Part shown: positions 1 through 64,000 of the stretch, piece by piece
Layout of the letters: each line of letters opens with the position of its first letter
Numbering within the stretch: the first letter of the stretch is position 1
Source of the DNA: Methylomonas sp.
Lineage (GTDB): Bacteria > Pseudomonadota > Gammaproteobacteria > Methylococcales > Methylomonadaceae
Direction of reading: 5' to 3'
Assembly (NCBI GenBank): GCA_002928965.1
Contig: PERU01000005.1
Coordinates: forward strand, 62,001-126,000
Length of the DNA stretch: 64,000 nucleotides
Translations under genes and position numbers: made by a program
Notes under the pieces: generated by a model
Database searches by the model: none
Told to the model about the DNA's origin: nothing
Seen by the model: only the letters and a program-made list of their open reading frames with translations

Positions 1-412
1 CCTCGTCAATCAAATCGACCTGACCGCCTTTCAATACCATTTCGACTGATAAATCAGGATAACTTTTCAAATATTCGGTGAGCCCAGGCGCAATGTGGGT
101 AGCACCAATTACGGGAGGCGCGCATATCTTCAAAACCCCGCGTGGCTCAGTTTGCAATTTAGTTACGGCCGACTCCATTTCTGCCACATCCAGCAGCAGT
201 TGCTGGCAGCGTTCCAGATATTCCTCGCCAGCTTCAGTCAGGCTTAAGCTGCGGGTTGTACGGTTAAACAGCCTTGTGTTGAGTTCGCTTTCCAGCTGCA
301 TGATGTGTTTGGTGGCCATGGCTCTGGAAATATCCAGATCTTTAGCTGCACCTGCAAAACTGCCCGCTTTAGCAACACGAACAAACACGTTCATACTGGT
401 TAATTTATCCAT
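1..412 (-). CDS. LysR-family transcriptional regulator (5' part only)
   Basis: The reverse strand from 412 encodes the N-terminal ~137 residues of a LysR-type regulator; the rest lies beyond the left edge. The start MDKLTSMNVFVRV leads into a winged helix-turn-helix (roughly residues 5-65, with FAGAAKDLDISRA and RLFNRTTRSLSLTEAG). This is followed by a linker helix and the opening of the periplasmic-binding-protein-like effector domain (LKICAPPVIGATHI). LysR proteins usually bind T-N11-A palindromes beside their own gene and often control a divergent gene; repeated palindromic half-sites lie just upstream at 462-516. The effector cannot be deduced from this fragment. Confidence 0.9.
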   Translation of the reverse strand, partial: MDKLTSMNVFVRVAKAGSFAGAAKDLDISRAMATKHIMQLESELNTRLFNRTTRSLSLTEAGEEYLERCQQLLLDVAEMESAVTKLQTEPRGVLKICAPPVIGATHIAPGLTEYLKSYPDLSVEMVLKGGQVDLIDE

Positions 413-461
413 AAATACCTCTGTAGCTAGATTGAGTTTTGCAAAAAATGTTTGACATTTT

Positions 462-516
462 AATTGTTTCTTATATGTATACAATTTATTTTATAAACAC
501 CCAATTGTAAACAATT
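462..516. promoter_or_regulatory. Repeated AATTGT/ACAATT half-sites, candidate LysR operator
   Basis: Between the LysR gene and the divergent small ORF the half-site AATTGT occurs at 462-467 and 503-508. Its complement ACAATT occurs at 481-486 and 511-516. The pair at 503-516 forms a perfect 14-bp palindrome with a 2-bp centre, and the 462-486 pair is a widely spaced version of the same motif. A promoter-like TTGTAA (505-510) with TATAGT (527-532) at 16-bp spacing reads toward the small gene at 611 and overlaps the palindrome. Assignment to the adjacent LysR protein is inference from position. Confidence 0.5.
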
Positions 517-610
517 TTTTATACTGTATAGTGCCTACCAACTGAAGAACAAGGCGAAGACGCTTTGTCAAGATAAGCGTTAAATTGATTGAAAGAGGAC
601 TTAAAACCAA

Positions 611-763
611 ATGAATGACTTAAACAAAGATATCCTGATTGGCTCGTTATTTATTGCGGGTATTTTGAGTTTTATTTCAGGTTTGTTTGTGATTTCAACT
701 GTCTTGTTTGCTACGACTGCATTGTTTAGCAATATGACAGACAACGCTCATATCAACGGCTAA
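611..763 (+). CDS. Small hydrophobic membrane protein, 50 aa
   Basis: An ATG at 611, preceded by the purine-rich ribosome-binding stretch AAAGAGGAC at 592-600, opens a 50-codon frame ending TAA at 763. The product has a short polar N-terminus (MNDLNKDI), one long hydrophobic stretch (about residues 9-39) and a polar tail (NMTDNAHING). This suggests a single-pass or hairpin inner-membrane peptide. I recognise no family. It is divergent from the LysR gene and is the likeliest local target of that regulator. The good start context and the terminators at 804-876 support a real transcription unit. Confidence 0.6.
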   Translation: MNDLNKDILIGSLFIAGILSFISGLFVISTVLFATTALFSNMTDNAHING

Positions 764-803
764 TTTCTAAAGAATTTGTAACTACCTCCTGGTGTTGTAA
801 TAA

Positions 804-876
804 CAAGCGGAACCTCCTCATAGCACTCTGCTTGGTTTTTTACCTTCCACTGCGCAAGCACTGGGAGGTTTTTTTT
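804..876 (+). terminator. Two stacked hairpin/U-tract terminators
   Basis: A weak stem CAAGC (804-808) / GCTTG (830-834) is followed by six T residues. A second, stronger imperfect stem (843-868, outer arms CCTtCC and GGgAGG, loop GCAA) is followed by eight T residues (869-876). They end the small membrane-protein unit before hisE. AACCTCC (811-817) can also pair with GGAGGTT (864-870), so the two structures may be alternative folds. Confidence 0.6.
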
Positions 877-946
877 GCCTGGCGTTTTTTGGCAGGCTGC
901 GCAACGTGTTATGATTTTTACCTTGATAACTCAAGAGAATGCGTTA

Positions 947-1267
947 ATGAATGACGTTTTACAGCAGTTGGCAGACGTTTTAGAGCAACGTAAACAACAA
1001 TCTGCCGATCAATCCTATGTGGCAAGCCTTTATGCCAAAGGCCTGGATCATATTCTGAAAAAAATCGGAGAAGAAGCCACAGAAACCGTGATTGCCGCTA
1101 AAGACGGCGACAAGGACAAAATCATCTATGAAACGGCTGACTTATGGTTTCATTGCATGGTGATGTTGGCGGACCAGGGGTTGGGCCCTGATTTGGTTAT
1201 CAAAGAATTACAACGACGTTTCGGATTATCCGGTTTACAGGAAAAAGCGCAGCGCAGTTCGTCCTAA
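947..1267 (+). CDS. hisE: Phosphoribosyl-ATP pyrophosphatase (HisE)
   Basis: This 106-residue protein matches HisE, which hydrolyses phosphoribosyl-ATP to phosphoribosyl-AMP and pyrophosphate in the second step of histidine synthesis. It is an all-alpha MazG-like NTP pyrophosphohydrolase. [17 protein letters not shown] and [14 protein letters not shown] contain the metal-binding Glu/Asp residues of that fold. The ATG at 947 is preferred to an upstream in-frame start at 875, because [16 protein letters not shown] is the normal family start and the upstream 24 codons overlap a terminator. hisI is not adjacent, but the hisE-tatABC order is common in gammaproteobacteria. Confidence 0.93.
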
Positions 1268-1294
1268 TTTGTACTTAAATTTAAGGAGTAAATC

Positions 1295-1519
1295 ATGGGC
1301 ATAGGTATGACCGAGTTATTAATTATCATGGTGATCGTGATTTTGGTGTTTGGTACAAAACGTCTTAAAAGTGTCGGTGGTGACTTAGGCGATGCCATCA
1401 GCAGTTTTCGAAATGCTATGAAAGAAGGCAGTGCAGACAAAAAACCGCTGACTGAAAATGAAGGTGAAACGCTTGAGGGTGAAGTTTCCCGCAAAGAATC
1501 TCAAAAAGATCCCTCTTAA
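1295..1519 (+). CDS. tatA: Sec-independent translocase subunit TatA
   Basis: TatA oligomerises to form the pore-like element through which folded twin-arginine proteins cross the inner membrane. The 74-residue product has the standard plan: a short N-terminal transmembrane helix (about residues 5-21), the FG hinge followed by an amphipathic helix ([24 protein letters not shown]), and a charged, disordered tail. Its start lies 27 bp after hisE, with AAGGAG at 1281-1286 as ribosome-binding site, and tatB follows after 9 bp. Confidence 0.95.
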
Positions 1520-1528
1520 GTAGCTGCC

Positions 1529-1849
1529 ATGTTTGATGTCGGTTTTTCAGAATTAATGATGGTGGGTTTAATCGCCTTATTGGTGATAGGTCCTGAGCGA
1601 TTGCCCAAAGCAGCCCGGATTGCAGGCTTCTGGATAGGTAAAACCCGCAGCACTATTGCCAACGTCAAGGCAGAAATTAAGCAGGAATTACACGCGGAAG
1701 AGATGCGTCAATTGTTACAACAGCAACAAGCCATTAGCGAAGAACTGCAACAAATCGCTAACGACACTCAACTCGCAGCAGAAGAAATCAAAGCCAGTAT
1801 TCAACAAACTGGCGAGGAAACTATACAAGACCATGACAAACCAGCTTGA
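1529..1849 (+). CDS. tatB: Sec-independent translocase subunit TatB
   Basis: TatB forms the twin-arginine signal-peptide receptor with TatC. The 106-residue protein begins [26 protein letters not shown], a transmembrane helix followed by the conserved GPERLP hinge. A long amphipathic, coiled-coil-prone helix (about residues 30-90) rich in Gln and Glu follows. Length and hinge distinguish it from TatA. Its 3' end overlaps tatC by 17 bp, indicating translational coupling. Confidence 0.95.
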
Positions 1850-2576
1850 GCCATTTGGCGAACAGCCGTTTATCAGCCACCTCATTGAACTGCGCGACCG
1901 TTTGCTGAGGGTCGTATTGTGTGTGTTGTTAGTGTTTATTGGCACAGCCATTTACGCCAACGAGATTTACCAATATCTGGCCGAGCCGTTATTGCGGCAT
2001 ATGCCGAAAAACAGCACCATGATTGCCATTGATGTAGCTTCACCCTTTTTTACACCGATCAAATTGGCTTTTGTGGTGGCGGTGTTTGCCTGTGTGCCTT
2101 TTATCCTGTATCAATTTTGGGGCTTTATCGCGCCGGGTTTGTATAGGCGAGAAAAAATATTGGTGCTACCTTTATTGTTAGCCAGTACTGTTCTGTTTTA
2201 TTCGGGTGCAGCGTTTGCCTACTTTATGGTGTTTCCATTGGTGTTTGGGTATTTAACGGCCTCTGCTCCAGACGGAGTGGCGGTGATGACCGACATTGCC
2301 ACGTATCTGGATTTCGTGTTGGCGATGTTTTTTGCATTTGGCGTTTCTTTTGAAATCCCTATTTTTACCATAGTGTTGGTTTGGGCCGGTATCACAACCC
2401 CGGAAAGTCTGGCGGAAAAGCGTCCCTATGTCATCGTTGGGGTATTTGTGGTAGCGATGTTTCTGACGCCACCGGATGCTTTGTCTCAAACCCTGCTGGC
2501 CATTCCTATGTGCCTGCTATTTGAATCGGGATTGTTATTTTCCAGATTTTTTATTGGCAAAAGACGAGATAGATAA
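1833..2576 (+). CDS. tatC: Sec-independent translocase subunit TatC
   Basis: TatC is the six-helix inner-membrane core of the twin-arginine translocase and binds the RR signal peptide. The 247-residue protein carries the family marks [15 protein letters not shown] near the N-terminus, [14 protein letters not shown] after the second helix, a long periplasmic loop, and [16 protein letters not shown] before the last helices. The ATG at 1833 lies inside the end of tatB and gives the conserved start [13 protein letters not shown]; a longer in-frame opening to 1656 only reads tatB in the wrong frame. Confidence 0.95.
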
Positions 2577-2579
2577 CCA

Positions 2580-3257
2580 ATGGACAGTATGGCTGAACGC
2601 TTTCAGCATATTCGTAGCCAAATCCGCCACGCCACCAGTATCGCGGGCAGACCGAAGGACAGTGTGCAATTGCTGGCTGTCAGCAAAACCAAGCCCGCCA
2701 GTGACATAGCGGAGTTATATCATTTGGGGCAACGTCATTTTGCCGAAAATTATGTGCAGGAAGCTTTAACCAAGCAACAGCAATTAACTGCATTCAATAT
2801 CAGTTGGCATTTCATTGGCCCCATTCAATCCAACAAAACCAAACCGATTGCCTGTCATTTTGCCTGGGTACACAGTGTGGATCGATTAAAAATTGCCCAG
2901 CGTCTCAGTGAGCAGCGCCCGGAAAATTTGCCGCCTTTAAATATCTGTTTGCAGGTCAACATAAGCGATGAAGCCAGTAAATCAGGTGTTAGTGTCGAAG
3001 AGCTGCCTGAAATGGTGCAAGCCGTTAGCGTGTTGCCAAATTTACGTTTGCGTGGGGTGATGGCCATTCCGGAACCTGAAAGCAATTATGCCAAACAACG
3101 CCAGCCTTATCGGCGCTTATATCAAGCTGTGCAACAACTGGAACGGGCTGACTTGGATAGTTTTTCGTTTGGCATGAGTGGCGATTTAAAAGCAGCAATC
3201 ATGGAAGGTGCGACCATGGTCAGGATTGGCACAGCCTTGTTCGGTGAGCGGTCCTAG
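2580..3257 (+). CDS. YggS-family PLP homeostasis protein
   Basis: This 225-residue protein is a YggS/PLPBP-type alanine-racemase-fold protein that binds pyridoxal 5'-phosphate and helps balance B6 vitamers and amino-acid pools. No catalytic activity is established for the family. The PLP lysine is K36 in LLAVSKTKPA. RHFAENYVQEALTK, WHFIGPIQSNKTK and the C-terminal FSFGMSGDLKAAIMEGATMVRIGTA-type phosphate-binding region (MSGDLKAAI visible) are all conserved. It follows tatC after only 3 bp. A MITE-like repeat abuts its stop codon, and the TAG is shared with the repeat's flanking CTAG. An internal ATG at 2589 is an alternative start. Confidence 0.92.
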   Translation: MDSMAERFQHIRSQIRHATSIAGRPKDSVQLLAVSKTKPASDIAELYHLGQRHFAENYVQEALTKQQQLTAFNISWHFIGPIQSNKTKPIACHFAWVHSVDRLKIAQRLSEQRPENLPPLNICLQVNISDEASKSGVSVEELPEMVQAVSVLPNLRLRGVMAIPEPESNYAKQRQPYRRLYQAVQQLERADLDSFSFGMSGDLKAAIMEGATMVRIGTALFGERS

Positions 3258-3419
3258 GAGCCTGCCCGAGAATAGAGAACCTGCTGCGGAAAAGCCCTTT
3301 TGGCCACATTTCCCGCTCATTTTCGTTAAATAGCACCACTATTCGCCTCAAATGATCAAAAAATCTGACTCAAAATGGCTTTCCCTCGCGACGATTCCTA
3401 TTTTCGGACAGGCTCCTAG
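3254..3419. repeat. MITE-like inverted-repeat element, copy 1
   Basis: This ~165-bp non-coding element has terminal inverted repeats (GGAGCCTGCCCGAGAATAG at the left; the right end is its near-complement) and is flanked on both sides by CTAG. A ~95% identical copy in opposite orientation lies at 60399-60562, and I count about eight mismatches over 162 bp. It contains no ORF, so it fits a non-autonomous element mobilised by an IS elsewhere. Insertion at CTAG regenerates the yggS stop codon. Confidence 0.85.
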
Positions 3420-3447
3420 CAGATTTGGCAATCGTTCCCAAATCTGC
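3419..3447. terminator. Hairpin downstream of yggS
   Basis: GCAGATTTGG (3419-3428) pairs perfectly with CCAAATCTGC (3438-3447) around a 9-nt loop. No strong T-tract follows immediately. It probably sat directly behind yggS before the MITE was inserted. Confidence 0.4.
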
Positions 3448-3519
3448 CGTCGGTAGCTATTAGGGGCTTTTTGATAGATAATAACCAGCAATTTTACCCA
3501 CCTTTTCTTTGTTCCGATA

Positions 3520-5280
3520 ATGAAACATAAGCTCGAATACCTGTTAAATCATGCTGTTGAAGCCCTGAAAGCACAAGGTATTCTTGATCAAGAACTGGCT
3601 GTGCAAATCAATCTGGAACGTGCCCGCGATGCTCAGCATGGGGACTTTGCCACTAACTTGGCAATGCTGCTGGCTAAAGCAGCCAAAACCAACCCTCGGC
3701 AATTGGCTGAAAACATTATTGCTGCAATTCCCACCGATAATCTGATTGCTAAAATTGAAATCGCCGGGCCTGGATTTATCAATTTTTTCATCAATCCCGA
3801 TAGCCAATTCCAGATTGTCAAACAGATTCACCACGCCGGCCCGGAGTTTGGCCTGAGCACGATTGGTGCAGGTAAAAAAGTACAAGTTGAATTTGTATCC
3901 GCCAACCCGACAGGACCTTTGCATGTCGGTCATGGTCGTGGTGCCGCCTATGGCTCTGCCGTTGCAGATTTATTGCAGGCAGTCGGCTTTAATGTTGAGC
4001 GTGAGTATTATGTCAACGATGCCGGTCGGCAAATGGACATTTTGGCAACCAGTGTCTGGTTACGTTATCTTGAAGAATGCGGCGAGGTACTGCCTTTTCC
4101 TTGTAACGGATATCGCGGCGAATACGTGCGGGAAATTTCCTTCAACCTGCATAAGAAAGCCGGTAATGATTATCGTCGCCCGGCCGAATTGGTTCTGGAA
4201 GATATTCCTGCCGACGAACATCAAGGCGGCGATAAAGAAAAGCATATTGATGCTTTGATAGAACGGGCAAAAACCCTGTTGGGCCCAGCGCAATACCACG
4301 ACGTATTCCAGGCCGGATTGAATGAGATTCTGGCCGACATCAAAGACGATTTGCAAGAATTTGGTGTCAGCTATCAGCATTGGTTTTCGGAAAGCTTATT
4401 GATGGTTGACGGTTCCATTCAGCAAGCACTCAAGCGTCTTGATGAAGCAGGTTACCTTTATAAACAAGAAGGCGCCACCTGGTTTGCTTCCAGTCGGTTG
4501 GGCGATGAAAAAGATCGGGTGGTGATTCGCGATAACGGCCAAAGTACCTACTTCGCTTCTGATATCGCCTATCACATGAATAAGCTGGATCGTGATTTTG
4601 ACCAGATTGTGAATATCTGGGGTGCGGATCATCACGGCTATATTCCGCGCGTCAGAGCGGCCATGCAGGCCTTGGGTGCTGATGATTCCAAATTGAAAGT
4701 GTTGCTGGTGCAGTTTGCGGTGTTGTATCGCGGCACCGAAAAAGTACAGATGTCTACCCGTTCCGGTGAATTTGTCACCCTGCGCCAATTACGCAACGAA
4801 GTAGGCAAAGATGCCTGCCGGTTTTTTTATGTGATGCGTAAATCCGAGCAGCACATGGATTTTGATTTGAAACTGGCTACGTCGAAAAGTAACGAAAATC
4901 CGGTGTATTACGTGCAATATGCCCATGCTCGTGTCTGCAGTGTGTTGCGTCAACTGGATGAAAAAGGCCGGGAGCGCAATCTGCATTTGGGCATGGAACA
5001 TTTAAATCTATTGACCGAGGAGCAGGAAACAGCCTTGTTGACCAGCTTATCCAGATATCCGGAAGTGCTGGAACGTGCTGCGCTGCAATATGAACCTCAT
5101 CAATTGATCCATTTTTTACGCGAATTGGCCAACCAGTTTCATAGTTATTACAACGCGCATCAATTTTTGGTTGACGACGACAGACTCTGTAATGCTCGAC
5201 TCAATTTGATTTGCGCTGTAAAGCAAGTGCTTTCGAACGCACTGAATCTGTTAAAAATCCACACACCTGAATCGATGTAA
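3520..5280 (+). CDS. argS: Arginyl-tRNA synthetase
   Basis: This 586-residue class I aminoacyl-tRNA synthetase charges tRNA-Arg. The N-terminal Arg-tRNA-synthetase additional domain (about 1-90) is followed by [17 protein letters not shown] with the HIGH-type signature HVGH at 135-138. The KMSKS-equivalent loop is VQMSTRSG near 409-416, as is usual for ArgS. The alpha-helical DALR anticodon-binding domain forms the last ~110 residues. Length is standard. The stop codon overlaps the next ATG by one base (TAATG), coupling it to the SPOR-domain gene. Confidence 0.97.
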
Positions 5281-5933
5281 TGGCTAGAGACTACAAACAT
5301 CGCGTTCAAAATCCCAGTTACGGCGGCAGTCGCAGACGTAACAAAAAAGCGCCTACCATTTGGTGGCGTTGGCTTTTGGTAATAGCGCTGGTTGTAGCAT
5401 TCGTGGTGTTTCTGAATATGGTACGCGGCATGGTTTCTGAATTGTTGGCCGGCAAGCCGGAAGCCGAAGTTAGCCAAACAGCTGCGATCGTCAAACAAGA
5501 AATCTCACTACAGAAAGATAAGCCAGCGACTACAACTGCAATCTCAGAACCAGAGAAAAAAGCCGAGCCTGAGAAACCTGTTCAACCGGAAGAACCTCGA
5601 TACGATTTTTACACTATTTTGCCGCAAGCAGAAACTGTGGTGCCGGATTACGAAATTCAAACCCGCGTTCGTGAAGAACTGGTAGGTAAAACCAAAGCGA
5701 CCAAATATGTCATGCAGGCAGGTTCATTCCGAGAAGCGGCTGATGCGGAAAAGCATAAATCCAAGCTAGCTTTGCTGGGTATTGAATCATGGGTAGAAAA
5801 AGCCAAGGTCGGCAATGTAATTTGGCATAGAATCAAAATCGGTCCTTACGATAACCCCTCAAGCGTTTCCACCATTAAAGCATTGTTACAGAAAAATGGC
5901 ATTGGTGTGATCGTTACCGAGCAGGGGAAATAG
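5280..5933 (+). CDS. SPOR-domain cell-envelope protein (FtsN-like)
   Basis: This 217-residue protein has a basic cytoplasmic N-terminus with an RRRNKKAPTIWWRW motif, one transmembrane helix (about residues 34-52), a Pro/Glu/Lys-rich periplasmic linker and a C-terminal SPOR domain (about 140-215; YVMQAGSFREAADAEKHK, WHRIKIGPYDN). SPOR domains bind denuded glycan strands at the division septum. The architecture and the location behind argS match the FtsN-like genes of many gammaproteobacteria. It is translationally coupled to argS. Whether it is the essential FtsN or a paralogue cannot be told here. Confidence 0.88.
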   Translation: MARDYKHRVQNPSYGGSRRRNKKAPTIWWRWLLVIALVVAFVVFLNMVRGMVSELLAGKPEAEVSQTAAIVKQEISLQKDKPATTTAISEPEKKAEPEKPVQPEEPRYDFYTILPQAETVVPDYEIQTRVREELVGKTKATKYVMQAGSFREAADAEKHKSKLALLGIESWVEKAKVGNVIWHRIKIGPYDNPSSVSTIKALLQKNGIGVIVTEQGK

Positions 5934-5958
5934 CCGGAATATCTGGTTTAGCATTAAG

Positions 5959-7860
5959 CTAATGTTTGACCCTGACCCACTTCGATAGCACTTGATACAA
6001 GGTCAATGGCAAAATCGGTTTGCTGATGAAATCCACCATGCCGACTTCCAAACATTTTTGTCTGTCCTCTTTCATGGCGTTGGCAGTCATGGCAATTACC
6101 GGCATATCGATCAAAGCGGTTACTTCCTTCAAGCAACGGGTGGCCTGAAAACCGTCCATGATGGGCATTTGTACGTCCATCAAAACGCAGTCATAGTGGT
6201 AATGATCCAATTTACTCAGAGCTTCTACCCCATTTTCAGCTATATCTACCTGTACGCCCTGCTTTTCCAGTAATTCCACCAGAACGATGCGATTGATTTC
6301 ATTGTCCTCAACCAATAATACCCTCGCACCACGTAAATTTTGAAATTCCGGATTATTGAACAGTGGAATAGAATGAGGTTTGGAGTCTCTAACGCCTGCC
6401 AAGTCGGTAATACCCAGCATCACGCTGAATATAAAGCTGGAACCTACGCCTTCCTGACTTTGCAATCTAATCGAGCCGCCCATCTGTTCGATTAATTGTT
6501 TGGAAATCACCAAGCCAAGTCCGGTGCCACCGTAATTCCGTGTGACGCTCGCATCAGCCTGCGAAAATGCCTGAAATAATTGCCGTTGTTTGGCAGGGCT
6601 GATACCAATGCCGGTATCGGTGACGCAAAACTGCAAACAGATTTGATCAGCATGGCGGCTTAACTCCTCAACCGTGACAGTAATGTCGCCGCGTTCGGTA
6701 AATTTGATCGCATTGCCTATCAGGTTGATCAATATTTGCCTTAGACGTTGCGGATCACCCGTTACGGTATGGGATTGATTGCTGATTGGGTATTTCAGTA
6801 TCAGACCCTTACGGGTGGCTAATTGATTCATGATGGCTAAAACCTGTTCTAGCATTTCTTCCAGCAAAAATGGAATCTGTTCCAGTTGCAATTTGCCGGC
6901 TTCCATTTTCGAAAAATCCAGAATATCGTCGATGATGGTCATCAGTGAACGCGAAGAGGTTTCCACGCGCTGTAAATATTCGCGTTGTTTTGCAGTCATT
7001 TGGCTGTTTAGGCATAGTTCGACCAGACCAACAATGGCATTCATCGGCGTCCTGATTTCATGACTCATATTGGCCAGGAAGGCACTTTTGGCTTGATTGG
7101 CGGATTCCGCGTCCAATTTAGCCATTTCAAGTTCCTGAGTGCGATTGCTGACCAGTTGCTCCAGATTGGCTTCATTTAGCTGGATTTGGCTGAGCATGCT
7201 ATTGAAGGCATCCGATAAATCGCTTATTTCGTCATCGCCCTGATAATGAGAGCGGATAGTGTAATCGTTATGCTTGGCAATCCGCTTGGCAGTATCGGAC
7301 AGCAAAATGATGGGGCGCAGTAATGAACGCTGCAGGCGCAGAACAAACAGGCCTGATATGACCAAGGCCAGGAAAATGATGCTGGCATAGATGGCTGTGT
7401 TTTTTAGTAAGGTTTGATAGGGATGGTATAAATCAGCCGTCAATGATATTTGCCCTACCAACGTTTCATTGTTGTGAAAAATCAGCCGATTGACTTGCCG
7501 GGTTTTGGGCAGAAAGTCAGGCCAGAAGCCATTCCAATCGGCAGCTGGTTTGCTATAGCTTACAAACACGGTATTCAAACGGGTTTGTAATTTGGCTTCA
7601 GTAATATCAGGGTCATGGTTCAAGCTACCCAGAATTTCCTGGGCGGTTTTTTGATCATCAAACAGCAACGCCACACTGGAGTTTTGACCCAGAATATCCG
7701 CCGTCAACGCGAGTTTTTTGCCGATATTGTCCTGTAAGGCGTTATATTCACGAAATGACAATGTCAACGTTGCCACTAACAGTGTCAATGCCGCCATGAT
7801 GCCCAGTATTTTGGCAAGCTTTCGTTTGATTGAAATACGTGGTGAAGGCTGTGTAGTCAT
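5959..7860 (-). CDS. CHASE8-like/HAMP hybrid sensor histidine kinase
   Basis: This 633-residue inner-membrane hybrid kinase has a first transmembrane helix (about 15-36) and a periplasmic CHASE8-like domain (37-150; [15 protein letters not shown] is typical). A second helix (155-175), HAMP (176-230) and a short coiled coil follow. HisKA carries the phospho-acceptor H267 in [14 protein letters not shown], and HATPase has N383, DTGIG and GGTGLGL boxes. A C-terminal receiver ends the protein, with phospho-acceptor D562 in [13 protein letters not shown]. There is no Hpt domain, so phosphate must go to a separate partner. The CHASE8-type domain is the class sensed by YfiR, whose homologue is encoded immediately upstream with a 4-bp overlap. 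This suggests YfiR-type control. Confidence 0.92.
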
Positions 7861-8387
7861 TCCAGAATTTCCGCCATTCTTAACAGTTTTGAACTCAGCT
7901 TTAAGCCGGCCTGTTTGACAGACTGTAAATTGACCACCAATTTCAGCTTGTTATCGCGCAGGGCGAATTCGATCATGCCGCCTTTTGCGGCGAAGCCGGT
8001 GGCATCGCTAACTATCAACACGTGCTGTTTATAGGCCTGTTCCAGCAGGGATGGGCTAAGTACATGCAAATCGCTCATAAAAATAATTCTGCACTCGGCA
8101 ACGACAATCGGAAAGCCCATTTTGACCTGCACCTCCGTGTTATGGATGGCTTGACCATCCAAAATGGGTAGATAGGTATGAATGGGGCTATTGCCTTGCA
8201 AACAGATGGTGACTGGAGATGCCGTGGGCCATTCGGCCAGTTCGGCGAAATGAAACAAATACGCGGTTTTAAGCTGGTATTCCCGACCGACGCTCTGGCT
8301 GTCGTCGGCAAAGCCTTGCAGACTGCAGCAAGCGCAGGCGCAAAACAGCAGAAACCCGAGTACTGATTTCGGCACGGTTTGTCTCAA
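7857..8387 (-). CDS. YfiR-family periplasmic protein (DUF4154)
   Basis: This 176-residue secreted protein has a signal peptide ([20 protein letters not shown]...GFA, cleavage near 27). The YfiR-like fold follows: [19 protein letters not shown] at the N-terminus of the mature chain, then VTICLQGN, a central CRIIFMSD strand and [36 protein letters not shown]-type segments near the C-terminus. YfiR in Pseudomonas is a periplasmic repressor of the CHASE8-containing cyclase YfiN. Here it overlaps both neighbours by 4 bp, so receptor, YfiR-like protein and kinase are one translationally coupled set. Confidence 0.88.
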
Positions 8388-10417
8388 AAATGCCAGGAGA
8401 TTTGCGCCAGATAACCGCGCTGAATCTGACTGGCTACCGGGATATACAAAAGATCGCTGAATTCGGGATGTTGCTTATCCAGCAAATTCTGTGCGCTAAA
8501 GGATAATTCCAGATCTTTGTGCGGATGCCAGCCCAGCCTAACATCCATAGCAAAGTAAGCGGGTACCGTCGTGGAACGATCAACGATGATGCTGTCGACA
8601 AATCGCCCCCAGGTATCCAGTTCTATGTCGGGTGTCAGATTGAACAGCGAGCGTAATGACAAGGTATGCTGCGGGTTGGAATGGGGTTCGTTGAGTTCAT
8701 CACGAAACCAGGGTGAATTGACGTCGTAATTGACTTCAAATTGATTGGCGCTATAGGATGCTTGCAGACGCCAATCATGATTGACCCGATAATTGACGGC
8801 TGTTTCCAGGCCATAACTTTTCACTTGCCGATAATTGCCCACTGTTGCTTCGCGGATTTGACCAAAGTTGGTATCTGATCGGAGGTTGCCATTAAAAATA
8901 GTACCCTGCATACGATCATAAATGTTGTAAAACAGCGCGGTATCAATGTCCAGATTATGGGCAACCTGCCAGCGCCAGCCCAGTTCATAAGCCAGCAGAT
9001 TTTCGGTTTTCATGTCGGGGTTGGCTGCGGCCTCAAAGAATTGGTAAGGATTTGTGCCTGGTATGGGCTTGAACAGTCGGATACTGTGCTGAGCACGATT
9101 GGGCAGTACCACGGCCCTCGAAACAGAAGCCCAGAAGTTGTGTTGCTTGTTGGGTGTCCACATCAGTCGCGCATTGGGTTCGGTTTCCCAGCCGGTGTAA
9201 GTGAAATGTTCGACACGATTACCCAGCGTCAAAGTCAAATCGTCAGTCAGGTCGATTTGATCCTGTAAAAACACCCCGATATTGTGCTGGGTAAATTCAT
9301 TAGGCACGAAGCCTAGCGTTAAACTGTTGTCGAAATTATCGGTAATGACTTGGTAATTCAGCCCCCACAGCAGATGTTGGCTACCATAGTCGGGCAGGCT
9401 GTGTTGAAAATCCAGCACATAGTGGGACCGGCTCATGTCATTCATTGCCAGTTGCCAGTTGGTTTGGGTGAATGACAGATTCAAATCGGTATGGTGGCCG
9501 CTATCGGTATGATGCTTCCAGTTGGTTTGCAAACTGCCGGTTACCCCATCCCGGCCAAAATCGTTCTGTTGCCAAAGCGGCGGTGTCGGTGAGGAAATAC
9601 CAATAAAATGACCGTGCAAGCGATAACGGGATACGTTGCCTTCCACCATCAGCGTGTCGTGGTCACTCAACTGACTGTCCAACCGAAAGTTTCCGGTCTG
9701 GGTATTACCGTTATCCTGGGTATCTTGATTGCCGGTCATATCAATGCTGGCATCGCGATGCAAGGTGTTCAGTGTGCCGCGAAGAAAAGTGGAATCGGAT
9801 AATTTGCCGCCATAGCGAACACCACCAAAACCTCGTTCCTCGGATCCGCCGCCGCCATACAATAGGCCGCCCTGAGTGTCTTTGGCAGAGCGGGTGACAA
9901 TGTTGATAGTGCCGTTCACCGCATTGGCCCCCCATAAACTGCCGCTGGGGCCGCGTAACACTTCTATACGTTCAATATCTGGTAGGGCGGGATTTTGCTG
10001 CCCCCAATACACACCACTGACCAGTGGATCGTAAATGCTGCGACCATCGATCATCACCTGTAGTTTATTGGCATATAAATCATTGAAGCCGCGCGCACTG
10101 ACCGCCCAGTTCCATGCATTGATTTTAGCCACATTCATGCCGGGCACCATGCGCAACAATTCCGGCAGACTGGTTACTCCGGCACGACGAATGTCTTCGG
10201 AGGTAATCACGAAGGCTGCGGCAGGGCTGTTTTTAACCGATTGATTTTGTCTGGCCAGACTGGAAACATCCAATTCCGTCAGTTCTTCCCAGCTTAAAGG
10301 CAGTAATTCCTGTGTGGATTCAATGTCGTGGTTCGAATTTTCGCCAGCGACTGCTGCGGTGAGCGTTTGCAATAGCAGTAAAACAGTAGTTGATCTGCGG
10401 AAAAAGATTAACGACAT
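8384..10417 (-). CDS. TonB-dependent outer-membrane receptor
   Basis: This 677-residue receptor has a signal peptide (cleaved near GENSN, residue 25) and a plug domain (about 60-175) with ARGFNDLYANKLQVMIDGRS and IERIEVLRGPSGSLWGANA. A 22-strand barrel ends in the aromatic residue of ISWHF, the usual outer-membrane insertion signal. The family imports siderophores, vitamin B12 and other ligands using TonB energy; the plug and barrel resemble the CirA/BtuB-type group, but the substrate is unknown. As the first gene of the operon with YfiR-like and kinase genes, it may serve sensing rather than bulk uptake. That role is inference. Confidence 0.93.
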   Translation of the reverse strand: MSLIFFRRSTTVLLLLQTLTAAVAGENSNHDIESTQELLPLSWEELTELDVSSLARQNQSVKNSPAAAFVITSEDIRRAGVTSLPELLRMVPGMNVAKINAWNWAVSARGFNDLYANKLQVMIDGRSIYDPLVSGVYWGQQNPALPDIERIEVLRGPSGSLWGANAVNGTINIVTRSAKDTQGGLLYGGGGSEERGFGGVRYGGKLSDSTFLRGTLNTLHRDASIDMTGNQDTQDNGNTQTGNFRLDSQLSDHDTLMVEGNVSRYRLHGHFIGISSPTPPLWQQNDFGRDGVTGSLQTNWKHHTDSGHHTDLNLSFTQTNWQLAMNDMSRSHYVLDFQHSLPDYGSQHLLWGLNYQVITDNFDNSLTLGFVPNEFTQHNIGVFLQDQIDLTDDLTLTLGNRVEHFTYTGWETEPNARLMWTPNKQHNFWASVSRAVVLPNRAQHSIRLFKPIPGTNPYQFFEAAANPDMKTENLLAYELGWRWQVAHNLDIDTALFYNIYDRMQGTIFNGNLRSDTNFGQIREATVGNYRQVKSYGLETAVNYRVNHDWRLQASYSANQFEVNYDVNSPWFRDELNEPHSNPQHTLSLRSLFNLTPDIELDTWGRFVDSIIVDRSTTVPAYFAMDVRLGWHPHKDLELSFSAQNLLDKQHPEFSDLLYIPVASQIQRGYLAQISWHF

Positions 10418-10872
10418 AACTAACGCTCAGATAAGGCGGGAAACAGACAAATTATACAAATACGGCCCGTGTTAAGCGCATTTTTAAGCGGGTAGTCATT
10501 GACAGGGTTGATTTTAAAAATTGTGTCAACGCGCAGAACAGCAAGAACACGAAAATAACCAGCCAATGAAATCAATGTTAGCTACGATTTCCGGCCATGC
10601 GATGGATGAAGGCCGCTTTATAATCAGGAAAGATAATGCTTTAAGGATTTGGTTGCAAATAACGTCCAGAAATTCGGATCACACCAACGCACGGACTACT
10701 GGCCCCGCTTTGACAAAGTGAGGAGTCCATATAAGGGGCTGGGGAGATTCTTCATATAAATCCCCCTCAACACCCTTTGTGTCCTGTAGGTACTTTTTCA
10801 AAGGGAGGCCGTTATTGTGGCGAAATCCTAACAACTGTGTGCCTGTTGCGGTTCCTGGTCTAACTGCCGAAT
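10418..10872. other. Intergenic region: receptor promoter side plus dispersed repeat
   Basis: This 455-bp gap between two minus-strand units has no convincing gene. The part next to the TonB-receptor start (10418-10520) should hold its promoter. Positions about 10640-10825 form copy 1 of a dispersed repeat whose inverted partner is at 29020-29170. The remainder shows nothing I recognise. Confidence 0.6.
10640..10825 (+). repeat. Dispersed non-coding repeat, copy 1
   Basis: The stretch containing GGATTTGGTTGCAAATAACG and GTCCAGAAATTCGGATC near 10647-10681, and GTAGGTACTTTTTCAAAGGG near 10788-10806, recurs in reverse orientation at 29020-29170. The outer arms are nearly identical and the centre is diverged. 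The internal sequence (CTTTGACAAAG, then a purine-rich GGGGCTGGGGAGATTCTTCA block) is a related, imperfect version of the partner's. No ORF is present. Confidence 0.7.
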
Positions 10873-12114
10873 TTAGGTTTCGCGAAGCGATTGCAGCCAG
10901 TTCACTGCGCCCAAACCCGCAGCACGACCGGTTGCCATACACGCTGTCAGTAAATAGCCACCGGTCGGCGCCTCCCAATCGAGCATTTCCCCGGCACAAA
11001 ATACCCCAGGCAGTCTGTGTAGCATCAAGTGACAATCCAGACTGTTGAAACTCACGCCACCGGCTGTACTGATGGCTTCTGTCAATGGGCGAGCGGCAGA
11101 CAGTGTCATTGTCAGGGCTTTTAACGCCTCGGCTAGAATATTGATGTCATTCATAGCCTCTGCGGATAATATTTCCCGCAACAAGGCCACTTTGGCGGCA
11201 TCCAGTCCCAGGCATTTACGAAGATGATTGGCCAATGAATCTTTACCACGCGGTTTTGCCAGCCGTGCTTGGATGTTGGCGAGATCCCTGTCGGGACATA
11301 AATCCACAGAGACCGACACCGAGCCGTGGCTAGCGATTTGTTCTCTAAGAGGGGCGGAAAAAGCATAAATCAAGCCACCTTCAACCCCATATTCGGTCAG
11401 CATCAATTCACCGACCCGGCTTAACACTTCACCATCGGCAGCAAAACTCAGGCGGATGGATTTTAACGGACTGCCGGCACATTTTGCCCGAAAGTAATCG
11501 CTCCAGCTGACTTCAAAACCGCAGTTGGCCGGTTTTAACGGTGCTATTTCAATGGCGCGTTCTGCTAATAACGGTAGCCAATGTCCATTAGAACCCAATT
11601 GCGGCCAGCTGCCACCACCCAAGGCTAAAACAGTCGCATCGGCAGCGACGAATTTTTCCTCATCAAGGCTGATGAAACGCAGTTCGCCACTGTCTGTCCA
11701 GCCCTGCCAGTTATGCCGCATATGGAACTGCACGCCATGCAACTTTAAGCGATGCAGCCAAGTGCGTAACAATGGCGCGGCTTTCATGTCGGTTGGAAAT
11801 ACCCGTCCTGAGCTACCCACAAAGGTGTCAAGCCCCAAGTCTTTGACCCAGTTCCGCAGTGTTTGCGGCGGAAAATCCGTCAGCATCGGCTCCAGCACTG
11901 CACGTTTATCGGCATAACGGCTCAAGAGGCGTTCAAAGGGTTCGGCATGGGTGATATTCATGCCGCCCTTGCCTGCTATCAAAAACTTGCGGCCAGCTGA
12001 GGGCATAGCGTCGTAAACATTGACTTTAATTCCCGCCAGACTCACTATTTCGGCGGCCATCAGTCCGGCTGGACCGGCGCCGATAATGGCGACGGATTGT
12101 TGTTTAAATGTCAT
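10873..12114 (-). CDS. BaiN/HI0933-type FAD-dependent oxidoreductase
   Basis: This 413-residue flavoprotein of the HI0933/BaiN family (TIGR03862-like) has an N-terminal dinucleotide-binding motif VAIIGAGPAGLMAAEI, followed by GRKFLIAGKGGMNITHAEP, a signature of the group. Central ATVLALGGGSWPQLGSNG and C-terminal CAGEMLDWEAPTGGYLLTAC bind FAD. The physiological substrate is not known; BaiN of gut clostridia reduces bile-acid intermediates, but that cannot be transferred here. It starts with a 4-bp ATGA overlap on the upstream deaminase, so the two are co-translated. Confidence 0.9.
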   Translation of the reverse strand: MTFKQQSVAIIGAGPAGLMAAEIVSLAGIKVNVYDAMPSAGRKFLIAGKGGMNITHAEPFERLLSRYADKRAVLEPMLTDFPPQTLRNWVKDLGLDTFVGSSGRVFPTDMKAAPLLRTWLHRLKLHGVQFHMRHNWQGWTDSGELRFISLDEEKFVAADATVLALGGGSWPQLGSNGHWLPLLAERAIEIAPLKPANCGFEVSWSDYFRAKCAGSPLKSIRLSFAADGEVLSRVGELMLTEYGVEGGLIYAFSAPLREQIASHGSVSVSVDLCPDRDLANIQARLAKPRGKDSLANHLRKCLGLDAAKVALLREILSAEAMNDINILAEALKALTMTLSAARPLTEAISTAGGVSFNSLDCHLMLHRLPGVFCAGEMLDWEAPTGGYLLTACMATGRAAGLGAVNWLQSLRET

Positions 12115-12614
12115 ATCGTGTGAGAGTGTGTGTTGTCAATTGTGCATTCGCCGATGTCTTCAAACCAAATATGCGGGGATTCTTCGATAAATCGGCGCAT
12201 CAGGGCCGTGCATCCGGTATCGTTCAATTCAATGACATTCACGCCGGCTTCACGTAACCAGTCCAGATGACCGGCAAAATTTTGCGACTCACCGACCACC
12301 ACCGTGCCGATGTTAAATTGACGAATCAGACCGGAGCAATACCAGCAAGGCGCTAATGTCGTCACCAGAATTTTGTCGCGATAGTTGGTTTGCCGACCGG
12401 CTTTGCGGAATGCGTCGGTTTCGCCGTGTACGGATGGATCGTTATCCTGCACCCGCCGGTTGCGGCCTAGCCCCAACAACTTTCCATCGGCATCGAATAA
12501 AGCCGCTCCCACCGGCACGCCGCCCTCATCAAATCCAGCCTGGGCTTCTGTATATGCAAGGTTTAGCATGTTTCGGTAGTTCATCAAGGGTATCCTGTTT
12601 TGGGACATATTCAC
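12111..12614 (-). CDS. FCY1-like cytosine/nucleoside deaminase
   Basis: This 167-residue zinc deaminase has zinc ligands H63 and catalytic E65 in SVHGETDAF and C90, C93 in APCWYC. The C-terminal RFIEESPHIWFEDIGE closely resembles the tail of yeast cytosine deaminase Fcy1, unlike the (beta/alpha)8 CodA usual in bacteria. The predicted reaction is hydrolytic deamination of cytosine or a related pyrimidine. MNYRNMLNLAYTEA at residue 11 is an alternative start (12584). It is coupled to the downstream flavoprotein by a 4-bp overlap, a pairing whose meaning is unclear. Confidence 0.85.
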   Translation of the reverse strand: MNMSQNRIPLMNYRNMLNLAYTEAQAGFDEGGVPVGAALFDADGKLLGLGRNRRVQDNDPSVHGETDAFRKAGRQTNYRDKILVTTLAPCWYCSGLIRQFNIGTVVVGESQNFAGHLDWLREAGVNVIELNDTGCTALMRRFIEESPHIWFEDIGECTIDNTHSHTI

Positions 12615-12747
12615 ATGGCAAGGCCTCCAGACATATTACCTTGAAAACACGGCACAGATTTTGGTGGTAACAAATCAAAAGCGTACTGTTTACCAAGGAG
12701 CGCGCACGTTCTAACCTACAATAGCGTTCATTCTACTTGAGGACCTT

Positions 12748-15108
12748 ATGCGAATCATCCCCGCTGTTTCCTTATCGCTTTTATACCTGTCATTAATAGT
12801 CGCAGTGCTGGGCATCGGCTTGCTTACTGCGTCGTTACCAAAACAAAACGGTGAAATCAGCTTGCCGGGTTTGGAGGCTGCAGTGACTGTAGCTAGCGAT
12901 GCTTTGGGGAATCCATCCATCGCGGCGAAAAGCCGGGAAGACGCATTTCGTACACTGGGTTTTTTACATGCCCGTGATCGCTTGTTTCAAATGGAACTGA
13001 TGCGGCGGAAAAGCGCCGGCCGTCTGGCAGAGTTGTTTGGGCCGTCAGCCGTTAAGCTGGATCGTAAGCAGCGCAGTTATCAAATGGTTAAAACCGCTGA
13101 CAGGATTGTTAATGATCTGCCAGCCGATCAACGACAGGTGCTGGATGCTTATGTACAAGGTGTAAATGCCTATATCCGGCAAACCAGCATAGTGCCGCCG
13201 GAATTTCTGGCCTTGCAGCATCACCCAGAACCCTGGCAGGCTGCAGACAGCATGTTAGTGATTTTAGGTATGTTCCAAACCCTGAACGGTCAGGAATATG
13301 ACGAGCGCATGGTCAGTGTCATGCAACAGGCGTTGCCGGCAGATGTGGTGACATTTTTGACACCGGATACCGATCGCTATGCCAGCGTATTGATTGGCGG
13401 AAATACATCGCATCGTTTTAGTCAGAGCATACCCGTGCAGGCTTGGTCAGCGCTGCCGGACGATATGCCGTTATCCGCGGTTGACGGGGTCGATACCGAT
13501 AATGTGGTAGCTGGGTCCAATAACTGGGTGGTAGCGGGAAGCAAGACTGTGGATGGGCGCACCATCGTCGCAAACGACATGCACTTGGGATTGGGGGTGC
13601 CGAATGTCTGGTATCGGGCGGAGTTACATTACCCAAACCGGCATCTGTTCGGGGTGAGTCTGCCGGGAGCGCCAGCTATCGTGGTGGGTGCCAATGACCA
13701 TGTGGCCTGGGGATTTACCAATGCTACCGCTGATTTGCTGGATTTGATTCGCTTGGAACTCAAGCCTGACCAGCCTAATTGGTATCGTACCCCACAAGGT
13801 TGGCAAGCTTTTGAGCAGCATGATGAAACGATTCACGTCAAAGGTGCGGAGGATATTCAGATCACTTTACAAAGCACGATATGGGGGCCGGTGTCCGACC
13901 AGCCGTTGCTGAGCAAGCCGGTAGCTGTTAAATGGACGGCGCTGGAACCTCACGCAGTGGATCTGGGTTTGATCAATATGGATAGCGTGCAATCCACCCA
14001 ACAAGCCATGTCGGTGTTGAATCAAACCGGTGGCCCGCCGCAGAATGTGGTGATCGCCGATAAACAAGGCCATATCGGCTGGACTTACATGGGGCGTTTT
14101 CCAAACAGACTGGGTTTTGATGGCTTGATGAGTCAGTCCTGGGCCGATGGCAATGTAGCCTGGCAAGGGTTTATTGCCCCAGAGCAGCTCCCGCGCCTGC
14201 TGGATCCGCCAGAAGGTTTTATGGTCACTGCCAATAACCGCACGCTCGGCAGCGAATACCCGCATGTGCTTGGACATAATTGGGCGCTGGGTTATCGGGC
14301 ATTTCGGATAGCCGAATTATTGCGTGAGGGTCAAAAACTCAGCGAACAGGATTTGTTCATGATGCAAATGGATACCCGCAGCGAGGTACTGGATTTTTAT
14401 CAACAACTGGGATTGGAGGCGTTAAGCAAATCTGCAGATAAGGATGAAGTCTTGCAAGACATTGAAAACACCTTGAAAGCCTGGGATGGTCATATGCACA
14501 CAACCAGTATCGGCGCGACATTTTTAATTGAATTCAGACAACATCTGGCTGTGCAGGTCTTTGCCAAAGTCGTAGCCGCTGGTCGCAGGCAGGATGCCGA
14601 TTTTCATTACGGCTGGCGTGGGATGGAAACGCCTTTACGCCAATTGCTTTCCGAGCGTCCGCCCGGTGTGCTTAACACGCGCTATCGGGATGATTGGCAG
14701 CCCATGATCTTGGATACGCTGCACAAGACCCATCAACAATTACAGCAGCAATTTCCCGATACGCCTTTAACCCAACTAAGCTGGGGTAAAACCCATCCGG
14801 TTGCAGTACAACACCCTATCAGCAAAGCCTTGCCCGCATTAAGCAGTCTGCTGGACATGCCGCGTTTTGACAGTGACGGTTGCGCCAGTATTTGTGTCAA
14901 AGTCATGGATCTTACCCACGGTGCCAGTCAGCGCTTGGTGGTATCGCCTGCCCACCCTGAAAATGGGATTTTTCATATGCCGGGCGGGCAATCCGGTCAC
15001 CCCCTGTCTGAACATTACCGGGACCAACAGCCATTCTGGCAAAACGGTATTGCCGCGGCGTTTTCAGCAACTGACAAAACAAATGTGTTGTATTTGTTAC
15101 CTGACTAA
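12748..15108 (+). CDS. Penicillin acylase family (Ntn-hydrolase) protein
   Basis: This 786-residue precursor starts with an N-terminal membrane anchor or signal segment (residues 5-28). The alpha chain contains LGFLHARDRLFQMELMRR. The autoproteolytic nucleophile is S257 in VVAGSNNWVVAG, the new N-terminus of the beta chain after self-cleavage. DMHLGLGVPNVWYRAEL and the C-terminal GGQSGHPLSEHYRDQ..FW region are typical. Family members hydrolyse amide bonds of beta-lactams, acyl-homoserine lactones or other acyl amides in the periplasm; the substrate is unpredictable from sequence. It stands alone between a divergent deaminase unit and the GGDEF/EAL gene. Confidence 0.92.
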   Translation: MRIIPAVSLSLLYLSLIVAVLGIGLLTASLPKQNGEISLPGLEAAVTVASDALGNPSIAAKSREDAFRTLGFLHARDRLFQMELMRRKSAGRLAELFGPSAVKLDRKQRSYQMVKTADRIVNDLPADQRQVLDAYVQGVNAYIRQTSIVPPEFLALQHHPEPWQAADSMLVILGMFQTLNGQEYDERMVSVMQQALPADVVTFLTPDTDRYASVLIGGNTSHRFSQSIPVQAWSALPDDMPLSAVDGVDTDNVVAGSNNWVVAGSKTVDGRTIVANDMHLGLGVPNVWYRAELHYPNRHLFGVSLPGAPAIVVGANDHVAWGFTNATADLLDLIRLELKPDQPNWYRTPQGWQAFEQHDETIHVKGAEDIQITLQSTIWGPVSDQPLLSKPVAVKWTALEPHAVDLGLINMDSVQSTQQAMSVLNQTGGPPQNVVIADKQGHIGWTYMGRFPNRLGFDGLMSQSWADGNVAWQGFIAPEQLPRLLDPPEGFMVTANNRTLGSEYPHVLGHNWALGYRAFRIAELLREGQKLSEQDLFMMQMDTRSEVLDFYQQLGLEALSKSADKDEVLQDIENTLKAWDGHMHTTSIGATFLIEFRQHLAVQVFAKVVAAGRRQDADFHYGWRGMETPLRQLLSERPPGVLNTRYRDDWQPMILDTLHKTHQQLQQQFPDTPLTQLSWGKTHPVAVQHPISKALPALSSLLDMPRFDSDGCASICVKVMDLTHGASQRLVVSPAHPENGIFHMPGGQSGHPLSEHYRDQQPFWQNGIAAAFSATDKTNVLYLLPD

Positions 15109-15187
15109 CAGCTATGCCAGTAAATAGAATCCAGTTGAAGGCTTGTTTCTTTTAAAATGACTTCAATTTGCATGTTTAATTCAGGTG

Positions 15188-18100
15188 ATGCTGAGATACA
15201 AATCGTTCAAAAAATCTGGCTTGGCTTGGCTAATACTTGTTCTCGGACTATTGAGTGCTGTATTGGCCAGTATTCAAGTCAAACAAAGCATAGAGCAGCA
15301 AGCGATCAGGCAGTTTGCCTTTGTTTGCGACCAAATCACCTTGAAAATTCAAGAACGCCTGAATGCTTATGCCTTGATTCTGCGTGGCGGTAGTGGTTTG
15401 TTTTCGGCTTCTGACAATGTAACTCGTCAAGATTGGCATGCTTACGTGGAGACTTTACGTGCTGAAAAAAGTGTTCATGGCATCCAAGGGATAGGCTTTT
15501 CTGTGCTGATACAACCGGAGCAACTGGATCAACACATGGCCAGGGTTCGTCAGCAAGGTTTTCCTGATTATGCTGTTAAACCTGCAGGTGAACGGGCTAT
15601 CTACAGTGCCATCATTTATCTGGAACCTTTCACCGAACGGAATTTACGCGCCTTTGGTTACGATATGTACTCGGAACCGGTGCGGCGGGCCGCCATGGAG
15701 CAAGCGCGGGATACCGGTCAGCCCGCATTATCCGGCAAAGTTCAACTGGTACAGGAAACCCAACAAGACAGTCAGGCCGGCAACCTGATGTATGTGCCGG
15801 TCTATCGCAAACAAATGCCGATTGAGACAGTGGAACAGCGGCGCGCGGCTTTGATCGGCTGGTCGTATAGTCCATATCGCATGACTGATTTAATGGTTGG
15901 CATCTTGGGCGATTGGGAAGCTCAGGCCGGTATGCCGGTCGATATGGAAATTTATGACGGTTTGGAAGCCAAGCCCCATGCACTCCTTTTTGATAATCAT
16001 GTTTTTAATCGCCATGGCTTTCAACGATCATTGCTGCAGCAACGCCTGATCGAATTTAATGGTCATCAGTGGTCGCTGCGGTTTTATCGCAGCTTATTAT
16101 TGAATGACAGTCGCTTGTTACCGGCTTGGGCTACGCTAGCGGGCGGATTTTTGCTGAGTGGCTTGTTGTTTGGCTTGTTACGGTCGATGAATAACACCCG
16201 TGCTAACGCCTTGCGTATTGCGCACAAACTGACCGAAGAACTGAACGATCGCGAGCAGGCTTTACAGGAAAGCGAATTTCGCTGGAAATTTGCCATCGAA
16301 GGTTCGGGTGATGGTCTGTGGGATTGGAATGTGCCCGAGGATAAAGCGTTTTTTTCCATAAACTGGAAAAACATGCTGGGTTATCAAGCCCACGAAATTG
16401 GTAATGGGAAAGAGGAATGGGTGTCACGCATACATCCCGATGATAAGCCTGCAGCCATGGCAGCCCTGATGACTGTTTTATCAGGTGAAAAGCAGAGTTT
16501 TCGTCACGAACACCGTCTGCGTTGCAAGGATGGCAGTTTTAAATGGATTCTTGATCGCGGTATGGTGGTAAATCGCAGCGAAGAGGGTCAACCGCTACGC
16601 ATCATCGGCATTCATAGCGATATATCGTTACGTAAGCAAGTTGAAGACGATTTACGCTTTAGCGAAGAGCGGTTTCGCGTCATCACCTCATCGGCTCAGG
16701 ATGCGCTGGTCATGCAGGACGCCCAGGGCAATATCTCGTTTTGGAATCCGGCAGCCGAGCGATTGTTTGGTTACAGTGCCGATGAAGCACTCGGGCGGAA
16801 TTTACACGCTTTACTAACGCCAAAGCGGTTTATTCCTGCGCATCAACTGGCATTTCCACATTTCCAGAAAACCGGTGAGGGCGCTGCCATTGGTAAAACA
16901 CTGGAATTTTTCGGGCAGCACCGAGACGGCCATGAGTTTCCAATAGAACTATCCTTGTCAGCGGTACAGGTACAGAATGCCTGGCATGCCATCGGCATTG
17001 TGCGCGACATCAGTGATCGCAAACGTCTGCAGCAAGAAAAAGACGCCGCATTAGACTTGCTACAAAAAATCGCCAACCGGGTACCGGGGATGGTGTATCA
17101 GTATCGTTTAAATCCCGATGGCAGCCATGGCATCCCGTATGCCAGCGGGGCGATACAGGACCTTTTCGGAATCAGCCCGGATGATGTCCGGAACGATGCC
17201 TCCGGTTTGTTTAAGCGTATTCACGCCGATGATTACCCATCATTATTGGCATCTATCCAGCAATCAGCCCAAGCCATGAGCCGTTGGAGTTTCGAATTCA
17301 GGAGTAACTATTCGGATGGTAGTGTGCATTGGTTACAAGGCAATGCCCAGCCGGAACGTGAAGCCGATGGATCAACGCTTTGGCATGGTTTTATCTCCGA
17401 CATCACCGAGCGTAAGCGTGATGAAGCCATATTTCAGGCACTGTTTCAGCAGTCCAGCTTTCTAGCCAGTATTTTGGACCAGCAAGGCCGGCTAATTGAT
17501 ATCAATAACACTGCACTACAGGTTATTGATGCAGAACGGGATGACGTGATTGGGCATTATTTCCCGCATACCCCATGGTGGAATAATCCGCGGGATAGGG
17601 TCACATTGTTAGCCGCATTGAATACGGCGTATCAAGGCAAGTCAGAAAGTTTCGAGGCCGTGCATTCCAAGCCCGATGGTTCGCATATGGATGTCATTGT
17701 TAGTGTTATGCCGATTTATCACGAAAATGGCCTGAATCTGGCGGTTATCGGCCTGGATATTACCGAACGCAAGCTGGCAGAAGAACAATTGCAACTAGCG
17801 GCCAGCGTGTTTACCCATGCAGGGGAGGGTATTCTGATTACCGATGCGGAAGGCAGTATTATCGATGTTAATCAGGCATTTTGTGACATTACCGGTTATG
17901 AACCTGAGGATGTAATGGGACAAAAACCGAGTTTGCTCAGCTCGGGCAATGAAAATCAGGATTTCTTTGAACAGATGTGGCGTTACCTGATCGACAACGG
18001 TGAATGGTACGGGGAAGTCTGGAATCGACGCAAGAATGGTGAAACCTTTGCCGAGATGCTGAACATCAGTGCCGTCAAGGATGCGGAGGGGCGCATACTA

Positions 18101-19861
18101 AATTACGTGGCGCTGTTTTCCGATATTACGCTGCTTAAATCACACGAACGGGAGTTGGAGCATATCGCCCATTATGATGCATTGACCGGTTTGCCCAACC
18201 GGGTGTTGCTGGCCGATCGTTTGCATCAAGCAATGGCGCACGCACAACGCAACGTTCAGTCGTTGGCGGTGGTATTTCTGGATCTGGATGGCTTTAAAGC
18301 CATCAATGACAATCATGGTCATAACATGGGCGATCATTTGCTGTTGATGCTTGCCAACCGTATGAAGCAAACCTTGCGTGAGATAGATACGCTATCCCGC
18401 TTGGGAGGCGATGAGTTTGTGGCGGTCCTTTTGAATCTGGCAGACATAGAGGCCTGTGCCCCCATGCTGCAACGCCTGCTTGAAGCAGCATCCGAACCGG
18501 TTAAAGTCGATAATGCGCTGTTGCAGGTGTCTGCCAGTTTAGGGGTTACTTTTTATCCGCAAACCGGCGATGTGGATGCGGATCAATTATTACGTCAGGC
18601 TGATCAGGCCATGTATCAGGCCAAGCTGGCCGGAAAAAACCGCTATCATTTATTTGATGCGGCCATGGATAACAATGTCCGGCACTATCACGAAAGCCTG
18701 GATCGCATCCGTCAGGCCTTGCTCAATCAAGAGTTTGTGTTGTATTACCAACCCAAAGTCAATATGCGCACTGGCGAGATTGTCGGTGTCGAGGCCTTGA
18801 TTCGTTGGCTGCATCCTCAAAAAAGCTTAATGATGCCGAACGCTTTTTTACCCGTCATTGAAGATCATCCATTGGCTGTCGAGATTGGCGAATGGGTGTT
18901 GGATACCGCCCTCAGACAAGTAAATGACTGGCAATCTGTCGGTTTGAAGATTCCGGTTAGTGTGAACATCAGTGCCAGACATTTGCAGGATTCCCGGTTT
19001 GTCGAGCGGTTGCGTGAACTGCTGGCAGCTTATCCGGCGGTCAATCCAGGTTGTCTGGAACTGGAAGTGCTGGAAAGCAGCGCATTGGAAAATATTGTAC
19101 AAGTTTCGCAAATCATGGACGCCTGCCGAGACATGGGCGTACTGTTTGCATTGGATGATTTTGGCACCGGTTACTGTTCATTGACCTATTTGAAACAACT
19201 GCCAGTCACCATGCTCAAAGTGGATCAAAGCTTTGTGCGTGACATGCTGGATGACCCGGATGATTTGGCTATTCTGGATGGCGTGTTGGGTTTGGCGACT
19301 GCCTTCGGCTGCAAGGTTATCGCCGAAGGTGTAGAGACTTTCGATCATGGCGAAATGCTTTTACAACTTGGTTGTGAATTGGCTCAGGGATATGGCATTG
19401 CCAAGCCGATGCCGGGAACTCAATTAGTGCAATGGTCTGTCGATTGGCAGACTCACCTGTCCTGGAGCGGGTTAACCGCCATGAAACGAGCTGATTTACC
19501 GCTGCTGTTTGCCCGCGCATGGCATCAGGCTTGGTATACCAAGCTTGAGCTGTATGTCGACGGCAAACTTAAATTACCGCCTCAGTTGCACAGCCATCAA
19601 TGTCAATTGGGACAATGGCTGGATACAAGCGCTACCCAACATTACGCTGACCATCCTCAATATCAATCCATCTATCAATTACATCAAGCAATGCATGCGC
19701 AGGCTATCGAAATCTGTCGTTTACATGGCCAGGGTCAAAACCCGGCAGCTCAATCAAAACTTTTAGAGCTGAGTATGATGCGCGACCAGTTGCTTGAGCA
19801 GTTAAGTCTGCTGGTCAAAACGGTGCATAGACGACACATGGGCTTGGGTTTGCTTCACTAA
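15188..19861 (+). CDS. CHASE/multi-PAS GGDEF-EAL cyclic-di-GMP enzyme with C-terminal CZB domain
   Basis: This protein of about 1,557 residues has a transmembrane helix (10-30), a periplasmic CHASE domain (about 55-215) and a second helix (about 310-335). Four or five PAS/PAC units (370-965) follow, then GGDEF (about 980-1130), EAL (about 1155-1400) and a final ~115-residue CZB-like zinc-binding domain (CQLGQWLD with flanking His residues). GGDEF is intact at 1073-1077 and preceded by the RxxD inhibitory site (REID, five residues upstream). EALIRW, DDFGTGYCSL, KVDQSF and EGVET support an active phosphodiesterase. Both making and breaking cyclic-di-GMP are possible. A GTG at 15185 directly precedes the chosen ATG. 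Confidence 0.92.
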   Translation: MLRYKSFKKSGLAWLILVLGLLSAVLASIQVKQSIEQQAIRQFAFVCDQITLKIQERLNAYALILRGGSGLFSASDNVTRQDWHAYVETLRAEKSVHGIQGIGFSVLIQPEQLDQHMARVRQQGFPDYAVKPAGERAIYSAIIYLEPFTERNLRAFGYDMYSEPVRRAAMEQARDTGQPALSGKVQLVQETQQDSQAGNLMYVPVYRKQMPIETVEQRRAALIGWSYSPYRMTDLMVGILGDWEAQAGMPVDMEIYDGLEAKPHALLFDNHVFNRHGFQRSLLQQRLIEFNGHQWSLRFYRSLLLNDSRLLPAWATLAGGFLLSGLLFGLLRSMNNTRANALRIAHKLTEELNDREQALQESEFRWKFAIEGSGDGLWDWNVPEDKAFFSINWKNMLGYQAHEIGNGKEEWVSRIHPDDKPAAMAALMTVLSGEKQSFRHEHRLRCKDGSFKWILDRGMVVNRSEEGQPLRIIGIHSDISLRKQVEDDLRFSEERFRVITSSAQDALVMQDAQGNISFWNPAAERLFGYSADEALGRNLHALLTPKRFIPAHQLAFPHFQKTGEGAAIGKTLEFFGQHRDGHEFPIELSLSAVQVQNAWHAIGIVRDISDRKRLQQEKDAALDLLQKIANRVPGMVYQYRLNPDGSHGIPYASGAIQDLFGISPDDVRNDASGLFKRIHADDYPSLLASIQQSAQAMSRWSFEFRSNYSDGSVHWLQGNAQPEREADGSTLWHGFISDITERKRDEAIFQALFQQSSFLASILDQQGRLIDINNTALQVIDAERDDVIGHYFPHTPWWNNPRDRVTLLAALNTAYQGKSESFEAVHSKPDGSHMDVIVSVMPIYHENGLNLAVIGLDITERKLAEEQLQLAASVFTHAGEGILITDAEGSIIDVNQAFCDITGYEPEDVMGQKPSLLSSGNENQDFFEQMWRYLIDNGEWYGEVWNRRKNGETFAEMLNISAVKDAEGRILNYVALFSDITLLKSHERELEHIAHYDALTGLPNRVLLADRLHQAMAHAQRNVQSLAVVFLDLDGFKAINDNHGHNMGDHLLLMLANRMKQTLREIDTLSRLGGDEFVAVLLNLADIEACAPMLQRLLEAASEPVKVDNALLQVSASLGVTFYPQTGDVDADQLLRQADQAMYQAKLAGKNRYHLFDAAMDNNVRHYHESLDRIRQALLNQEFVLYYQPKVNMRTGEIVGVEALIRWLHPQKSLMMPNAFLPVIEDHPLAVEIGEWVLDTALRQVNDWQSVGLKIPVSVNISARHLQDSRFVERLRELLAAYPAVNPGCLELEVLESSALENIVQVSQIMDACRDMGVLFALDDFGTGYCSLTYLKQLPVTMLKVDQSFVRDMLDDPDDLAILDGVLGLATAFGCKVIAEGVETFDHGEMLLQLGCELAQGYGIAKPMPGTQLVQWSVDWQTHLSWSGLTAMKRADLPLLFARAWHQAWYTKLELYVDGKLKLPPQLHSHQCQLGQWLDTSATQHYADHPQYQSIYQLHQAMHAQAIEICRLHGQGQNPAAQSKLLELSMMRDQLLEQLSLLVKTVHRRHMGLGLLH

Positions 19862-19909
19862 CGATCATGAAAACTCGAAATCACCTCGGCTAATCAATGT
19901 TGGGGAGCG

Positions 19910-19951
19910 ATGCCAGTCGTAATTCCATGATCTACGGTTCGCGACTGGCAT
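19910..19951. terminator. Inverted repeat between convergent genes
   Basis: ATGCCAGTCG (19910-19919) pairs perfectly with CGACTGGCAT (19942-19951) across a 22-nt loop. It sits between the GGDEF/EAL gene and convergent phoU. No clear T-tract is present, so it may be a bidirectional terminator or only a transcript-end stabiliser. Confidence 0.4.
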
Positions 19952-19977
19952 TACCCACGGTGACTTTTAACGCCCAA

Positions 19978-20697
19978 TCAACGGGTATTGTTGACGGTAT
20001 TTTCCATTTCTTCGCGGCTCAAATGCCTTACATCTTTACCTTTCACCATATAAATCACGTGTTCGCAGACATTGCAGGAATGATCGCCAATCCGTTCCAG
20101 GGCGCGAGCAGTCCATAACATATCCAGGGCTCGGGTAATGTTGCGCGGGTCTTCCATCATCTGGGTGATCAGTTGGCGGGTAATGCTGGTGTACTCGCGG
20201 TCCACTTTGCTGTCTTGCGCGGTGATGGCGATGACTTCTTCGGTGTCGGTGCGGGCATAAGAATCCAGGGCACCGTTCAGCATGTCCTTGACCAATTCAA
20301 GTAAATGCTCAATTTCGTAGTACTTGTCCTGGTAATAGTCCGTACCTTCCAGGCGCATGGTCATTTTGGCGATGCGAGTCGCTTCGTCACCGATTCTCTC
20401 CAGATCGGTGATGATTTTGATCGTGGCAATCAACATGCGCAAATCAAACGCAGCAGGCTGACGTTTGGCCATGATTTCGGTGCATTCATGGTCAATGTCT
20501 TTTTCCAATGCATTGACCAAATGATCCTGCTGAATCACTTTTTCGGCGCTTTCCCGGTCATAGCTCATAAAAGCTTTGGCAGCCAAATCAACTTGTTGTT
20601 CAACCAGTCCCCCCATGGTCAACACTTTGTTACGGATGTCTTCCATTTCATTGTTGAATTGTTTGGATATGTGTTGATTGATGATGGTGTTATCCAT
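19978..20697 (-). CDS. phoU: Phosphate transport regulator PhoU
   Basis: This 239-residue two-repeat alpha-helical protein links the Pst transporter to the PhoR kinase and represses the Pho response when phosphate is sufficient. Metal-binding motif copies are visible as EKVIQQDHLVNALEKDID and DLERIGDEATRIAKM in the first repeat, and DSKVDREYTSI with ALERIGDHSCNVCEHVIY in the second. It ends the pst operon, 11 bp behind pstB, in the canonical pstSCAB-phoU order. Confidence 0.96.
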   Translation of the reverse strand: MDNTIINQHISKQFNNEMEDIRNKVLTMGGLVEQQVDLAAKAFMSYDRESAEKVIQQDHLVNALEKDIDHECTEIMAKRQPAAFDLRMLIATIKIITDLERIGDEATRIAKMTMRLEGTDYYQDKYYEIEHLLELVKDMLNGALDSYARTDTEEVIAITAQDSKVDREYTSITRQLITQMMEDPRNITRALDMLWTARALERIGDHSCNVCEHVIYMVKGKDVRHLSREEMENTVNNTR

Positions 20698-20708
20698 TAA
20701 TTGCGCTC

Positions 20709-21551
20709 CTAACCGTAACGACCGGTGATGTAATCTTCAGTTTGTTTTTTTGCCGGATTGGTGAACAAGGTGCTGGTTTCGCCAAATTCAATCAATTCGC
20801 CCATGTACATGAACGCCGTAAAATCAGATACCCTGGCGGCTTGTTGCATGTTATGCGTGACGATGACAATAGTGTATTTTTCTTTGAGTTCGTCGATCAA
20901 CTCTTCGATTTTAAGCGTGGAAATAGGATCCAGTGCCGAAGCCGGTTCATCCAGCAGGATGACTTCCGGTTCGATGGCAATGGCACGGGCTATGACCAGT
21001 CGTTGTTGTTGCCCACCGGACAAGCCCAAAGCATTGTCGTTCAGGCGGTTTTTCACCTCGTCCCATAATGCCGCACCGCGCAGGGAGTTTTCGACGATTT
21101 CATCCAGTATCCGTCTGTCGTTGATACCCTGAATCCGCAAACCATAGGCGACGTTTTCGTAAATGGTTTTGGGGAAAGGGTTGGGCTTTTGAAACACCAT
21201 CCCGACCCGGCGTCGCAAAGCCGCGACATTGACGTTTTTGTCGTAAATATCTTCGCCATCCAGCAGGATTTTGCCCTGAATCGATACACCATCGACCAGA
21301 TCATTCATACGATTGATGCAGCGCAACAGGGTGGATTTTCCGCAGCCACTGGGACCGATATACGCTGTGACTTTTTTATGTGGCATTTGCATATTCACAT
21401 CATGCAATGCCTGTTTGCTGCCGTAAAACAGATTTAAATTTTCGACACTGATGCAGGTCTCCAATTGATCAAGGGCGGGTTTTTCGGGTCGATTCAGCAC
21501 ATTGAGATCAATGGCATGGGTTCTTCTGGGTTCTGTTTTGGTAGTATTCAT
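20709..21551 (-). CDS. pstB: Phosphate ABC transporter ATPase PstB
   Basis: This 280-residue ABC ATPase powers high-affinity phosphate import. Walker A is GPSGCGKST (66-74), the ABC signature LSGGQQQR is at 177-184, and Walker [13 protein letters not shown] follows at about 198-209. A ~30-residue N-terminal extension before [11 protein letters not shown] is common in proteobacterial PstB. It lies 8 bp behind pstA. Confidence 0.97.
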
Positions 21552-21559
21552 TACAAACC

Positions 21560-23215
21560 TTAATTTTCTAATGCGCGATATTTTTCTCTTAAATTATTGC
21601 GTATGGCGATGGCAAACATGTTCAGGCCGACGATCACCATCACCAGCAGTAACGAGGTGGCATACACCAAAGGTCGAGCTGCTTCCACATTGGGACTTTG
21701 AAAGCCGACGTCGTAGATATGAAAGCCCAGATGCATAAATTTCCTGTCCAGATGCAGGTAAGGGAAGTTGCCATCCAGCGGTAAGGTTGGCGCCAGTTTG
21801 ACAACACCCACCAGCATCAACGGCGCCACTTCGCCTGCCGCCCGTGCAACCGCCAGAATCAGACCGGTCATAATGGCCGGACTGGCCATTGGCAGTACGG
21901 TGCGCCAAAGAGTTTCGGCCTTGGTGGCACCCAAGGCCAGACTGCCTTCACGGATGGATTTGGGGATGCGGGATAACCCTTCTTCAGTTGCCACAATCAC
22001 CACCGGCAGCGTTAATAAGGCCAGTGTCAGAGAGGCCCACATCAAGCCGGGTGTGCCGAACACCGGCGCAGGGGCGGCTTCCGGATAAAACAACCGGTCT
22101 ATGCTGCCGCCGAGGATATAGACGAAAAACCCCAATCCAAACACGCCATAGACAATGGAGGGTACACCGGCCAGATTATTGACTGCGATGCGGATAATGC
22201 GGGTAACAAAGCCCTGTTTGGCGTATTCGCGCAAATACACAGCGGCAATCACCCCCAGTGGCGTGACAATCACTGCCATCAGCATCACCATCATGACCGT
22301 GCCAAATATGGCGGGAAAAATACCCCCCTCGGTATTGGCTTCACGAGGATCTTCGCTGATGAATTGCCCGAAATTAACAATATATTCGATGGATTTATCC
22401 AGCAGTCCCATCTCGTTAGGCCGGATCATCTTCACCACCCGGTTTAACGGAATGGTGATTTGTTTGCCGCCAGCTTCGGCAACCACAATGCTGCAGCATT
22501 TGATTTGCTTGTTCAGTTGGGCCAGTTTTTCCTGAATGACTTTATAGTCCTGTTCGTAAGCCAGTTTTTGTGCAGCAAACTCCTGGCGTTTACTGTCATT
22601 CCATTGGTTTTTCAATTCCAGAGCCCGTTGCTTCAAGCGCAAATGCTCCAAATTGTAATTGATCGCGCCAAGTTGCTTGTCTTGTAATTGCTCGATTTCA
22701 TCGAACAGTTCCAAATCCGTTGCCAGTTTTTCCTGGGCGGTTTGCCAGGCTTGCTCGCCTTCCGCAATCACGGCACCATCCTGTTTCACAGTCAACAGAC
22801 GACCATAAAAGTTGCCCCACTCGCGGCGTTCGATGACGACCAAATCGTCAGGTGTGCTTCTGCTTTGAATGTATTGATCCTGTATCCAGCGAAAATCGGT
22901 GCCAAGAATATCCCGATTGCCGGTTTTGACTAACAATCGCAGCAAATATTCGGCGTTGTTCAATACCTCATGCCCGGCCGCTATCGCCTGGGCTTCATGC
23001 AGGAGTGATTGGTCAACTTCCTCACCAATAATCACACTGGCCTGCCCGGATTTGTCCTGATAGTGGTATTCCACAATATCGGCCGGCCAGAAGTGTCCCA
23101 GACCGCGCGCCGCAATTAAAAACAACAGGCCCACGACCAGCAATAAATTGATGCTGACTGCACCTGCCGTCAGCCATATCCACGGTGAACCGCTTTTAAA
23201 CCATGCTTTTATCAT
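21560..23215 (-). CDS. pstA: Phosphate ABC transporter permease PstA, long form
   Basis: This 551-residue inner-membrane permease has a C-terminal half (about 270-551) that is the normal PstA core, with six helices and the EAA loop region [24 protein letters not shown]. The N-terminal half adds a transmembrane helix and a ~230-residue periplasmic segment with a Gln/Lys/Glu-rich coiled coil (about 150-225). The long form is known from Pseudomonas-type gammaproteobacteria; the role of the extension is unknown. It overlaps pstC by 4 bp (ATGA). Confidence 0.94.
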
Positions 23216-25491
23216 AACGAACTGTACTTTTGTCTCAGATTTTGACGGACCAATTCAGCCAGCGAATTGACAATAAAGGTGAACATGAATAGCACCAACG
23301 CAGCTAAAAACAGTACCCGGTAGTGGGTACTATCGACTTCCGATTCTGGCATTTCCACAGCAATATTGGCCGACAGGGTACGCAAGCCCTGGAAGATGCT
23401 GATGTCCATCACCGGTGTGTTACCGGTGGCCATCAATACAATCATGGTTTCACCCACGGCACGGCCCAAGCCAATCATCACCGCCGAGAAAATACCCGGA
23501 CTGGCTGTCAGAATCACCACTTTGGCCAGGGTTTGCCAAGGTGTGGCGCCGAGTGCCAGGGAACCTGTGGTTAAATGTTTGGGCACGCTGAAAATGGCGT
23601 CCTCGGCAATCGAAAACACCATTGGAATCACCGCAAAGCCCATCGCTAAACCGACCACCAGCGTGTTGCGCTGATCGTAGCCCAGACCAAATTCTTCGCG
23701 CATCCAGATGCGCAAATCGCCACCGAAACAGAGGGTATCTATGTATGGGCCGATCACGAATGATAGCCAAGTAAAAAACATCACCACGGGCACCAGAACA
23801 ATGGCATGCCACCCTTCCGGAACATGATTGCGCCATACTTTGGGCAGGCTTTGCCAAAAGTAGGCAAAAATCATTACGCCCAGCGGTACCAGCATCAATA
23901 AGGTGAAAATGCCGGTCAGATGGATTTCCACAAAAGGAGCCAGCCACAAGCCGGCCAGAAAACCTAAAATCACGGTCGGCAGCGCGCCCATGATTTCGAT
24001 GCCCGGTTTGATATATTGCCTGACACTGGGAGCCATGAAATAGCCGGTATAAACCGCGCCGCACAAGGCCAGCGGAATGGCCACCAACATGGCGTAAAAC
24101 GAGGCTTTCAGCGTACCGAACAATAACGGTGTAAGGCTCATTTTCGGTTCAAAATCGTTACTGGCTGCAGAAGATTGCCAAATGTAGGCGGGTTCGGCAT
24201 AGCTTTCATACCAAACTTTGCCCCATAACGATTTCCAGGATATTTCCGGATGTTCGTTATCAACTTTCCAGTGATGAATCTGACCATCTTCGGTTTGCAG
24301 CAACAAGGCATTGGCGCGCGGTGATAACGTGGCTGCCAGCGGTTTGCTGGAGCCGATTTTTTCCTTGATCGCCTCACGCTCGGCAGTGGTGTTGTAAATG
24401 CCGATTACGCCGTTGGCGTCGGCAACCAACAAACCTTTGCGGCGTTGTTCCGGATTGATGGTGATTAACGGCGCATCCGAGACTTTGAATGAGCGTAATT
24501 TTTGTACGCTGTGATGGTTTTGCTTGTCACGGACAATGGTCCATTGGCCTAATTCGCCTGAGCTGTCGCCTATCAATAACGACAGATCGCCGTTCAAAAA
24601 CTCCATGCTGCTGATTCGCGCACCACGATTCATCACATTCAGTTTATGTTTAATTACCGGTTGGGCTTTGTCATTAATATCCAATACGGTCAAATCACCG
24701 CTATGGTTTGCCAGATAGGCGTTACGAAACTCTTTATCGATCAACATGAAGTCGACATCACCAGAGGTCATATCCAGCAAGGCATCCGTCCGGTCCCAAC
24801 TGACATCATCGTCGAATAGCGATTGTTTTTTGCTAAGCGTGATTAATAACAAGCGGTTGTCAGCTGTTTTAGCCAAAAAGCTATTGTTTTTATCACCTAA
24901 CTTGAGGGTGAGCTGTGTGATTGCCTGATGGTTTGCATCCAATACCAATGGGTCAGTACCTAAGGGATATTGTATGGACGGGGTGATCAAGCGCTTGTTG
25001 TCAGGGTAGGATACTTTGTAGTCATGTCTGACAACCAAGGCACGGCCATCGGACAAGCCCAAACCGATCACGCCTTGATCCACGCCGCCATGCGAGAAAC
25101 TGCTGATTTGCAGGCCGTCAGGCACAGGCAGGTTGTCTACCTTGATGACCCGACCATCTGCCACGCTGAAAAAAATGGCTTTGCCGGTATCAGTGAAGCG
25201 CACGCCGATCTCGTTCTGTTCTTCCATCGACAGCAGTACCGTACTGCCCATGGCTGGCTCGGGTGCAGCATAGCTACTGACGGATTCGGCATGCGAAGCG
25301 ATTAACAACGGATATACGACATACAGCAGGTAAAAAAAGATCACCAAAATCGCGGCGATAATGCTCAAGCCACCGATCACCACTGCCTGAGCGACCAACT
25401 TGTCTTTGAGCAGGCGCCAGCGCTGATAGGCGTCACTTGAGGATAGCTGTAGCAGCGTCGATTTATCTGGGGAGGATTGGGTGTCTGACAT
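23212..25491 (-). CDS. pstC: Phosphate ABC transporter permease PstC, long form with periplasmic domain
   Basis: This 759-residue permease has a transmembrane helix (about 38-62), then a ~370-residue periplasmic domain built of beta-propeller-like repeats (GLGLSDGRALVVRHD, LLIGDSSGELGQWTI, GLLVADANGVIGIYN). The standard PstC permease core occupies about 460-759, with [25 protein letters not shown] as EAA loop. The extension, about twice the size of E. coli PstC, is a known feature of some gammaproteobacterial systems. Whether it contacts PstS is unknown. It is separated from pstS by 192 bp containing a strong hairpin. Confidence 0.94.
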   Translation of the reverse strand: MSDTQSSPDKSTLLQLSSSDAYQRWRLLKDKLVAQAVVIGGLSIIAAILVIFFYLLYVVYPLLIASHAESVSSYAAPEPAMGSTVLLSMEEQNEIGVRFTDTGKAIFFSVADGRVIKVDNLPVPDGLQISSFSHGGVDQGVIGLGLSDGRALVVRHDYKVSYPDNKRLITPSIQYPLGTDPLVLDANHQAITQLTLKLGDKNNSFLAKTADNRLLLITLSKKQSLFDDDVSWDRTDALLDMTSGDVDFMLIDKEFRNAYLANHSGDLTVLDINDKAQPVIKHKLNVMNRGARISSMEFLNGDLSLLIGDSSGELGQWTIVRDKQNHHSVQKLRSFKVSDAPLITINPEQRRKGLLVADANGVIGIYNTTAEREAIKEKIGSSKPLAATLSPRANALLLQTEDGQIHHWKVDNEHPEISWKSLWGKVWYESYAEPAYIWQSSAASNDFEPKMSLTPLLFGTLKASFYAMLVAIPLALCGAVYTGYFMAPSVRQYIKPGIEIMGALPTVILGFLAGLWLAPFVEIHLTGIFTLLMLVPLGVMIFAYFWQSLPKVWRNHVPEGWHAIVLVPVVMFFTWLSFVIGPYIDTLCFGGDLRIWMREEFGLGYDQRNTLVVGLAMGFAVIPMVFSIAEDAIFSVPKHLTTGSLALGATPWQTLAKVVILTASPGIFSAVMIGLGRAVGETMIVLMATGNTPVMDISIFQGLRTLSANIAVEMPESEVDSTHYRVLFLAALVLFMFTFIVNSLAELVRQNLRQKYSSL

Positions 25492-25546
25492 AACAAAACT
25501 TAGCTAGAAATACGAGGCGTCCTTGTATCACACACAAGGTTTGATT

Positions 25547-25589
25547 GTAAAAAACCGATAGATCACCCGTGTGAACCATCGGTTTTTTT
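25547..25589 (-). terminator. Hairpin terminator/attenuator between pstS and pstC
   Basis: A near-perfect stem with arms AAAACCGAT and ATCGGTTTT spans 25547-25589, with T-runs on both strands. It follows pstS and precedes pstC, so it would cut expression of the permease and ATPase genes below that of the binding protein. Confidence 0.85.
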
Positions 25590-25683
25590 GAGACTTGCAA
25601 ACAGTGCTGCCATTCATCGAGTTGTGGCGGCTGCACTGGAATCATGGGCTTCCTTGCCAGCTATCATTATCCGTAAATGATCT

Positions 25684-26673
25684 TTATTGAATCATGCTCA
25701 AGGCTTTTTCTGCGACCTTGGCCGGCATTGGAATGTAGCCGTCTTTGACTACTACTTGCTGACCGGTTTTAGATAACACCATCTTGATGAATTCTTTTTC
25801 TAACGGCGCCAATGGCTCGTTAGGTTTTTTGTTCACATAGACGTATAAAAAGCGAGACAAAGGATAAGCACCGGAAATGGCATTTTCAGCATTAGCTTCA
25901 ACAAATGGTGCACCTTCTTTGGCTGCCAGAGGCACCGCTTTAACACCTGAAGTGGAGTAACCGATACCTGAATAACCGATACCATTGCTGGAGGTGGTGA
26001 CGGCTTGTACCACGGAAGCCGAACCCGGTTGTTCGTTGACGTTATTTTTGAAGTCACCTTTACATAGCGCTTCATCTTTAAAGAAACCGTAGGTGCCCGA
26101 AACCGAGTTGCGACCATACAACTGAATGGGTTTGCCTGCCCAGCCACCAGTCAAGCCTACTTCACCCCAAGTGGTGATGTCTGTAGCATGACCGCACTTA
26201 CGGGTGGATGACAAGATGGCATCCACTTGTGGAATGCTCAGGGCTTTAATTGGGTTGTCCTTATGTACGAATACCGCCAAAGCATCGATGGCCACGGGAA
26301 TGGCAGTCGGTTTGTAACCGTATTTGCTCTCAAAATCATCGAGTTCGTTGTCCTTCATCTTACGGCTCATGGGGCCAAGATTGGAGGTGCCTTCAGTCAA
26401 AGCCGGCGGAGCAGTCGAAGAACCGGCAGCCTGGATTTGAATGTTCACATTCGGATAAGCCTTACCGAACTCTTCCGCCCACAAAGTCATCAGGTTGGCC
26501 AGGGTATCGGAGCCCACACTGGAGATATTACCTGATACGCCGCTGGCTGGGGCATAGTCTGGTAGGGCTGGGTCAACTGCAGTGGGGGCAGCCATAATGC
26601 CACCGGATAAACAGGCAGAGGACGCAAAGCCAAAACCCATGATGAGAGATTTCAGCGGAAATGTTTTTTTCAT
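25684..26673 (-). CDS. pstS: Periplasmic phosphate-binding protein PstS
   Basis: This 329-residue high-affinity phosphate receptor delivers phosphate to PstCAB. A signal peptide ([24 protein letters not shown].. cleaved after MAA) precedes [18 protein letters not shown]. The phosphate-contacting loops [27 protein letters not shown] and the [10 protein letters not shown] segment are visible. The ATG at 26673 is chosen over an in-frame start 19 codons upstream because it gives a proper signal peptide; the upstream codons run into the Pho promoter. Confidence 0.96.
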
Positions 26674-26730
26674 AGTATGTCTCGAGTAATGTGTAAAACC
26701 AAAATCTTTATTGCTTTGAAGGCATGGCAC

Positions 26731-26764
26731 ATAGTATGAAAGAATTATGACAGCTTTATGACAA
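26731..26764 (-). promoter_or_regulatory. Pho box (PhoB site) and -10 element of the pst operon
   Basis: On the minus strand TTGTCATAAAGCTGTCAT (26764-26747) matches the PhoB-box consensus of two 7-bp CTGTCAT repeats with a 4-bp spacer. Ten bases downstream lies TACTAT (26736-26731), placed as a PhoB-activated -10. The box begins only 7 bp from the folA stop codon. Confidence 0.9.
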
Positions 26765-26770
26765 AAAGGA

Positions 26771-27310
26771 CTATAACTGATTGTCGATATGCTTATTATG
26801 GCTGGTCGGCTTGTAGGGCTTGTTTTTGTTAGTTTTTAATGTCAGAAAGCGGTATGAAAAATCGACGGATGGATCGTTATTAACCTCTTCGCGGCTGATT
26901 TCATGCCATAAGGTGTAATCGATTTGCGGGAAATAAGTATCACCTGAAAAGGCTTTATCAATAACCGTCAGATGTAAATAATCGGCAACAGGCAGTAGCG
27001 CTTCATACAGAGTTGCCCCGCCAATCACAAATAACTGGTCACGATCTGACACAGCCTCTAAGGCTTTATCTATATCGTCAAATACTTGGCAGCCGGGTAT
27101 TTGATAAGCGGCAGTACGACTTATGATGAGGTTGTCCCGTCCTGGTAATGGTCTGCCAATGGCCTCATAGGTTTTCCGTCCCATCAAAATTGGCGAACCC
27201 AGCGTGATTTGCTTGAACCGCTGTAAATCCGCTGACAAGTGCCAAGGCATGTGACCATCGCGACCGATAACGCGATTATTGGCCATCGCCACGATCAGTG
27301 AAATTTTCAT
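26771..27310 (-). CDS. folA: Dihydrofolate reductase
   Basis: This 179-residue FolA reduces dihydrofolate to tetrahydrofolate with NADPH. Conserved [45 protein letters not shown] and [14 protein letters not shown] are all present, including the active-site Asp/Trp region. A ~20-residue basic tail ([19 protein letters not shown]) extends past the usual C-terminus. It is divergent from the asparaginase gene, leaving only 50 bp between starts. Confidence 0.96.
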
Positions 27311-27360
27311 GGTTTGTGTTTAAGATGCACAGCTTGTTGAATAAGGCCCTGCATCATACT

Positions 27361-28398
27361 ATGAAAAATATTCTCTTGCTGTTCACAGGGGGCACGATAG
27401 GCTCGCAAGTGAAACAAGGCTGCATAGATACCGATCAATCGGCCGGGTTTAAGTTGATTGAATTGTTTCAACAGCAGTATTCGGAGCATGTCCAAATCCG
27501 CTTTAGGTCACTGCAGCCAATACAAATCCTCAGTGAAAACCTGCATCCGGATGTATGGCAAACCCTGATCGCGGCGATAGAAGCCCAGGATTTATCCCGA
27601 TATGACGGGATCATCATCACTCATGGCACTGATACCTTGGCATTCACTGCCGCAGCCTTGGGGATTTATTTTCATGCTATAAAAATTCCGCTGCTGCTGG
27701 TTTCCAGTAACTACCCATTGGATAATCCACAGGCTAATGGCTTGGCAAATTTTATCTGCGCCGTGGATTTTATTCGTCAACACCAAGCGGCGGGTGTGTT
27801 TGTGCCGTATCAAAATCCGGGCCAGTCCATGCAGGTACATATTGGGACTCGGTTAAATAGTTGTTTACCCTTAAGCGGCGATTTTATCAGTGTCCAAAAC
27901 AAACCTTATTTAAGCGTTGAAAACGGCAAGTTTGTGACCTTACATGAGTTGCCAGATAAACCGCCCTTAGCGTTTAAACTGCAGAATCAATTTGCCAGAA
28001 TTATGTTGATCAAACCCTATCCCGGACTCGATTACCGTCACTTTAAGCTTGATAATGTCGACGCGATATTGCATGATTTATACCATTCCGGTACGGCGTG
28101 CGTAATTCCCCAGTGGGGCGATCAGCACAGCCTGATTGAGTTTAGCGCCATATGCCAGCAACAGGGTATTCCAGTTTATCTGGCTCCAGCCATTAAAACG
28201 GCAGACGCCTATAGTTCCACTCAGCAATTATTGGCACATGGCGTTAGTATGGTCTGGAATTCAGGTTTAGAAACCGTTTACGCCAAGCTTTGTCTGGCAT
28301 ATGCTTGTTATACAAATTCAAACGAGATAGCAGCGTTTTTAGCGACCAATCTGGCATGGGAACAGGTAGCGTCAATCCATAGCCATAACACACATTAG
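27361..28398 (+). CDS. Type I-like L-asparaginase
   Basis: This 345-residue amidohydrolase probably hydrolyses L-asparagine to aspartate and ammonia. The two catalytic threonine motifs are present: TGGTIGS near residue 9 and ITHGTDTL near 85. The protein lacks a signal peptide, as in the cytoplasmic AnsA type. The ATG at 27361 is preferred because it begins directly with MKNILLLFTGGTIG. An in-frame start 21 codons upstream would overlap folA on the other strand. Confidence 0.87.
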   Translation: MKNILLLFTGGTIGSQVKQGCIDTDQSAGFKLIELFQQQYSEHVQIRFRSLQPIQILSENLHPDVWQTLIAAIEAQDLSRYDGIIITHGTDTLAFTAAALGIYFHAIKIPLLLVSSNYPLDNPQANGLANFICAVDFIRQHQAAGVFVPYQNPGQSMQVHIGTRLNSCLPLSGDFISVQNKPYLSVENGKFVTLHELPDKPPLAFKLQNQFARIMLIKPYPGLDYRHFKLDNVDAILHDLYHSGTACVIPQWGDQHSLIEFSAICQQQGIPVYLAPAIKTADAYSSTQQLLAHGVSMVWNSGLETVYAKLCLAYACYTNSNEIAAFLATNLAWEQVASIHSHNTH

Positions 28399-28419
28399 TT
28401 TCTCGATGAGGTAAATACG

Positions 28420-28857
28420 ATGATCCTAATATTGAAAAGAATCAGTCCTTCCACTGCTGTGCGGGATATTGAATCGTTTCTGCAGCCGATCTTAAAAGGC
28501 GGTTTATTTATAAAGTCCGGTAATCTGGAAAAAATCAACATTCAAAAGTTGCAGCCGGCTAATCAGGATAAGCCGGAGTTTAACGCATTGGTTCGGGTTG
28601 AGCCGGATGGGGTTGGACAGCGGGTAATCAAGCAATTGAATAGGAAGCCGCTGAATGGCAAGCCGATTAACATTTCAGAATATTTTTTACGTTTTTGCGA
28701 AAACGACCGTCGAAACAGACAGATAAACAAGCACAATGACAGGCGTCGGCATGATCGCAGACGTTCCGGTTTACAGATTGTCGATATAACCGGCCAAGGT
28801 AAAAGCGATGACACGCATCGCAATATAAATGGTTGGGGAACCGACATTACCCTTTAA
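28420..28857 (+). CDS. RRM-like putative RNA-binding protein with Arg-rich tail
   Basis: This 145-residue protein has a first ~90 residues reading like an RNA-recognition-motif beta-alpha-beta pattern: ILILKRISPSTAVRDIESFL, then an aromatic/basic RNP1-like EFNALVRVEP, then LNRKPLNGKPINISEYF. The following segment is extremely basic (RRNRQINKHNDRRRHDRRR, about 97-115). It lies 21 bp after the asparaginase gene, probably in the same transcript. I cannot assign a named family with certainty. RNA binding is inference from pattern. Confidence 0.55.
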   Translation: MILILKRISPSTAVRDIESFLQPILKGGLFIKSGNLEKINIQKLQPANQDKPEFNALVRVEPDGVGQRVIKQLNRKPLNGKPINISEYFLRFCENDRRNRQINKHNDRRRHDRRRSGLQIVDITGQGKSDDTHRNINGWGTDITL

Positions 28858-28917
28858 CAGCACCTGATTATAAAGATCAATCAGTTAGGAATGATCATGA
28901 AATAACCTATATTAAGT

Positions 28918-28979
28918 GTTCGGCGAAGGTGCGGATTTATCCGCTCAATGCGAATGAATTCGCACCTATCTTGCCGAAC
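28918..28979. repeat. Palindromic element
   Basis: GTTCGGC (28918-28924) pairs with GCCGAAC (28973-28979), and internally AGGTGCG (28927-28933) pairs with CGCACCT (28961-28967). A further AT-rich internal pairing forms a long hairpin. It lies 60 bp after the RRM-like gene and has no T-tract, which is typical of REP-like intergenic palindromes. Confidence 0.6.
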
Positions 28980-29019
28980 TTGTTTCTCACGTATGCCTTA
29001 ATAAGGATTTCGCCAAAAA

Positions 29020-29170
29020 TATCGTCCCCCCTTTGAAAAAGTACCTACGGGAGATAAAAGGGGTTGATTTGAAGAATCACCCCAACCCCTCTTTGTCAAA
29101 GGGGGTGAGTAGACCGTGGATTGGTAAGATCCGAATTTCTGGACGTTATTTGCAACCAAATCCTGAGTCA
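29020..29170 (-). repeat. Dispersed non-coding repeat, copy 2
   Basis: Reverse-complement copy of the repeat at 10640-10825. GATCCGAATTTCTGGAC and CGTTATTTGCAACCAAATCC at about 29129-29161, and CCCTTTGAAAAAGTACCTAC near 29028-29047, are shared. Between them are GGGG-rich imperfectly paired arms (CCCCTTTGACAAAG type). It carries no ORF. Confidence 0.7.
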
Positions 29171-29271
29171 AAAACCGTCATCTCGGCAGTGATTGCCAAG
29201 ATCCAGAAGCCATGGATGACGCGGCGCTGCACACATTCTTCTGGTCTGGATTCGCTTCGCAGTCTTCGGTT

Positions 29272-29308
29272 CCGGCAAGCCACTTGTGCCCCACAGTGGC
29301 TATGCCGG
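29272..29308. repeat. Hairpin near the fumarase 3' end
   Basis: CCGGCA (29272-29277) with the following GCCAC pairs with GTGGC and TGCCGG (ending 29308) around a short loop. It may be the tail of the adjacent dispersed repeat or a transcript-end hairpin for fumarase. Confidence 0.45.
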
Positions 29309-29381
29309 AAAGGCGTTGTTGCTTAAGCCTCTTTATTAATCAAATAAGAACAGGCCGGTTTTGATGAGTCAGTCGGCAGTC

Positions 29382-30902
29382 TTACTCCGTATGTACCGGA
29401 ATTTTGCCGATTTTAGACTGCCAATATTTAGGTGCCGTTTGATGGATTGACTCACCGTGGCTGTCCACTGCCACGGTCACCGGCATGTCTTCCACCACAA
29501 ACTCGTGAATCGCTTCCATACCCAATTCCGGAAATGCCACCACTCGTGCCTGACGAATGGCTTTGGATACCAGATAGGCCGCACCGCCAACCGCAATCAA
29601 ATACACCGCCTGATGCTTTTTGATGGCTTCGATGGCCTGGGGACCTCGCTCGGACTTGCCGATCATGCCCAACAAGCCGGTTTTTTCCAGCACCGTTTCG
29701 GTAAAGCTGTCCATGCGTGTGGCGGTGGTGGGGCCAGCAGGGCCTACCACTTCATCACGTACCGCATCCACCGGTCCAACGTAGTAAATGAATTTGTTTT
29801 GCAAATCCACCCCCTTCGGCAAGGACTCACCCTGGTTCAGCAAATCAACCATGCGCTTATGGGCTGCATCTCGCCCGGTTAATAAGGTGCCGCTGAGCAA
29901 CAAAGTTTCACCGGGTTTCCAATCCGCGACATCCTGTTTAGTCAGATTATCGATATTGACCCGGCGGGCGTTACCGGCTGTTTGGGTAATCACCGGCCAG
30001 TCGGCCAATTTGGGCGGCGTTAACAATGCGGGCCCGGAGCCATCCAGCACAAAATGCGCATGGCGAGTGGCGGCACAGTTGGGGATCATCGCTACCGGCT
30101 TGTTGGCGGCATGGGTGGGGTAATCGAGAACTTTTACATCCAGTACGGTGGTCAAGCCGCCCAAACCCTGCGCGCCGATGCCCAGTGCGTTGACTTTTTC
30201 GTAGAGTTCCAGCCGCAATTCTTCTAAAGCATTCGTTGGCCCGGAAGTGATTAAATCCTGAATATCAATGGATTCCATGCACGCTTGTTTGGCCAGAAGC
30301 ATGGCTTTTTCGGCGGTACCACCAATGCCGATGCCCAAGATGCCCGGTGGGCACCAACCCGCACCCATGGTCGGCACGGTTTTCATCACCCACTCCACAA
30401 TGCTGTCGGACGGATTTAGCATCACGAATTTGGATTTGGCCTCCGAGCCCCCGCCTTTGGCCGCCACTTCCACCTCAACTTTATCGCCGGCAACGACTTC
30501 CATGTGAATCACTGCCGGGGTATTGTCTTTGGTGTTAGTACGTTTGCCGGCTGGATCTGCCAAAATCGATGCTCGCAACACGTTATCCGGGTGTAAATAC
30601 GCTTGCCGCACGCCTTCGTTAACCATCTCGCTGACACTTAAGGTGGCATCCCAGCTGACTTGCATGCCGATTTTCAAAAACACCGTGACGATGCCAGTAT
30701 CCTGACAAATCGGTCGCCGACCTTCTGCGCACATTCGGGAATTGATCAAAATCTGCGCCATGGCATCTTTGGCTGCCGGGCTTTCCTCCTTTTGATACGC
30801 GGAATATAGGGCGGCTATAAAATCCTTGGGGTGGTAATAGGAAATATATTGCAAGGCATCGGCGATGCTTTGGATGAAATCGTCTTGGCGTATGCAGGTC
30901 AT
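29382..30902 (-). CDS. Class I fumarate hydratase (4Fe-4S)
   Basis: This 506-residue enzyme interconverts fumarate and malate in the TCA cycle. It is the iron-sulfur class I type (FumA/FumB), with cluster or active-site segments RRPICQDTGIVTVF near residue 64, GWCPPGILGIGIGGTAEKA and IPNCAATRHAHFVLDG. The C-terminal beta domain has VGPAGPTTATRMD and GGAAYLVSKAIRQA. Class I enzymes are oxygen-sensitive. It is divergent from the MetF-like gene with a 108-bp gap. Confidence 0.95.
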   Translation of the reverse strand: MTCIRQDDFIQSIADALQYISYYHPKDFIAALYSAYQKEESPAAKDAMAQILINSRMCAEGRRPICQDTGIVTVFLKIGMQVSWDATLSVSEMVNEGVRQAYLHPDNVLRASILADPAGKRTNTKDNTPAVIHMEVVAGDKVEVEVAAKGGGSEAKSKFVMLNPSDSIVEWVMKTVPTMGAGWCPPGILGIGIGGTAEKAMLLAKQACMESIDIQDLITSGPTNALEELRLELYEKVNALGIGAQGLGGLTTVLDVKVLDYPTHAANKPVAMIPNCAATRHAHFVLDGSGPALLTPPKLADWPVITQTAGNARRVNIDNLTKQDVADWKPGETLLLSGTLLTGRDAAHKRMVDLLNQGESLPKGVDLQNKFIYYVGPVDAVRDEVVGPAGPTTATRMDSFTETVLEKTGLLGMIGKSERGPQAIEAIKKHQAVYLIAVGGAAYLVSKAIRQARVVAFPELGMEAIHEFVVEDMPVTVAVDSHGESIHQTAPKYWQSKIGKIPVHTE

Positions 30903-31010
30903 GGTCTGGCTCGGGTTGAATGACTGTTTTGATCAGTATTGGCAGCGAATCGGTATAATGCCGCCCATCGCGTTTGATTTTAAAGCAAAACCAACCCCAT
31001 CAGCCTGTAA

Positions 31011-31754
31011 ATGAATATTTCGTTTGAAATCGTACCCAGAAGCCTGGAGGCTTTTGAACAGCAATATGCTTTTGTGCAGACCTTGGATAAAGGTATCAAT
31101 ATTCTCAACGTGCCCGACATTCAACGTTTCGATACCCGTAGCTGGGAATTGGCGGCGCAGATTGATCGACAACGTTACCGGTTTATTCCGCATTTTCGCG
31201 CCATCGATTTCAAAATCAGCAGCGGCGAATTATTCCGCATCATAGACGACTATCAGCTCGATAGCGTATTGCTGGTCACCGGTGATCCGCCGGAAGGTTT
31301 GAAACGGTCTTTTTACAATACCGATGTGGTGGACTTGATCAAAGCGGTGCGACAGCACTTTCCGAACCTGACCATTTATGCCGGTTTTGATCCCCACCGT
31401 AGCGGCGTGCAGGCCGAATGCGATTACATCCAGCGCAAAGCCGATGCTGGTGCCACTGGGTTTTTCTCGCAACCGTTTTACGATCAACGCATGATCGAAA
31501 TATACGCCGAGCAAATGACCGGCCTGGAAACTTATATAGGCATCAGCCCGATCACCACCAAGGCCTCAATGAATTATTGGGAAGTGAAAAACCAGGTCAA
31601 GTTTCCGCTGAATTTTCGACCTGACTATGAATGGAGTATTGAATTTGCCAATCAAGTGATAGCCACTGCCGCCAATAACGGCTGGCACGTCTATTTCATG
31701 CCGATTCGGATTGATTTGGGGCGCTATTTTGGCGGTATAAAAATGGATGTATAG
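31011..31754 (+). CDS. Short MetF-like (methylenetetrahydrofolate reductase family) protein
   Basis: This 247-residue (beta/alpha)8-barrel protein is related to 5,10-methylenetetrahydrofolate reductase. ISFEIVPRSLEAFEQQ, PHFRAIDFKISSGELFRII, SVLLVTGDPPEG and GATGFFSQPFYDQRMIE are the family's FAD- and substrate-binding elements. It is shorter than E. coli MetF (about 296) and lacks part of the usual C-terminus, so electron donor and activity are uncertain. It stands alone, convergent with trpC. Confidence 0.75.
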   Translation: MNISFEIVPRSLEAFEQQYAFVQTLDKGINILNVPDIQRFDTRSWELAAQIDRQRYRFIPHFRAIDFKISSGELFRIIDDYQLDSVLLVTGDPPEGLKRSFYNTDVVDLIKAVRQHFPNLTIYAGFDPHRSGVQAECDYIQRKADAGATGFFSQPFYDQRMIEIYAEQMTGLETYIGISPITTKASMNYWEVKNQVKFPLNFRPDYEWSIEFANQVIATAANNGWHVYFMPIRIDLGRYFGGIKMDV

Positions 31755-31775
31755 CCAGGATGTGCAAGCCCATGC

Positions 31776-31809
31776 AAACGGGTAACCTATTGCGTGGTTA
31801 CCCATTTGA
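31776..31809. terminator. Bidirectional terminator hairpin
   Basis: CAAACGGGTAACC (31776-31788) pairs, with one mismatch, with GGTTACCCATTTG (31797-31809) around an 8-nt loop. It lies between the convergent MetF-like and trpC genes. Confidence 0.75.
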
Positions 31810-31836
31810 AGCTTGGATTTACGACAGTATTGCGTT

Positions 31837-32634
31837 TTAAAAAAACAATTCCCGCATTTTTAAACCCGGTCGTTCGGCACGCATAAAGGCTTCACCCACC
31901 AGAAAGGTATAAATACCGTTGTCCTGCATCAGTTTTACGTCGGCAGGGGTATGAATGCCGCTTTCGGTAACGATGAGTTTGTCGGCCGGAATGGTATTTT
32001 TCAAGGTCAGCGTGGTCTGCAGCGAGACGTCAAAGGTACGTAGATTGCGGTTGTTGATGCCTATCATGCGGGTGTCCAGTTTCAATGCCCGGTCCAGTTC
32101 TTCGGCGTCATGTACTTCCACCAACACATCCATACCTAAGCCGGTAGCGATATCGTGCAATTCCTTTAACATGCTGTCGTCCAGTGCGGCGGCGATCAGC
32201 AGGATACAATCGGCACCCAATGCTCGTGATTCATGAATCTGATACGGATCGATCATGAAATCCTTACGAATCGCCGGCAACGGGCACTTCTCCCGCACCA
32301 TTTGCAAATTGGCTTCCGAGCCCTGGAAAAATTCCTTATCGGTCAACACCGATAAACAGCTGGCGCCGTTCATGGCGTAATCGACTGCAATCTCAACCGG
32401 TCTGAAATCTTCTCGAATCACGCCTTGGCTGGGAGACGCTTTTTTAATTTCCGCGATGATGGCCGGTTTTTGTTGATCGGCCTTGCTACGCAGTGCCTGA
32501 TAGAAACCGCGCGGGCCTTGGACGCCAGTTGCGATTTCCTGCAACATCGAGATCGGCGTGTTGGCTTTGCGGCGAGCGACTTCTTCGGCTTTTTTGGCTA
32601 GGATGGTTTTTAGGATATCGGGTGTATCTGTCAT
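31837..32634 (-). CDS. trpC: Indole-3-glycerol phosphate synthase
   Basis: This 265-residue TrpC (monofunctional, no TrpF fusion) closes the indole ring of CdRP in tryptophan synthesis. [60 protein letters not shown] and [10 protein letters not shown] carry the catalytic Lys and Glu residues of the barrel. In most relatives trpC directly follows trpD. Here 2.5 kb of accessory DNA intervenes, and a degenerate copy of the trpC start region lies 355 bp upstream (32951-33008). Confidence 0.96.
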
Positions 32635-33070
32635 TTTGTTAGATTAGAGTTGGGTGTCGCTATTGCGACAGTTGTTTTAATGTCGGGTCTTGGCCCGACA
32701 GCCGAGTGACTTTTCTTTGCTTGGCCAAAGAAAAGTCACCAAAAGAAAGGCCACCCCATGCCGCTTTGATCCTGCGCTCCTCGGGTTTGAACGGGGTTTT
32801 CGGAAGGGCTATCCCTAGCCCTCCGAAAACGCGATGCATCCTTGCATCGCCCCTAACGGGCTGATCCGCTCAAACCCTCCGGTGCTCGGCGCGGCATCAG
32901 GGGAATTGCCTCGACATTATCAATTACGCTTCGCTAATCGGACCTACGCAGGCTAGGATGGTTTTAGGATTTCTGGTGTGTTGGTAATTTTTTGTTTAGT
33001 TTGGTGTTAATAGCTCGCGATTCCGGATGGCGTGATAAATCCAGCTGCTTTTCTTAATTTCAATAGAAAA
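32635..33070. other. Gene-free region with GC-rich dispersed repeat
   Basis: This 436-bp stretch upstream of trpC contains a large palindromic repeat (32680-32925) and the decayed duplicate of the trpC 5' end. No ORF is convincing. It marks one edge of the insertion between trpD and trpC. Confidence 0.65.
32680..32925. repeat. Large GC-rich dispersed repeat (GACTTTTCTTTGCTTGGCCA family)
   Basis: The segment carries nested inverted repeats. TTTTCTTTGCTTGGCC pairs with GGCCAAAGAAAAG at 32708-32737, AGTCACC appears nearby, and the CTCCGAAAAC and GTTTTCGG arms flank GGGCTATCCCTAGCCC. GCGATGCATCCTTGCATCGC is another hairpin, and the end is GGTGCTCGGCGCGGCATCAG. This repeat type is familiar from many proteobacterial genomes, usually as an intergenic element. 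I see no protein in it. Confidence 0.65.
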
Positions 33071-33532
33071 TTACCGCGATTTTAATTTTTCTGGCAATTC
33101 CCACAAAAATCCACTTTTGCACCAGACAGAAAAATCAACTTCTACTTTATTAACATAATGGTTTTTGTGCCATTTATCCACATCCTTAGGAAAGGTAGAA
33201 GAGTATTCTAAAGCCAACATAGCAACTTTTTTCTGGCTTTGAGTCCTACTCATTAGAAAATCTATCATTGGAGCATCATACTGCCAAACCTTCATAGCCC
33301 ATTTAGCATACTCGCCTATTTCTTTACAAGTTAATCCAGTTTTCTGATCTTTATATTCATCTAGCTCATTCGATTCTGTTGTTTCAACTTTACTCCCTGT
33401 TTTAACTGTTATATCCTTCTGCATAGTATCAGGATATGCATAAATATCATGGTACTCTACCACGATAAATACAGTAGCAATTAATCTCCATTGCAGTTTT
33501 TTTATAAATCCACTTTTTTCATTTATCTTCAT
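33071..33532 (-). CDS. Hypothetical membrane-anchored protein, 153 aa
   Basis: The protein starts MKINEKSGFIKKLQWRLIA with one N-terminal hydrophobic helix or uncleaved signal (about 12-30). A polar, Lys/Glu-rich extracytoplasmic domain follows with two conserved-looking cysteines (GLTCKEIGEYAKWAM and VWCKSGFLW). I recognise no family. It lies 2 bp behind the DUF2971 gene in a distinctly AT-rich stretch unlike the neighbouring trp genes, suggesting the pair arrived together by transfer. Confidence 0.6.
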   Translation of the reverse strand: MKINEKSGFIKKLQWRLIATVFIVVEYHDIYAYPDTMQKDITVKTGSKVETTESNELDEYKDQKTGLTCKEIGEYAKWAMKVWQYDAPMIDFLMSRTQSQKKVAMLALEYSSTFPKDVDKWHKNHYVNKVEVDFSVWCKSGFLWELPEKLKSR

Positions 33533-33534
33533 TA

Positions 33535-34158
33535 TTATTGGATTTTTAATTGTTTTAATATCTTCACTTTATTGTTTTTATTGCAAATTTCTGTTTCCCA
33601 AAGATCGATATTTGGAGGAAGTGTTCGAAGTATTATTTGCTTAATAGTGTCGGGAGTTCGTATTCCTAGTAAAACAGAATTTATCTTTACCACTGGATAG
33701 CAAACGTACTCATCTTTAGTAAAAACTCTAATTTCCTTCTCATATCGCCAAACTGTATTTTTTACTAATAGCGCTGCAAATTGTATTTTCTTCGTAGCTT
33801 TTAGTATGTCATTGCCAACAGTAAAGCCACCTTGATAATTAACATATCCTGCTGGATACCCAGGATAATTACTAATAAGTTCTATTTCTATGCATATTCC
33901 CTTAAAACCATCCGCGTAATGGGCCCAAAGTAGCAAATTATCAAATGATTCTGAAAACGAGCATATTCTTATATCCTCTTTGAATTCATTTACTTGGTCG
34001 ATAGATTCTTGTTGTACGTCATCTTCGTATTTAATCATTCCTTCCATTGGATCATTGAGGCTTGAGTAATGGGAAGCATAAAATCTGTTGTTACAGAAAA
34101 TATCTGCGATATTCTCAAAATTGTTAAGGGGCCTGAATTTGTAAGCTTTAATCGCCAT
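33535..34158 (-). CDS. DUF2971-family protein
   Basis: This 207-residue protein matches DUF2971 in its hallmark order: YKFRPLNNFENIADIF, FYASHYSSLNDPMEG, then ICSFSESFDNLLLWAHYADGFKGICIEI, and WRYEKEIRVFTK. The function of DUF2971 is not established; such genes are often found in accessory and defence-rich regions. The low GC content, isolation from housekeeping genes and tight linkage to the 153-aa membrane-anchored protein support horizontal acquisition. Confidence 0.8.
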   Translation of the reverse strand: MAIKAYKFRPLNNFENIADIFCNNRFYASHYSSLNDPMEGMIKYEDDVQQESIDQVNEFKEDIRICSFSESFDNLLLWAHYADGFKGICIEIELISNYPGYPAGYVNYQGGFTVGNDILKATKKIQFAALLVKNTVWRYEKEIRVFTKDEYVCYPVVKINSVLLGIRTPDTIKQIILRTLPPNIDLWETEICNKNNKVKILKQLKIQ

Positions 34159-34204
34159 TTTTTTATTTCTTGTTTACGAAATTCCTGTTCGAGAGCATTT
34201 CGAG

Positions 34205-34310
34205 ACAGGATCGTAGGATGTGCTGAACGAAGTGAAGCGCATCGGTTGTGATCGATACGCCTCCAGAATTTTCTGCTCTATTGGGCTATCGCACTTCGTT
34301 CGATGAATAC
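34205..34310. repeat. Degenerate palindromic repeat (GAACGAAGTGaaGCGCATCG type)
   Basis: TAGGATGTGCTGAACGAAGT (34214-34233) and GAAGCGCATCGG at 34234-34245 face the partly complementary CGCACTTCGTTCGATGAATA at 34290-34309, with a GATCGATACGC centre. It resembles widespread intergenic palindromes. Its right arm overlaps the last codons of the antitoxin gene at 34286, so the C-terminal YSSNEVR of that protein is repeat-derived. Confidence 0.55.
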
Positions 34311-34537
34311 CCCTGAGCAACCTTCTCAAGCCGTTCGGCAAGCCAGACTTTGATAATGGATTGTCTGGTCACGCCAAGCATTCCAGCTTCCCGGTCAAGC
34401 GAATCAATCATCCAGGCCGGAAAGTCAACATTAACTCGTTTTTGTTCTTGTAATACTCGCTTGGCCTTCGATATATCCAGCGCTGCAGTAATATCAACAT
34501 CATCGTCAAACTGCCGTTCAAACTCTTCCGCTTTCAT
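34286..34537 (-). CDS. Second antitoxin (CopG/BrnA-type ribbon-helix-helix)
   Basis: This 83-residue protein resembles antitoxins with an N-terminal MKAEEFERQFDDDVDITAALDI toxin-binding-type segment and C-terminal ribbon-helix-helix DNA-binding half (KRVNVDFPAWMIDSLDREA, LGVTRQSIIKVWLAERLE). Such proteins usually follow a BrnT-like toxin. Here it overlaps the end of another antitoxin gene by 4 bp and has no toxin of its own beside it. Confidence 0.75.
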   Translation of the reverse strand: MKAEEFERQFDDDVDITAALDISKAKRVLQEQKRVNVDFPAWMIDSLDREAGMLGVTRQSIIKVWLAERLEKVAQGYSSNEVR

Positions 34538-34857
34538 AGCAAATCACCAACACTACCCTGTTGGTTTGAGCGTGAATTTAAGCTGGAAGGTTTCTCTACC
34601 AAACGACCTGAAACATATTTGTGCAAGACGCTTGCAATAAGTGTTTGGTAAGGAATACCTTCTTCCAATGCGCGAGCCTGAATATCCATCAGATCGGGGG
34701 AAGATAAGCGGATATTGACTCGCTTTTCTTTGAGGGTGGTTGCTGAAGCTGCGGCCTTGAATTTAGCCAAATCGGCTTTCGATGGTGTTGTCGACTCAAG
34801 TTCGCCCTGTTCATAGGCTGTCAGAAGATCTTGCTCGAAGTCATCAAGTATTATCAT
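34534..34857 (-). CDS. Antitoxin, CopG-like, partner of BrnT-like toxin
   Basis: This 107-residue protein has an acidic N-terminal region (LDDFEQDLLTAYEQGELEST) and a C-terminal ribbon-helix-helix-like domain (KEKRVNIRLSSPDLMDIQARALEEGIPYQTLIASVLHKYV). The latter is typical of antitoxins that autorepress their operon. It overlaps the toxin gene by 14 bp and is the natural cognate antitoxin. Confidence 0.8.
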   Translation of the reverse strand: MIILDDFEQDLLTAYEQGELESTTPSKADLAKFKAAASATTLKEKRVNIRLSSPDLMDIQARALEEGIPYQTLIASVLHKYVSGRLVEKPSSLNSRSNQQGSVGDLL

Positions 34858-35137
34858 TGGGTTTTTTCCTGATTAGATAATATCGGGTTGCTTTTCTGCT
34901 TGGAATGACAGTCTTCAAGAAAAAATAATTGGCTTCTTCCACGTAAGGTACCAAGTAAATGTAGCCATTCAGCGCCACCACGAGAATAAATTGATTGGGA
35001 TATTTTTCCGGGTTGGGGTGGCGTAATTCATCCAGTAATCCATCAGCTTCGATAGCCAACACTATTTCTTCGAAAGAGATGTCGCGTTCTTTCTTCAATA
35101 GTTCATTTTTGTCATGATTCCAGCGAAACGGTCTCAT
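34844..35137 (-). CDS. BrnT-like toxin
   Basis: This 97-residue protein has the BrnT pattern: FRWNHDKNELLKKERDISFEEIVLAIE at the N-terminus, then a beta-sheet core (NQFILVVALNGYIYLVPYVEE) and a C-terminal basic strand (FFLKTVIPSRKATRYYLIRKK). BrnT-family proteins are RelE-fold ribonucleases that inhibit translation. It heads a three-gene operon with two antitoxin-like genes, transcribed from the trpD side. Confidence 0.8.
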   Translation of the reverse strand: MRPFRWNHDKNELLKKERDISFEEIVLAIEADGLLDELRHPNPEKYPNQFILVVALNGYIYLVPYVEEANYFFLKTVIPSRKATRYYLIRKKPNDNT

Positions 35138-35196
35138 GGACAGAGTTTACGCTGGCGTGTGCCTATTGTCATCAGGTATAAGGCAAATGCTGAAGC

Positions 35197-36204
35197 TCAA
35201 GAATACCCAATCAACGCCTCAAACTTCGCCAACGCACTCCCATCCGCCAACACCTGATGCGCTCTATCCACACCAGTCTGTAACGATTCCACCAAATCCG
35301 CCGCATAAATCGCCGCGCCGGCATTCAGCGTCACAATGTCTCGGGCCGGGCCGGCTTGGTTGTTTAATACGGAACGGACAATTGTTAAGCTATCCGCCGC
35401 ACAGCTAATCGACAATTCCGCCAGATTCGCCCGTGGCAAACCAAATTGTTCCGGTGTCACGACGTAGCTGGTGATTTCACCGTTTTTCAATTCCGCTACA
35501 TCGGTTGGCGAGGCGATGCTGATTTCATCCAGGCCGTCTTGGGCATGTACCACCAACACGTGCTTGCTGCCGAGTTTTTTCAGCACTTCCGCCACCGGCA
35601 CCTGCCATTGTTTGTCAAACACGCCGATCAATTGATGCGGGGCGTTGGCCGGATTGGATAGCGGGCCGATCAGATTGAACAGAGTTCTGACGCCCATTTC
35701 CTTGCGTGCTGCTACCGTGTGCCGCACTGCGCTGTGATGCTTGGCAGCAAATAAAAAACCTACGCCGATTTGATTGACGCAATTGGCTACCTGTTCGGCT
35801 GGGAGATCCAGATTGACGCCGGCGGCTTCCAATACATCCGCGCTACCGCAACTGCTGGATACCGAGCGATTGCCGTGTTTGGCGACTTTGCCGCCCGCCG
35901 CGGCCACCACAAAGGCCGCCGTGGTGGAGATATTGAAAGTATTGGCACCGTCACCGCCGGTGCCGCAGGTGTCGATGACATGCTCACCTTGCACCGGTAC
36001 TTGCCTTACCAGTTCCCGCAACACTTCTACCGCAGCGGTAATCTCCTCAACGGTTTCGCCTTTGCAGCGCAAGGCAATCAGAAAGCCGGCAATTTGGGCA
36101 TCGGTCAATTCGCCCTGCATCATCGCCCGCATCGCCGTGCGCATTTCATCGCCGCTGAGGTGTTGTCTGTCGAGCAGTTTTTGCAGGGTGGTTTGAATGT
36201 GCAT
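35197..36204 (-). CDS. trpD: Anthranilate phosphoribosyltransferase
   Basis: This 335-residue TrpD transfers phosphoribose from PRPP to anthranilate. PRPP-binding [22 protein letters not shown] is near residue 79, with [25 protein letters not shown] next. [37 protein letters not shown] forms the catalytic centre. trpG is not found upstream (a DUF411 gene is there instead), and trpC is displaced downstream by the accessory insert. Confidence 0.96.
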
Positions 36205-36238
36205 GGCGTTAAATCGGGTGAATCAAAAATGGCTGAAG

Positions 36239-36697
36239 TTATTGGCTGGCTTTATGTGCGGAAAACACTTGTACCTTGCCGTCTTTATCGAAAGACACGA
36301 CATCATAATCCTGGCTGCCGCCCATCTCCATGCCGGGGCTACCCATTGGCATGCCGGGCGCGGACAGGCCGACTACGTTGGGTTTGCTGGTCAACAGTTT
36401 TTGAATGTCGGCAGCAGGTACATGGCCTTCGATGACATAACCATCGACAATGGCGGTGTGACAGGAGGCCAGTTTATCCGGTATGCCGTATTTTTCCTTG
36501 ATGGCGTCCATATCGCTGCTGACAATGTCTTTGACCGCAAAATGATTGCTTTTCACGTGTTCTATCCATTTACCGCAGCAACTGCAGGTCGGGCTGCGAT
36601 AGACGGTCATTTCTGTATCGGTAGCGGCATTCTCTGCCTGAATGGATGTGCAACCGGCCAGTAACAGTGCGCTGAGCAACAATTTTAAAACTTTCAT
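36239..36697 (-). CDS. DUF411 metal-binding lipoprotein
   Basis: This 152-residue exported protein has a lipobox LLAGC (lipidated C16). It then has the DUF411 core with VYRSPTCSCCGKWIEHV (C38, C40, C41) and a distal SCHTAIVDGYVIEGHVPAADIQKLL motif. DUF411 proteins are typically encoded with copper-handling genes and are thought to bind copper. A Met-rich stretch (GMPMGSPGMEMGG) near the C-terminus also suggests soft-metal binding. It stands without obvious copper partners here. Confidence 0.87.
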   Translation of the reverse strand: MKVLKLLLSALLLAGCTSIQAENAATDTEMTVYRSPTCSCCGKWIEHVKSNHFAVKDIVSSDMDAIKEKYGIPDKLASCHTAIVDGYVIEGHVPAADIQKLLTSKPNVVGLSAPGMPMGSPGMEMGGSQDYDVVSFDKDGKVQVFSAHKASQ

Positions 36698-36746
36698 CTC
36701 ATACCCCCGTATGTGTTTATTTTAGGCGGGTATTGTACGCCATGCC

Positions 36747-37166
36747 CTATTCTCCCTGCAGGGTTAAAACCAGACTGCGACTGCCGCCATGATTGCGATG
36801 CTCGCATAAATAAATGCCCTGCCAGATACCGATAGCCAGCCGACCATTGCTGACCGGCAAACTCAGGCTGTTGCCGAGCAGGCTGCTTTTGATATGCGCC
36901 GGCATGTCATCGCTGCCCTCGTCCATGTGTCGATAATAAGGCTGATCTTCCGGTACAGCACGATTGAAATAACTTTCAAAATCCTGCCGCACGGTGGGAT
37001 CGGCGTTTTCGTTCAGTGTCAACGAGGCAGAGGTATGCTTGATGAACACATGCAGCAAGCCGATTTTGAAATCGCGCAGTTCCGGCACTTGGGAAATAAT
37101 CTCGTCGGTGACCAAATGAAAGCCGCGCTGGCGCGGTTTCAGGCGTAGTTCTTTTTGTATCCACAT
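36747..37166 (-). CDS. YjbQ/UPF0047 family protein
   Basis: This 139-residue beta-rich protein of the UPF0047 family carries the strongly conserved [43 protein letters not shown] and [18 protein letters not shown] segments. E. coli YjbQ has a weak thiamine-phosphate synthase activity, but the normal role is unclear. It lies between the DUF411 and TetR genes on the same strand. Confidence 0.92.
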
Positions 37167-37193
37167 AGCTAAGTCGATTAAGTGAAGAGAGGT

Positions 37194-37763
37194 TCAGCGG
37201 ACTGCAAGTTGATGCTTAAGCAAAATTTCTGCGGCGGCGCGGGCGTTGCGCATGGCACCGGAATGGCGTTGTATCTGTTCATTCACAATCGCGCCGGCAA
37301 TCAGAATTGCACATTGCGCTGCCAATTGTTCAGGGTTACTGACGCCGGCCAGGATGGCCAGATCGGTGAGTAATTGCCGGAATTCGCCGTAAAAAGCCGC
37401 CGAAGCGTTTTGCACCGGATTATTTTCGGCAGCGAATTCGGCAGCGGCATTGATGAAGGGGCAGCCACGAAATTCCGGGGTATCCAGCATGGCTTCAAAC
37501 ACATCAAAAATGGCCAGCAGTTTTTGCTGCGGCTGTTCGGCGCGGGATTCGATACCGGTTTGGATCAGGGTCAGCATGGCGGCGCGATTTTTCTGCAAGT
37601 GAGCCAGAACCAGATCATCCTTGGATGGAAAGTATTTATACAGGCTCATTTTGGTGGTACCTGCCGCTTTGACAATCGCATCCACGCCGGTGGCTTTGAT
37701 GCCCTGGCTATAAAACAGCTCGGAAGCAGTTTGCAGAATATGGTCTTGCAGATTTCTGGACAT
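37194..37763 (-). CDS. TetR-family repressor
   Basis: This 189-residue regulator has an N-terminal TetR helix-turn-helix (GIKATGVDAIVKAAGTTKMSLYKYFPSKDDLVLAHL, about 20-55) and an all-helical ligand domain with FRGCPFINAAAEFA, typical of the TetR_C group acting on lipophilic compounds. It is divergent from a GST gene, with a paired palindrome (37791-37841) in the shared promoter. Autorepression and control of the GST gene are likely. Confidence 0.92.
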   Translation of the reverse strand: MSRNLQDHILQTASELFYSQGIKATGVDAIVKAAGTTKMSLYKYFPSKDDLVLAHLQKNRAAMLTLIQTGIESRAEQPQQKLLAIFDVFEAMLDTPEFRGCPFINAAAEFAAENNPVQNASAAFYGEFRQLLTDLAILAGVSNPEQLAAQCAILIAGAIVNEQIQRHSGAMRNARAAAEILLKHQLAVR

Positions 37764-37790
37764 AAATGCGATAGCAAAAATAAAGTTGAA

Positions 37791-37841
37791 ACTATACAGA
37801 CCGGTATGTATTATTTCAATTAACTGACCGGTCGGTATAGT
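37791..37841. promoter_or_regulatory. TetR operator, 15-bp inverted repeat
   Basis: ACTATACAGACCGGT (37791-37805) and ACCGGTCGGTATAGT (37827-37841) are inverted copies with one mismatch, separated by 21 bp. Each arm itself contains the partial palindrome ACCGGTCGGT or its variant. It lies in the 111-bp intergenic gap between the divergent tetR-like and GST genes. Confidence 0.85.
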
Positions 37842-37874
37842 TACTTTTTCTGTTTAACCCTTTGGAGATAAACC

Positions 37875-38525
37875 ATGATCACACTGTACGGCGTTGCCAT
37901 CAGCAATTACTACAACAAAATCAAATTAGCGCTGTTGGAAAAAAACATCCCTTTTAGCGAAGAACTGTTGGCGCCGGGCCAAAGCGAAGCAGTACTCAGC
38001 CGCTCGCCGTTAGGCAAAATCCCGTTTATCAAAACACCTGATGGCTATCTGTCGGAATCGCAAGCCATTCTCGAGTATCTGGAAGATGCGTTTCCGGAAA
38101 CGCCGCTCTATCCTGCAGATGCTTATCAACGCGGCAAATGTCGGGAATTTATCCAGCATATTGAATTGAATGTGGAGCTGATTGCTCGCCGCCTGTATGG
38201 TGAGGTGTTGTTTGGCGGCAAGGCATCACAGGAAACCAAAGACGAAGTGCTGGCGAAAGTGGAGACCGGATTGACCGGGCTGGCGCGTTTGATGACATTA
38301 TCGCCTTATGCTCTGGGTGAGCAATTTAGCGTAGCTGATGTGGTGGCCTGGCCGCATTTGCAATTGGTAAGTTTTGCCTGCCAGCAGATATATGGCCGGG
38401 ATTTGGTTGCCGAGCATATTCCTGGTATTGCTGAGTATATTCAGTTGATTGAAAGCCGTCCGCATGCACAAACTGTTAGCACAGACCGGGCGGCGGCCTT
38501 GGAGGCGTTTTTCAGCAAAAAATGA
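37875..38525 (+). CDS. Glutathione S-transferase family protein
   Basis: This 216-residue GST has an N-terminal thioredoxin-like domain (residues 1-80), with the glutathione-binding SPLGKIPFIKTPDGYLSESQAILEYLED including the cis-Pro and ES motif, and a C-terminal helical domain (90-210). The first-helix catalytic position is occupied by a Ser/Asn-rich ISNYYNKIK. The substrate is unknown; its TetR control suggests induction by a small hydrophobic or electrophilic compound. Confidence 0.92.
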   Translation: MITLYGVAISNYYNKIKLALLEKNIPFSEELLAPGQSEAVLSRSPLGKIPFIKTPDGYLSESQAILEYLEDAFPETPLYPADAYQRGKCREFIQHIELNVELIARRLYGEVLFGGKASQETKDEVLAKVETGLTGLARLMTLSPYALGEQFSVADVVAWPHLQLVSFACQQIYGRDLVAEHIPGIAEYIQLIESRPHAQTVSTDRAAALEAFFSKK

Positions 38526-38596
38526 CGGTAATCTGAAAGGGTCAAGGCGTTTTCGGTCATTAGCCATATCCGAAAACGCCTGATTTTTTTGAATGC

Positions 38597-38986
38597 TTAC
38601 AACGCGTGTTGCAACAGGGCGATACTCAGCCAACCGAAGCCAATGGTGGTAATCACAAAGCTGATCACGGTGTAGATTTTCCAGTGGGCTTTGTTCCAGA
38701 AGTCAGGATCAAAAGCGGCAATGGTAAACACGGTCGGATTGGCAAAGCCGCCTACCGCCACGCACCAGCAAGCCAGCACCGGCAAATCGATACCCAATCC
38801 GTAAAAACCCAAATTGAACAACGCCATTAGCGCGTAATCCACATGTGCCCGAATCATGGTTTTGTAATCCACTAAAAACTTGCCATCGATACCGTCGATG
38901 GGAAACCAGCGGGCAAAAGTCATCAGCCATGCCGACAGGATGAGTGCAGTGATGCAGGCGACGGCGCCAATCAATAGAATGTTCAT
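38597..38986 (-). CDS. Four-helix inner-membrane protein, 129 aa
   Basis: This 129-residue protein has four hydrophobic segments (about 4-26, 48-66, 68-92 and 103-124) separated by short loops, with IDGIDGKFLVDYKTMIRAHVDYALMAL in the first loop. I recognise no characterised family; a conserved integral membrane protein is the safe call. It is convergent with the GST gene and separated from upstream genes by a REP-like palindrome. Confidence 0.7.
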   Translation of the reverse strand: MNILLIGAVACITALILSAWLMTFARWFPIDGIDGKFLVDYKTMIRAHVDYALMALFNLGFYGLGIDLPVLACWCVAVGGFANPTVFTIAAFDPDFWNKAHWKIYTVISFVITTIGFGWLSIALLQHAL

Positions 38987-39038
38987 AAGCAGTTTTTGTA
39001 GTTATTTTGAAAGAAGAGGTTTGGTTTGCAGCTGCTTT

Positions 39039-39112
39039 TTTACCACAGAGGGCGCGAAGAACACGAAGGTTAAATGCATTTCTCTGTGTTCTTCGCGCCC
39101 TCTGTGGTTATT
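39039..39112. repeat. REP-like palindrome (ACCACAGAGGGCGCGAAG type)
   Basis: ACCACAGAGGGCGCGAAGAA (39041-39060) is matched by TTCTTCGCGCCCTCTGTGGT (39089-39108) in a near-perfect 20-plus-bp hairpin with a GTTAAATGC-containing loop. Elements of this sequence are common intergenic palindromes in bacteria. No coding potential. Confidence 0.75.
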
Positions 39113-39128
39113 TTGGTGTCGAGTGGCG

Positions 39129-39344
39129 CTAATCGTCAATGAAGCCTTTGGCTTTTAACTCTTTGTCGCTGAGGTACTCACGGATACCCAACGATACCAA
39201 CAACACGGCGGCTATGATCACAATGGCGGAGATGCTGATCTTTATAAACACCTCAATAGCGAGTAGCGAGAACCAGAGTTGCAACAAGGCCAGTCCGGCC
39301 CATAGCACCACAATGGCCAGACAAATCCCGACACCGAATTTCAT
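39129..39344 (-). CDS. Small two-helix membrane protein, 71 aa
   Basis: The ATG at 39344 overlaps the stop of the upstream gene by 4 bp and gives a 71-residue protein. It has two transmembrane helices (about 4-25 and 30-53) and a charged C-terminus (REYLSDKELKAKGFIDD). No family recognised. The overlap argues for this start rather than one 14 codons earlier. Coupling to the DUF4177-like gene suggests a joint function that is not evident. Confidence 0.65.
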   Translation of the reverse strand: MKFGVGICLAIVVLWAGLALLQLWFSLLAIEVFIKISISAIVIIAAVLLVSLGIREYLSDKELKAKGFIDD

Positions 39345-39553
39345 ACATCTTTTTCCATGATGACTAAATACGCCTCGCGCTGCCATAACAGCAACATGCG
39401 GCGAATGTCTTTTTCCATGGTCACGACCCGCCAGCCCTGCTTGGCGTTTTGGTTCAGAAAATCGGTAAATTTTACCGGATCGACTTTCGACGCACCCAGC
39501 AACAAGGAGCCGAGCATGCCTTCCTGATAAATAACCACTTTGTATTGCTTCAT
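39341..39553 (-). CDS. DUF4177-like small protein, 70 aa
   Basis: This 70-residue protein has the DUF4177-type layout: an N-terminal beta strand MKQYKVVIYQ, a helix with DFLNQNAKQGWRVVTMEKD, and a final strand AYLVIMEKD. The family's function is unknown. It is translationally coupled to the following membrane protein by a 4-bp overlap. Confidence 0.7.
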   Translation of the reverse strand: MKQYKVVIYQEGMLGSLLLGASKVDPVKFTDFLNQNAKQGWRVVTMEKDIRRMLLLWQREAYLVIMEKDV

Positions 39554-39590
39554 TGTCGATCTCCCATGGGTGAATGTTTAAGAGGAATCG

Positions 39591-40433
39591 TTAGACCGAT
39601 TTACGGCGGTTAATCTGCCATCCCAGTAATACAGAACCGAACAGCCAGAGGGTGCCGGGCAGAGGCACTTCTGTGAGACTGTAGTTTTCCAATAAACCTG
39701 CGCCGTTCAAAAACCGCTCGTTAGTTGTATCGAAAAGATCGAATTGAAATACCAGATACAAAGGTTGTGCAGAATTCAGGATAGCTTGTGGGTTGGGGGC
39801 GTTAACACCGTCCAGACTGAAAGTGTCTGGAGCGAATAATGCGGACACGGTAAAGGCGAGCGTGTCGACATGTTCGGGTATGACATTGTCCCCAAGTAAA
39901 GGCTCGAATCCTGGTGGCCAACTAAATGGTCTCGACGATGGTGTGCTTTGCATCGTTTCAATTGAAACGACGTCATAGATACTCGAGGACACAATTCCTG
40001 AAGCTGTTGAATACGTTCCACCAATTACATTGCCACTTTGATCATAGATGGGGCCAGACATAAATTGCTCTGAATTATCTGCAATTTTCACTTCAATAGG
40101 TGCAGAGCTAAGTAAGGGTTGGTCGCCGTTGATGCTGACGGAAGCCGATTTGTTTTGATTGAATGCAAAAAAATAGGTTGTTGCATTATCAAGAGGTAAC
40201 ATGCCCGGCATCGCCGTCGGTTTATAGCCTGTTTGGTCAGGATTTGTCGCATTAAAAGTGAATTGGCCTGCAAAGCTGCTGCCAGCCATATCAGCTCGGT
40301 CATCTACAATAATCCCTAAGCTAGGGGGAGCGGCAGGCGATTCCCCAAAATACCCGTCAAAGCTGAATTGTAAGGCGGCGCTGGCGGATGACGACGCCAA
40401 AAGCAGGGATAATACACTGACTAGAATTTTCAT
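39591..40433 (-). CDS. PEP-CTERM (VPLPA-type) exported protein
   Basis: This 280-residue secreted protein has an N-terminal signal peptide (MKILVSVLSLLLASSSASA). A long beta-rich, low-charge passenger follows. The C-terminus carries the VPLPGTLWLFGSVLLGW motif, a hydrophobic helix, then RRKS. This tripartite tail is a PEP-CTERM sorting signal recognised by an exosortase, usually tied to exopolysaccharide or floc formation. No exosortase gene is in the window. Confidence 0.85.
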   Translation of the reverse strand: MKILVSVLSLLLASSSASAALQFSFDGYFGESPAAPPSLGIIVDDRADMAGSSFAGQFTFNATNPDQTGYKPTAMPGMLPLDNATTYFFAFNQNKSASVSINGDQPLLSSAPIEVKIADNSEQFMSGPIYDQSGNVIGGTYSTASGIVSSSIYDVVSIETMQSTPSSRPFSWPPGFEPLLGDNVIPEHVDTLAFTVSALFAPDTFSLDGVNAPNPQAILNSAQPLYLVFQFDLFDTTNERFLNGAGLLENYSLTEVPLPGTLWLFGSVLLGWQINRRKSV

Positions 40434-40634
40434 AGAGTTCCTTGTGTTGGAGAGTGAATTTTTAGAGGCTAGTCTTAGCTGACAAAGTTTGTGCCGATAA
40501 TAGCACCGGTTCTAAATTTGAGCTATATGGGTTTGGTTAGCGGATTGCCACGTTTTGAAAACTCATACGGAAAAACCGTGGCGCACAATTTACCCCGACA
40601 GCTTTACTCAACCGATTTTTAACTTTTGAGTGGT

Positions 40635-40662
40635 GCTGGGTTTCACAAGAGTGAAACCCAGC
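40635..40662 (-). terminator. Terminator-like hairpin after lpdA
   Basis: GCTGGGTTTCAC (40635-40646) pairs perfectly with GTGAAACCCAGC (40651-40662) around AAGA, 7 bp past the lpdA stop. The T-tract is poor, so it may be an imperfect intrinsic terminator. Confidence 0.65.
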
Positions 40663-40668
40663 GGACTT

Positions 40669-42084
40669 TTATTTCTTCACATACAAATCCGTAATCGTGC
40701 CTTCAATCATCTCGGCCGCAAAGGCAAAGGTTTCAGATAAAGTGGGATGCGGATGGATGCTGAGGCTGATGTCGGTGGCATCGGCACCCATTTCCAGGGC
40801 CAGCACGGCTTCGGCGATCAGTTCACCGGCACTGGGACCGGTCATGCCGGCACCCAGAATACGGCCAGTGGTTTTGTCGGTGAGGATTTTGGTCAAGCCT
40901 TCGCTGCGTCCCATGGCCAAAGAACGACCGCTGGCGGCCCAAGGAAAGGTGGCTTTTTCGTATTCCACGCCTTGTTCTTTGGCTTGGTTTTCGGTCAAGC
41001 CCATCCAGGCGATTTCCGGATCGGTGTAGGCTACCGATGGAATGGTCAGCGCGTCGAAACCGGCTTTATGGCCGGCAATGGTTTCAGCGGCAATTTTACC
41101 TTCATGGGTGGCTTTGTGAGCCAGCATCGGGTTGCCGACGATGTCGCCGATGGCGAATATGTGGCTGATATTGGTACGGCCTTGTTTATCGACAGGGATA
41201 AATCCGCGTTCATCGACATTTACCCCGGCTTTGTCGGCATCGATTAACTTGCCGTTCGGGCGGCGACCAACGGCGACCAACACTGCGTCGAATACTTCGC
41301 TTTCCGGCGCTTCCTTGCCTTCCATCGTGACTTTAATGCCGGCATCGGTAGCTTCCATGGCTTTGACGCTGGTTTTCAGCCACAGATTGTCGTATTGCTT
41401 TTTGATTTTGCGTTGCAGCGGAGTAACCAGATCTTTATCGCAGCCGGGGATAATTTGATCCATCAACTCGACCACGCTGATTTTAGATCCCAATGCATGG
41501 TAAACCGTCGCCATTTCCAGGCCAATGATACCGCCGCCGACGATCAATAGTTTTTCCGGGACTAAACTCAGGTTTAAAGCGTCAGTGGAATCCCAAACGC
41601 GTGGGTCATCGTGTGGAAAACCGGGGATTTTGGTCGGTTTTGAACCAGCGGCAATGATAGCGTTGTCGAAGGTGATGGTTTGGGTGCCGGACTCATTCTC
41701 AATGGTCAAGCTATTGGCACTGGCGAATTTACCGACGCCATTGATCACAGTGACTTTGCGTTGTTTGGCTAGTTTGCCCAAACCTTGATTCAAGCCTTGG
41801 CTGACGCTTTCCTTCCAACCGCGAATTTTGTCCAAATCAATAGTAGGCTTGCCGAAACTGACGCCATGCTCGGCCATTTCGTCCGCTTCATGAATGATTT
41901 GCGCCGTATGTAACAGGGCTTTGGAGGGAATGCAGCCCACATTCAGACAGACGCCGCCCAATACCGGATACCGCTCCACCAAAACCACTTGTTTACCTAA
42001 ATCAGCGGCACGAAATGCGGCGGTATAACCACCAGGGCCTCCGCCCAGGACTAGAACTTCGGCGTGTGTTTGATTGTTACTCAT
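40669..42084 (-). CDS. lpdA: Dihydrolipoamide dehydrogenase (E3)
   Basis: This 471-residue flavoprotein reoxidises dihydrolipoyl groups of 2-oxoacid dehydrogenases or the glycine cleavage system. The FAD motif is VLVLGGGPGGYTAAFRAADLG and the redox disulfide is GGVCLNVGCIPSK. The NAD motif is LLIVGGGIIGLEMATVYHALG, and the C-terminal catalytic His-Pro/Glu is in IHPHPTLSETFAFA. It lacks the N-terminal lipoyl domain of some E3s. It is monocistronic here, so its main partner complex is elsewhere. Confidence 0.96.
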   Translation of the reverse strand: MSNNQTHAEVLVLGGGPGGYTAAFRAADLGKQVVLVERYPVLGGVCLNVGCIPSKALLHTAQIIHEADEMAEHGVSFGKPTIDLDKIRGWKESVSQGLNQGLGKLAKQRKVTVINGVGKFASANSLTIENESGTQTITFDNAIIAAGSKPTKIPGFPHDDPRVWDSTDALNLSLVPEKLLIVGGGIIGLEMATVYHALGSKISVVELMDQIIPGCDKDLVTPLQRKIKKQYDNLWLKTSVKAMEATDAGIKVTMEGKEAPESEVFDAVLVAVGRRPNGKLIDADKAGVNVDERGFIPVDKQGRTNISHIFAIGDIVGNPMLAHKATHEGKIAAETIAGHKAGFDALTIPSVAYTDPEIAWMGLTENQAKEQGVEYEKATFPWAASGRSLAMGRSEGLTKILTDKTTGRILGAGMTGPSAGELIAEAVLALEMGADATDISLSIHPHPTLSETFAFAAEMIEGTITDLYVKK

Positions 42085-42240
42085 GGCAAGAAACTCCTAA
42101 ATTATGAATCCGTCAATTGGCAAAAAGCTGCGGTAAGAATGTTGGGGTTGATTTTACCAGTTACCGGGGCGGATAAAAACCTAAACCGTGCGGAATTTAC
42201 AAAACAGGCGTTTGGAGGCGCTTTTGTTGGGCATTTTCTA

Positions 42241-42613
42241 TCAGTCTGGTAAGTGCCGACTGGTTTTGGAACGGATAGCCTCGATGCGCTGAGTCAGCGG
42301 TGTATCCAGTACCTGTTAGTATAAAAACACCAAAGCATTCATCACCTGATTTTGGGTGGCCGCTGCCACTTTGCGCTCTGTCGCCAGATAGCTTAAAAAC
42401 GCTTCTATCTTGGCCTCGCTGTTTTCAAACAGCCCAGCTCCGCTCATTCAGTTGATGGAATTTCACGAATTGCTTGATCCACTCAGAATACGTACGTTCG
42501 GTATGCAGCGAATAATGCTTAAGCCGCATGACGCGGCGAACATCTTCCAGCAAGGTCGGCGATTTTGAGCTTGACGTAAAATGGTTAGCAGCTATAGTGA
42601 GGCGAAAAAACAT
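42241..42613 (-). pseudogene. Truncated, frameshifted integron integrase (intI remnant)
   Basis: The minus strand from 42613 reads an IntI-type N-terminal SAM-like domain: LLEDVRRVMRLKHYSLHTER and TYSEWIKQFVKFHQLNERSW. After a -1-type frameshift near 42430 it continues GLFENSEAKIEAFLSYLATE, then KVAAATQNQVMNALVFLY. An in-frame TAA follows at 42316-42318, then QVLDTPLTQRIEAIRSKTSR before a final stop at 42241. The whole catalytic C-terminal half (R-H-R-Y tyrosine-recombinase domain) is gone, so it is inactive. Its orientation, away from the cassette at 42726, is the standard integron layout. Confidence 0.85.
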
Positions 42614-42725
42614 TACTTAGGCAAAGTTGCATGAATTTATGGTCAATATTGAGTTATCAAGGCAAAAGCGCCTGAAAAGACCGGTAATATCAACTTATCG
42701 GGCAGATTTGCTTGATAATCAATAG
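42614..42725 (+). other. Putative attI region of the integron remnant
   Basis: This ~110-bp gap lies between the start of the integrase remnant and the first cassette boundary. In integrons the attI site occupies this place. The recombination point is inferred as G^TTAGCT at 42725-42731. I cannot identify attI accessory sites or a cassette promoter with confidence. Confidence 0.5.
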
Positions 42726-43163
42726 TTAGCTGCCTCAGGGAGATACCAACAGATGAAATGGAAAATAATTTTTGCACTAGCTGTTCTGTCGCTTAGCTCT
42801 GGCTGTGATATGAGAGTCTTAGACGAATCAACATATGTTTTAGTTCGTCAAAGTAATTTGAGTTCAGAACCAGGCTTGCGTGCGTACTTCGTAGATGGAG
42901 ACGCGACACTCAATGGTATCGACTGTAGAGAACTAATGTCACTTGCAAATGAAGCTGTAGAGTTACACAAAATTAAAGGTGAAACAGCCACAAAGTATGA
43001 GTGTGTTTCTCTTCGTGAAGCGCGTGAGCGAGGTTTCAAGTGAAAAACAGTTGGAATCGTCAGCTAACAAATCGCTCAAGGCGTTCGCTGCGCTCACTGG
43101 GACAGTCCAAACCGGGGCTGCTTCGCAGTATTGCGCCGGTTCGGCCTGCCCCTTAGCTCGGCG
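42726..43163 (+). mobile_element. Integron gene cassette (438 bp)
   Basis: The cassette begins after the G of GTTAGCT (42725-42731) and ends at the G of GTTGGGC (43163-43169). The 5' bases TTAGCT are complementary to the R'' core AGCTAAC (43062-43068) at its own 3' end. That is expected if the cassette was inserted from a circle by IntI. It holds one gene on the + strand, ending 19 bp before the attC site. Confidence 0.8.
42753..43043 (+). CDS. Cassette-encoded putative lipoprotein, 96 aa
   Basis: This 96-residue protein has a signal peptide with lipobox LSSGC (lipidation at C18). The small mature domain contains two further cysteines (GIDCRELM and KYECVSLRE) that could form a disulfide. AGGGAG at 42737-42742 lies 10 bp before the ATG. 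I recognise no family, which is usual for cassette genes of chromosomal integrons. The AT-rich composition differs from neighbouring genes. Expression would need a cassette promoter. Confidence 0.75.
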   Translation: MKWKIIFALAVLSLSSGCDMRVLDESTYVLVRQSNLSSEPGLRAYFVDGDATLNGIDCRELMSLANEAVELHKIKGETATKYECVSLREARERGFK

Positions 43164-43169
43164 TTGGGC
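43062..43169 (+). other. attC recombination site (59-base element)
   Basis: The 108-bp site runs from R'' AGCTAAC (43062-43068) to R' GTTGGGC (43163-43169). CAAATCGCTCAAGGC forms the left arm and GCCCCTTAGCTCGGCG the right arm of an imperfect inverted repeat, the pattern of chromosomal-integron attC sites of the Vibrio VCR type. The centre contains further pairing (GCTGCTTCGCAG). The orientation is standard for a cassette gene read from the left. Confidence 0.82.
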
Positions 43170-43230
43170 ATCACCAAGCGGGCAGGGATATTGATGTCAG
43201 ATCGCAACGAATTTAAAAAAGACAACAGCG

Positions 43231-44135
43231 TCAGGTCTCGAATTAAGAATACCCAGTTTTGAGCTACAGTTAACGCCATGACCAGACCTCTTAGACTTGA
43301 ATTTCCAAATGCGCTCTACCACATCACTTCCCGCGGTGATCGGCGAGAAGATATCTACGAAGACGCAGAGGACAGGCATATTTTTCTGAGCCTGCTGGGC
43401 AAGGTTGTTGCTGATTTCAATTGGCTTTGTCACGGCTATTGCCTGATGACAAACCATTACCATTTGATAGTAGAAACCCTTGAGGGCAATCTCTCCAAAG
43501 GGATGCGGCAATTGAACGGCGTGTACACTCAAACCAGCAATCGCCGCCACGGGCGGACGGGACATTTATTCCAAGGTCGTTATAAAGCCATTCTGGTGGA
43601 TAAAGAAAGCTACCTTCTGGAATTGGCTCGCTACGTTGTGCTTAATCCTGCCAGAGCGGGCATGGTGCGAAAACTTGAAGACTGGCCGTGGAGCAGTTAC
43701 CTTGCGATGAGCGACCAAGTAAAAAAGGCTGACTGGCTGACAACGGACTGGATATTGTCCCAATTCGGCGAGAATCGAGCCGCAGCAGAACAGCGTTATC
43801 GCGTGTTTGTGCAGGATGGCATGCAGCAGACTATTGAAATTTGGCCTAATTTAAAGAATCAGATTTATCTGGGTGATGAGGAATTTGTAGCAAAGGTTCA
43901 ACAGGGCTTTGAATTCGACAAACAGGCTTGGGATATTCCAAAAAAACAAAAGCGGGGGATAGCCAAGTCGTTATTCGAAATCGAGCGGCAAGCAATTGAT
44001 AGGAATACCGCCATAAAAACAGCGTATGCCACTGGAGTTTATAGTCAGCGAGAAATTGGGACGCATTTTAATCTGCATCCCAGTACAGTGAGTGTGATCG
44101 TCAGGCAAGGCAGCAATTCTTAATTCGGGACCTGA
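43231..44135 (+). mobile_element. REP-type transposase unit bounded by 20-bp inverted repeats
   Basis: TCAGGTCTCGAATTAAGAAT (43231-43250) and ATTCTTAATTCGGGACCTGA (44116-44135) are inverted copies with one mismatch, enclosing only the transposase gene; the right copy contains its stop codon. The unit starts 62 bp after the attC end. Such IR-flanked RAYT genes are candidate self-mobile units. Confidence 0.75.
43278..44123 (+). CDS. REP-associated tyrosine transposase (RAYT, Y1-Tnp family)
   Basis: This 281-residue HUH single-strand transposase carries RPLRLEFPNALYHITSRGDR at the N-terminus. The HUH metal motif is H60-Y-H62 in CLMTNHYHLIVETLEG. A probable catalytic tyrosine lies in NGVYTQTSNRRHGRTGHLFQ (Y83). 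The C-terminal ~80 residues add a helix-turn-helix resembling AYATGVYSQREIGTHFNLHP, probably for DNA recognition. The family processes REP-like palindromes and is domesticated in some genomes. The frame is intact. Confidence 0.9.
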   Translation: MTRPLRLEFPNALYHITSRGDRREDIYEDAEDRHIFLSLLGKVVADFNWLCHGYCLMTNHYHLIVETLEGNLSKGMRQLNGVYTQTSNRRHGRTGHLFQGRYKAILVDKESYLLELARYVVLNPARAGMVRKLEDWPWSSYLAMSDQVKKADWLTTDWILSQFGENRAAAEQRYRVFVQDGMQQTIEIWPNLKNQIYLGDEEFVAKVQQGFEFDKQAWDIPKKQKRGIAKSLFEIERQAIDRNTAIKTAYATGVYSQREIGTHFNLHPSTVSVIVRQGSNS

Positions 44136-44192
44136 CCCCATCTTTGACCCTTTGCCTTTCCAGGATACAGCCAAGTGGGGGCTTGAAATCAG

Positions 44193-45145
<953 letters not shown>

Positions 45146-45217
45146 GGTTTACGCCCCTGTGTGTCTCGACAAGCCGTTATAATAGCACTCCGATTTTAAT
45201 AGACCGCGTGCAAAGCT

Positions 45218-46648
45218 ATGCAACTACCCAATTATTCCGCCGCCAGAGTGCTGGTGGTCGGCGATTTGATGCTGGACCGTTATTGGCATGGGCCTACTTC
45301 GAGGATTTCCCCAGAAGCGCCGGTGCCGGTGGTACATGTCAAACAGGACGAGCAGCGGGCTGGCGGGGCCGGTAACGTCGCGCTGAATATCGCCGCGCTG
45401 GGTGCAAAAGCTTCGCTGCTGGGGTTTACCGGCGAGGACGAAGCCGCTGTGGCCTTGGAAACCTTGTTAAAAAAAGCCGGTGTGTTGTGTCTGTTTCAAG
45501 GCATACCGCACCATCCGACTATTACCAAATTACGGGTGATGAGTCGGCATCAACAATTGATCCGGCTGGATTTTGAAGACGGCTTTCATGATGTCGATAC
45601 CGATCTGTTGCTGCACCAATATCACGCCGAGATGATGCAATCACAGGTCGTAGTCCTATCAGACTATGGCAAAGGCACTTTGAGTAAGGTCGAGCAATTC
45701 ATTCGGCTGGCCAGGCAATTGCAAAAGCCGGTGCTGGTTGATCCTAAAGGCAGCGATTTTTCCATTTACAAAGGGGCGACTCTGATCACGCCGAATTTGA
45801 GCGAATTTGAAGCGGTGGTGGGACGTTGCGCCGATCAACAGCAAATCGTCGAGCGCGGTTTGAGCTTGATGAGTGAATTAGCACTGGATGCGCTACTGGT
45901 CACGCGCGGCGAACACGGCATGTCGTTATTGAGTAAGGATGCCGAGCCTTTACATTTGCCGACCCACGCCCGCGAAGTATTCGACGTCACTGGCGCTGGC
46001 GACACGGTGATTTCGGTACTGGCCGCCAGCTTGGCAGCCAAAAAATCCCTGGCCGAAGCCACCCAGTTAGCCAACATCGGCGCCGGTATCGTAGTCGGCA
46101 AAATGGGTACTGCCACCGTTAACACCGAAGAACTGGCCAACGCCTTACACGGTCCCCGCGCCCATCAAAAAGGCGTTTGCAGCTTGGTGGAACTACTTAA
46201 AGAGCGAGCCACTGCCAAACAAAACGGTGAAAAAATCGTCGCCACCAACGGCTGTTTCGACATTTTACATCCGGGCCACGTCCGTTATTTGCAGCAAGCC
46301 AAAACCCTCGGCGACCGCTTGGTGGTATTGGTCAACAGCGATGCGTCTGTGCAACGTTTGAAAGGCCCTGAACGTCCAGTCAACAAACTTGATCATCGGA
46401 TGGAAATGCTGGCCGCGCTGGAGTGCGTGGATTGGGTGGTCGAGTTTGAACAAGATACGCCTAAAGAAGTCATCGACCAATTACTGCCCGACATCCTGGT
46501 CAAAGGCGGCGACTACACCGACATTACCAGCATAGCCGGCCACGAAAGCGTGCTGGCGAATGGCGGCGAGGTGAAGATTTTGTCGTTTATCGAAGGGCAT
46601 TCGACGACGGCGATTATTCAGACGATTAAGGATAAAACAGGCAATTAA
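45218..46648 (+). CDS. hldE: Bifunctional heptose 7-phosphate kinase / heptose 1-phosphate adenylyltransferase
   Basis: This 476-residue fusion enzyme makes ADP-heptose for the LPS inner core. The N-terminal ribokinase-like kinase (about 1-320) shows [27 protein letters not shown] and the catalytic [14 protein letters not shown]. The C-terminal nucleotidyltransferase (340-476) has [19 protein letters not shown] with the HxGH motif and [17 protein letters not shown]. Length and both domains are normal for HldE. Confidence 0.96.
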
Positions 46649-46746
46649 CTATTTGTGGAATAAATAGCTTGGATATACGGTGGTTGAAAAATATTATGCT
46701 ATTTTTTTGAAAATAAAAAATTATAACCAGATGCTATTATCGTTAC

Positions 46747-47001
46747 ATGTACAAAATCACCTACCGGAAGACTGCAGCCAAAGCATTGCTCAAACTACCG
46801 ATCAAAGTGGCTGAGCAATTCAGACAAGCATTCGAGCTTCTGGCAATGGACGATGATAGCTTATTGGATATAAAAAAATTGGAAGGCAGAGAAGGCTTTA
46901 GATTGCGAATTGGCAGTTATCGCGCTATTTACCGCAAACTAAATGATGTGATGGTTATTGAAATAATCAAAGTGGGCGGCCGGGGAGATATATACAAATG
47001 A
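46747..47001 (+). CDS. RelE/ParE-superfamily toxin
   Basis: This 84-residue protein matches RelE-like toxins: YKITYRKTAAKALLKLP at the N-terminus, then EGREGFRLRIGSYRAIYRKLN, a strand-rich core with the basic residues used in mRNA cleavage, and ending IIKVGGRGDIYK. It overlaps the antitoxin gene by 4 bp (ATGA), with the toxin gene first as in RelE/HTH (HigBA-like) modules. Confidence 0.88.
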   Translation: MYKITYRKTAAKALLKLPIKVAEQFRQAFELLAMDDDSLLDIKKLEGREGFRLRIGSYRAIYRKLNDVMVIEIIKVGGRGDIYK

Positions 47002-47357
47002 GCGTGCAATTTATCGAACAAAACGGCCAAAAACAATATGCCGTTGTGCCCGTCGCCGACTACGAAAAGTTGTTGGAAAAGGCGGAAATGCTGGATGATA
47101 TTAAATCCTATGACCAAGCTATGGCAAATGATGAAGAGCTTATGCCTGCCGAAATCGTTTACCGTTTAATGGATGGCGAAAATAAAATCAAAGTATGGCG
47201 CGAGCATCGCGGCATGACGCAATCAGCCTTAGCCGAATGCTGCCATATGACCCAAGCCAGCATTGTTCAAATTGAGAGCGGAAAACGGACTGGAACCTTA
47301 GTGGTGTTGAAAAAAATCGCTGCGGCGTTGCATGTGGATTTGGATGATTTGGTTTAG
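46998..47357 (+). CDS. HTH-domain antitoxin
   Basis: This 119-residue protein has a N-terminal half (residues 1-55) resembling a Phd/YefM-like or linker segment (QYAVVPVADYEKLLEKAEML). The C-terminal half is an XRE-type helix-turn-helix (WREHRGMTQSALAECCHMTQ, then IVQIESGKRTGTLVVLKKIA). It is the antitoxin and probably the autorepressor of the RelE-like toxin immediately upstream. Confidence 0.87.
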   Translation: MSVQFIEQNGQKQYAVVPVADYEKLLEKAEMLDDIKSYDQAMANDEELMPAEIVYRLMDGENKIKVWREHRGMTQSALAECCHMTQASIVQIESGKRTGTLVVLKKIAAALHVDLDDLV

Positions 47358-47440
47358 TTTCTTAATTCCTTAGATCAAGTATCAACGACCGGTTTCTGGA
47401 ATGACAAAATCTACAATTGCAGCGTCATCAAAGGGGTAGC

Positions 47441-48754
47441 ATGGCTGAAGTCGAAAACGCAGAGCGCCAATACAAAGTCCTTGTTTTCGGACTCGAACGT
47501 AAGAACTTACCAATCCCTTCGGAGCCTCTGAAATCGCAGAACTTCTCGATTTTTTTCGAAAAATTTGGTGCGGCTTGCCGTTTTCAAGAATTTGACGGTG
47601 TAATTCTGTTTCAGGGTATCTTCGAAAATTTCGAGCGTAAGAGCGATGGATACAAGTATTACACTAAACATGCTTATGACGCGGATGAACTCGATAAACG
47701 CAAGAAAGAGGCTGCTCTACTCCTCAGACAAGGAGGATTCCTCTGCTTTTTGCTTACCGATCCATTTTTTGACAGGGATGACCGTAAAGACTTTAGCGCA
47801 ACAGACCTAGCCAAATATCATCTTAACTATTCGGATTTCTATCGCAAAAACTTCCGTGATCGCATTGCACACGTGACACCAGTATTTGACGAGTTCAAAC
47901 GATTCCTAGATGTGTTTGGCGCTGCTAACAGTTACTTCGATAATTTGAACGAAGCACTTAATTGTCGGGATTTGGCCAGAGTTGGCAATCAGACCGTAGG
48001 CCTGCTAATTGAACAGTCGGAGTACTTTCTTCCATCACTTGTGCCTGACGGGCGGATTGATGTCATCAATGAATACTTTCATCTTCTTGCTGACGCGATC
48101 ACGTCTATACACAACAAGCTCCACCAAACAGTGCCGGATTGGGTTGCTGCTTATGAGTTTCAAGAAGAGCAAGCGTTATTTGAAGAGCGTACGGCACTCA
48201 TCAATAGGGTAACCGACATCGATCAACGTTTGGCACAACTTACTCAATACAAGGCATCACTCGTGCACTCAGGGCCTCAGCTGGTTGCTGATGTAAGTAC
48301 CATTCTTAAAGCCGTGCTTGGAGTAGACATTGATGCAACAGATGATTTCCGCGAGGATATCAAGTTTATGGATGACGACAATAACGTAATCGGTGTTTGT
48401 GAAATTAAGGGAATCAATCGTGGCGTGAAGCGGGAAAACATAAATCAAACGGATTCGCATAGGGAGCGGTCAGGATTTGATGCAACTTTTCCGGCGCTTC
48501 TCATTGTAAACACGGGCATAAAGAGTGCTCGATCCATTGAAGAGAAAGACCTGGAGGTTGCTGCCGAGCAGGTAAAGCATGCAGCGCACATGCGGGTCTT
48601 AATCATGCGAACATTGGATTTGTTGGGATTGCTTCGTCTCGCACTTGCGGGCAAACTCACGACTCAAGAAGCTCGCTCACTGGTGCTTTTAAATGTTGGT
48701 TGGATACGAGTGCAGTCTGAGAACATTCAAGTTCTACCTGCCAATGAAAAGTAA
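47441..48754 (+). CDS. Unknown 437-aa protein with coiled coil and nuclease-like C-terminal domain
   Basis: The ATG at 47441 has a good site (AAAGGGG) 9 bp upstream. Residues 1-170 form a mixed alpha/beta domain I do not recognise ([17 protein letters not shown] and [17 protein letters not shown]). Residues ~235-275 are a coiled coil ([20 protein letters not shown], then YKASLVHSG). Residues ~300-370 carry a PD-(D/E)XK-like pattern: acidic [13 protein letters not shown], then VIGVCEIKG with the E-x-K pair near 320. This coiled coil plus EIKG tail recurs in many conflict-system proteins. It sits behind a toxin-antitoxin pair. Confidence 0.65.
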
Positions 48755-48785
48755 ACTTCTTTTTTCAATATCCAACTACTCATTC

Positions 48786-49646
48786 ATGACTAAGTTTTCA
48801 GACCGCCTCCACCAATACTGGCTCCTGGCCCGTTTCGATAAACCCATCGGCATTTTGATCTTGCTGTGGCCGACGTTATGGGCTTTGTGGATTGCCGGAA
48901 ACGGCAAACCTGATTTGCTGGTATTAACCGTGTTCGTGCTGGGCGTGGTGTTGATGCGCGCCGCTGGTTGTGTCATCAATGATTATGCCGACAAAGATTT
49001 CGATCCGCATGTGGATCGATGCAAACTCAGGCCAATTGCGGCGGGCAAGGTCAGCCCTAAAGAAGCGTTGATCGTATTCGCGGTGTTGTGTCTGACGGCG
49101 TTTGCTCTGGTGTTGCTGATGAACTGGTACACCATAGGCTTGTCGTTTATCGGCGCCTTTCTGGCGGCTAGTTATCCGTTCATGAAACGCTTTACTCATT
49201 TGCCGCAGGCGTATCTGGGTGCGGCCTTTGGCTTTGCAGTGCCGATGTCGTTTGCGGCGCAAACCAATCAAATTCCGCTGGTGGGTTGGATTTTGTATCT
49301 GGCGGTGCTGTTGTGGGCGTTGGTTTACGACACCATGTATGCGATGGTGGATATTGAGGATGATTTAAAAATCGGCGTGAAATCCACCGCTATTTTATTC
49401 GGCAGACGGGTGCGTGAGATTACCGCCTCCTTGCAAGTGATCATATTGGCGTTGTTGATAAGCGTCGGCATGCTGCAGCAATTGCACTGGCCGTATTATT
49501 TGGGTTTGGCGGCGGCGGCGGGATTTTCGGTGTATCAGCAAAAACTGATTTTTCATTTTCATAAGCCGGATTGCTTCAAAGCCTTTTTGAACAACAATTG
49601 GTTTGGGTTGGTGGTGTTTGTCGGTTTATTGGCTGCTTATCTATAA
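48786..49646 (+). CDS. ubiA: 4-hydroxybenzoate octaprenyltransferase (UbiA)
   Basis: This 286-residue membrane prenyltransferase is the first committed enzyme of ubiquinone synthesis. The first Asp-rich motif is [19 protein letters not shown] and the second is [20 protein letters not shown]. Eight or nine transmembrane helices follow the UbiA plan. The ATG at 48786 ([20 protein letters not shown]) matches family starts; the 31 codons further upstream overlap the nuclease-like gene. Confidence 0.94.
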
Positions 49647-49712
49647 TCGACGCCAGCGGGTAGCGGGTGATATGCTCCCGCGCATAATCTTAAATAGTTC
49701 AGGGGTGAGAAC

Positions 49713-50456
49713 ATGCGTTTTTCCAATCAATTATCTGCATTACTACTGACTGTATGCGTTGCCGGAACGGTTCAGGCAGCGGAAATGACCCGCGCGCAGG
49801 TTGAGCAATTGCTAGCCAAAGCCGATAAACAACATCCTGCGCCGTTGCGTCGCAAGGATCTGACCGATCTGGATTTGTCCGGGCTGGATTTTCGCAACGC
49901 CGATTTATGGGGGGCGGATTTGCGCCGGGCTAATTTCAGCCATACCAATCTTGCCGGCATGAATCTGGATTTGACGGTAATGACCAATATCAAATTAGTT
50001 GGCGCGGATTTGTCCAAAACCAGCATTTTTGGGGTGAGTTTGATGCATGCCGATGCCACGGGCGCCAATCTTAGTGGTAGCCGGGTGGTGGCGGTAATGG
50101 AAGGCGCCAACTTCAGCAACGCCAATATCAGCAACGCCGACTGGGCGGCGGATATGAAAAATCAATCCATGGGCCTGATGCGCGCCAATCTTAAAGGTGC
50201 CAATTTGACCGGTGCCAATCTCAGCAACAGTAAATTTGGCAGGGCCATGCTCAAACATGCCAAACTGAATAACGCCAATCTGCAAAATACTGATTTATTC
50301 TCCGCGGAAATGGACGGCGCCAATCTGACAGGGGCGAATTTGAGCGGCGCCAATCTGTCGTCTGCGAAACTGCACGATGCGATCTTTACCAATGCCGTCA
50401 CAACCGGTATGCGGCTCGATGGTGCGCAACACATTCCCGCTGGTCTCGGTCAATAA
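49713..50456 (+). CDS. Exported pentapeptide-repeat protein
   Basis: This 247-residue protein has a signal peptide (MRFSNQLSALLLTVCVAGTVQA, cleavage near 22-23). A short helical stretch (residues 25-45) follows. A continuous pentapeptide-repeat solenoid of A(D/N)LXX units (RNADLWGADLRRANFSHTN, ANLTGANLSNSKFGRAML) runs to residue ~240, a right-handed quadrilateral beta-helix. Most known members are cytoplasmic or gyrase-interacting; a periplasmic location here is inferred from the signal. Function unknown. Confidence 0.87.
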   Translation: MRFSNQLSALLLTVCVAGTVQAAEMTRAQVEQLLAKADKQHPAPLRRKDLTDLDLSGLDFRNADLWGADLRRANFSHTNLAGMNLDLTVMTNIKLVGADLSKTSIFGVSLMHADATGANLSGSRVVAVMEGANFSNANISNADWAADMKNQSMGLMRANLKGANLTGANLSNSKFGRAMLKHAKLNNANLQNTDLFSAEMDGANLTGANLSGANLSSAKLHDAIFTNAVTTGMRLDGAQHIPAGLGQ

Positions 50457-50468
50457 CGGAGGCTCTTC

Positions 50469-51866
50469 ATGCAAATCCCCAAACAATTGTGGCAACGAAA
50501 ATCGGTCGATGCCTTAACTGCGGTCGAAAATAGTTTAAAGCAGACTTTGACGGCTAAAGATCTGACTTTACTGGGCATTGGCGCGATTATCGGTGCAGGT
50601 ATTTTTGTGCTGACCGGCATTGCGGCTGCCAAATATGCTGGCCCGGCGATTACTTTGTCATTCGTGCTGGCAGGTTTTGCCTGTGCGCTGGCGGCTTTGT
50701 GTTATAGCGAACTGGCTTCAATGATACCGGTATCCGGCAGTGCTTATAGTTATGCCTATGCCACGATGGGCGAATTGATGGCCTGGATTATCGGTTGGGA
50801 TTTGGTGTTGGAATATGCGCTGGCCAGCAGTACGGTGGCCATTGGCTGGGCAGGTTATCTGACCAGTTTTTTGGATACCTTAGGCGTGCATTTGCCGCGT
50901 TATCTGACTACGGCTTATTTGGCCGATCCTGTGGCAGGTTTTATCAATTTGCCGGCGGTCGCGATTATTTTATTGCTGACCGGCCTATTGGTGGTGGGTA
51001 TTCGTCAGTCAGCCATGTTCAATTTTGTGATGGTGATGGTCAAGCTGGCGGTGATTGTGGTGTTTATCTTCGTCGGGGCCGGACATATTCAAAGCGAAAA
51101 CTGGGCTGACTTTACCCCATTTGGATTTGGCGGCGTGTTGACTGGTGCTGGAGTGATTTTCTTTGCGTATATTGGTTTTGATGCGGTGTCTACGGCAGCA
51201 CAGGAAGCGATCAATCCGCAAAAAGATGTGCCATTCGGCATTATTGTTTCGCTAGCCTTGTGCACGGTGTTGTACATTTTGGTGGCCGGCGTGTTGACCG
51301 GCATCATTTCCTATAAAGAATTGAATGTGGCTGCGCCGATCGCCTTGGCGGTGGATCACATCGGCATGTTGTGGTTATCGCCCATCATAAAAGTCGGGGC
51401 CATTGCCGGATTGACCTCGGTGATGCTGGTGTTGCTGATGGGTCAAAGTCGCATATTCTTTTCAATGGCTAAGGACAAATTGTTGCCGCCCCTGTTTGCC
51501 GAGGTACATCCCGAATATCAAACGCCACATTTGTCGACCATGATGGTCGGTGCTGCGGTGGCATTGCTGGCAGGCTTTATGCCTATTGAAAAATTGGGTG
51601 AACTGGTCAGTATCGGCACCTTGTTTGCCTTTGTGCTGGTCTGTGGTGGGGTGTTGGTGTTGCGGGTCACCCATCCTGAACTGGAGCGACATTTCAAATG
51701 TCCTGCCTCGCCTTATGTGCCTGTGGGCGGCATTTTGGTGTGTCTGGGTTTGATGGCCGGTTTGCCATTGGATACCTGGATCAGGTTATTTATTTGGCTA
51801 TTGATTGGTTTTGGGATTTATTTTGGCTATGGCATCAAACACAGTAGATTGCGAGAAGGTAGCTAA
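50469..51866 (+). CDS. Amino-acid permease, APC superfamily (cationic-type)
   Basis: This 465-residue transporter has 12 predicted helices. TLLGIGAIIGAGIFVLTGIA and YSELASMIPVSGSAYSYAYA are the helix 1 and 2 signatures of the APC family, and FFAYIGFDAVSTAAQEAINP is helix 6. The N-terminal VDALTAVENSLKQTLTAKDL matches the CAT (cationic amino acid) group; substrate specificity is not provable. It follows the pentapeptide gene after 12 bp and may share its transcript. Confidence 0.9.
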   Translation: MQIPKQLWQRKSVDALTAVENSLKQTLTAKDLTLLGIGAIIGAGIFVLTGIAAAKYAGPAITLSFVLAGFACALAALCYSELASMIPVSGSAYSYAYATMGELMAWIIGWDLVLEYALASSTVAIGWAGYLTSFLDTLGVHLPRYLTTAYLADPVAGFINLPAVAIILLLTGLLVVGIRQSAMFNFVMVMVKLAVIVVFIFVGAGHIQSENWADFTPFGFGGVLTGAGVIFFAYIGFDAVSTAAQEAINPQKDVPFGIIVSLALCTVLYILVAGVLTGIISYKELNVAAPIALAVDHIGMLWLSPIIKVGAIAGLTSVMLVLLMGQSRIFFSMAKDKLLPPLFAEVHPEYQTPHLSTMMVGAAVALLAGFMPIEKLGELVSIGTLFAFVLVCGGVLVLRVTHPELERHFKCPASPYVPVGGILVCLGLMAGLPLDTWIRLFIWLLIGFGIYFGYGIKHSRLREGS

Positions 51867-51988
51867 AGTTTGTTGATCAGACGACTGTGAAGTGAAGTCT
51901 TTAACGCTGGAAGTTTGGCGATTACAGAAACGGGGAATTTTCTTGGAGCAGCTTTTGTTCGAATTTTCCTGCAGCCAGCATATTCGAC

Positions 51989-52020
51989 CCGCCCTGCAAG
52001 TCTGACTTACAGGACGGGTT
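51989..52020. terminator. Bidirectional terminator hairpin
   Basis: ACCCGCCCTGCAAGT is mirrored by ACTTACAGGACGGGT with two mismatches and a 3-nt loop, between the permease gene and the convergent OmpA-like gene. T-rich flanks occur on the right (TTAATA). Confidence 0.75.
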
Positions 52021-52028
52021 AATACTGA

Positions 52029-52724
52029 TTATTTCACTGCAGGGCAGTCAATATAGTCAGGATGTGAGGTGATGACAATCGCTGCGCGATGTTCTTGATT
52101 AGGGGTATTGTCAGGACCACCAGCTTCACCTTTGGCCTGGACTGTCAGTTGGCTGGCATTGGCGCCTTTTGCAATCAGCAGATTACTAACAGCTGCAGCT
52201 CTTTTTTGAGAAAGGGCTTGGTTGGCAGCTGGTTTGCCTACAGTGTCTGTGGTTGCTGTAATAGTGGCTGCTGCATCCGGGTGATGATGCAACCAGTGAC
52301 CTACGTGTTCAATCGCATTGTCTTTAATTTTGAACGGTACTGCGCTGCCGGTTTTGAAGTAGGCGACGGTTTCGTGAATCGCTTCTTCTTTATGATGGTT
52401 ACCGGCATGAACTTCCGTCAGCCATTGGCACATCTCTTTTTCTGATTCAAGCCTGTGATGGGCCGCTAATTTTGCTGCATCCAAACCTTTTTGTTTTTCG
52501 TTGATGTTCCAGTAATAGCCTTTCTCAATATGACCCAATATGTCATTGGCATCTTCCAGGGCTTCTTCGGATAATTCCTCATGCAGCATGGCTTGGCCAT
52601 AGTGACCTGTTCTGGCAGCATCTATTTCAGCTTTCAGATCGGAGCCGTCCATTCTGGGTGTGGAGCAAGCTGTCAGAGTCAGTGCCAGTGCCGCAATCGG
52701 CAAATAAAGTGATTGTTTTTTCAT
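52029..52724 (-). CDS. OmpA-family peptidoglycan-associated lipoprotein
   Basis: This 231-residue protein starts with a lipoprotein signal (LTLTACST). A helical N-terminal domain (30-130) follows, with KGYYWNINEKQKGLDAAKLA. The C-terminal OmpA domain (about 145-228) shows ATDTVGKPAANQALSQKRAA and VQAKGEAGGPDNTPNQEHRA, which bind peptidoglycan. The ATG at 52724 gives the proper signal sequence and is preferred to a start seven codons upstream. It is followed by no gene on its strand. Confidence 0.88.
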   Translation of the reverse strand: MKKQSLYLPIAALALTLTACSTPRMDGSDLKAEIDAARTGHYGQAMLHEELSEEALEDANDILGHIEKGYYWNINEKQKGLDAAKLAAHHRLESEKEMCQWLTEVHAGNHHKEEAIHETVAYFKTGSAVPFKIKDNAIEHVGHWLHHHPDAAATITATTDTVGKPAANQALSQKRAAAVSNLLIAKGANASQLTVQAKGEAGGPDNTPNQEHRAAIVITSHPDYIDCPAVK

Positions 52725-52765
52725 AGTGTTATCCTCGAGATTCAATTTAATCGCAATGGTTTGAC

Positions 52766-53167
52766 TTACTCGCCATCATCCAATGGGCCATAAGTTGTCC
52801 AATATCCAGGATAATGCAGGCCAAAGTAGCGGCTGTCTTCACTGAAACGATTCCAGACGAAGGCCGGAGCAGCAAATTCACCGGTTGGAATCGGTGCGCT
52901 TATAAATTCAGTTGCACCAACTAATGTACGGCCAACGCCATGTGCTGCACCACGTAACAGACCCCAAGTCATGCCTACGAAAATGTTTTGTTCGTCAGAG
53001 ATGTTAATGATGTTTTTTGGTATTTCCACAAAGCCAAAGGCCATGTTTCCAAGACCTTGACTGACTTTGTTGCCAAAGGTAGTAAAGTAACTTTCAGCTT
53101 GGGCTGAGGGTGTCGTCATTAATGCGCCAGTCAGAACGCAGGCGGCCAAAATTTTATTTTTATTCAT
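52766..53167 (-). CDS. TIGR04073-like exosortase-system-associated protein
   Basis: This 133-residue exported protein has a signal peptide (MNKNKILAACVLTGALMTTPSAQA). A mature part follows with GNKVSQGLGNMAFGFVEIPK, NIFVGMTWGLLRGAAHGVGR and FISAPIPTGEFAAPAF, matching the small proteins that co-occur with exosortase/PEP-CTERM systems. The role is unknown. It lies just upstream of the OmpA-like lipoprotein gene on the same strand. Confidence 0.75.
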   Translation of the reverse strand: MNKNKILAACVLTGALMTTPSAQAESYFTTFGNKVSQGLGNMAFGFVEIPKNIINISDEQNIFVGMTWGLLRGAAHGVGRTLVGATEFISAPIPTGEFAAPAFVWNRFSEDSRYFGLHYPGYWTTYGPLDDGE

Positions 53168-53346
53168 GAGTAGCTCCTTGTTTTACAGATTTATGCCCGA
53201 CCAAAAAGCTTAGCCGGACACCAAAAACGTGTACAGTCAATCGAACCTGACAAAACTAAGCTTAGACACTAATCTAGAGATTTGAAAGGTTGCAAGGAAA
53301 CAATGCGCTTTTATGTGGGAATTTGTCAAATCACTTTTGATGCTTT

Positions 53347-53655
53347 TTATTGGTGATTCTGCATTTTTTGATTGTGATCTTGTTTATGCGGCGATTTCAT
53401 GTTTTCCCATTTAGATAGCTGCTCAGGGCTTAGCACTTGCTTGATAAGTGCATGAGATTCTTCATGTACGGCTCGGAACTTTTCGTGTTGCTGCTTAAAA
53501 ATTTCGTCAAGTTTGGTTTTCTGTTCTTCGCTTAAGCCGAGATCTTTTGCCAGTTGATCGGCCCTGTGATGAGGCGGCATGGGATGGCTATCCATTGCCA
53601 AAGCAGAAATAGGCAAAGACAATGTTGTGAGCAACAACAGTTTTTTTAAAGTCAT
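53347..53655 (-). CDS. Spy/CpxP-like small periplasmic protein
   Basis: This 102-residue protein has a signal peptide (MTLKKLLLLTTLSLPISALA). A short His/Pro-rich segment and an amphipathic helical core follow, with DLGLSEEQKTKLDEIFKQQ and VLSPEQLSKWENM, two LTXXQ-type elements of the Spy/CpxP family. That family comprises periplasmic chaperones and stress sensors. The C-terminal tail is His/Gln/Lys-rich (SPHKQDHNQKMQNHQ). The ATG at 53655 restores a normal signal peptide. Confidence 0.8.
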   Translation of the reverse strand: MTLKKLLLLTTLSLPISALAMDSHPMPPHHRADQLAKDLGLSEEQKTKLDEIFKQQHEKFRAVHEESHALIKQVLSPEQLSKWENMKSPHKQDHNQKMQNHQ

Positions 53656-53720
53656 GGCAACCTCATTTTTAATTTTTAAAATTAGCAGTCCAGGGGAATC
53701 AAATGTAAGTAGTGAGCTGA

Positions 53721-54548
53721 TTAGATTAATGTCGGTTTCTGTGCGCATTGGCAATCAATACTGATTTTCTGAGGCGTTTCATCCAGCTTTAATGCAGTTA
53801 ATTGACCGCCCCACAGGCAACCGGTATCAATGGAGTACACGTTATAACCTTGATAAAAACCCAAGGTTGACCAGTGACCAAATATGATGCGCATGTCCAG
53901 ACTTTTTCGGCCTGGAACAGCATACCAAGGCATCAAATTCGCTGCTTGGCTACCGGGTGCCCCCTTGTATTGAAAATCAAGTTCGCCTTCCGGCGTGCAA
54001 TAGCGTAAGCGTGTGAAGCAATTGACTGCAAAGCGCAGTTTTTCGGTCTTAGGAAAATCATCCTGCCAGACTGTGGGTTTGTTGCCGTACATCGAGCGGA
54101 AAAATTTATGATAATCGTCGCCGCCAATAACTTGTTCCACTTCTCTGGCTACAAGCTTGGTTTGTTCAAAGTTCCATTGTGGCGGTAATCCTGCATGCAG
54201 CATGCAAAACTGCTCGTTGAAAAAAAACAGTCTTTGTTGGCGCAACCAAGTTATTAATTCGTCACAATCTGAGGCACGTAATATGGGTCCCAGCGTGTCT
54301 TTTTTTCCGGTTTTACTAAACGATGCCACGGTAGCAATCAGGTGCAGATCATGATTTCCCAATACGCTGATTGCAGCATCGCCCAAACCCTTGATGAAAC
54401 GTAATGTTTCCAGAGAATGAGGGCCGCGATTGACTAGGTCACCAGTCAACCATAATTGATCTTCGGCTGGATCGAATTGGATAACATCCAACAGACGCCG
54501 GAATTCGTTATAACAACCCTGAATATCGCCAATTGCATAAATGGCCAT
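53721..54548 (-). CDS. apaH: Symmetrical Ap4A hydrolase
   Basis: This 275-residue metallophosphatase degrades diadenosine tetraphosphate. Motifs YAIGDIQGCYNEF, LWLTGDLVNRGPHS, SVLGNHDLHL, CMLHAGLPPQW and IIFGHWSTLG bind the two metals. It is the second gene of an apaG-apaH pair, and its first codon overlaps the apaG stop by one base. Confidence 0.96.
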   Translation of the reverse strand: MAIYAIGDIQGCYNEFRRLLDVIQFDPAEDQLWLTGDLVNRGPHSLETLRFIKGLGDAAISVLGNHDLHLIATVASFSKTGKKDTLGPILRASDCDELITWLRQQRLFFFNEQFCMLHAGLPPQWNFEQTKLVAREVEQVIGGDDYHKFFRSMYGNKPTVWQDDFPKTEKLRFAVNCFTRLRYCTPEGELDFQYKGAPGSQAANLMPWYAVPGRKSLDMRIIFGHWSTLGFYQGYNVYSIDTGCLWGGQLTALKLDETPQKISIDCQCAQKPTLI

Positions 54549-54925
54549 TAATGCAGTGTTCTCGGAATCGACAGGGTAAACTTGGGAATGGAGGCGCTGA
54601 AACTCTCCCCCGCGTCGGATACCATTCTGTATTTGCCCTGCATCACACCTACTGGCGTTTCAATCATTGCCGCACTGGTATAACGAAAAGAATCGCCAGG
54701 ATTTAAATGCGGGTTTTCACCAACCACACCTTCGCCATTCACTTCTTGAACTTTGCCATTTGCGTCGGTGATCAGCCAATGTCGGGTTAACAGCCGCGCA
54801 GGCACCGAGCCGACATTGGTAATCGTAATGGTATAAGCAAACACAAAACGATTCTGCTCCGGCGACGATTGAGCCTCGATATACTGCGGTTTCGCATCAA
54901 CTAAAACTTTGTTTTTTTCGCTCAT
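54548..54925 (-). CDS. apaG: ApaG (DUF525)
   Basis: This 125-residue ApaG has an immunoglobulin-like fold of about 120 residues. NRFVFAYTITITNVGSVPAR, LLTRHWLITDANGKVQEVNG and GVVGENPHLNPGDSFRYTSA are diagnostic, and TPVGVMQGKYRMV completes the sheet. Its biochemical role is not settled. Coupling to apaH is conserved across gammaproteobacteria. Confidence 0.95.
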   Translation of the reverse strand: MSEKNKVLVDAKPQYIEAQSSPEQNRFVFAYTITITNVGSVPARLLTRHWLITDANGKVQEVNGEGVVGENPHLNPGDSFRYTSAAMIETPVGVMQGKYRMVSDAGESFSASIPKFTLSIPRTLH

Positions 54926-54992
54926 TGATAGATTATGTCATTCTGTATGCAAGCTATTTCAACCTAACTGATACGCAAACGCAAGTTACCTC

Positions 54993-55544
54993 ATGAAGAT
55001 AAGCAGACTGCTATTTGCCTTATTGATGACACTCTCTTTACGATTACAGGCTGAAGACGGCAAGGATTTATTTGCGGCCGCTGCCACAGGCAAAGTAGAG
55101 CGGGTTCAGGCCTTGTTGACACAAGGTATAGACGTGAATAGTAAAATTGAGCAGGATAGAACCGCGCTGATGGCTGCCAGCTTTAACGGCAATGTGCGAA
55201 TCGTCAGGATTTTGCTTGGCTATGGCGCTGATGTTAACACTGCAGATAAATTCGGCGCGACAGCCTTATCGGATGCAGTATTGTTTGGCAGTCCTGACAT
55301 CATAAAATTACTGATTGTTGCCGGTGCGAATGTGAATGCAGTCGATAGCCAAAAAGCCACTATTCTCGATAAAGCCAAAAAAAATGGCCGCGAACCTATC
55401 GTAAAATTATTGGAAGAAGCCGGTGCAAAAGCCGGTGAAACCCCGGCGGAAACAGAGCAAAAATCCGAACCGACAGCAGAGGCAGAGCCTAAAGCTGATG
55501 CGCAGCCTGCCGAAGAAGCCAAACCCGAAGAACCTAAAAAATGA
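54993..55544 (+). CDS. Exported ankyrin-repeat protein
   Basis: This 183-residue protein has a signal peptide (MKISRLLFALLMTLSLRLQA). Three to four ankyrin repeats follow (25-140; VNSKIEQDRTALMAASFNGN, DVNTADKFGATALSDAVLFG). The tail is strongly acidic and rich in Pro, Ala, Glu and Lys (145-183), probably disordered. Such exported ankyrin proteins mediate protein contacts; the partner is unknown. The stop overlaps mpl by 4 bp. Confidence 0.88.
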   Translation: MKISRLLFALLMTLSLRLQAEDGKDLFAAAATGKVERVQALLTQGIDVNSKIEQDRTALMAASFNGNVRIVRILLGYGADVNTADKFGATALSDAVLFGSPDIIKLLIVAGANVNAVDSQKATILDKAKKNGREPIVKLLEEAGAKAGETPAETEQKSEPTAEAEPKADAQPAEEAKPEEPKK

Positions 55545-56911
55545 CATCACAGCAAAAATCTTTACACATTCATATTCTCGGCATATGCGGTACGTTCATG
55601 GGAGGATTGGCCTTAATTGCCCGCGAATTAGGGTATAGCGTCAGTGGCTCGGATCAAAACGTTTATCCGCCAATGAGTACTCAATTGGAAGAACAAGGCA
55701 TTCGGTTGATGAACGGCTATAAGGCTGAAAATCTGGACTGTAAGCCCGATTTGGTGGTGATTGGCAATGCCATGTCGCGCGGTAACCCGGAAGTGGAAGC
55801 GGTATTGAATCGAGGATTGCGTTATACCTCTGGTCCACAATGGCTAGCCGAGCACGTGTTGCAAGATCGCTGGGTACTGGCTGTAGCCGGCACGCATGGT
55901 AAAACCACTACCACCAGCATGCTGAGCTGGATATTGGAATTTAATGGTTTCAAACCCGGTTTTCTAATTGGGGGGATTCCGCTTAATTTTGGGATTTCCG
56001 CACGGTTGGGCGAGTCGGATTTTTTTGTTATTGAAGCTGACGAGTACGACTGCGCGTTTTTCGATAAACGCTCTAAATTCGTGCATTACCGTCCTCGCAC
56101 GACGGTTTTAAATAATCTGGAATATGATCATGCCGATATTTTCGAAAATCTGGACGCCATCAAAAAACAGTTTCATCATTTGGTCCGCACGGTGCCCAGC
56201 GAAGGTTTGTTGATTACGCCAAGCTGTGAAAAACATATTAATGACGTGCTGGAAATGGGCCGTTGGACCCCAGTTGTCAGAACAGCCATCGATAGTGAAG
56301 CTGATTGGCAGGCCTGTTTATTAAAATCTGACGGCAGCCGTTTTGACGTTAAATTTTCTGGTCAATCACAGGGGTGTGTCGACTGGAATCTGACGGGTGC
56401 GCATAATGTTTACAACGCACTTTCAGCGATTGCCGCAGCCAGACATATTGGTATTGATGCCGAAAATGCTATTGCTGCACTGCAACAGTTTCAAAATGTT
56501 AAACGCCGTATGGAGGTCATCGTTAAAAAGGACGGTATAACCGTGTATGACGATTTTGCTCATCACCCCACGGCTATAAAAACCACGCTGGATGGTTTAC
56601 GCAAACAGGTGGGCGATGCAAAAATTCTGGCTATCGTCGAACCTCGCTCCAATACCATGCGCCTGGGTATTCACACACAATCGCTGGCTGAATCGCTGGC
56701 GACAGCCGACATCGCCATTATTTATCAACCTGAAAATTTGGGCTGGGACTTAAGTCAGCTGCTGCAATACGCTAAAAATATTCAAATCTGTAGTGATTTG
56801 GAAGCCATTATTGACAACATCAAGGCGGAATCCACCAATGATTGCCATGTATTGTTGATGAGCAATGGTAGTTTTGGCGGAATTTATAAGCGTTTACGTG
56901 ATGAGCTGTAG
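55541..56911 (+). CDS. mpl: UDP-N-acetylmuramate:L-Ala-gamma-D-Glu-mDAP ligase
   Basis: This 456-residue Mur-ligase-family enzyme recycles murein tripeptide onto UDP-MurNAc. An N-terminal Rossmann part (ICGTFMGGLALIARELGYSVSG) precedes the ATP site VAGTHGKTTTTSMLSW (115-130), then EADEYDCAFFDKRSKF and the C-terminal VYDDFAHHPTAIKTTLDGLR. The order HxGT-EADEYD-FAHHPT is that of Mpl rather than MurC. The gene is coupled to the ankyrin gene upstream. Confidence 0.95.
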   Translation: MTSQQKSLHIHILGICGTFMGGLALIARELGYSVSGSDQNVYPPMSTQLEEQGIRLMNGYKAENLDCKPDLVVIGNAMSRGNPEVEAVLNRGLRYTSGPQWLAEHVLQDRWVLAVAGTHGKTTTTSMLSWILEFNGFKPGFLIGGIPLNFGISARLGESDFFVIEADEYDCAFFDKRSKFVHYRPRTTVLNNLEYDHADIFENLDAIKKQFHHLVRTVPSEGLLITPSCEKHINDVLEMGRWTPVVRTAIDSEADWQACLLKSDGSRFDVKFSGQSQGCVDWNLTGAHNVYNALSAIAAARHIGIDAENAIAALQQFQNVKRRMEVIVKKDGITVYDDFAHHPTAIKTTLDGLRKQVGDAKILAIVEPRSNTMRLGIHTQSLAESLATADIAIIYQPENLGWDLSQLLQYAKNIQICSDLEAIIDNIKAESTNDCHVLLMSNGSFGGIYKRLRDEL

Positions 56912-56933
56912 TTTTTGGTGATACAAAACATAA

Positions 56934-56962
56934 GCCAAAAAAAAGCAGCCATTGGGCTGCTT
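56934..56962 (-). terminator. Terminator for the minus strand
   Basis: AAGCAGCC (56944-56951 region) pairs with GGGCTGCTT around CATT, with eight A residues on its left (a U-tract for minus-strand transcripts). It can end the EexN-like gene's transcript and may also fold for mpl. Confidence 0.7.
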
Positions 56963-57039
56963 AAAGAAGAAGGGTAAAGCCACTCAGTTGCGCATAACAA
57001 TATTGAGTTGCGTAAATTCTAGGCATAGATTGAAAAGTT

Positions 57040-57082
57040 GAAAATGTGACCGATTGTCACACGCGACAAACTGTCGCAGTTT
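57040..57082. repeat. Direct repeat with palindrome, copy 1
   Basis: The 42-bp stretch containing GAAAATGTGACCGATTG and GCGACAAACTGTCGC (57063-57077) matches copy 2 at 57556-57597. The two bracket the EexN-like gene. Confidence 0.75.
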
Positions 57083-57220
57083 CTTGCTGCGGGTTTAATC
57101 TGCTCAGATATGACTCGCAAGCAGTACGCAGGTGTATATTTTTTGAACATTACTAACATAAAAAGAGAGTGGTCAGACTCGGGCTGCCCACTCAACAGTA
57201 ACGCAGAGGGTTGGATCGAC

Positions 57221-57469
57221 TTAATTGCCGCCTTTGAAACTGATTTGCAAAGCATGCAGGGCATTTTCACAATCTTCTGAGGCTTTTATGGCTGGGTCAT
57301 CGAAACATTGTTGATTTTTAGATTTTGCGTCTTTGACATTTGCAACATACCAGGCAACCGATTTAGCGGGTTCTGCTTGAGGTGTGCTTTCTTCGGCGCT
57401 AATGACTTTAAAGGCGCTCAATAACAATGCGAATGAAGTGATGATTAAAATAGTGGTGTGTTTGTCCAT
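57221..57469 (-). CDS. EexN-like small exported protein, 82 aa
   Basis: This 82-residue protein has an N-terminal signal (MDKHTTILIITSFALLLSAF, ending near SAE). The mature segment KSVAWYVANVKDAKSKNQQCF, then EDCENAL, with two Cys, is like EexN-family entry-exclusion-type proteins but has no lipobox. A ribosome site GGGAGA lies 8 bp before the ATG at 57469. It is the sole gene between two copies of a palindromic direct repeat. The EexN relation is a weak resemblance only. Confidence 0.6.
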   Translation of the reverse strand: MDKHTTILIITSFALLLSAFKVISAEESTPQAEPAKSVAWYVANVKDAKSKNQQCFDDPAIKASEDCENALHALQISFKGGN

Positions 57470-57555
57470 GTTTATCTCCCTATAACTGTGCAGGTAAAAG
57501 CTCACAAACTTCAGGCTTGCGAGTGGCACAAAGTCTAATCAATTAGCTGTCAATA

Positions 57556-57597
57556 GAAAATGTGGCCGATTGACGCGCGACAAATTGTCGCCAGTTT
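57556..57597. promoter_or_regulatory. Direct repeat with perfect palindrome, copy 2 (promoter side)
   Basis: GCGACAAATTGTCGC (57577-57591) is a perfect palindrome around A. With flanking GAAAATGTGGCCGATTG it repeats copy 1 at 57040-57082. It lies about 90 bp upstream of the EexN-like start and about 100 bp upstream of the + strand DUF2959 gene, so it can be an operator for either. Confidence 0.6.
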
Positions 57598-57697
57598 ATC
57601 TGTTAGGGTTTTTCTATGTGCAAGCCTTTTTTGTGCATAAATTAGCAAGCGAAAACTATTTCTCTATAATGAACGCATTCGTTCAAAGGAGATTTTT

Positions 57698-58345
57698 ATG
57701 GGTTTTTATCGACGTTTAACCCTGGTGGTATTTGCGGTTATTGTGACCGGTTGCTCAAGTCTTTATTACAGTGGGCTGGAAAAAATCGGTATTCCGAAGC
57801 GCGATGTGATGGTGCATCGGGTTGAAAAAGCGCGTGATACGCAACAAGAAACCAAACAGCAATTCAAGTCAGCGTTGGAACAATTTACGGCGGTAGCCAA
57901 TTTCAAGGGTGGCAACCTTGAGAGTACCTATAACCGTTTGAATACCGAGTACGAAGCCAGCGTCCAAAAAGCCGATGAGGTTAAAAAGCGAATCGGCGAT
58001 ATTGAAAATGTCTCAGAAGCCTTGTTTAGCGAATGGGAAACCGAGCTGACCCAATACAGCAATGCGGCTATGAGACAGAGCAGCCAGCAAAAATTAACAG
58101 CCACCCGGGGGCATTACAAGCAGCTACTGACGGCCATGCATCAGGCAGAAGCCAAAATTGAACCGGTGTTGGCAGTATTTCGGGATCAGGTGTTATTTTT
58201 AAAACATAATCTAAACGCACAGGCCATAGCGTCCTTGAAAGGACAATTAGGCAGCGTACAAACCGATGTATCGTCGTTGGTCGCGGCAATGGAAAAATCC
58301 ATTAACGAAGCAGACAGTTTTATCAAAACCATGGAAAAGCCATAG
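57698..58345 (+). CDS. DUF2959-family lipoprotein
   Basis: This 215-residue protein has a lipoprotein signal (VIVTGCSS, lipidation at C19). A helical mature part follows with YYSGLEKIGIPKRDVMVHRVEK, the DUF2959 hallmark, and long coiled-coil segments to the C-terminus. The function is unknown; the conserved KRDVMVHRV near the membrane is typical. AAAGGAG (57684-57690) is the ribosome site. Confidence 0.87.
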   Translation: MGFYRRLTLVVFAVIVTGCSSLYYSGLEKIGIPKRDVMVHRVEKARDTQQETKQQFKSALEQFTAVANFKGGNLESTYNRLNTEYEASVQKADEVKKRIGDIENVSEALFSEWETELTQYSNAAMRQSSQQKLTATRGHYKQLLTAMHQAEAKIEPVLAVFRDQVLFLKHNLNAQAIASLKGQLGSVQTDVSSLVAAMEKSINEADSFIKTMEKP

Positions 58346-58412
58346 ATTCAGCATTCTGCAACAGAGTTTGTGATAATAGGCGCTACATACTGCCTTTCTT
58401 AGTTTCCAGCTG

Positions 58413-58760
58413 ATGCAACGAATTTATTATTACTATGCCGCGCTGTGCGGTTTTTTTGGCTTATTTTTTCTGATGATGGCTTGGCACACTGTGTTGGCTC
58501 CCTCTAACAAACTGCCGACGGCATTATTGTTGATCATGAGTGTTGGCCCTTTGTTATTGCCCTTTAAAGGTTTTTTGAATAAAAATTTAAAAAGCTGCAC
58601 CTGGATGAGTTATTTGAGCCTGGCTTACTTTGTCCATGGTGTGATTGAAGCTTACGTTGACCAACACTTACGGACTTTTGCGTTATTGGAGGTGTTGTTT
58701 AGTTTGTTGCTGTGCTTTGGTGCCGGTTTTTATGTTTACAAAGCCGAAAAGGTCAAATAA
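58413..58760 (+). CDS. DUF2069-family membrane protein
   Basis: This 115-residue protein has four transmembrane helices (residues 5-28, 35-55, 60-82 and 88-108). LLPFKGFLNKNLKSCTWMSY and FVHGVIEAYVD match DUF2069, an uncharacterised gammaproteobacterial membrane family commonly encoded beside hda, as here (6 bp away). Confidence 0.85.
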   Translation: MQRIYYYYAALCGFFGLFFLMMAWHTVLAPSNKLPTALLLIMSVGPLLLPFKGFLNKNLKSCTWMSYLSLAYFVHGVIEAYVDQHLRTFALLEVLFSLLLCFGAGFYVYKAEKVK

Positions 58761-58766
58761 TCTGCC

Positions 58767-59459
58767 ATGCAGGTGCCCTTACAGTTTGAGTTTCAGAGTA
58801 ATCTGACCTTCTCCAGTTTTTTTGCCGGCCATAATGCCGAGATTCTTGCCCAATTACAGGCGCTAGCCGGCGATGGTAATGAGCAACAGATCTTCATTTG
58901 GGGTGAACAAGGCAGCGGTAAAACCCATTTGTTGCAAGCTTGTTGTCAGCAAGCCAAGCAGTCGGGCAAAGACCCGTTCTTTTTGCAGTTCAGCACTGAT
59001 AACCTGCCTTCTCCAAAGTTGTTGGATGGTTTGGAAGACATGGATCTGGTCTGTTTTGACGGCATGCATTGCATTGCTGGTCATACTGAATGGGAAACTG
59101 CGCTGTTTGCTTTTTACAATAGTCACCGCCAAAACAATCATAAATTATTATTGTCCGCTGATTGCCCGCCGAAATACTTGGGTTTTGACTTACCTGATTT
59201 GAAAACCCGCATGAGTTGGGGGCTGACATTGAAAATCCAGTCCTTACGGGATGATCAAATCATTGATGCCCTCACCTTCAAAGCCCATTTCCTGGGTTTT
59301 GACATCCCCGCTAACGTTGGACGGTTTTTGCTCAATCATTATGTTCACGATTTACCCGCATTATGGTTGCTGCTGGAAAAAATAGACCGCGCCACGCTGG
59401 CAGCTCAACGCAAATTGACCATCCCGTTTTTGAAGCAGATTTTGGCTGAGCAGGTATGA
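58767..59459 (+). CDS. hda: DnaA regulatory inactivator Hda
   Basis: This 230-residue AAA+ protein stimulates DnaA-ATP hydrolysis with the beta clamp after replication starts. The N-terminal VPLQFEFQSNLTFSSFF includes the clamp-binding QFxF-like element near the start. Walker A is GEQGSGKTHLL (46-56), Walker B-like LVCFDGMH (94-101), and arginine-finger and sensor regions follow. It overlaps panE by 4 bp. Confidence 0.93.
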   Translation: MQVPLQFEFQSNLTFSSFFAGHNAEILAQLQALAGDGNEQQIFIWGEQGSGKTHLLQACCQQAKQSGKDPFFLQFSTDNLPSPKLLDGLEDMDLVCFDGMHCIAGHTEWETALFAFYNSHRQNNHKLLLSADCPPKYLGFDLPDLKTRMSWGLTLKIQSLRDDQIIDALTFKAHFLGFDIPANVGRFLLNHYVHDLPALWLLLEKIDRATLAAQRKLTIPFLKQILAEQV

Positions 59460-60397
59460 ACGACAAGATTTTGATTGTCGGTGCCGGTGCAATTGGCGGA
59501 TTTTATGGCGGTTTGCTGGCTAAAGCCGGAGCTGACGTGTCTGTGGTTTGTCGGTCCGACTACGACATTGTTAAACGGCAGGGTTTCCTCATCGATAGCT
59601 ATAGTTTGGGCAGATGGCATTTCCAGCCTAGACAGGTTTTGCGAGATGCCTCTGAATATCAGGATGAAGCCGATTACTTGATTCTGTGCAGTAAAGTGAC
59701 AAGCGATGTGGATCGGGTGGCTATGGTCCGTGCTGGCCTCAGCCAGCATTCGACGATTGTGTTTATCCAAAACGGTGTGGAAATTGAAACCGAATTGCAG
59801 CAAGCTTTTCCAGAACATGAATTAATCAGCGGCTTGGCTTTTGTATGCTGTAACCGCTTACAAGCAGGAGCAATTCATCACTTGGCTTACGGCAAACTCA
59901 CTTTGGGTAATTTGCCCAAGGGGGTATCGGCGAAAACCCGACAGTTACAAGCACTGTTTCTGGCTGCAGGGATTGAATGTCTGCTCAGTGAGGACATCGT
60001 CACAAGTCGCTGGCAAAAATGTGTTTGGAACGCCCCCTTTAATCCGCTATCGGTCTTGTCTGGCGGATTACCTACCTTGGCTATTTTGCAGAACCAGGAG
60101 CATCTAGTTCGTCGCATAATGCAGGAAGTATGCGACATCGCAGCAGGTTGTGGGCATCCATTACCTGAAAGCATCATCGAAAACAACATCCAAAGCACGT
60201 ATGCCATGCCGCCCTATAAAACCAGCATGTTGCTGGACTTTGAGCGCCAGCATAGTATGGAAATCGAAGCGATTTTAGGCAACGCTCTGCGGGCTGCGCA
60301 ACGTCAGGGAGTTGCCACTCCCACGCTCGAAGCTATGTATGCACTGATGAAGTTAAGAGAGCTACAAATACAGCTGAATAGGCAGGAGAAATGTTAA
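59456..60397 (+). CDS. 2-dehydropantoate 2-reductase family
   Basis: This 313-residue NADP-dependent reductase has ILIVGAGAIGGFYGGLLAKAG, then LILCSKVTSDVD, NGVEIETEL and a catalytic-helix region RWQKCVWNAPFNPLSVLSG. C-terminal PPYKTSMLLDFERQHSMEIEAI completes the PanE fold. It produces pantoate for coenzyme A, or acts on a related 2-oxo acid; several paralogues exist in many genomes, so panE itself is not certain. Confidence 0.87.
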   Translation: MNDKILIVGAGAIGGFYGGLLAKAGADVSVVCRSDYDIVKRQGFLIDSYSLGRWHFQPRQVLRDASEYQDEADYLILCSKVTSDVDRVAMVRAGLSQHSTIVFIQNGVEIETELQQAFPEHELISGLAFVCCNRLQAGAIHHLAYGKLTLGNLPKGVSAKTRQLQALFLAAGIECLLSEDIVTSRWQKCVWNAPFNPLSVLSGGLPTLAILQNQEHLVRRIMQEVCDIAAGCGHPLPESIIENNIQSTYAMPPYKTSMLLDFERQHSMEIEAILGNALRAAQRQGVATPTLEAMYALMKLRELQIQLNRQEKC

Positions 60398-60398
60398 T

Positions 60399-60562
60399 CT
60401 AGGAGCCTGTCCGAGAATAGGAATCGTCGCGAGGGAAAGCTATTTTGAGTCAGATTTTTTGATCATTTGAGGCGAATAGTGGTGCTATTTAACGACAATG
60501 AGCGGGAAATATGGCCAAAAGGGCTTTTCAGTAGCAGGTTCTCTATTCTTGGACAGGCTCCA
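60399..60562. repeat. MITE-like inverted-repeat element, copy 2 (reverse orientation)
   Basis: Reverse-complement copy of 3254-3419 with about 95% identity. The left end is GGAGCCTGTCCGAGAATAG and the right end CTATTCTTGGACAGGCTCC. The left flank is CTAG and the right flank CAAG, a possible decayed duplication. It begins right after the panE-like stop codon. Confidence 0.85.
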
Positions 60563-61233
60563 AGGAGCCTAACTTTAGACATTCGTCCCTCAATCCCGCC
60601 AGAGCATATATTCGTTTCGGGTGCCCGTCGTGTTCTTTTCCCTTAGGCGTGGCTGTCATCGCTTTCTTGCTCAGGTTGAAGTACTGCAACCTTACGGGGT
60701 AAAAAGTTTACCCAAACCTCCTTGAGTCTTCAGGTCTGATCCATGCTATGCCATTAAATTCTAGGATAGTAGATCTATAGCTGATTCAACACCGTGCTGA
60801 TGTTAAATTCTGCTTTTACAGAATTTAAATTGACTAAGCATCAATCATCTTCTATGGCTCTGGTATCCCCGATCAAGTATTGATCATGTTGACCGCTGAG
60901 AAATCAAAAGGCTGATTACCAATTAATTTCAAGAAGACAAATCTTCGGGAAACATTTTCGACAAACCTTCACATTTTGCACAAATACACACATCGACTTA
61001 AGTCGTTGGCTCTAGTGTTTAGCTTTGAGATTACGAACAATATCTAGCGATTGGCTTTTAAACCCTTGCTTGCGTTGCCGTATTTACGTCAGCAATTGTG
61101 TCGAATTTGTTTGAGTCAGTACGTATCACACTGATTTTAAGGATCAGTGAGGATTTCGTGATGTTTCCGATTGCACAATGGCAACGCCATTTGGCACTCA
61201 CATTTTGGAAAATCACTATTTAGGAGATTACTC
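60563..61233. other. Gene-free region with several small hairpins
   Basis: This 671-bp stretch before the PEP-CTERM gene contains GGTTG/CAACC (60674-60691), GGGTAAA/TTTACCC (60697-60713), a 10-bp perfect stem TTAAATTCTG/CAGAATTTAA (60803-60828), and the palindrome CGACTTAAGTCG near 60992-61003. A 38-codon frame on the minus strand (60659-60543) runs into the MITE and is not supported as a gene. The part near 61100-61233 should hold the PEP-CTERM promoter; TAGGAGA at 61221-61227 is its ribosome site. Confidence 0.55.
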
Positions 61234-62067
61234 ATGTCACTCGTTAAAAACACTTGCCGGCTTTCGGCACTGATATTATCTGGATTGTTATTGCCTTTAT
61301 CGTCCGTTCAGGCGTCGTCAGTGCCGAATGTTTCGGTCAGCATATCAAATCTATCCCCCGCCAATGGATTGTCATTTACGCCGGTCTTTCTTGCTTTTCA
61401 TGACGGTTCGTTTGACCCATTTGATGTTGGCACAAAAGCCTCAAGCGCCATTCAGGTCATTGCTGAAAGAGGTATGTCTGCGGAATTAAGCAATTACTTC
61501 AGCAGTAATCATCCTGACGGCCTCAGTCATGTACTAACTGCTACCAGCAATGGTTTCGGACCCGGTGTGTTCTTACCCGGTGCCTACGGTACTGTGGAAT
61601 TTGCTTTGGATCCTATAAAACATCGTTATTTGAGCTATTTTTCCATGTTGCTTCCTTCTAACGACCGTTTTTTAGGTAACGATAATCCAAGGGAAATCAC
61701 TTTGTTCGATAGCAACGGTCAGTTCGTCGGTGGTAGTTTTCAGGATAATGCAAACACTATTTGGGATTCAGGCACAGAGCAGGATGGGCGATTTGGTGCA
61801 GCATTTGTGGCAGGCTCAAGTTCTGCAGGCCACGTGGGGGAAGACGGTGTCATTCAATCCAATTTCGATTTTTCGGTTTACAACGGCTTTACCACACCGG
61901 CAGGGTTTGATTTTAATAATCTGCCGGGAGCAACTACCCCACTATTAAGAATAGATGTTGCTCCGGCTCCGGTTCCATTACCTGCTGCAGTCTGGTTGTT
62001 CGGTAGTGCGTTGCCGTTGTTCGGCTGGATGCGGCGCCGTTCGCTGGCATCGAACCTATCGGCTTGA
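61234..62067 (+). CDS. PEP-CTERM (VPLPA-type) exported protein
   Basis: This 277-residue protein has a signal peptide (LSALILSGLLLPLSSVQASS region). A beta-rich passenger of the spondin-like type follows (VSVSISNLSPANGLSFTPVF, FAFHDGSFDPFDVG). A C-terminal VPLPAAVWLFGSALPLFGWM segment and RRR tail form an exosortase sorting signal. The ATG at 61234 follows TAGGAGA. Spondin_N-like PEP-CTERM proteins are surface or matrix proteins. Confidence 0.85.
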   Translation: MSLVKNTCRLSALILSGLLLPLSSVQASSVPNVSVSISNLSPANGLSFTPVFLAFHDGSFDPFDVGTKASSAIQVIAERGMSAELSNYFSSNHPDGLSHVLTATSNGFGPGVFLPGAYGTVEFALDPIKHRYLSYFSMLLPSNDRFLGNDNPREITLFDSNGQFVGGSFQDNANTIWDSGTEQDGRFGAAFVAGSSSAGHVGEDGVIQSNFDFSVYNGFTTPAGFDFNNLPGATTPLLRIDVAPAPVPLPAAVWLFGSALPLFGWMRRRSLASNLSA

Positions 62068-62242
62068 GTTTGACCGGTTAGCAGGTATTCTCCAAACAGT
62101 CGGCAATCGTTTAGAAATTATCTAACTATGACCGGCGTAACCCGTTGTTCTTTGAATTTTCTGACCAACGTTTACAAGCATTTGCGGTAGAACGATGACA
62201 TCCCCCTGTCTGCTTTCCTCCGCTTTGCTATTGCTTAATTTT

Positions 62243-62268
62243 GGAGTGCAAATCTACATTTGCACTCC
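62243..62268 (-). terminator. Terminator hairpin for the minus strand
   Basis: GGAGTGCAAAT (62243-62253) pairs perfectly with ATTTGCACTCC (62258-62268) around CTAC. On the minus strand it is followed by AAAATTAAG, so the U-tract is weak. It lies 4 bp after the cupredoxin-like stop codon. Confidence 0.7.
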
Positions 62269-62271
62269 AGG

Positions 62272-62919
62272 TTAAAAGCCGTCGCCATACCCTTGAATTT
62301 GCAGGCTAGCCGGCGGTTTCCCGGTCTGAAATTGTGCTTTAAGTTTCAACGAGACCGACAGTTCGGTCGTCGGCACTGTCACCACTTGTTGGGCGGGTTG
62401 TTCAGCCGCGTAAGGGTGCCAGAAGGTCAAGCGATAGCGACCGCTTGGCACGTCTAGTGACCAGCGACCCTGGTTATCGGAAGCACCAAGATAGTCGGCA
62501 TCGCTGACGTAGATATAGCCCAGCATCCAGTCGTGAATGTTACAGCCCAACGCCACAATACCCGGCTTATCAAACAGCACTGGCTCAGGCGGTACGCCAC
62601 TGTATAGTTTGATTTCAAAACGCTTGGCCGTCGAAAAAGAATACACATGATGTTTGATCGCATCGCTATTCGGAAAAAACACGGGCGTGCCGCTACGCAC
62701 CGCGAGCACGTGCGGCACGAACTCCCGACTCTTCTGATCCAGCAACATCGCCGCCGACTGCGGTGGCGCTTTGGCGCGAGCCGGCTGATCCAAGGCCTCT
62801 AAGGCGACCACCAAATTCGCCAATGGCCGTCCGCTTGCTTCGGCCAGACCTCGCAGTTCCGTAGCATCAGCGAACGTTGTCCAGGCCATCAAAAAAACAG
62901 TCGATAACCGACTTGCCAC
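62272..62919 (-). CDS. Cupredoxin-like exported protein
   Basis: This 215-residue protein is read from a GTG at 62919, which supplies a signal peptide (MASRLSTVFLMAWTTFADA). The in-frame ATG at 62889 overlaps the upstream stop but would leave too short a signal. The plastocyanin-like fold shows PNSDAIKHHVYSFS and GIVALGCNIHDWMLGYIYV, with likely copper ligands H90/H91, C126, H129 and M132. A C-terminal carboxypeptidase-regulatory-like beta sandwich (WSLDVPSGRYRLTFWHP) follows. Such proteins are often annotated as methylamine-utilisation-like. Confidence 0.8.
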   Translation of the reverse strand: MASRLSTVFLMAWTTFADATELRGLAEASGRPLANLVVALEALDQPARAKAPPQSAAMLLDQKSREFVPHVLAVRSGTPVFFPNSDAIKHHVYSFSTAKRFEIKLYSGVPPEPVLFDKPGIVALGCNIHDWMLGYIYVSDADYLGASDNQGRWSLDVPSGRYRLTFWHPYAAEQPAQQVVTVPTTELSVSLKLKAQFQTGKPPASLQIQGYGDGF

Positions 62920-64000
62920 AGCGTTTCCTCCTGATAGATTGACTCTCCGCGTTCCAAGCGCGCCGGACGAGCACTGCAGATACTACTGAATTCGAAATTC
63001 ACCTGATGACGCTGAGCGAAGGTCAGGTTGTAATTGACGGTCCAAGCTTGGCCGTGCTCGCCGTTACGATCTTGCGGCAGGTAATCGCGTTCGTCGCTGC
63101 CGAAGCGTTCGTAACGGACGCTGAAGCGACCTTCGCCCAATGGCCGACTGATAAGCCAGGACGCTGACCAAAAGCCGACATCGACCGCGCGTAAATCGCC
63201 GATCAGATCGCCCATGGTGGTCCGACCGATCATAGCTTGACTGATCAACGTTGTTTCCCAGGGTAATTCAGCCTTACTGCCGAGGCTCCAGAACCGGGTA
63301 TGCCAGCTGTACTGGCCTGCAGATAGTCCTGACGGATCGGCGTTGTTGTCGTAATACATTGCCCGCAGCGTATAGCGCTGCGGTCGCTCTGCGGCAATAC
63401 CCGCATAAAATCCTGGTCGACGGTCTACTTCTACGAAGGTCTGGCTGGTGCTTGCCTGTTCAGGAAACAACCTAGGAATACCGATGCCCTCTGGCAAGCG
63501 CAGGCGGCCGTTCAGTGTCGACTCGAAGTCATGTAAACTCCAGCCGCGCCAAGCCAACATCAAACCAGCGGTATCGTTATTCGCCAAGGCCGCGCCGAAA
63601 ATGCCGATCCGGTCGCCGACTTCGGTTTGGTAATCCAGACGCAGTTCGCCGCCGAATGCGCGAAGCTCCTCGCCGACCCAAGCGTTGATGCTCGACGAAC
63701 TCAAAGTGTATGGGCTGCTCCAAGCAGTGCCGACGTTCTCCAGAGAAATCGGCGGAAAGAACATGCCCAAGCGCCCAGCCAGCCGCCAGCCGGCGCTGCC
63801 GACCGGCCGGTAGGCTAGAAAGGCCTCGGTCAAATCCACTGGTGCCGATTGACGGTGGGCGTATTTTAATGTCGCGGTAGCCATCCAGTCCCAGTCCAGG
63901 CGGACTTGTAAAGTCGTGGCAGCTTCGTTGATTTGCCAGCGGTCGCGTTCACCGCCTTCGCGAAGTTTGCCCAAACCTTGTTCCAGTTGGCCGGGTGCTG
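62889..64000 (-). CDS. Outer-membrane beta-barrel protein (partial, start off the right edge)
   Basis: The frame stays open to the right edge, so only the last ~370 residues are seen. The sequence alternates aromatic and polar residues in barrel-like strands (ATLKYAHRQSAPVDLTEAFL, LRLDYQTEVGDRIGIFGAAL). It ends in YRLFF with the terminal Phe of outer-membrane porins. It overlaps the cupredoxin-like gene at its stop, suggesting one operon. Its substrate is unknown. Confidence 0.8.
   Translation of the reverse strand, partial: APGQLEQGLGKLREGGERDRWQINEAATTLQVRLDWDWMATATLKYAHRQSAPVDLTEAFLAYRPVGSAGWRLAGRLGMFFPPISLENVGTAWSSPYTLSSSSINAWVGEELRAFGGELRLDYQTEVGDRIGIFGAALANNDTAGLMLAWRGWSLHDFESTLNGRLRLPEGIGIPRLFPEQASTSQTFVEVDRRPGFYAGIAAERPQRYTLRAMYYDNNADPSGLSAGQYSWHTRFWSLGSKAELPWETTLISQAMIGRTTMGDLIGDLRAVDVGFWSASWLISRPLGEGRFSVRYERFGSDERDYLPQDRNGEHGQAWTVNYNLTFAQRHQVNFEFSSICSARPARLERGESIYQEETLWQVGYRLFF

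Follow-up and report, generated by a model that had tools for sequence, protein, structure and literature searches.

A probable decayed chromosomal integron in Methylomonas and its place among integrase-less attI copies of the genus

Organization of the locus

The 64,000-nucleotide stretch analysed here (hereafter, the window) belongs to the draft genome of a Methylomonas sp. (4.03 Mb, 85 contigs, 99.99% complete). The locus of interest is bounded by two genes that we provisionally call lpdA (40669-42084, -) and wrbA (44193-44801, -). From the first to the second, it comprises an intI remnant, an attI site, a 438-bp cassette with its attC, the first 60 bp or so of another cassette, and a RAYT-type element (Table 1).

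Table 1. Features between lpdA and wrbA, in window coordinates
Feature	Position	Strand	Basis
intI remnant	42254-42613	-	N-terminal part; frameshift and further in-frame stop; catalytic domain absent
Putative cassette promoter Pc (TTGACG, 16 nt, TATAGT), directed into the cassette	42571-42598	+	10/12 consensus
attI, three GGCA..TGCC-like modules, end AATCAATAG	42599-42725	+	Homology to intact integrons
First gene cassette, 438 bp	42726-43163	+	attI border; R'' exact complement of cassette start
96-aa ORF, putative secreted or lipo-protein	42753-43043	+	Signal-like N-terminus, LSSGC
attC, 108 bp, like the blaOXA-10 cassette attC	43062-43169	+	blastn; R''/R' core boxes
Start of second cassette (TTGGGC...), cut off by next element	43164-43222 (right limit approximate)	+	Sequence; RAYT left limit
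RAYT-type (Y1) transposase element; ORF 43278-44123	43229-44137	+	Near-perfect inverted ends; family matches

ORF 42425-42613 (-) matched the NCBIfam family integrase_gron (E 1.1e-7, 31.6 bits, far under the full-length cut-off of 265) and the Pfam family Phage_int_SAM_4 (36.4 bits, cut-off 27). Past a frameshift, the gene can be read to about 42254 with a further in-frame stop, which bears out the initial annotation of a leftward, frameshifted and truncated IntI-like gene. Together, the pieces correspond to residues 19-140 of the 358-residue intact IntI of genome G011, and the catalytic domain is therefore absent. The window thus carries an attI adjoining intI, as a complete chromosomal integron would, and no intact intI with a catalytic domain. 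G011 holds the closest intact integron in the genus, with 85.0% DNA identity to the intI-attI part over 501 bp, followed by G008 (84.4% over 506 bp) and six other genus genomes (70-75%). This identity to intact integron intI marks the fragment as an integron integrase rather than a non-integron tyrosine recombinase. Its left limit, first placed at 42241, moves inward, as DNA similarity to intact integrons starts at 42254-42257. At the other end, the alignment runs out at TT or TTAG, the first bases of the cassette, and thus at the attI/cassette border.

No second integron integrase was found in the host draft genome, where no TIGR02249 match reached the cut-off. When the same genome was searched with 312 residues of the G011 IntI, only weaker matches appeared outside the window (best 55% over 76 residues, on contig C34), nearly all at sites of Phage_integrase proteins. 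It is possible that an integrase lies inside an assembly gap of the 85-contig draft.

The attI of the window has three GGCA..TGCC-like modules against four in G011, a 30-bp deletion relative to G011 and G008 having removed one, and its last base (G at 42725) is followed directly by the cassette start TTAGCT at 42726. This attI was absent from the plasmids searched, and the exact pattern of attI core plus TT had no match in viral contigs. Overlapping the intI remnant is a promoter-like pair, TTGACG-16-TATAGT, of a kind seen twice in the region against 1.5 expected in shuffled sequence. Comparable TTGAC(A/G)-16-nt pairs with a -10-like hexamer lie 185-186 bp before the cassette in all seven intact integrons of the genus, a count made without shuffled control.

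The boundaries of the first cassette agree with those initially proposed, a 438-bp unit ending in a 108-bp attC. Its R'' box, AGCTAAC (43062-43068), is the exact complement (7/7) of the cassette start at 42726, again as first described, and the R' box, GTTGGGC, ends at 43169, so that the pairing and the terminal R' of an integron cassette are both present. We regard the similarity of the candidate attC to that of blaOXA-10-type cassettes as the strongest evidence that the site is an attC: by blastn, the best record was 79.8% identical over 93% of a 118-bp query, and 50 of 72,556 plasmid records matched, 41 of them covering at least 80% of the query. A covariance model trained on 13 Methylomonas attC from relatives, with the window site left out, returned exactly 43062-43169 as its top match in the 64 kb, at the right coordinates but with a weak score (12.9 bits, E 0.99). 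A pairing detector with an R/L-box rule yielded two candidates on both strands of the 64 kb, of which the window attC scored better, and gave lower best scores on two plain shuffles of the window; the rule was set after the site had been seen, and the detector recovers five of ten other attC at threshold. Judged by that rule, the L box forms a 7-bp L''/L' helix with one unpaired base, the extrahelical base expected in the bottom-strand stem-loop of an attC; free folding alone does not yield the canonical R/L-box structure as its minimum. Neither an earlier loose-pairing scan, which produced numerous false candidates and failed to pick up the window attC, nor a later scan at threshold 11, which returned nothing, known sites included, is used as evidence.

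The cassette gene has 41.2% GC (rank 47 among 657 windows), compared with 48.2% in the 64 kb as a whole; it is thus only moderately AT-rich, which tempers its initial description as AT-rich. Its proposed identity as a lipoprotein gene is favoured by the signal-like N-terminus with LSSGC. The usual lipobox consensus has Leu at -3; here the position is Ser, and with this imperfect lipobox a lipoprotein is unproven. Homologues of the protein were found neither in the 36 other genus genomes nor in 368 other genomes drawn from the class, and none was confirmed in genome contigs (123 pattern matches) or viral contigs (6 pattern matches) or found in plasmids. There was no Pfam or NCBIfam family match, and the best PDB match had an E of 1.4. 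Matches to a PHROG of unknown function (E 0.012) and to a CcrColossus protein (E 1) were too weak to assign the protein to either. A single-sequence AlphaFold model reached a mean pLDDT of 57.

After the R' box, the sequence continues with ATCACC... and an ORF start at 43194, and is broken where sequence common to other RAYT copies begins. It reads as a second cassette, starting at 43164 and evidently cut by the RAYT-type element. The latter scored 78.4 bits against NF047646, slightly under the cut-off of 80, and 40.2 bits against Y1_Tnp (cut-off 23), and its termini (43229-43249 and 44117-44137) are inverted repeats. One attC was found at the locus, so that it does not qualify as a CALIN (at least two attC without integrase). 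The single trapped cassette of the initial annotation accordingly stands as the one complete cassette, but the array had at least a second, and further cassette remnants occur in the host genome on contigs C9 and C1.

Several observations concern RAYT-type elements elsewhere. The end sequence of the element at the window locus occurs in 3 of 37 genus genomes, often in an integron context (a tally without background rate), and in the host genome two of about five such elements come after an attC and cut the next cassette. One of the host remnants (L144, G000:C1:89000-98000, at about 3590-4460) has a cassette with an attC of about 122 bp, followed by a second cassette cut by a RAYT end at G000:C1:93409; no attI core or intI was found there. 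A partial attC-like match lies at G000:C66:1979-2064. In G011, a RAYT copy (G011:C1:562849 and 564111) sits inside the cassette array, and in G015 one (G015:C98:83477-84386) lies about 650 bp past an orphan attI. The RAYT gene of the G011 array (L072, 6867-8322) is split at about codon 53; its two parts face opposite ways on either side of an attC, an arrangement that would fit an inversion within the array.

Taken together, the intact homologues in the genus, the blaOXA-10-like attC and the lack of another integron integrase in the host draft support the original proposal of a sedentary integron that lost its integrase and trapped a gene. Neither of the outcomes first named as refuting came out clearly: the fragment belongs to an integron integrase, and the covariance model did match the attC, if only at E 0.99. 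We consider it highly probable that we are dealing with a chromosomal integron of Methylomonas that has decayed. Its intI has lost the catalytic domain, and what is left besides the intI piece is a promoter-like site, attI, one complete cassette and the beginning of another. The cassette would have entered by IntI-catalysed attI x attC recombination and would now be fixed in place, and the promoter-like site may drive its transcription.

Integrase-less attI copies in the genus

Comparison with related genomes, proposed initially as a way to find further cassettes, placed the locus among many integrase-less attI copies. The comparison set comprised 37 Methylomonas genomes (36 besides the host). 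No shared chromosomal site emerged: lpdA was not found within 1.5 kb around wrbA in relatives (30 loci, the window's own included), the sequence upstream of lpdA varies among relatives, and no empty site for the window locus was found among them. Searching for the 26-position attI core with at most 3 mismatches gave 37 matches in 18 of the 37 genomes, against none for a reversed-pattern control. One match, in G022, had neither attI context nor a cassette start and was dropped as chance, leaving 36 copies in 17 genomes. The base triplet after the core, which lies outside the search pattern, was TTA or TTG in 34 of the 36 and CTA in the other two.

An intact intI of the window-type family adjoins seven of these copies (G005, G008, G009, G011, G012, G013 and G034). 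Beside the G016 copy lies a broken full-length intI, and short intI pieces accompany the window attI and four others. We call orphan docks the 29 attI copies, window included, without an intact intI beside them; the window attI, with its core followed by G|TT(A/G) and no intact intI adjoining, is one of them. Ten orphan docks are in four genomes with an intact window-family intI elsewhere (four in G005, two each in G008, G009 and G034). The remaining 19 are spread over ten genomes without an intact intI beside any attI copy; two of these genomes, G014 and G029, hold other full-length integron integrases over the cut-off. G005 also has a second integron integrase over the cut-off, and given these other enzymes, it simplifies matters to speak of one integrase per dock genome. 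In G027, a close intact intI is present, but the attI core was not found there at up to 3 mismatches.

Apart from the copy with the broken full-length intI in G016, the docks share 31-469 bp of upstream similarity with intact integrons, the window dock keeping 469 bp. The promoter-like pair is kept by 19 of the 29 orphan docks, preceding the cassette by 171-187 bp in 15 and by 76-156 bp in 4 (without shuffled control); among the other ten, eight have none and two have another spacing. Several of the similarity limits fall at the -35 box, which we read as a retained promoter, not as the end of an element. A single defined mobile unit behind the docks was considered; with similarity varying from 31 to 469 bp, it is unproven either way.

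Of the 28 orphan docks other than that of the window, 16 were assigned an attC by the covariance model (E<=0.01) within 5 kb downstream and in dock orientation, and the other 12 none. The 16 docks represent 15 loci, as two share one array. Five of these loci supplied model training sequences (L068, L277, L278, L291 and L299) and three more (L282, L284 and L290) carry close relatives of one, which leaves seven independent loci. By the same model, six of the seven intact integrons have a downstream attC and the chance match in G022 has none. At none of these orphan docks did the better attC match point the wrong way. Eight weaker matches on the opposite strand, three of them at orphan docks, coincide with the same palindromic places and were left uncounted, and one G011 attC scores better in the opposite orientation. 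A strict test of the first cassette, which required an exact R'' and an arm score higher than in any of 20 plain shuffles, was passed by 10 of the 29 orphan docks, window included, with five more at one R'' mismatch; this is a weak scan that we do not use as evidence.

Group II intron domains (Rfam RF02001 and RF01998) were also observed downstream of attI in G013, in G005 and at an orphan dock of G009 (L077, L078 and L294), with an RF00029 match in L077 only.

Possible cassette movement and proposed origins of orphan docks

Several comparisons bear on how these docks acquired their cassettes. A 302-304-bp cassette that comes first at the intact G005 integron is also first at an intI-less dock of G008 (G008:C51), with 96.7% identity. 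This high identity does not extend beyond the cassette: the preceding 100 bp are 83.3% identical and the following 200 bp 52.2%, where unrelated sequence gives 47-49%. In lpdA, the sole core gene compared, G005 and G008 are 84.6% identical. The cassette is again first, and in tandem, at an orphan dock of G035 (90.8% identical), and G005:C1:5476845 carries a diverged 245-bp relative (66% identical in a global alignment, 78% with blastn). G024 and G036 share an orthologous orphan dock with both flanks conserved (91.6% over 2.8 kb and 90.6% over 2.9 kb) and different inserts, of about 866 and 508 bp. In each insert a 7-base R'', located at about 820 and 420 bp respectively, is an exact match to the start of that insert. 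Neither genome holds an integron integrase over the cut-off today, and a cassette change there therefore needs an integrase since lost. Both single cassettes (L275 and L292) end right after R'', with the remaining attC missing, beside the same flanking palindromic repeat. Likewise, the upstream flanks of the host dock on C9, G008:C71 and G014:C1:2653841 are 88-91% alike; their cassettes start differently, and at the threshold used no downstream similarity was seen. Finally, attI copies are more alike within than between genomes, with a mean identity over 100 bp of 84.5 vs 76.7% and none of 2000 label shuffles as high. This comparison covers the 30 of 36 docks with a long attI, the within-genome range is 63.4-98%, and the higher likeness is partly shared ancestry.

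These patterns suggest that Methylomonas may have distributed integrons, in which several promoter-attI docks are loaded and reshuffled in trans by the integrase at one dock; judged from comparisons between genomes, we see the chances of this as evenly balanced. Each dock, at its own chromosomal locus, would express its own first cassettes, and in genomes with an intact IntI elsewhere the integrase-less docks would be loaded in trans. Docks would outlive the loss of the integrase and could become active again if one arrived, and the window would be a dock in a genome that lost its integrase.

The in-trans part of this proposal has one direct competitor, plain decay, in which each orphan dock is a dead relic loaded by its own intI; orphan docks may indeed have been loaded before losing their own intI. 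We find this plausible, at somewhat less than an even chance. It accommodates the intI remnants of different lengths found at several of the orphan docks, the window's included, and the loss of intI at orthologous loci. It also fits the 19 orphan docks in genomes without an intact intI beside any attI copy, and the different cassettes at the G024/G036 dock in genomes that now lack an integrase. It does not readily explain why the cassette at the intI-less G008 dock is 96.7% identical to its G005 counterpart when lpdA is 84.6% identical, with an intact IntI elsewhere in G008, nor the closer likeness of attI copies within genomes, a point softened by its wide range and by shared ancestry.

An unlikely explanation is that attI fragments spread as parts of cassettes, in the manner of delta-attI-type cassettes, with the docks as by-products of array recombination rather than decayed integrons. 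Passages of PMC12901181 describe cassettes of this type from class 1 and 2 integrons, and two G005 loci resemble them. At G005:C1:900475 (L281), an attC with an altered R' runs directly into a 31-bp attI core, and this attC aligns locally to a G011 attC with a score of 48, against a maximum of 13 in 200 shuffles. At G005:C1:5476845 (L282, which also includes 5478057), an attI with 55 bp of similarity lies 1.2 kb downstream of another attI. Most orphan docks, however, exceed the core: 19 of the 29 have the promoter-like pair, several have 5' intI sequence, and the window retains its 469 bp. A non-integron tyrosine recombinase beside a chance attC-like hairpin is hardly credible, since the shortness of the fragment, its family scores far under full-length cut-offs and the weak covariance-model score are set against 85% DNA identity to an integron intI that adjoins attI and cassettes, and a blaOXA-10-like attC.

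In our reading, the window locus would be one member of a genus family of integrase-less attI docks. Decay of intI in several integrons, the window's among them, would account for most of these docks, and attI fragments carried in cassette arrays for some. The first route can be followed at orthologous loci, where intI is intact in G012 vs truncated in G002 and G035, and intact in G008 vs broken in G016. The shortest docks likely come from the second.

Relation to known integron systems

Taken alone, the window locus is an ordinary inactivated chromosomal integron, of a kind already documented. Passages of PMC12444791 report that Xanthomonas strains lost intI by frameshift, stop or deletion and kept cassettes, with arrays also found away from intI, and parts of PMC3607928 report intI loss with retained cassettes in Treponema. 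The inactivated integrons and CALIN of Xanthomonas, as presented in those passages of PMC12444791, resemble the window in combining intI loss with retained cassettes. Closer still are the complete integrons of Methylomonas, such as that of Methylomonas sp. WSC-6 (G008; locus L073, identical to L161, NZ_JANIBK010000208.1), which have the intI family, attI, promoter-like site and cassette orientation in common with the window. Compared with these, the window is without the catalytic domain, has a shortened attI, and retains one complete cassette only. The attC of the blaOXA-10 cassette is about 80% identical to that of the window, whereas the cassette genes differ, the window's coding for a 96-aa putative secreted protein. 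Methylococcales attC are among the sets used by Ghaly et al., according to portions of PMC8352920. The delta-attI-type cassettes of class 1 and 2 integrons carry attI pieces inside arrays, like G005:C1:900475, but in the account that parts of PMC12901181 give they sit in mobile integron arrays, whereas most Methylomonas docks are separate chromosomal loci with a long attI.

What appears new is the genus-wide set of integrase-less attI docks, which matched no description that we found. Our search of the literature covered titles and abstract beginnings, with most subscription journals and preprints outside its scope, and no description of dispersed integrase-less attI docks was found there. A cassette that lies far from Pc would be expected to show poor expression. 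Several docks per enzyme, if true, would provide more well-expressed positions and would make cassette gain independent of integrase loss. Portions of PMC3607928 assign a single attI to each integron platform. As given in parts of PMC9024848, the IntegronFinder 2 default reports attC clusters without integrase from two attC on, and the window, with one attC, would therefore be passed over. A genus-specific attI core search finds docks with one or no recognisable attC, which attC-cluster searches would skip. Within the sections of PMC12444791 concerned, Xanthomonas arrays away from intI are described by their attC, with no account of attI docks lacking intI, whereas the Methylomonas docks are recognised by their attI, with up to four orphans per genome (G005).
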